Position numbers and translations under genes: made by a program. From Bacteriovoracaceae bacterium (lineage in GTDB: Bacteria; Bdellovibrionota; UBA1018), in assembly GCA_023250795.1 (NCBI GenBank), contig JAHFAB010000003.1, positions 1 to 17,143 of the forward strand: a DNA stretch of 17,143 nucleotides, in the 5' to 3' direction. Positions 1 through 17,143 of this stretch are shown in pieces (position 1 is the first letter of the stretch; the number at the start of each line of letters is the position of its first letter). The notes under the pieces are model-generated. The model had not been told where the DNA came from. It ran no database searches and worked only from the letters and a program-made list of their open reading frames with translations.

Positions 1-36
1 AGTGCTGTTGTTGACACAAATTAACTCAACACACGG

Positions 37-660
37 TTGCAAGCAGCTTGGAATGCCACTGATTCGCTTTTAGCAGCTTTGATATTTCCCCCTTCCGCTG
101 TGGCTTTATCAAATAAAATTAATTCCGGAACAAATAATGTGGGTTCTGCAAATGCATCAGATCGAACGGTGGATTCTAATTTATACTTAATGTATGTAGC
201 GATGGCTAATATAGGAATTTTAGAAGATCTTTATGGGTATAACGCTTCAGCCCCACCTGATCAAAGTACTTTTAAAAAGAAGAAAAAATTGGGATCTACA
301 GCACTCAAACCCAATGGTTGGGAAACAGCGGCCGATGTGGATACCTATGGGTGTTCTTATGCTTCTGGGATTCTAAACTTAAAAGACGCGATTGGGGTTG
401 TTTCAGCTAATCTGAGTTCCGGAGGTTTAAAAACGGCTCTCACCAACATTTCAACTATTCTCAATAATTTTGATGCAACTTGTACCGCTGCATGTACGGT
501 CTGTGGTTTTACCTGCACGGAGTGTCCTAGAAATTTGAGAAATCGAGATTCTTGTAAAGTAGACGCTACTACTTCAGACGATGATATTGCTCGTTGTGCA
601 GCTGCGGGGATGGTGACCCTCATTGATACAGATACAACAGTAGGTTGGGTGGGGCCTTGA
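37..660 (+). CDS. Cysteine-rich hypothetical protein, 5' end missing or frameshifted
   Basis: I do not recognise this family. The readable frame gives about 207 residues: an alanine-rich helical start, a lysine run (KKKKK near residue 80), and a C-terminal cysteine cluster (pattern CTAACTVCGFTCTEC) followed by more cysteines, as in secreted or lipoprotein-type envelope proteins with disulfides. The only in-frame start is a TTG at 37 with no ribosome binding site, just after an in-frame TAA (22-24), and no signal peptide follows. The true N-terminus is therefore probably upstream, outside the window. Frame 2 is open from base 2 to the same point and reads ...TQINSTHGCKQ, which joins naturally to AAWNATD in frame 1, so one base may be missing near 41-46. 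The stop overlaps the start of the next gene, so the two are likely co-transcribed. Envelope location is inference. Confidence 0.55.
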   Translation: MQAAWNATDSLLAALIFPPSAVALSNKINSGTNNVGSANASDRTVDSNLYLMYVAMANIGILEDLYGYNASAPPDQSTFKKKKKLGSTALKPNGWETAADVDTYGCSYASGILNLKDAIGVVSANLSSGGLKTALTNISTILNNFDATCTAACTVCGFTCTECPRNLRNRDSCKVDATTSDDDIARCAAAGMVTLIDTDTTVGWVGP

Positions 661-1730
661 AATTTAGATGGGGGTTTTATGGATTTCTTTTTGTTTTTCC
701 GGGCCTAAGCAACACTGCTTTTTCGGGTGAACTCATAGAACTCTATCGAGGTGCGAGAGCACAAGCCATGGGGAATGCGTTCGTAGCTATTGCGGATGAC
801 GAAGAAGCGATTTTTTATAATCCGGCAGGACTTGCTGGGACTCAAAAACATATACTCAATTACATGGCTTTAGATTTATCCACTTCGACAGATTTGATCC
901 TCTCCTATCAAGAGGGACTTTCAGCTTTTAAAAATCTTTCAGGTGATTCTCTTAACGTGATTATAGGTAAAAATATTTTTGCCAGGAGTCAATTTGCACC
1001 CAGCTTTTTAATGCCAAATTTTGGAGTTGCTGCCATAGTAGACGGTCAATTTGCCATAGAATCTCAAAACAAAGCTCTGCCTCAGCTTACTTTGGGTTAC
1101 CAGACCACCAACGGAATTCAGGCAGGCTATGGGATTTCGCTGAATCGGGGATTTCGAAGAAAAGGAGACCTCCGGTTTGGGATTGCAGCTAAAATTTTGT
1201 GGCGCAGAGGGGGCTATCACTTACTACCACTTCTTTCACTGATTAGTTTGAGCCAAAATACGATCAAAGAATTGAGTGGAAGTTATGAGAGGGGTATAGG
1301 ACTGGATTTTGGTGGGCAGTATCTTTTTAATTTCACCAATCACTTCAGCGCAAGTTTGGGGGTGGCCTATACGGATGTTGGAGATACCTATTTTGGTGGA
1401 CAGGCAGATACGATCAAAGGCAACCTGACAGCTGGAATGGCACTACAGTATTCTCTAAAACTTTCTAAAATTACTTTTGCATATGATTTTAGGCATATTT
1501 TAAACGAAACTGATTGGAGAAAGAAAAGTCATATCGGGGTAGAAGTTGCAGTTCCTTTTTTGAGCATTTATGGTGGGATTAACCAAGTAAATCTCACTTA
1601 TGGTGCTAGTTTTGATGCATGGTTGTTTAAGATCACTGTGCTTTCTTTTGCTGAAGAATTAGGGAGTTTTGTACATCAAGATTCTATGAGACAGTGGCTT
1701 GTAAAAACAGCACTGAAATTTGACCTTTGA
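657..1730 (+). CDS. PorV/UPF0164-like outer-membrane beta-barrel protein
   Basis: Predicted outer-membrane protein of about 357 residues. A signal peptide (MKFRWGFYGFLFVFPGLSNTAFSG) is followed by the characteristic N-terminal block GARAQAMGNAFVAIADDEEA and FYNPAGLAG, typical of the PorV/UPF0164/TraF-like barrel group. The remainder alternates hydrophobic and polar residues as in amphipathic strands, ends near FDL, and has no soluble enzymatic motif. I chose TTG 657, which overlaps the preceding TGA (TTGA), because it gives a basic residue before the hydrophobic core. TTG 645 in the same frame would only add MGGA. A G-rich stretch (GGGTGGGG) just upstream could act as ribosome binding site, and the overlap suggests translational coupling with the upstream gene. 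Its transported substrate, if any, cannot be told from sequence. Confidence 0.75.
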   Translation: MKFRWGFYGFLFVFPGLSNTAFSGELIELYRGARAQAMGNAFVAIADDEEAIFYNPAGLAGTQKHILNYMALDLSTSTDLILSYQEGLSAFKNLSGDSLNVIIGKNIFARSQFAPSFLMPNFGVAAIVDGQFAIESQNKALPQLTLGYQTTNGIQAGYGISLNRGFRRKGDLRFGIAAKILWRRGGYHLLPLLSLISLSQNTIKELSGSYERGIGLDFGGQYLFNFTNHFSASLGVAYTDVGDTYFGGQADTIKGNLTAGMALQYSLKLSKITFAYDFRHILNETDWRKKSHIGVEVAVPFLSIYGGINQVNLTYGASFDAWLFKITVLSFAEELGSFVHQDSMRQWLVKTALKFDL

Positions 1731-1742
1731 AAGGGGGATTCC

Positions 1743-3068
1743 TTGCGAAAAGCTTTTATTGTAGATACCAATGTATTCTTATTTGATCCACAAGCTATAT
1801 TTAAATTTGGAAATAACGATGTCATTATCCCAATTGTCGTGGTTGAGGAGATCGATCGCTTCAAAAGGGAGATGAGTGAGAACGGTAGGCATGCCAGACT
1901 TTTTTCACGCTTAATAGATCAAATGAGAGCTGACGGTGAACTTTCTAAAGGAGTGAAGTTGCCTGGAGGAGGAATTCTCACTGTAGAATTGGGAGGGAGT
2001 TCTCCTCTGCCTCTTGAACTGCCGATGGATAAAGCGGATAACAGAATTTTGGCTTTAGCCATTTCCTTACGCAAAGACCAACCTAAGCGGCCCATTATTT
2101 TTCTTACAAAAGATACAAATCTTAGAATTAAGGCAGACGCGCTTGGAATTACCTCTGAGGATTATGAGCCATCCAGTGTGCAACCTGAGGAACTGTATTC
2201 AGGCATGGTGACGCTTTCTGTCGACGCACATTTGGTAGACGAGTTTTACGCCCAAAAAAAATTGATTTATAAAGATGCTGCTACTCAACAACTCAAAGCC
2301 AATGAGTACATTATTATCAAAGACTCCATTAACCCAAATCACACTGCAATGGGGAGGTTTTCGAAAGAATTGGATTCAATAGTTCCTGTGTATAAGCCAG
2401 TCGAAGGTCTTTGGGGGATTTTCCCTAAAAACGCAGAGCAAGCTTTTGCGATCGATGCTTTGCTCAATGATGATATTAAGTTAGTGAGTTTGGTGGGGAA
2501 AGCCGGCACAGGAAAAACTTTGCTAGCCATAGCTGCTGGACTGGCCAAGACGGTGGACGAAGGGGTGTATCATAGACTTTTAGTTTCTCGTCCGGTGTTT
2601 CCACTCGGGAAAGACATTGGATTTTTACCAGGAGATATCGAAGAAAAGCTAAACCCATGGATGCAGCCCATTTATGATAATATCGATTTTCTTTTTGGGG
2701 CAACCGGAGCAAAGGGCCGGAGGGGGGCTGGAAAAGGCTGCCAGGAACTCATGAATCAGGGTTTACTCCAGATCGAACCTTTGACTTATATTAGAGGAAG
2801 ATCCATCCCTCAGCAATATCTGATTGTAGACGAAGCGCAAAATCTGACGCCTCACGAAATCAAGACGATTATTACACGGGCTGGGGATAACACTAAAATT
2901 GTTCTGACTGGGGATAGTTTTCAGATTGATAATCCCTATGTCGATTCGGCCAACAATGGTTTGGTTTATTTGGTGGATCGGTTCAAAGAAGAATCAATTT
3001 CAGCCCATATCACTTTGACCAAAGGCGAACGTTCGAAGCTTTCAGAATTAGCGAGCAACCTGCTTTAA
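1743..3068 (+). CDS. PIN-domain/PhoH-family ATPase fusion (PhoH2 type)
   Basis: A 441-residue two-domain protein. Residues 1-150 form a PIN ribonuclease-like domain with the acidic set D8 (VDTN), E35/E36, D99 (KADN) and D124 (TKDTN), so the nuclease site looks intact. Residues about 225-441 form a PhoH P-loop ATPase with Walker A GKAGTGKT near 252-259, Walker B YLIVDEAQN near 360, and the PhoH-type TGDSFQID segment. PIN-PhoH proteins of this kind (YlaK/PhoH2) are known or proposed RNA-unwinding and RNA-cleaving enzymes in the cytoplasm. The start is TTG 1743, preceded by a strong AAAGGGGG ribosome binding site about 6 nt away; the first residues already form the PIN beta strand. It lies 12 bp after the barrel gene. 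Its 3' end overlaps the convergent gene at 3048 by 21 bp. Family assignment is firm; the cellular role is inferred. Confidence 0.9.
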   Translation: MRKAFIVDTNVFLFDPQAIFKFGNNDVIIPIVVVEEIDRFKREMSENGRHARLFSRLIDQMRADGELSKGVKLPGGGILTVELGGSSPLPLELPMDKADNRILALAISLRKDQPKRPIIFLTKDTNLRIKADALGITSEDYEPSSVQPEELYSGMVTLSVDAHLVDEFYAQKKLIYKDAATQQLKANEYIIIKDSINPNHTAMGRFSKELDSIVPVYKPVEGLWGIFPKNAEQAFAIDALLNDDIKLVSLVGKAGTGKTLLAIAAGLAKTVDEGVYHRLLVSRPVFPLGKDIGFLPGDIEEKLNPWMQPIYDNIDFLFGATGAKGRRGAGKGCQELMNQGLLQIEPLTYIRGRSIPQQYLIVDEAQNLTPHEIKTIITRAGDNTKIVLTGDSFQIDNPYVDSANNGLVYLVDRFKEESISAHITLTKGERSKLSELASNLL

Positions 3069-3356
3069 CATCGTATCCATCTCGTATTCGAGGTGTCTTC
3101 GATAGGAACGGGTGAGATTTCTTAACTCCTGGGTTTCAGCTTGTTCTTCTAGGGCTTTGAACAAGTATTTTCCCCTGACCATCAGAGGAAGGGTGAGTTG
3201 ACCTAACCGGCTTCGTTCTTCTTGAAAACGGACCATCTCATCGAGAAGTTCTGTTTTGCTCATGCTTAAGATCAGGGCTTGGTAAGCCAGATCTTCTTTT
3301 TCTGCGTTTCTTATTTTTCTAAATGTCTCTAAAGAGACTACGTTGTTTTCACTCAT
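3048..3356 (-). CDS. Small helical hypothetical protein
   Basis: A 102-residue protein I cannot assign. It is highly charged and predicted to be almost entirely helical (ETFRKIRNAEKEDLAYQAL, then KTELLDEMVRFQEERSRLG), with an arginine-rich, Glu-rich C-terminal half and no cysteine, signal peptide or membrane segment, so it is probably cytoplasmic. The ATG at 3356 is preceded by AAGGGA at a 7-nt spacing, a good ribosome binding site. An extended -10-like TGCTATAAG overlaps that site, so either element could be fortuitous. The same frame stays open upstream without a normal start as far as 3533. Its last 21 bp overlap the end of the convergent PIN-PhoH gene, so no terminator separates them. Confidence 0.7.
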   Translation of the reverse strand: MSENNVVSLETFRKIRNAEKEDLAYQALILSMSKTELLDEMVRFQEERSRLGQLTLPLMVRGKYLFKALEEQAETQELRNLTRSYRRHLEYEMDTMLKQVAR

Positions 3357-3453
3357 ACCGGAGTCCCTTATAGCAAAAATGGTGCCAAAGTTTTCCGACG
3401 TTTTGGGAGGAATTTTTTTAATGATTTCAGCGGTGGTGGCACTTTGCGCCTGG

Positions 3454-3579
3454 CTATGCGTTAGAGGGGTGACTAAAAGATCGACAGAGTTTATTGTTTT
3501 TTGAGATTCTTGAAAGTAGTTTAAACACAGTTTCTAAGCGAGTTCCTTGTGAGCCGAGTTCAAGTTGAGAAATGGTCTG
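3454..3579 (-). pseudogene. Remnant of an Xre/HipB-type HTH regulator
   Basis: Read on the minus strand, this stretch encodes QTISQLELGSQGTRLETVF and then KLLSRIS before running to a TAG. It closely resembles the second half of an Xre/Cro-type helix-turn-helix (recognition helix TISQLE.G and the following RLETVFKLL helix) found in HipB-like and HigA-like antitoxins. There is no start codon, an in-frame TAA sits directly before it, and the first half of the fold is absent. It therefore looks like a gene fragment left next to the protease stop codon, 6 bp away. The match is from memory of the family pattern, not from a search. The rest of the 3357-3585 gap shows no other recognisable feature. 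Confidence 0.4.
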
Positions 3580-3585
3580 TTATTT

Positions 3586-4740
3586 TCAGCGTCCAGAAAA
3601 TAGAGGGTATTTTCCGATCATGTAATCGATTCCGGAATACTGCACTCCAATTCCGCCTCGAGCAGAGTAGTCCTCTTGCTGAGCAGAGCAAGAGGGTCCA
3701 CCCTTTTGGTCTTGAAAAGAATGATTAGAAATAATCGCTACGACTTGGCCTGCTTTGTCCAAGATCGGTCCACCGCTTTGTCCATAAACGGTATCAGCGT
3801 CGAAAGTCATTAAGAATTGATTGAGTTTTTTGAGCCATGCGGGATCATTATTGGGTAAAAGTTCCGGATCAGGAGCAATGACTTGTCCTATGGAGGCCCT
3901 CAATCCCCAACCTGAAGAATCAGGGGCGTGAAAATTTCTCATTCGTAAATGGGTTGCGGCTGGAAATCCAAGCACATAAGTAGGTTCTTTTTCTTTAAGA
4001 ATCCGATCAGAAAACTTCAGTGCAGGTGCATCAAGAGATCTGTTTAGCTTAATTTTAGTAAAATCAGAGAAATAGGAGATTAACTTTGGGTCCGCAGTGC
4101 TTGCGTTATTTTTGAGTAGATTTTGATAAATTTTCGGATCTCCCAAAATTTCGAAATAAGCTTTGTCAGTTCCCCATGTGGTGTCAAAGACAGGCTTGAT
4201 TTCCGAGTCTGTCCATTGAGTATTTTGATCATAGATGCGAATCCTCAAAGGCTGAGAGAAGAGGGCTTTGAATTTAATCTCCTCAGAGATTTTAGCCAGT
4301 GTGTCTTTATCAAAATAAGATCTCAGATCTTCGATTGCTCCGTCAAAAACATGTCTGGCGGACCAAAATGAATGAGAGTCTTGCGCGAGGAACCCAGTGC
4401 TGGTGTTTTCAAAATAAATGGGACAAGAGGACTCAATCTTCTCTCGACATTTTTTAACCTCATCACAGAGGAGTTTATAGTAGAGGTTTTCTTTCGAAAC
4501 ATCGACTGTACAATGTGGATATTCTGATTTTGGAATTTCTATGACGGGTTTTGTCGTGATCACCAAAATTTGAAACACTGAATTAGATTTTTCTCTAATG
4601 ATTTCAGGAACTTTTTGGTTAGAAATCGGGTAGAGTCCAGGCTCAGCAAATACGAGAGGGCCTTTGAGGACTGCAGTATTCAATAGAGTAAACAGGAGAG
4701 CAAACAGGAGCAATCTGCTGATAACACACCAATACAGCAT
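3586..4740 (-). CDS. Secreted trypsin-like (S1 family) serine protease
   Basis: A 384-residue exported serine endopeptidase. An N-terminal hydrophobic segment (about residues 8-32, RLLLFALLFTLLNTAVL) acts as signal peptide or anchor. The chymotrypsin-fold triad is visible as H130 in ARHVFDG, D192 in TDKAYFEI, and S322 in YGQSGGPI, the classical GxSGGP nucleophile motif followed by VVAIISNH. Several cysteines suggest disulfides outside the cytoplasm; no PDZ domain is seen, unlike DegP. I chose ATG 4740. The longer frame from GTG 4785 would start upstream of a good promoter (TGGACA-17-TATATA) whose transcript should begin near 4747, and it would put polar residues before the signal. No ribosome binding site is seen, so translation is probably from a very short leader. 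It is divergent from the cupredoxin gene. A role in degrading external or prey protein is possible but unproven. Confidence 0.8.
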   Translation of the reverse strand: MLYWCVISRLLLFALLFTLLNTAVLKGPLVFAEPGLYPISNQKVPEIIREKSNSVFQILVITTKPVIEIPKSEYPHCTVDVSKENLYYKLLCDEVKKCREKIESSCPIYFENTSTGFLAQDSHSFWSARHVFDGAIEDLRSYFDKDTLAKISEEIKFKALFSQPLRIRIYDQNTQWTDSEIKPVFDTTWGTDKAYFEILGDPKIYQNLLKNNASTADPKLISYFSDFTKIKLNRSLDAPALKFSDRILKEKEPTYVLGFPAATHLRMRNFHAPDSSGWGLRASIGQVIAPDPELLPNNDPAWLKKLNQFLMTFDADTVYGQSGGPILDKAGQVVAIISNHSFQDQKGGPSCSAQQEDYSARGGIGVQYSGIDYMIGKYPLFSGR

Positions 4741-4753
4741 AAAAGTAGTACGG

Positions 4754-4782
4754 TATATAAGGGTAAACGATCCGTTTGTCCA
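4754..4782 (-). promoter_or_regulatory. Sigma70-like promoter of the serine protease gene
   Basis: On the minus strand TGGACA (4777-4782) and TATATA (4754-4759) are separated by exactly 17 bp. Transcription would start near 4747, only about 6 nt before the ATG at 4740, with no Shine-Dalgarno sequence in that space. This decides the start codon of the protease gene against the upstream GTG 4785. Confidence 0.6.
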
Positions 4783-4847
4783 CACCTATTGAGTATTTTC
4801 TCATATTCCCAGGCTCTTCTACCGATCAGTCCCAGAGAGAGGTATCT

Positions 4848-5342
4848 ATGGAAAGGTCCTTAAGATTCGCAGTGATGTCGGTAGGCTTGAGTTTGATCCC
4901 CGTTTCAGTTTTTGGTTCCGAACCCGAGCGTTCGCCTGCAGGGCTAGTTTTTCATGACGAGTTTCAGGCTAAAAATTCTGAGGAAACAAAATCAGAAGAA
5001 ATGAAAATCGAACCCAAAGAAGAGGCTCCTCATAAAATGTTTCAAAAAGCTGAGATGCGTAGAAAAGGCGTGCAAGAGATTGCACTCATTGCGAGTGATT
5101 TAGGATTTTTTCCAAACACTGTTTTTTTGAGTCGAGATATCCCCGTCAAGCTCTACGTGACAGGTGCTTCAAAAAACACTCTTTGTTTTATGTTAGATCT
5201 TTTCCAAGTTCAAAAACAAGTGAGGTCCAATAAAATCGAAGAAATTTCTTTCACCCCGACTCAACCAGGAAAATTTCGGTTTTATTGTCCAGTCAATGGG
5301 ATGGAAGGTACTCTCATCGTGAAAGAGTTGGCTCTAAACTAA
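4848..5342 (+). CDS. Exported cupredoxin-like domain protein
   Basis: A 164-residue periplasmic-type protein. A signal peptide (MERSLRFAVMSVGLSLIPVSVFG) precedes an acidic, lysine-rich linker (about residues 30-75) and a C-terminal cupredoxin-like beta domain (about 78-164) with the family phrases FFPNTVFL, ISFTPTQPGKFRFYCPVNG and MEGTLIVKE. Cupredoxin-type copper sites use His, Cys, His and Met. Here only C147 and M152 stand in the usual ligand loop, the loop is short, and the position near the first His is occupied by the C113 region (NTLCFMLD). Copper binding is therefore uncertain, and a C113-C147 pair could be a disulfide or a different metal site. ATG 4848 has a good ribosome binding site (AGAGAGG); the longer frame from 4776 lacks one and hides the signal peptide. 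It lies 12 bp before the cpaF-like gene. Confidence 0.75.
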   Translation: MERSLRFAVMSVGLSLIPVSVFGSEPERSPAGLVFHDEFQAKNSEETKSEEMKIEPKEEAPHKMFQKAEMRRKGVQEIALIASDLGFFPNTVFLSRDIPVKLYVTGASKNTLCFMLDLFQVQKQVRSNKIEEISFTPTQPGKFRFYCPVNGMEGTLIVKELALN

Positions 5343-5354
5343 GAGGAAATCAAC

Positions 5355-6488
5355 GTGGGAGTATTCGAAGAGTCGGTTTCAACTTTTCTGGGAGTCATCA
5401 AAGAATACTTGGACGATGATTCTGTCTCTGAAGTTTTAGTGAATGGACCTCATGAGATTTTTATTGAGAGAGCAGGACTTCTCCAGAAAGTAAACGCCCG
5501 CTTCAAAGATGAGCAAGCTCTCCAAGCCGCTGTGAGAAATATTGCTCAATTTGTTGGGCGTAGGATAGACGAGGAAAACCCAGCCTTGGATGCTCGTCTT
5601 CCTGATGGCAGTCGGGTGGCTGCTCTTTTTCCTCCTTGCTCGCGAAAGGGCACAACACTGGCGATTCGGAAATTTCAAAAAGGCGTGCCAACGTTCGTGG
5701 ATTTGATTCAAAAAGGAACGATATCAAAGGAAGCCTCCCGTTTTTTAGATGTGGCTGTTCATTTAGGAAAAAATATCATGATTTCCGGAGGAACCGGTTC
5801 TGGAAAAACGACTCTTCTGAATGTGATTGGTTCTCGGATCCCTAATCAGCAAAGATTGATGATTTTAGAAGATGCCACCGAGCTAAAAATTCATACTGAT
5901 CACGTAGTCTATTTTGAAACCAAACTCTCTGACTCTCTAGGAAAAGGGGAAGTCGGTATGCGAGATCTCATGCGTACTGCTTTGCGTTTAAGACCGGATC
6001 GAATCATTTTAGGAGAAGTGAGAGGGTCTGAAGCTTTAGATTTGATTACTGCGATGAATACAGGACATAATGGATCCATGGGTACGATTCACGCCAACAC
6101 TCCCTACGACGCATTGATTCGAGTCGAGACTTTGGCGATGACTGGGGATACTCAAGTACCTGTGGCTGCCATTCGAAGGCAGATTGTTTCAGCCATTCAT
6201 ATGGTTTTGCAAATCAAACGTATGACTGATGGAACTCGAAAGGTCACTCATATTGCAGAAGTTCTTTCTGATATAGAGGATTCTGGAAAATATATTCTAA
6301 AGAATATTTTTAAATTTATTCAACGTGGCAAATCTCCCGACGGAAAGGTCATTGGAGAGCTTATTGCCACGGGGTACATTCCCAGTTTTATGGGTGAAAT
6401 TGAGATGAATCAGCTGCCTTATCCAAAAGAGAAGTTCACTCCTCCTTCCTGGTACGTTCAGGTTATCCCAAAAAAGGAAGCCGCTTAG
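5355..6488 (+). CDS. CpaF/TadA-family secretion ATPase
   Basis: A 377-residue cytoplasmic type II/IV secretion ATPase of the CpaF/TadA group, which powers Flp/Tad pilus assembly or related secretion as a hexamer. The N-terminal domain contains the CpaF hallmark [15 protein letters not shown] (residues about 24-38) and LPDGSRV. The ATPase core has Walker [10 protein letters not shown] with K151, the Asp box region, Walker B with E221 (RIILGEVRG), and the His box MGTIHANTP with H246, all intact. The C-terminal tail ([16 protein letters not shown]) is an addition I do not recognise. It starts at GTG 5355 with AAGAGGA about 9 nt upstream. No tadB/C, cpaC or pilin gene is nearby; instead it sits between a cupredoxin-like gene and sth. 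Some CpaF paralogues in gliding or predatory bacteria are likewise solitary; its partners must be elsewhere. Confidence 0.9.
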
Positions 6489-7925
6489 ATGAGTGTGGGG
6501 AAACAGATTTTTGATTTAGTCGTGATTGGATCAGGACCTGCTGGACAGAGATCAGCACTTCAGGGCGCTAAAGCTGGAAAAAAAGTGGCTATTATCGAAG
6601 AATATAAGACGGTCGGGGGTGGCTGTGTGCACGTAGGAACGTTGCCTTCAAAATCTTTTCGAGAATCCGTCTATCGCTATTCTTTGGGTTCTCAAGGAAT
6701 CCTTGGCCAGGAGGCTGAACATTACGCAGCTGTGACTCCAAAGAAAAAGGAACTCCCTGAGATCGAGAGACTTTTAAAACGTTGTGAACGAGTGGTTCAC
6801 GGGGAAGAGCAAGTTATTCAGAATCAATTGACAAGAAATGGGATTACTATTTTTCAGGGTAGGGCAAAATTAATTTCTACAAATGATATTGAAATTAAAT
6901 CTGACACAGGCACAGTTTTATTAACGGCCTCTTTTATTTTTATTGCCGCAGGAGCACGTCCAGTAGCCCCAGAGCATTTGACCGTAGATGGAAAAACAGT
7001 GGTTGATAGTAATTCTGTTTTACAGTTGAAAAAGCTACCTAAGACTATGGTGGTTCTCGGAGCTGGGATTATTGGTTGCGAATACGCCAGTATGTTTTCG
7101 ATGGCTGGGACTCAGGTTTATTTGGTGGACCGAAGGCATGAAATTTTGGCCTCTGTGGACCGCGAGATTGTCAATCATTTGACGGAACGGTTTAACCATC
7201 AGGGAATGGAAATCCTCCTTCAAACTGAAGCAGTAAAATTAGAAAAAACGCATGTAGTTTTGAGTAATGGTCGAAAAATTGAGACCGAAGTAGTTTTGAT
7301 AGCCCAGGGAAGATTTGGAAATACAGAGAATATGGGGTTAGAGGCATTGGGAATCCAAAGGGATCAGAGAGGTCTGATCAAAGTCGACCCCCACTTTAGA
7401 ACAAGTGTTCCCAATATTTACGCAGTTGGAGATGTGATAGGAGCTCCTGCTTTGGCTTCGACGAGCATGGAGCAGGGGAGAATTGCATGCTGTCATGCCT
7501 TTCAGATCAAAGACAGTTGGGGCGGTCAAGATTATGTGATGCCAACGATTTATCCTTACGGGATTTATACGATCCCTGAGATTTCAATTTTAGGTCAAAC
7601 AGAGGAAGCATTGATTGCAGAGAAAGTAGATTTTGTGGCGGGCAAAGCACGCTATAGAGAATTAGCCCGAGGACAGATTGTGGGAGATCGCTGGGGACTT
7701 TTGAAGTTAATGGTCGATCGGAAGAGTTTGAAAATTTTAGGTGTGCATATTGTTGGAGATAATGCTGCAGACTTGATTCACATCGGACAAGCAGTTATGT
7801 CCTTTGGCGGAGATGTTCGATATTTTATCCGAAGTGTTTTTAATTATCCGACGCTAGCGGAGGCCTATAAAACAGCAGCTTTTCATGCAGTGAATCAGAT
7901 CCAGGGAACGACGAAGACGAAGTAA
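6489..7925 (+). CDS. sthA: Soluble pyridine nucleotide transhydrogenase (Si-specific)
   Basis: A 478-residue flavoprotein of the pyridine nucleotide-disulfide oxidoreductase family, moving hydride between NADPH and NAD+ in the cytoplasm. The FAD-binding GSGPAG motif is at 14-19 and the NAD(P)-binding GAGIIG at 191-196, with YAVGDVIGAPALAS as the second FAD motif. The redox-disulfide segment reads GGGCVHVGTLPSK: C46 is kept but the second cysteine is T51, which separates Sth from lipoamide dehydrogenase and glutathione reductase. The C-terminal FNYPTLAEAYKTAA is the Sth form rather than the HPT..E form of the disulfide enzymes. ATG 6489 follows the cpaF TAG with no gap, and AAGGAAG lies upstream, so translation is probably coupled. 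Both motif differences together make mercuric reductase or Lpd unlikely. Confidence 0.88.
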   Translation: MSVGKQIFDLVVIGSGPAGQRSALQGAKAGKKVAIIEEYKTVGGGCVHVGTLPSKSFRESVYRYSLGSQGILGQEAEHYAAVTPKKKELPEIERLLKRCERVVHGEEQVIQNQLTRNGITIFQGRAKLISTNDIEIKSDTGTVLLTASFIFIAAGARPVAPEHLTVDGKTVVDSNSVLQLKKLPKTMVVLGAGIIGCEYASMFSMAGTQVYLVDRRHEILASVDREIVNHLTERFNHQGMEILLQTEAVKLEKTHVVLSNGRKIETEVVLIAQGRFGNTENMGLEALGIQRDQRGLIKVDPHFRTSVPNIYAVGDVIGAPALASTSMEQGRIACCHAFQIKDSWGGQDYVMPTIYPYGIYTIPEISILGQTEEALIAEKVDFVAGKARYRELARGQIVGDRWGLLKLMVDRKSLKILGVHIVGDNAADLIHIGQAVMSFGGDVRYFIRSVFNYPTLAEAYKTAAFHAVNQIQGTTKTK

Positions 7926-7960
7926 TAGCTTGTTAAGTAAAAATTTATTACAGATTTTGG

Positions 7961-8080
7961 AAGTATTCATTTTAAGAAAACAAGTTCGAAACACGCTGTA
8001 CTCATCCGTGAGTCTTGGTCTCGACATCCTGTCGAGCCCTTTTAGCGTGTTTCGAACTTGTTTTCTTAAAATGAATACTT
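7961..8080. repeat. Perfect 37-bp inverted repeat with a two-hairpin loop
   Basis: The arms 7961-7997 and 8044-8080 are exact reverse complements over 37 bp. The 46-nt loop itself contains two hairpins: ACTCA-tccg-TGAGT (8000-8013) and CTCGACA-tcc-TGTCGAG (8020-8036). It lies between the convergent sth and vapC genes, starting 36 bp after the sth stop. There is no adjacent long T-tract, so it is not a standard intrinsic terminator, though it could act as a bidirectional 3'-end structure. It occupies most of the 206-bp gap between the two genes. Confidence 0.9.
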
Positions 8081-8131
8081 GTAAAATAGAGATTTATTTT
8101 TTCTGAATAAGTTATTGTTGGAAGTCGGCGG

Positions 8132-8512
8132 TTAAAAATTACCATCAAAGAGTTCTAGGCCATGTTGAATTAATATTTTGAAGTCTTTGTCGAGAGAGAA
8201 AAGGGGGGTTTTTTCTGTGATTGCGGTTGCAGCTATAATTGCATCTCCAGAGCCCAGTTTTGGATAATGGGCTAGAAACTGTGCTGCTAATACGTAAGCC
8301 TTATATTGAGTATTTAAAAACATAAAATTCTCAAAATAGTTTTGATAGCTTTCGCGTTTTCGATCATCTTTAAAGCCGCCTAAAAACTCGACCCATATTT
8401 GTCCACAAACTGCAGCTTCATTTTTAGAGACAAGGGACCATAAAAACTCACTGATAGGTTTGTTCTCTTTACGATAAAGACTAATCCAGATGCTAGTGTC
8501 TACGATGACCAT
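8132..8512 (-). CDS. vapC: VapC-type PIN-domain toxin ribonuclease
   Basis: A 126-residue single-domain PIN protein, the usual length of a VapC toxin, which is a Mg2+-dependent RNase. The acidic residues are all present: D5 (VDTSIW), E42 (WVEFLGG), D90 (GSGDAIIAA) and D108/D110 (LDKDF), so the toxin looks active. Its ATG at 8512 lies inside the end of the antitoxin gene (13-bp overlap) with no own ribosome binding site, indicating translational coupling so that antitoxin is made first. Downstream is the long inverted repeat at 7961-8080. The RNA target (tRNA, rRNA or mRNA) cannot be read from the sequence. Confidence 0.88.
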   Translation of the reverse strand: MVIVDTSIWISLYRKENKPISEFLWSLVSKNEAAVCGQIWVEFLGGFKDDRKRESYQNYFENFMFLNTQYKAYVLAAQFLAHYPKLGSGDAIIAATAITEKTPLFSLDKDFKILIQHGLELFDGNF

Positions 8513-8715
8513 TTGGATTTTTTTCGAGATAGCTTTATTTTTTTTAGGGTATGAGGAAGTTTTTTACTAAAAAGGAGCTCTAAAAACTCCAGTCTTTTTT
8601 TTAAACTCACATAGTCTTTTAGGGAGGTCACAACAGCCTCACTGTAGTGAAGCTTACCAGAGAGTTTCATGGCTTCTTCTAGTAAGTCTTCTGAAATTGT
8701 AATAGTGGTGCGCAT
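8500..8715 (-). CDS. vapB: VapB-type ribbon-helix-helix antitoxin
   Basis: A 71-residue antitoxin. The N-terminus MRTTITISEDLLEEAMKLSG is the typical VapB strand-helix (ribbon-helix-helix) DNA-binding start, and the basic C-terminus rich in Lys/Leu should wrap the toxin. The ATG at 8715 was chosen over the longer frame from 8787 because the family begins exactly here and because the extra residues would span the operator and promoter. There is no Shine-Dalgarno sequence upstream. A TTGACA hexamer and a weak CATGCT place the transcript start close to the ATG. It forms an operon with vapC and is divergent from eno. Confidence 0.85.
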   Translation of the reverse strand: MRTTITISEDLLEEAMKLSGKLHYSEAVVTSLKDYVSLKKRLEFLELLFSKKLPHTLKKIKLSRKKSKWSS

Positions 8716-8736
8716 GGTTAGAGCATGACATGGGGT

Positions 8737-8763
8737 GATGCAGTTGTCAAGTTTAACTGCATC
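8737..8763. promoter_or_regulatory. Probable VapB/VapBC operator over the vapB -35 box
   Basis: GATGCAGTT (8737-8745) and AACTGCATC (8755-8763) form a perfect 9-bp inverted repeat with a 9-bp spacer. On the minus strand TTGACA (8745-8750) lies in and beside the centre, 17 bp from a weak CATGCT (8722-8727). A palindrome over the -35 box of a toxin-antitoxin promoter is where VapB-type repressors normally bind for autoregulation. The hexamers are visible; binding is inferred. Confidence 0.65.
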
Positions 8764-8831
8764 TAAAAATATATAAAATAGCACCAAAAAAATAGTGTTA
8801 AAAATTCAAAACCTGGGTTAAATTATCCTCT

Positions 8832-10136
8832 ATGTACACAATCGAACAAATCAAATCTAGAGAAGTTTTAGATTCAAGGGGTTTTCCAACAGTGGAAGTA
8901 GAACTGAGTTTAGCCGAAGCGACAGGGCGCGCGGCGGTGCCTTCAGGAGCTTCGACCGGAGAGGGAGAGGCGTTAGAGCTTCGCGATCAAGATCCAAAAA
9001 GATTTTTAGGCAAAGGAGTTCTCAGGGCGGTTGCGAATGTTCAAGAAAAAATAGCTCCTGCTCTTGTGGGGAAAAAAATTAAGACACAAGCTGAATTAGA
9101 TCATTGGTTGATAGAACTCGATGGGACTTCTGGTAAATCTAAATTGGGAGCCAATGCGATTTTAGGAGTGAGCATGGCTTTTGCGAGAGCGTGTGCTTTG
9201 GAAAGAGGGATTCCCACTTATGCCTACATAGCAGAAATACAGGGTGGCAAGGGCGTGACTCTCCCAGTACCGCTCATGAATATTCTAAACGGCGGTAAAC
9301 ACGCAGACAACGGGCTTGCAGTCCAGGAGTTTATGATAGTGCCAGTAGGGTTTCAAAAATTTTCAGAAGCTCTGCGTGCAGGTGCAGAAATTTTTCACCA
9401 CCTCAAAAAAATATTACATGATAAAAATCTTTCAACTGGGGTGGGGGATGAAGGAGGGTTTGCTCCATTTTTTCAGGGAGAGCATCCTCATGAACAAGCA
9501 CTCGAGTGTGTTTCTCAGGCGATTTCAAAAGCCGGTTATGTTTTAGGGCGTAACATCTATTTAGCGCTAGATGCAGCGGCGAGTGAGTTTGCCTCTAAAA
9601 GCGGGGTGGGCTATTATGATTTTGAAGGAAAGAAGATTTCTTCTCAAGAGCTCGTGTCAATTTATACTCGGTGGGTAGAAAAATATTCTATCCTGTCTTT
9701 AGAGGATGGTCTTTCTGAGCACGATTGGGAAGGTTGGTCGTATCTTACCTCAAAGCTGGGTGCGAATTCTCAATTGGTAGGAGACGATTTGTTTGTAACT
9801 AATCCTATTTTTCTAAAAAAAGGGATTGAGAAAAAAGTGGCCAATGCGATTTTGATTAAGCTCAACCAGATAGGAACAGTGACTGAGACATTAGACACGA
9901 TGAAATTAGCAGCCTCTGCGAAATATGCTGCCATTTCTTCTCACCGCAGCGGGGAAACTGAGGACACTTTTATAGCGGAGCTCGCAGTTGGAACAGATTG
10001 TGGTCAAATCAAAACAGGTTCAGCGTCACGGACAGATCGAATTGCAAAATACAATCAACTATTGAGAATAGAAGAAGAACTCGGAAGCCGAGCCCAGTTT
10101 TTGGGGATTAAGGCTTTTCGTTATAGGGGAAACTAA
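8832..10136 (+). CDS. eno: Enolase
   Basis: A 434-residue enolase converting 2-phosphoglycerate to phosphoenolpyruvate in glycolysis. Family motifs are complete: [16 protein letters not shown] at the N-terminus, [36 protein letters not shown] with catalytic E207, Mg2+ ligands in LALDAAA, LSLEDGL and LVGDDLF, the signature [14 protein letters not shown] with catalytic K343, and [17 protein letters not shown]. The length is normal for bacteria. ATG 8832 is fixed by family alignment, but there is no Shine-Dalgarno sequence before it; an AT-rich AATTAT lies only 5 nt upstream, compatible with a leaderless message. ftsB follows after 3 bp and queF after that, so the three genes probably form one transcription unit, with eno-ftsB a conserved pair in many proteobacteria. 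Confidence 0.97.
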
Positions 10137-10139
10137 CTT

Positions 10140-10475
10140 TTGAGAAAAATGAGAAAAAAAACAAGAAAACACCGTCCTGTCACTTCGATTTGGCTGGCGG
10201 TTTTTGCTCTTTGGACCCTGTTTATTACAGGCCTGTTTTCTAACCTCATTGGGTCACCTGGAATCATTCAGGCTCTTAGGCTCAGAAGTTTGTTGAATTC
10301 TAAAGAGTCCGAACTCCATGAAACTGAGATTGACATTCAGCACTTAGACGCTGAACGACTTAAGCTTGAGAAAAGCAAGGTGACTCAAGAAAAAGAGATT
10401 AGAAGAGTTTTAGGCTATGCTGCTAGTGATGAAATTATTTTTGACTTTACGACCTCTGACCGGCTAGTACTCTAG
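10140..10475 (+). CDS. ftsB: FtsB/DivIC-family septum formation initiator
   Basis: A 111-residue bitopic division protein. A strongly basic cytoplasmic N-terminus (MRKMRKKTRKHRP) is followed by one membrane segment (about residues 15-37, SIWLAVFALWTLFITGLFSN) and a charged coiled coil (about 45-88, ESELHETEIDIQHLDAERL), then a short extracytoplasmic tail. This is the architecture of FtsB/DivIC, which joins FtsL and FtsQ in the divisome. The location directly after eno supports FtsB. The start is TTG 10140, which has GGGGA at about 9 nt; ATG 10149 is possible and would remove only three residues. Sequence conservation in this family is low, so the call rests on topology and position. Confidence 0.75.
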   Translation: MRKMRKKTRKHRPVTSIWLAVFALWTLFITGLFSNLIGSPGIIQALRLRSLLNSKESELHETEIDIQHLDAERLKLEKSKVTQEKEIRRVLGYAASDEIIFDFTTSDRLVL

Positions 10476-10479
10476 TCCT

Positions 10480-10848
10480 ATGACTGAGAACCCTAAACCT
10501 TCTGGACCTACCATACTTGAGCGATTTGAAAATCGGACTCCCACCAGGCGTTACTGGGTTGAGTTTACATGCCCAGAGTTTACCTGTGTTTGTCCGCGAA
10601 GTGGATTTCCAGATTTTGCAACTCTTTATATTAAATACATCCCCAAGCACTGGTGTGTCGAGCTCAAGAGTCTAAAGCTTTACATCGGTCATTTCCGCAA
10701 TCAGGGGGTTTTTCACGAGGACGTAGTCAATATTGTTTTAGATGATTTGGTGAAACTCTTAGATCCTTGGGAGATCGAGGTGGTGGGAGACTTCAATGTT
10801 CGTGGAAACATTAAGACGATCGTACGAGCAAGACACGAGACGAAGTAA
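10480..10848 (+). CDS. queF: NADPH-dependent 7-cyano-7-deazaguanine reductase (QueF, type I)
   Basis: A 122-residue unimodular QueF that reduces preQ0 to preQ1 with NADPH in queuosine tRNA biosynthesis. The T-fold enzyme signature is clear: EFTCPEFTCVCPRSGFPDFA with the nucleophile C38 and general acid D45, the QueF motif ELKSLKLYIGHFRN, and QGVFHEDVVN with the substrate-binding His/Glu pair. The length matches the short (Bacillus-type) form rather than the two-module E. coli type. The ATG lies 4 nt after the ftsB stop with no obvious ribosome binding site, so coupling is likely. Its last codons and TAA are inside the left arm of the 43-bp inverted repeat at 10835-10985, which is unusual. Confidence 0.93.
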   Translation: MTENPKPSGPTILERFENRTPTRRYWVEFTCPEFTCVCPRSGFPDFATLYIKYIPKHWCVELKSLKLYIGHFRNQGVFHEDVVNIVLDDLVKLLDPWEIEVVGDFNVRGNIKTIVRARHETK

Positions 10849-10985
10849 TCAAAGTACTCAGTTTATATAAGTCAGTGTGAGGAGCGTGTGCGTCCAGGAA
10901 GGACATAAGCACAGCGAGCACATGGATGTGCGTCTCCGACATCACTGACTTATATAAACTGAGTACTTTGATTACTTCGTCTCGT
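10835..10985. repeat. Perfect 43-bp inverted repeat with a branched loop
   Basis: The arms 10835-10877 and 10943-10985 are exact reverse complements over 43 bp. The left arm includes the last codons and the TAA of queF. The 65-nt loop can fold further: GGAG (10881-10884) with CTCC (10934-10937), TGTGCGTCC (10887-10895) with GGAC plus GCACA (10901-10913), and GCACA-tgga-TGTGC (10919-10931 core). It fills the 142-bp gap between the convergent queF and the 10991-11866 gene. No T-tract follows on either strand. Confidence 0.9.
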
Positions 10986-10990
10986 ATATT

Positions 10991-11866
10991 CTACGACTCG
11001 TCTTCTATTTCTTTTTCCGGCTCTCTGTCTTGCTCTTCATCTATTAGATCCTCATCTTTTTTTATCTTTAATTCTAGAGCTTGCAAAAAGGTTTTTCGGT
11101 TTCGACCTTCGATCTCATGGCACTGTTTTGATTTTACTTTTTGTAGAATCCAGCTCAATTGGGGCATGTGGCGTTCAATGAGTTTTTCATGAATATAGTT
11201 CTGACCTGGGATAGCAACAAAAACGCTCAATTGCATCCCATGCCGTCTATCCACTTTTTCTTTTTGAAAGACGATGTAAAACTCTTTGAATGGTTTTTGG
11301 ATGTTTTGAGATTCAAAATATTTCTCAAGGCTTCGATTTTCTGGAAGGCACTTTCCAAAAAAGGCACGTGAATCAAAAACAACTTTGTTTTCTTTGGTGT
11401 CGATAATTTTTCCTGGATAAACGTATTGTGAAAATTTTTTTCCAAAGACGCTGTTTTCGGCGAGGTTATAAAGATAGATCGATTGATCGTGGAGACAATT
11501 TTCACACGGCTTAGCGGACAGTATCAGGTATGGGCCGACAGGCTCTGGAGGTTTGATAAACCCCAAAGGCTTGGCTTCATAGAGAGAGGTTTGGAGAGGA
11601 GCTATGGAGTTTTGAGAAGTTAAGGTTTTGAAATAAAAAATACTCCCACTTTTAGTTCCCTCTATTTTTTCGACCGTAAGGGGTTCTGGTGTAAGGCTAG
11701 CGGAAGGCTCAGGTTTAGGGTTTTTCTTTTTATGTGTTTTAGAATTCGAAATCAGAGGCCAAAAACAATAGAGAAAAATCATAAAAAAGAGAGCTTTCCT
11801 AATAAGCTCTCTTAATCGAGTACGTGACTCAGTGCATTTTTTAGTGTATATTGTGTTTGGCACCAT
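10991..11866 (-). CDS. Membrane-anchored hypothetical protein
   Basis: A 291-residue protein I do not recognise. A basic stretch (RTRLRELIRK, residues 15-24) precedes a short hydrophobic segment (about 25-39, ALFFMIFLYCFWPLI), then a Lys/Pro-rich linker (THKKKNPKPEPSASLTPEP), which suggests an N-in membrane anchor with the rest outside the cytoplasm. The body has four cysteines, including CENC, and the C-terminus is very acidic (DEEQDREPEKEIEDES). The start is uncertain. ATG 11866 keeps the basic flank but has no ribosome binding site; ATG 11782 lies just after a terminator-like hairpin with AGGA in its loop. It is divergent from nfu and convergent with queF across the 43-bp repeat. Confidence 0.6.
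   Translation of the reverse strand: MVPNTIYTKKCTESRTRLRELIRKALFFMIFLYCFWPLISNSKTHKKKNPKPEPSASLTPEPLTVEKIEGTKSGSIFYFKTLTSQNSIAPLQTSLYEAKPLGFIKPPEPVGPYLILSAKPCENCLHDQSIYLYNLAENSVFGKKFSQYVYPGKIIDTKENKVVFDSRAFFGKCLPENRSLEKYFESQNIQKPFKEFYIVFQKEKVDRRHGMQLSVFVAIPGQNYIHEKLIERHMPQLSWILQKVKSKQCHEIEGRNRKTFLQALELKIKKDEDLIDEEQDREPEKEIEDES
11787..11813 (-). terminator. Terminator-like hairpin near the start of the 10991-11866 gene
   Basis: On the minus strand AAGAGAGCTT and AAGCTCTCTT form a perfect 10-bp stem around a 7-nt loop (ATTAGGA), followed directly by a run of six T (two of them in the stem). This has the form of an intrinsic terminator, but it lies at codons 18-27 of the longest reading of that gene, or just before ATG 11782 if that is the true start. 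It could be an attenuator, or a chance palindrome inside a coding region. Confidence 0.45.
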
Positions 11867-11911
11867 TTGGGATATTGTACCTCAAGATCGAAAAGGAAAG
11901 GCAGAGTTTTT

Positions 11912-12478
11912 ATGACTCATACTGATGTTTACGTTTCATTGGAGTTCACTCCTAACCCTAATACGCTCAAATATTCTGTCAATCGGCAGTTATTAGAAAA
12001 GGGAGCAGCTAATTTTACTCGATTAGAAGAAGCTGAAAAAAAATCCCCTTTGGCGGCAAAGCTTTTTTCCATCCCTGGCATCACAGGAGTCATGATTGGA
12101 AAAGATTTTGTGACTGTGACTAAAAGTGAAGATGGAGATTGGGATAAAGTTCATCAAGGATGTTCTAAAACAATACAGACTCATCTGAGCCAGAACGAAC
12201 CCGTGATGAACGAGAGTGAAGTTCAAGCGGATGCCCATAAAGGGGGAGACTCAGCCATTGAACTGAAAATCAAAGATATCTTAGATCGGGAAATACGCCC
12301 CGCTGTTGCAATGGATGGCGGAGATATTACTTTCGAAAAATTCGAAGCTGGCGTGGTTTACTTGTACCTCCAAGGTTCATGCAGTGGTTGTCCCAGTTCC
12401 ACCGCAACTCTCAAAATGGGGATTGAAACACGATTAAAAGAAGCGATCCCAGATGTTTTGGAAGTGGTAGCTGTGTAA
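11912..12478 (+). CDS. nfu: Nfu-type Fe-S cluster scaffold/carrier protein
   Basis: A 188-residue two-domain Fe-S protein. Residues 1-95 are the Nfu N-terminal domain (LEFTPNPNTLKYSVNRQLL, then FSIPGITGVMIGKDFVTVTK). Residues about 113-188 are the NifU C-terminal domain (RPAVAMDGGDITFEKFE, LYLQGSCSGCPSS) with the cluster-binding CxxC at C157 and C160. Such proteins receive and pass on 4Fe-4S clusters as dimers in the cytoplasm. ATG 11912 is chosen because AAGGAAAGG lies about 10 nt upstream and the conserved domain starts at once; the longer frame from 11867 adds a basic stretch without a ribosome binding site. It appears monocistronic, divergent from the hypothetical gene, and convergent with the efflux pair. 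Confidence 0.9.
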   Translation: MTHTDVYVSLEFTPNPNTLKYSVNRQLLEKGAANFTRLEEAEKKSPLAAKLFSIPGITGVMIGKDFVTVTKSEDGDWDKVHQGCSKTIQTHLSQNEPVMNESEVQADAHKGGDSAIELKIKDILDREIRPAVAMDGGDITFEKFEAGVVYLYLQGSCSGCPSSTATLKMGIETRLKEAIPDVLEVVAV

Positions 12479-12480
12479 AA

Positions 12481-12513
12481 GTGCTGGGGTAGTCCAGCCA
12501 CTTCTGCCAGCAC
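12481..12513. terminator. Convergent-junction hairpin between nfu and the RND gene
   Basis: GTGCTGG (12481-12487) and CCAGCAC (12507-12513) form a 7-bp GC-rich stem with a 19-nt loop, starting 2 nt after the nfu stop and ending 3 nt before the RND stop. A symmetric hairpin at such a site can serve both strands, but neither side has a clear T-tract, so termination is only inferred. Confidence 0.4.
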
Positions 12514-12516
12514 CCA

Positions 12517-15500
12517 CTAACCCTTCGCAGCAGTTATCCTAAACAGTGTCGCTTTACTCCACACTCGAAACCGGTCAATATACGAGAACGCGGCTGGTAC
12601 AACAACTAAAGTGAGCAGAGTAGAGCTGATGAGTCCACCGATGATGGCAATGCCCATACTGGTTCTTTGCCGAGAAGCTTCGTTCAGACCCAGGGCAACA
12701 GGAGAAGTTCCTGCGATGAGGGCCATCGTGGTCATCAAGATTGGGCGTAATCTCACTTTCCCTGCTTGTGCTATCGCCTGGGATCGATCGACACCTTTTG
12801 CAATGAGTTGATTGGCATAATCTACAAGTAATATAGAATTTTTAGTGGCCACCCCCAAGAGCATTAGCGTTCCGATCATTGAAAAAATATTAAGTGACTG
12901 TCCGGTGACAAATAACGCCATAAAAGAACCACAAATGGCAAGCGGTAGTGCAAGCATGATCGTCATCGGAGTTACAAAGGATTCGTAAAGACTGGCTAGT
13001 ACGAGAAAAATAAAGAGAATCCCAAATCCCATGGCCATGGCTACACTCTCACCGAGTTCTTTGAAGTTCTCCGCTTGCCCTACAAATGCATAGCGCATCC
13101 CTGGTGGCATTTTGATTTCTTTATCAAAAATCTGAGTGACATCAGTCATGATGTTCCCAAGGCCTGCTCCCGGAGTGATGTCGGCATTGATCTGAATGTA
13201 TCGGGATCGATCCTGCCGGGTGATTTTCGCAGGTCCCTCGGCCGAAACAGGTTTTGCGAGATCTGCTAAACGAATGAGATTTTGATTGATATTTGGAACA
13301 TAAGCTTCATGAAACTGAGTTCTCAAATCCCTTTGATCTTCTTGAAGTCGGACACGGATATCATATTCTCTCCCGTTTTCTCGAAATACAACCGGAGTAT
13401 CTCCTTCAACTTGAGTTCTGAGTTCTTGACCTAAGAGGAGGCTGGAAATACCCAGAGTTTCAAGCTTTCGTTTGTCAGGAACAATTTGGACTTCCGGTTT
13501 TCCCGTTCTAAAGTTCGTATCTATATCCTTTAGTCCGGGATGAGATTTTAGCTTTTCAAAAACAGCCATCGAAATTTTTTCGAGATCATTTTGGTCAGAA
13601 CCTAAAATGTTCAGAGTAAAAGGCCTCTGTCCAGAGGAAACTGCGTCGTAATCTCTCACTTTTGGATTGGCGTAGGCATATTCTTTGAGCTTCTCTCGGA
13701 TGATATCTTTGACTTGGCTTGTGTTGAGTTTTCTCTTTTTAGAGGGGATCAAGTGCACATAAGTATCTGAAACGTTGAGAGATCCATCTCTCCCACCAAT
13801 GGTCAAAGCTGTGGTTTCTACTTCAGGAACTGACCTGACAACAGTATCTACTTTGAGAGCGACTTCGGTCATCGCTGCCAGATTTTTTCCCGGTGGAAGA
13901 TCTAGTCCCACAGCAAATTCTCCGGCGTCCTGAGGAGGTAAAAAAGTTTTTGGGACAAATTTTACCAAATAGCTGCTTCCCAGGAAGATCATCAAACTCA
14001 TTCCTAAAACTAAAAAAGGTCTTTTTAGGATCCAGTATATGAGTTTTTCATAACGATTCTCTAAAAAATCCTGAAAATGTCCAAAGGCTTTTAGAACTCG
14101 ACCGAAAGTCATGTCCCATAATCCAGTTTTTTCACGTTTATGGGAAACTCCTGCGAAGTAAGCGGAGAGCATCGGAGCGATTGTCAGAGCATCAAAAAGA
14201 CTGATGGCCATTGCAAAACAAATCGTCAATCCAAATTGTTTAAAAAATTGGCCAGTCACTCCTTTGAGGAACCCAACAGGTCCAAAGACTGCTATCACTG
14301 TCATCGTAGTAGCAATGACCGCCATTCTGACTTCAGCTGTGCCGATGAGAGCGGCTAATACTGGCTTTTTCCCCATCTCAATATGTCTGAAAATATTTTC
14401 TCTGACCACAATAGCATCATCAATGAGAAGCCCCACTGAAAGGCTAAGCGCTAAAAGAGTCATGATATTGACCGTAAATCCAGCAAGAGCCATTAAGATA
14501 AAAGCTCCAATGAGAGAGTTGGGAAGCGCTAGGCCTGTAATAATCGTGGATCGTCCATTGCCTAGAAATAAAAAAACTACCAAGACTGCGAGCACCACTC
14601 CCATAAAGATCGATTCTTTGACATCTTGAACATTGGCTCTAATCCAAGATCCACCATCTCTCACTACATTCAGTTGTGGATTTCCAGGCTGATTCTTGAG
14701 GTCGGTATTGAGTTGATCAACCTTAGCTCTCAAGGCATCCACCACAGCTATCGTATTGGCTCCCGCTTGACGAAATGCAAAGATGAAAAGGGATTTCTTC
14801 CCATTGATGTAAGTTCTTGAGATTTCGTCACTGAGTCCATCTGTGACAGTTCCAAGATCTTTGAGTGTGACAGGGACGTCATTTCCATAAAAATTAATGA
14901 TCGTGGATCCGATATCGCCTAGGTTTTTAAACTGTCCCAGAGTTCTAAAAACGACCTCGCGTTCTCCTTGATCTATTTTTCCGACTGGGATGTTTTCTCC
15001 AGAAATCGCCAAGCGATTCGCTACGAGGCTAGCAGAAATCTCTCTGGCTTTGAGTTTATTTCGGTCCAAATTGACCTGAATTTCTCTTTTTCTTCCGCCC
15101 AGAACTTCTACAAGGCCGACTTGTCCTACTTGTTCAAGTTTTGGGCGAATCACTTCGTTTGCGACGTCAAAAAGCTCTGCAGGAGGCAAATCAGCATTCA
15201 TTCCTAAAATTAAAATGGGTTGATCTGCTGGATCCATTCTTCGAATGGAGGGTTCTCTAATATCCTTGGGGAGTTTTCTTTTGACAGATCCCACTCGATC
15301 TCGGACTTCTTGTTCAGCAAATTTGATATTAGTTTCGAGAGTAAATTCAGCTATTACAGCACTGATTCCTTCTTGGCTTATGGAGGTGATGCGCTTTAGC
15401 CCGGACAATGAGCTGAGTTCTTCTTCGAGGGGTTTGGTCACGAGAGTTTCGATTTCTTCTGGACCCGCACCTAAGTAGGGAGTGGAGACAAAGACGACAG

Positions 15501-15672
15501 GGAAAGTGACATCAGGAAACAAATCTATGCCTAATTTCTGCATGCACACGTAGCCGACAGCGAGCATCAGCACGATCACGCAGGTGATGAAAGTTGGGCG
15601 CTTGATGGATAGGTCCGCGAGACTTCGCCCACTTCCGCCACTTTCGGGCAAAGAATATTCTTTTTCAGTCAT
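12517..15672 (-). CDS. RND-family (AcrB/MexB-like) efflux transporter
   Basis: A 1051-residue inner-membrane proton-driven transporter, the usual length of the HAE-RND group. The first membrane helix is about residues 28-47 (FITCVIVLMLAVGYVCM), followed by the pore-domain phrase PYLGAGPEEIETLVTKPLEE, a six-helix block, a second periplasmic loop and a second six-helix block. The proton relay is intact: D418-D419 in GLLIDDAIVVREN and K944 in VATKNSILLVDYANQL. The ATG overlaps the upstream TolC-like stop (ATGA), so the two are translated together. No membrane fusion (HlyD/AcrA) gene is in the window; it may lie upstream of 17143. Motifs match drug/hydrophobe exporters rather than heavy-metal CusA types, but the substrate is unknown. 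Confidence 0.93.
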   Translation of the reverse strand: MTEKEYSLPESGGSGRSLADLSIKRPTFITCVIVLMLAVGYVCMQKLGIDLFPDVTFPVVFVSTPYLGAGPEEIETLVTKPLEEELSSLSGLKRITSISQEGISAVIAEFTLETNIKFAEQEVRDRVGSVKRKLPKDIREPSIRRMDPADQPILILGMNADLPPAELFDVANEVIRPKLEQVGQVGLVEVLGGRKREIQVNLDRNKLKAREISASLVANRLAISGENIPVGKIDQGEREVVFRTLGQFKNLGDIGSTIINFYGNDVPVTLKDLGTVTDGLSDEISRTYINGKKSLFIFAFRQAGANTIAVVDALRAKVDQLNTDLKNQPGNPQLNVVRDGGSWIRANVQDVKESIFMGVVLAVLVVFLFLGNGRSTIITGLALPNSLIGAFILMALAGFTVNIMTLLALSLSVGLLIDDAIVVRENIFRHIEMGKKPVLAALIGTAEVRMAVIATTMTVIAVFGPVGFLKGVTGQFFKQFGLTICFAMAISLFDALTIAPMLSAYFAGVSHKREKTGLWDMTFGRVLKAFGHFQDFLENRYEKLIYWILKRPFLVLGMSLMIFLGSSYLVKFVPKTFLPPQDAGEFAVGLDLPPGKNLAAMTEVALKVDTVVRSVPEVETTALTIGGRDGSLNVSDTYVHLIPSKKRKLNTSQVKDIIREKLKEYAYANPKVRDYDAVSSGQRPFTLNILGSDQNDLEKISMAVFEKLKSHPGLKDIDTNFRTGKPEVQIVPDKRKLETLGISSLLLGQELRTQVEGDTPVVFRENGREYDIRVRLQEDQRDLRTQFHEAYVPNINQNLIRLADLAKPVSAEGPAKITRQDRSRYIQINADITPGAGLGNIMTDVTQIFDKEIKMPPGMRYAFVGQAENFKELGESVAMAMGFGILFIFLVLASLYESFVTPMTIMLALPLAICGSFMALFVTGQSLNIFSMIGTLMLLGVATKNSILLVDYANQLIAKGVDRSQAIAQAGKVRLRPILMTTMALIAGTSPVALGLNEASRQRTSMGIAIIGGLISSTLLTLVVVPAAFSYIDRFRVWSKATLFRITAAKG

Positions 15673-17093
15673 GAGCCATCTCCAAAAAGTTTGAGTCGGG
15701 CATAGAGTTGTAAAATTTCGGTTTGAGCTTGCATTCTTGAGATTTGGGCTTGAGCAAAGTCTTGTTCAAAAACTAAGACCTGATAAGTGGTTGATCGTCC
15801 TCGGCCTAAACGCTCTTTTTCGTAGAAAAATTTTTTCTTTTGAATTTCTTCAATTGACAGAGAAAGCTGAAAACGCGTCTTTGCTTCCTGAAATTTTCGC
15901 GTCCAATCCGTCCAGTCTTGCTCTTGTTCATAAAGCTTTCTCTGATAAGCAAGTTCAGCACCCGATCTTTCTTTCTGCCAGCCCCCACGGATTTTACTCA
16001 GGAGAAAAATATCGAGAGGTGCAATGAGTCGGATCCCCACTGCTCGAGTGGGCTGATCTGTTTTGAAAGAATCAGAAATCGCAGAGCCTTGAGTGGCTGT
16101 TTTACTATTGAGTGCATAAGAAGCGTAGAGATCAAAAGTAGGAGAATCTCTTTCTAAAGCCGAAAGAGCATTGGCAACTGATGCTCTTTCAAACTGTTCT
16201 GCGGCTTTAGTGTCTTCGCGAATATCAGTTCTTTTGGGGATATCTAATAATTTTATTTTTTCAGAATCCAGTTCAGCCAACGACTCAGAAACTGTGTTGT
16301 CGTTTGTGGTTTGTAAAGGTGGGGTTTGTCTGGCTTGGTTAAACGCTCGGGAGGCAGACTTTTCTTCATCCTGAGCTGCTTGGAGTTGGAGTTTTCTCAC
16401 TTCGAGAGCGGCCTGGGCTTGTAAGGTATCGGATTCGTCTGCTAGGCGATAGCGACTGCGATTTGAACTCCACTTGTAGATTTTTTCAGCACGGGATACC
16501 CCCTCTTCTTGTGTTTTCACATTTTGTCTAGCTAAAACTAGGCGCCAGTAAGTGCTTTCTGCATCCGACAAGATGAGCTTGAGTTTGTAGCTTTCTCCAA
16601 AATGGGTGGCAAGCGCGCCCGACTCCAAGACTTCTTGAGCGCGTCTGGTCTCTGATCCAAAGCTATTTCTCCAAAGGGGCTGTGTGAGTTCAAACATGGG
16701 TTTGCCTTCAAAAAATGGGGGAGCAAGCCCAACATAATTTGTGTAGTTCAAATTATAGGAAAGTTTGATCTGAGTTCCTGAAAGGAAAGTTTGGCTCAGT
16801 CCTAAAGAATAGGTGTTGAGCGCAACCTTGTCATAAGCAAAAAGAGGGTTTTTCTTCGCATCACTGGAAAGCTGTGCAGCGGTAAAAAAAGTAGGGGATA
16901 AAAGAAGCCCCCCTTCTTGAGATCTTTCTAAAGCCCCCTGACTTAAGTTCTGTGAAGCCTTAAAACCTTGGTGGTTTTCTTTGACTTGCTCTAGGAAGTT
17001 TTCGAGCGTGAGTTGTAGCTTATTAGATGAGGCGAGGGAAGAGACCGAGAATGAAAAAACCGCACTAAAAACTAAGAATAGGTTTAGACACAT
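15669..17093 (-). CDS. TolC-family outer-membrane efflux protein
   Basis: A 474-residue outer-membrane channel protein of the OEP/TolC group. A hydrophobic signal peptide (MCLNLFLVFSAVFSFSVSSLASS) is followed by two helical-hairpin repeats. The first begins LTLENFLEQVKENHQGFKAS and contains the barrel segment TFLSGTQIKLSYNLNYTNY; the second has the long alanine/glutamine-rich helices RLADESDTLQAQAALEVRKL and GRGRSTTYQVLVFEQDFAQA. Trimers of this family span the outer membrane and periplasm and dock on an RND pump, here the overlapping downstream gene. ATG 17093 is the only candidate, since a TAG lies 8 codons upstream. The signal lacks the usual basic residue at its N-terminus. No clear ribosome binding site is visible, and the start codon is enclosed by an inverted repeat (17075-17116). 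Confidence 0.85.
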   Translation of the reverse strand: MCLNLFLVFSAVFSFSVSSLASSNKLQLTLENFLEQVKENHQGFKASQNLSQGALERSQEGGLLLSPTFFTAAQLSSDAKKNPLFAYDKVALNTYSLGLSQTFLSGTQIKLSYNLNYTNYVGLAPPFFEGKPMFELTQPLWRNSFGSETRRAQEVLESGALATHFGESYKLKLILSDAESTYWRLVLARQNVKTQEEGVSRAEKIYKWSSNRSRYRLADESDTLQAQAALEVRKLQLQAAQDEEKSASRAFNQARQTPPLQTTNDNTVSESLAELDSEKIKLLDIPKRTDIREDTKAAEQFERASVANALSALERDSPTFDLYASYALNSKTATQGSAISDSFKTDQPTRAVGIRLIAPLDIFLLSKIRGGWQKERSGAELAYQRKLYEQEQDWTDWTRKFQEAKTRFQLSLSIEEIQKKKFFYEKERLGRGRSTTYQVLVFEQDFAQAQISRMQAQTEILQLYARLKLFGDGS

Positions 17094-17116
17094 GGTGGTT
17101 TTTCTAAACCTATTCT
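17075..17116. promoter_or_regulatory. Perfect 13-bp inverted repeat enclosing the tolC-like start codon
   Basis: AGAATAGGTTTAG (17075-17087) and CTAAACCTATTCT (17104-17116) are exact reverse complements with a 16-nt spacer that contains the ATG (17091-17093). In the minus-strand mRNA the start codon would sit in the loop of a 13-bp hairpin. In DNA the same symmetry, overlapping a TAGAAT (17113-17118), could be a repressor operator. Confidence 0.6.
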
Positions 17117-17143
17117 AATGGATTTATTTTGACAATGCTTATT

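What the first reader, a model, noticed from the sequence alone, without database searches (positions are those of the whole stretch)
7961..10985. Two unrelated palindromes with the same architecture: a possible undescribed element class
The elements at 7961-8080 and 10835-10985 share no arm sequence, yet both have 37-43 bp perfect stems, loops of 46-65 nt holding two small hairpins, a position between convergent genes and no T-tract. The folded form is a long stem capped by a T- or Y-shaped head, like viral terminal hairpins in outline. Conserved shape without conserved sequence argues for structure-based function or a recurring generating mechanism rather than a copied repeat family. The two genes before them also both end in GACGAAGTAAT, which may be chance.
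Basis: partly seen in the sequence, partly recalled or inferred. Interest (0 to 1): 0.8.

Follow-up and report, generated by a model that had tools for sequence, protein, structure and literature searches.

The report
Hairpin repeats that copy neighbouring DNA
The two palindromes belong to a scattered bacterial repeat with a small conserved two-hairpin head, whose long stems are largely inverted copies of the gene end next to it and are kept nearly perfectly matched, probably by a copying error of DNA replication.

Summary
Observation confirmed. The palindromes are not alone: models find 40 places in the host genome (a 2.43 Mb Bdellovibrionota MAG; 35 inspected, all palindromes) and relatives in 17 further genomes of the order. 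Each has a conserved head (mostly 46-85 nt) of two, sometimes three, small hairpins with A(N)GGA loops on one strand, inside long, nearly perfect arms. Heads are copied repeats (86-95% identical in family B). Arms are mostly local: they run to a gene's 3' end, and for queF and five tRNA genes one arm is an inverted copy of the gene end. In seven family C copies the two arms agree at 308 of 308 positions while copies differ by 18%. Mismatches are as often A.C as G.T, so RNA pairing on one strand does not explain the perfection. Best reading: replication template switching at the head makes and repairs the arms. The head resembles the Rfam TwoAYGGAY candidate CsrA-binding RNA, just below its cut-off. 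CsrA binding is only inferred, and the GGA strand is antisense to the abutting gene in 34 of 44 cases, which it does not explain.

The parts
7961..7997 (.). element A, left arm (37 bp, perfect)
7998..8043 (-). element A, conserved head; the GGA strand is the minus strand
   Evidence: repeated in the own genome: four places at 83-93% identity, three partial ones at 75-91%; model R2
8000..8013 (-). head hairpin 1, loop CGGA on the minus strand
8020..8036 (-). head hairpin 2, loop GGA closed by A-T (AGGAT) on the minus strand; followed on the + strand by CCCTTTT (8037-8043)
8044..8080 (.). element A, right arm (37 bp, perfect complement of the left)
10835..10877 (.). element B, left arm (43 bp); its first 14 nt are the last codons and stop of queF, so this part is ancestral
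10878..10942 (+). element B, conserved head; the GGA strand is the plus strand
   Evidence: 86-95% identical among six unlinked copies; model R1
10892..10904 (+). head hairpin GTCC(AGGAA)GGAC
10918..10931 (+). head hairpin GCACA(TGGA)TGTGC
10943..10985 (.). element B, right arm (43 bp); carries the inverted copy of the queF 3' end
6489..7925 (+). upstream neighbour of A: pyridine nucleotide-disulphide oxidoreductase
8132..8512 (-). convergent neighbour of A: PIN-domain protein (VapC-like)
10480..10848 (+). upstream neighbour of B: queF, ends inside the left arm
10991..11866 (-). convergent neighbour of B: ORF of 291 aa, no Pfam match; it ends 5 nt outside the right arm

Best explanation
Each palindrome is a two-part element. 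(1) A copied head, mostly 46-85 nt, with two or three small hairpins whose A(N)GGA(T) loops lie on one strand. (2) A pair of arms made largely in place: DNA between the head and a gene end is copied as its reverse complement to the other side of the head, and later mutations in one arm are copied to the other. Shown: heads are dispersed repeats; outer arms are unrelated between copies of family B; one arm holds an inverted copy of a real gene end (queF, several tRNA genes); arms tend to run to gene ends; arms of one element stay the same while copies diverge. Inferred: the copying agent is template switching at a replication fork stalled by the head, the mechanism described for quasipalindromes in E. 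coli and proposed for RNA stems; selection against damage to coding sequence sets the usual limit at the gene end; the head is kept because its GGA hairpins bind something, most likely CsrA when the GGA strand is transcribed. How heads reach new sites is not known.
For: Heads repeated with different arms: (all 15 pairs of 6 of the 7 full family B copies: head identity 0.86-0.95, outer-arm identity 0.29-0.50). Unbiased scan: 10 of 13 long palindromes in 361 kb of own sequence carry the head, judged by eye; leaving out the window and two contigs already known as hits, 7 of 9. Inverted copy of a flank: the queF C-terminus RARHETK resembles homologues (L165 RAKHETKKK) and its end lies in the left arm; in G001 the arms reach 9-34 nt into tRNA genes Tyr, Lys, Pro, Pro and Val (L157 shown). 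Arms end at gene ends: outer end within 20 nt of a 3' end in 45 of 57 anchored elements, mean 29.6 when arm lengths are permuted, 0 of 10,000 permutations as high. Concerted arms: 0 mismatches in 308 pairs (inner 44 bp of 7 of 11 family C copies), 18% between their arms (about 14% without L145, whose alignment lacks a gap), 6% between their heads. In orthologous elements of G043 and G052 the stem changed on both sides (CAGACCC/GGGTCTG against CAAATACCC/GGGTATTTG). No RNA-strand asymmetry: 48 mismatches in 3311 arm pairs of 79 elements, 17 G.T and 15 A.C on the GGA strand. Precedent: PMC8794818 (abstract and opening paragraphs), PMC7202029 (part 1 of 4).
Against: No before-and-after pair of the same site was seen; sites without an element in congeneric species are too diverged to show the copied tract. 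Template switching usually acts on tracts shorter than the 40-80 bp seen here (recalled). In G021 arms are short (13-18 bp) and largely shared between copies, so there they belong to the repeat; inner arm parts are also shared in G001, and nearly whole arms in family C. Of the 33 own-genome elements, 21 are perfect and 12 have mismatches; L144 of family C has 4 in 60. CsrA reading: the GGA strand is antisense to the abutting gene in 34 of 44 elements, and the head hairpins show no excess of G.U over A.C (2 against 4).
Confidence: 0.6

Rival explanations
1. A small transposable hairpin is inserted by an enzyme (HUH/Y1-like or reverse transcriptase) and the inverted copy of the flank is made once, during insertion, by fold-back priming from the head.
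For: Heads with nearly no shared arm in family B; arm lengths of the seven family B copies in the own genome lie in a narrow range of 35-46; strand bias 34 of 44.
Against: Arms of family C copies changed together after the copies parted, so a continuing process is needed anyway. Y1 transposase (PF01797) has no match in element-bearing G009, G027 and G028; RVT_1 (PF00078) has none in G000, G009, G027 and G041. G000, G009 and G027 are 75-82% complete, so genes may be missed there; G028 is 93% and G041 95%. Other enzyme families were not searched.
Confidence: 0.2
2. The arms are kept paired by selection for RNA structure (bidirectional terminators, 3'-end protection or RNase III substrates).
For: Position directly after gene and tRNA 3' ends; very stable folds; T-run after hairpin 2 in the A head.
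Against: G.T and A.C mismatches equally common (17 and 15), whereas RNA selection on one strand should tolerate G.U; 40-80 perfect pairs exceed what a terminator needs; family C arms diverge faster than heads; the antisense bias is alike in R2-type heads (21 of 27; A-type, usually with a T-run) and R1-type heads (13 of 17; no T-run in those looked at), types assigned by hand.
Confidence: 0.15
3. Assembly or amplification artefact (inverted chimeras).
For: The own genome is a fragmented MAG and N-runs lie inside some heads (L007; L046).
Against: The same architecture in 18 genomes including ones in 8-30 contigs (G043, G047, G041, G028), orthologous elements in two species, and a tight relation to gene ends.
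Confidence: 0.02

Closest known systems
TwoAYGGAY RNA motif (Rfam RF01731, clan CL00106)
   Same: [quoted passage not shown] proposed to bind CsrA (PMC4333381, passages read). The Rfam model aligns over its full length 1-168 to L110 (36.8 bits); eight own-genome places match at E up to 1.
   Different: Best scores 42.0 (G009, G028) and 41.4 (G000) stay below the gathering score of 43; the two window elements give no match at E 1. The passages read do not speak of flank-derived arms or dispersed copies.
Quasipalindrome template-switch mutation
   Same: Turns imperfect inverted repeats into perfect ones and can create stems by copying the nascent strand (PMC7202029 part 1 of 4; PMC8794818 abstract and opening paragraphs).
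   Different: There it is an occasional mutation; here it would be tied to a repeated head and have shaped dozens of loci.
REP/REPIN elements with RAYT (Y1) transposases
   Same: Dispersed intergenic palindromes.
   Different: REPs are 20-40 bp, many with GTAG or CGTC tags (PMC3733652, title and start of abstract in a search listing); here arms are long and mostly differ between copies, and no Y1 gene was found in some carriers.
Intrinsic terminators
   Same: Hairpin behind a gene; the A head has a hairpin plus TTTT on one strand.
   Different: The B head has no T-run; stems are far longer.

Membership tests
TwoAYGGAY RNA (RF01731) | two hairpins with AYGGAY loops on the same strand | tested here: inconclusive
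   two or more GGA hairpins in 58 of 79 elements, one in 21, by a loose script rule that picks the better strand; many loops are AGGAT, CGGA or AGGAA, not the exact hexamer
TwoAYGGAY RNA (RF01731) | score at or above the gathering cut-off of 43 bits | tested here: not met
   0 of 58 genomes; best 42.0; window stretch 7700-11300: no match at E 1
TwoAYGGAY RNA (RF01731) | transcribed, structured RNA | not testable with these tools
   no transcriptome at hand; the wobble test gives no support
CsrA-binding RNA | GGA in hairpin loops, in pairs | tested here: met
   the csrA gene is found in 56 of 58 genomes including the own, so its presence does not discriminate
CsrA-binding RNA | binding of CsrA | not testable with these tools
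   needs EMSA or CLIP
REP/REPIN-RAYT | Y1 transposase gene in the carrier genome | tested here: not met
   no PF01797 match in element-bearing G009, G027 (82 and 75% complete) and G028 (93%); 3 matches in the own genome
REP/REPIN-RAYT | GTAG or CGTC tag at the palindrome | not tested
   not scanned
template-switch (quasipalindrome) product | reverse-complement copy of adjacent sequence; homogenised arms | tested here: met
template-switch (quasipalindrome) product | single mutational event observed between close relatives | tested here: inconclusive
   G043 and G052 differ by multi-base paired changes but are too distant to resolve events
intrinsic terminator | hairpin followed by a T-tract | tested here: inconclusive
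   TTTT inside the head of A on the + strand; none in B; the terminator scan tool was not run

The most novel reading that the evidence does not exclude
A new class of bacterial repeat, a stem-borrowing hairpin element: only a head of some 46-85 nt spreads, and its fold acts as a programmed hotspot of replication template switching that builds and perpetually repairs a perfect private stem out of the host gene's own 3' end, turning each site into a palindrome capped by a paired CsrA-type site.
Probability: 0.4. Interest if true: 0.9.

Novelty: new variant of a known kind. Interest (0 to 1): 0.75.

Why it matters
If true, compensatory base pairs, the standard proof of RNA structure, can arise wholesale at DNA level in dozens of loci of one genome, so covariation alone would mislead RNA discovery there. 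It also gives a natural system to measure template switching in bacteria, and a possible origin of the poorly conserved outer stem of TwoAYGGAY RNAs. It suggests a distributed set of paired CsrA-type sites in Bdellovibrionota.

Tried and rejected
Viral terminal hairpin origin: one exact pattern each for the A and B heads gave 0 matches in IMG/VR; diverged heads would be missed. Rfam microRNA matches (mir-9457 and others) are well below their gathering scores and, I think, chance matches to any perfect hairpin. T-run as the cause of the strand bias: the bias is alike in both head types. RNA-strand selection: no wobble asymmetry. Y1 transposase or reverse transcriptase: neither is found in all carriers. 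CsrA gene co-occurrence: present nearly everywhere, not informative. QueF loci of 80 named genomes (385 kb) held three long palindromes (L226, L234, L237) without an evident GGA head by eye. Phylum-wide, model R3 matched 8 of 290 genomes at E 1e-4, 7 of them in the window's order; R3 was built from A-type heads only and strict filters were used. No search outside Bdellovibrionota was made with the models.

Counts and what was left out. The 79 elements come from models R1 and R2 plus two palindromes of the unbiased scan (L032, L081:328-520). L086 and L092 had no palindrome by the finder, L115 looks like the same contig as L149, and L090 (same arms and head as L084) was dropped. 21 of 78 elements had no gene 3' end within -40 to +60 nt and are not in the anchoring test; genes were called by ORF length only. 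Three partial head matches (L007 with an N-run, L017, L018) had no long arms around the head. L088 seems to have been given the wrong GGA strand by the script; corrected, antisense would be 35 of 44. Elements of one family are related, so the binomial p of 0.0004 treats non-independent items as independent.
Full report
What is there. The window holds two palindromes exactly as described: 7961-8080 (arms 37 bp, head 46 nt) and 10835-10985 (arms 43 bp, head 65 nt). Both sit between convergent genes. The second overlaps the end of queF by 14 nt. The window is contig C126 of a 2.43 Mb, 473-contig genome, 77% complete. The best QueF matches are in Bdellovibrionota and Bdellovibrionales MAGs.

They are two families of a larger class. 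Searching the own genome with each element found further copies in which mainly the head and the last few stem pairs match. Of 16 loci looked at, 13 had long, nearly perfect arms, different in sequence from copy to copy; three partial head matches (L007, L017, L018) had none around the head. Covariance models of the two heads gave 8 places (R1) and 29 matches (R2), of which 4 are the same places on the other strand, so 25. The Rfam TwoAYGGAY model adds 7 more below its cut-off. That makes 40 places in the own genome; I inspected 35, and all 35 are palindromes; C211, C162, C383, C107 and C286 were not fetched for this. A sample of 60 contigs plus the window (361 kb) held 13 long palindromes. 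Ten carry the head, judged by eye, including the window's two; without the window and the two contigs already known as hits it is 7 of 9. Three shuffled copies gave none. This density would correspond to some tens of copies per genome.

The head. By a loose script rule, 58 of 79 elements have two or three small hairpins with GGA at the loop on one strand, and 21 have one. Loops are mostly A(N)GGA(T) closed by C-G. Stem sequences of these hairpins differ between families while the loop stays. Models built on such heads favour this result, so the contig sample is the better evidence. GGA in hairpin loops, in pairs, is how PMC4333381 describes CsrA sites (passages read). That paper predicts CsrA binding for TwoAYGGAY and notes an external stem in the Rfam model that is not well conserved. 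The Rfam model aligns over its full length to L110 (36.8 bits against a cut-off of 43). Best scores in relatives are 42.0, and none of 58 genomes passes the cut-off. The two window elements give no match. So the class resembles TwoAYGGAY in anatomy but cannot be filed as a member.

The arms are largely local. In six of seven full family B copies heads are 86-95% identical while a 28-nt stretch of outer arm is 29-50% identical without gaps. The left arm of the second window element contains the end of queF, and homologues end in similar residues (L165: RAKHETKKK), so this part is original and the right arm holds its inverted copy. In G001 the arms reach 9, 12, 15, 15 and 34 nt into tRNA genes Tyr, Lys, Pro, Pro and Val; in L157 the inverted copy of the tRNA end is plain. 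Over 57 anchored elements (44 with one abutting gene end, 13 with two; 21 of 78 had none) the outer arm end lies within 20 nt of a gene 3' end in 45. Permuting arm lengths gives 29.6 on average and never 45 in 10,000 trials. In L137 the stop codons of both convergent ORFs are the outermost three bases of the arms. Exceptions: in G021 arms are short (13-18 bp) and largely shared, in G001 inner arm parts are shared, and in family C nearly the whole arm is.

The arms evolve together. Seven of eleven family C copies could be aligned simply. Over their inner 44 bp they show 0 mismatches in 308 pairs, yet their arms differ from each other by 18% (about 14% without L145, whose alignment lacks a gap) and their heads by 6%. 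L081 has one mismatch further out, and of the four copies left out L144 has 4 in 60 while L143, L149 and L081:328-520 are perfect. Beyond the perfect zone the two flanks of nine family C copies match at 6-16 of 30 positions, so perfection ends sharply; in L141 and L148 one flank continues the family sequence. At the tRNA-Arg locus of one genus, G043 and G052 share an orthologous element whose stem differs by several paired bases. Of seven other species with a tRNA match of 86% or more, G050, G038 and G045 have other palindromes there and G054, G046, G047 and G049 show none by the finder. Sites therefore turn over.

What keeps them paired. Among 48 mismatches in 3311 arm pairs of 79 elements, G.T (17) and A.C (15) are equally common on the GGA strand. 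Selection for an RNA stem on one strand should leave more G.U. This favours copying at DNA level. Template switching is known to turn quasipalindromes into perfect ones in E. coli (PMC7202029, part 1 of 4 read) and has been proposed to create and maintain RNA stems (PMC8794818, abstract and opening paragraphs read). I take this as the mechanism, with the head as the structure that stalls or guides the polymerase. That last step is inference.

What speaks against or stays open. The GGA strand is antisense to the single abutting gene in 34 of 44 elements (tRNAs 10 of 11), p 0.0004 if items were independent, which they are not fully; L088 looks misassigned, which would make it 35. This does not fit a simple CsrA site in the gene's own 3' UTR. 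It may reflect orientation relative to replication, antisense transcription, or selection against GGA in sense transcripts. The head hairpins show no wobble asymmetry (2 G.T, 4 A.C among 148 hairpins). How heads move is unknown: Y1 transposase and reverse transcriptase genes were not found in some carriers, several of them incomplete genomes. I found this class in no paper: searches on CsrA with palindromes or repeats, Bdellovibrio with inverted repeats, template switching and hairpins, quasipalindromes, AYGGAY or CsrA, TwoAYGGAY, CsrA with Bdellovibrio, and hairpin elements listed nothing whose title or abstract start describes flank-derived arms. Only the listed papers were looked at, and the library lacks most subscription papers.

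Range. Own genome included, R1 has matches in 7 of 58 genomes, R2 in 6 and RF01731 in 12, at E up to 0.1, 0.1 and 1. The union is 21. In 18 of them (17 besides the own; G012 is weak) I saw at least one palindrome with a head; G030 and G054 showed none by the finder, and G022's match lies on a contig of the same length as one of the own genome and is not counted. Phylum-wide, R3 matches 8 of 290 genomes at E 1e-4, 7 in the window's order. So the class is real, patchy, and in this survey centred on one order.

Noticed in passing
window 8132-8787 (-): A VapBC-like toxin-antitoxin pair (PIN domain and VapB antitoxin) lies directly beside element A.
   Followed up: no
L149 (G000:C64) and L115 (G022:C158): Contigs of the same length, 5035 bases, with the same element occur in the own genome and in G022, which suggests a contig shared between bins (contamination or the same metagenome).
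   Followed up: no
L084 and L090 (G002:C10:159-259 and 1610-1710): Two elements with identical arms and heads lie 1.45 kb apart in the same orientation; the stretch between them was not examined.
   Followed up: no
L068 (C350), G001:C69, G001:C9, G041:C23, L245, L248: Elements sometimes come in close pairs; in C350, C69, C9 and C23 the two copies stand in opposite orientation.
   Followed up: no
L007 and L046: Runs of N inside heads: assembly seems to fail at these palindromes and may add to the fragmentation of the MAG.
   Followed up: no
L269 (G046, tRNA-Arg locus): A head-like sequence with damaged GGA hairpins has no arms by the finder, as if arms are lost when the head decays.
   Followed up: partly
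L111 (G021:C33:47281-47360): A head reduced to one hairpin still has perfect 17-bp arms.
   Followed up: no
L226, L234, L237: Long palindromes without an evident GGA head near queF in other MAGs, among them a Dormiibacterota one.
   Followed up: no
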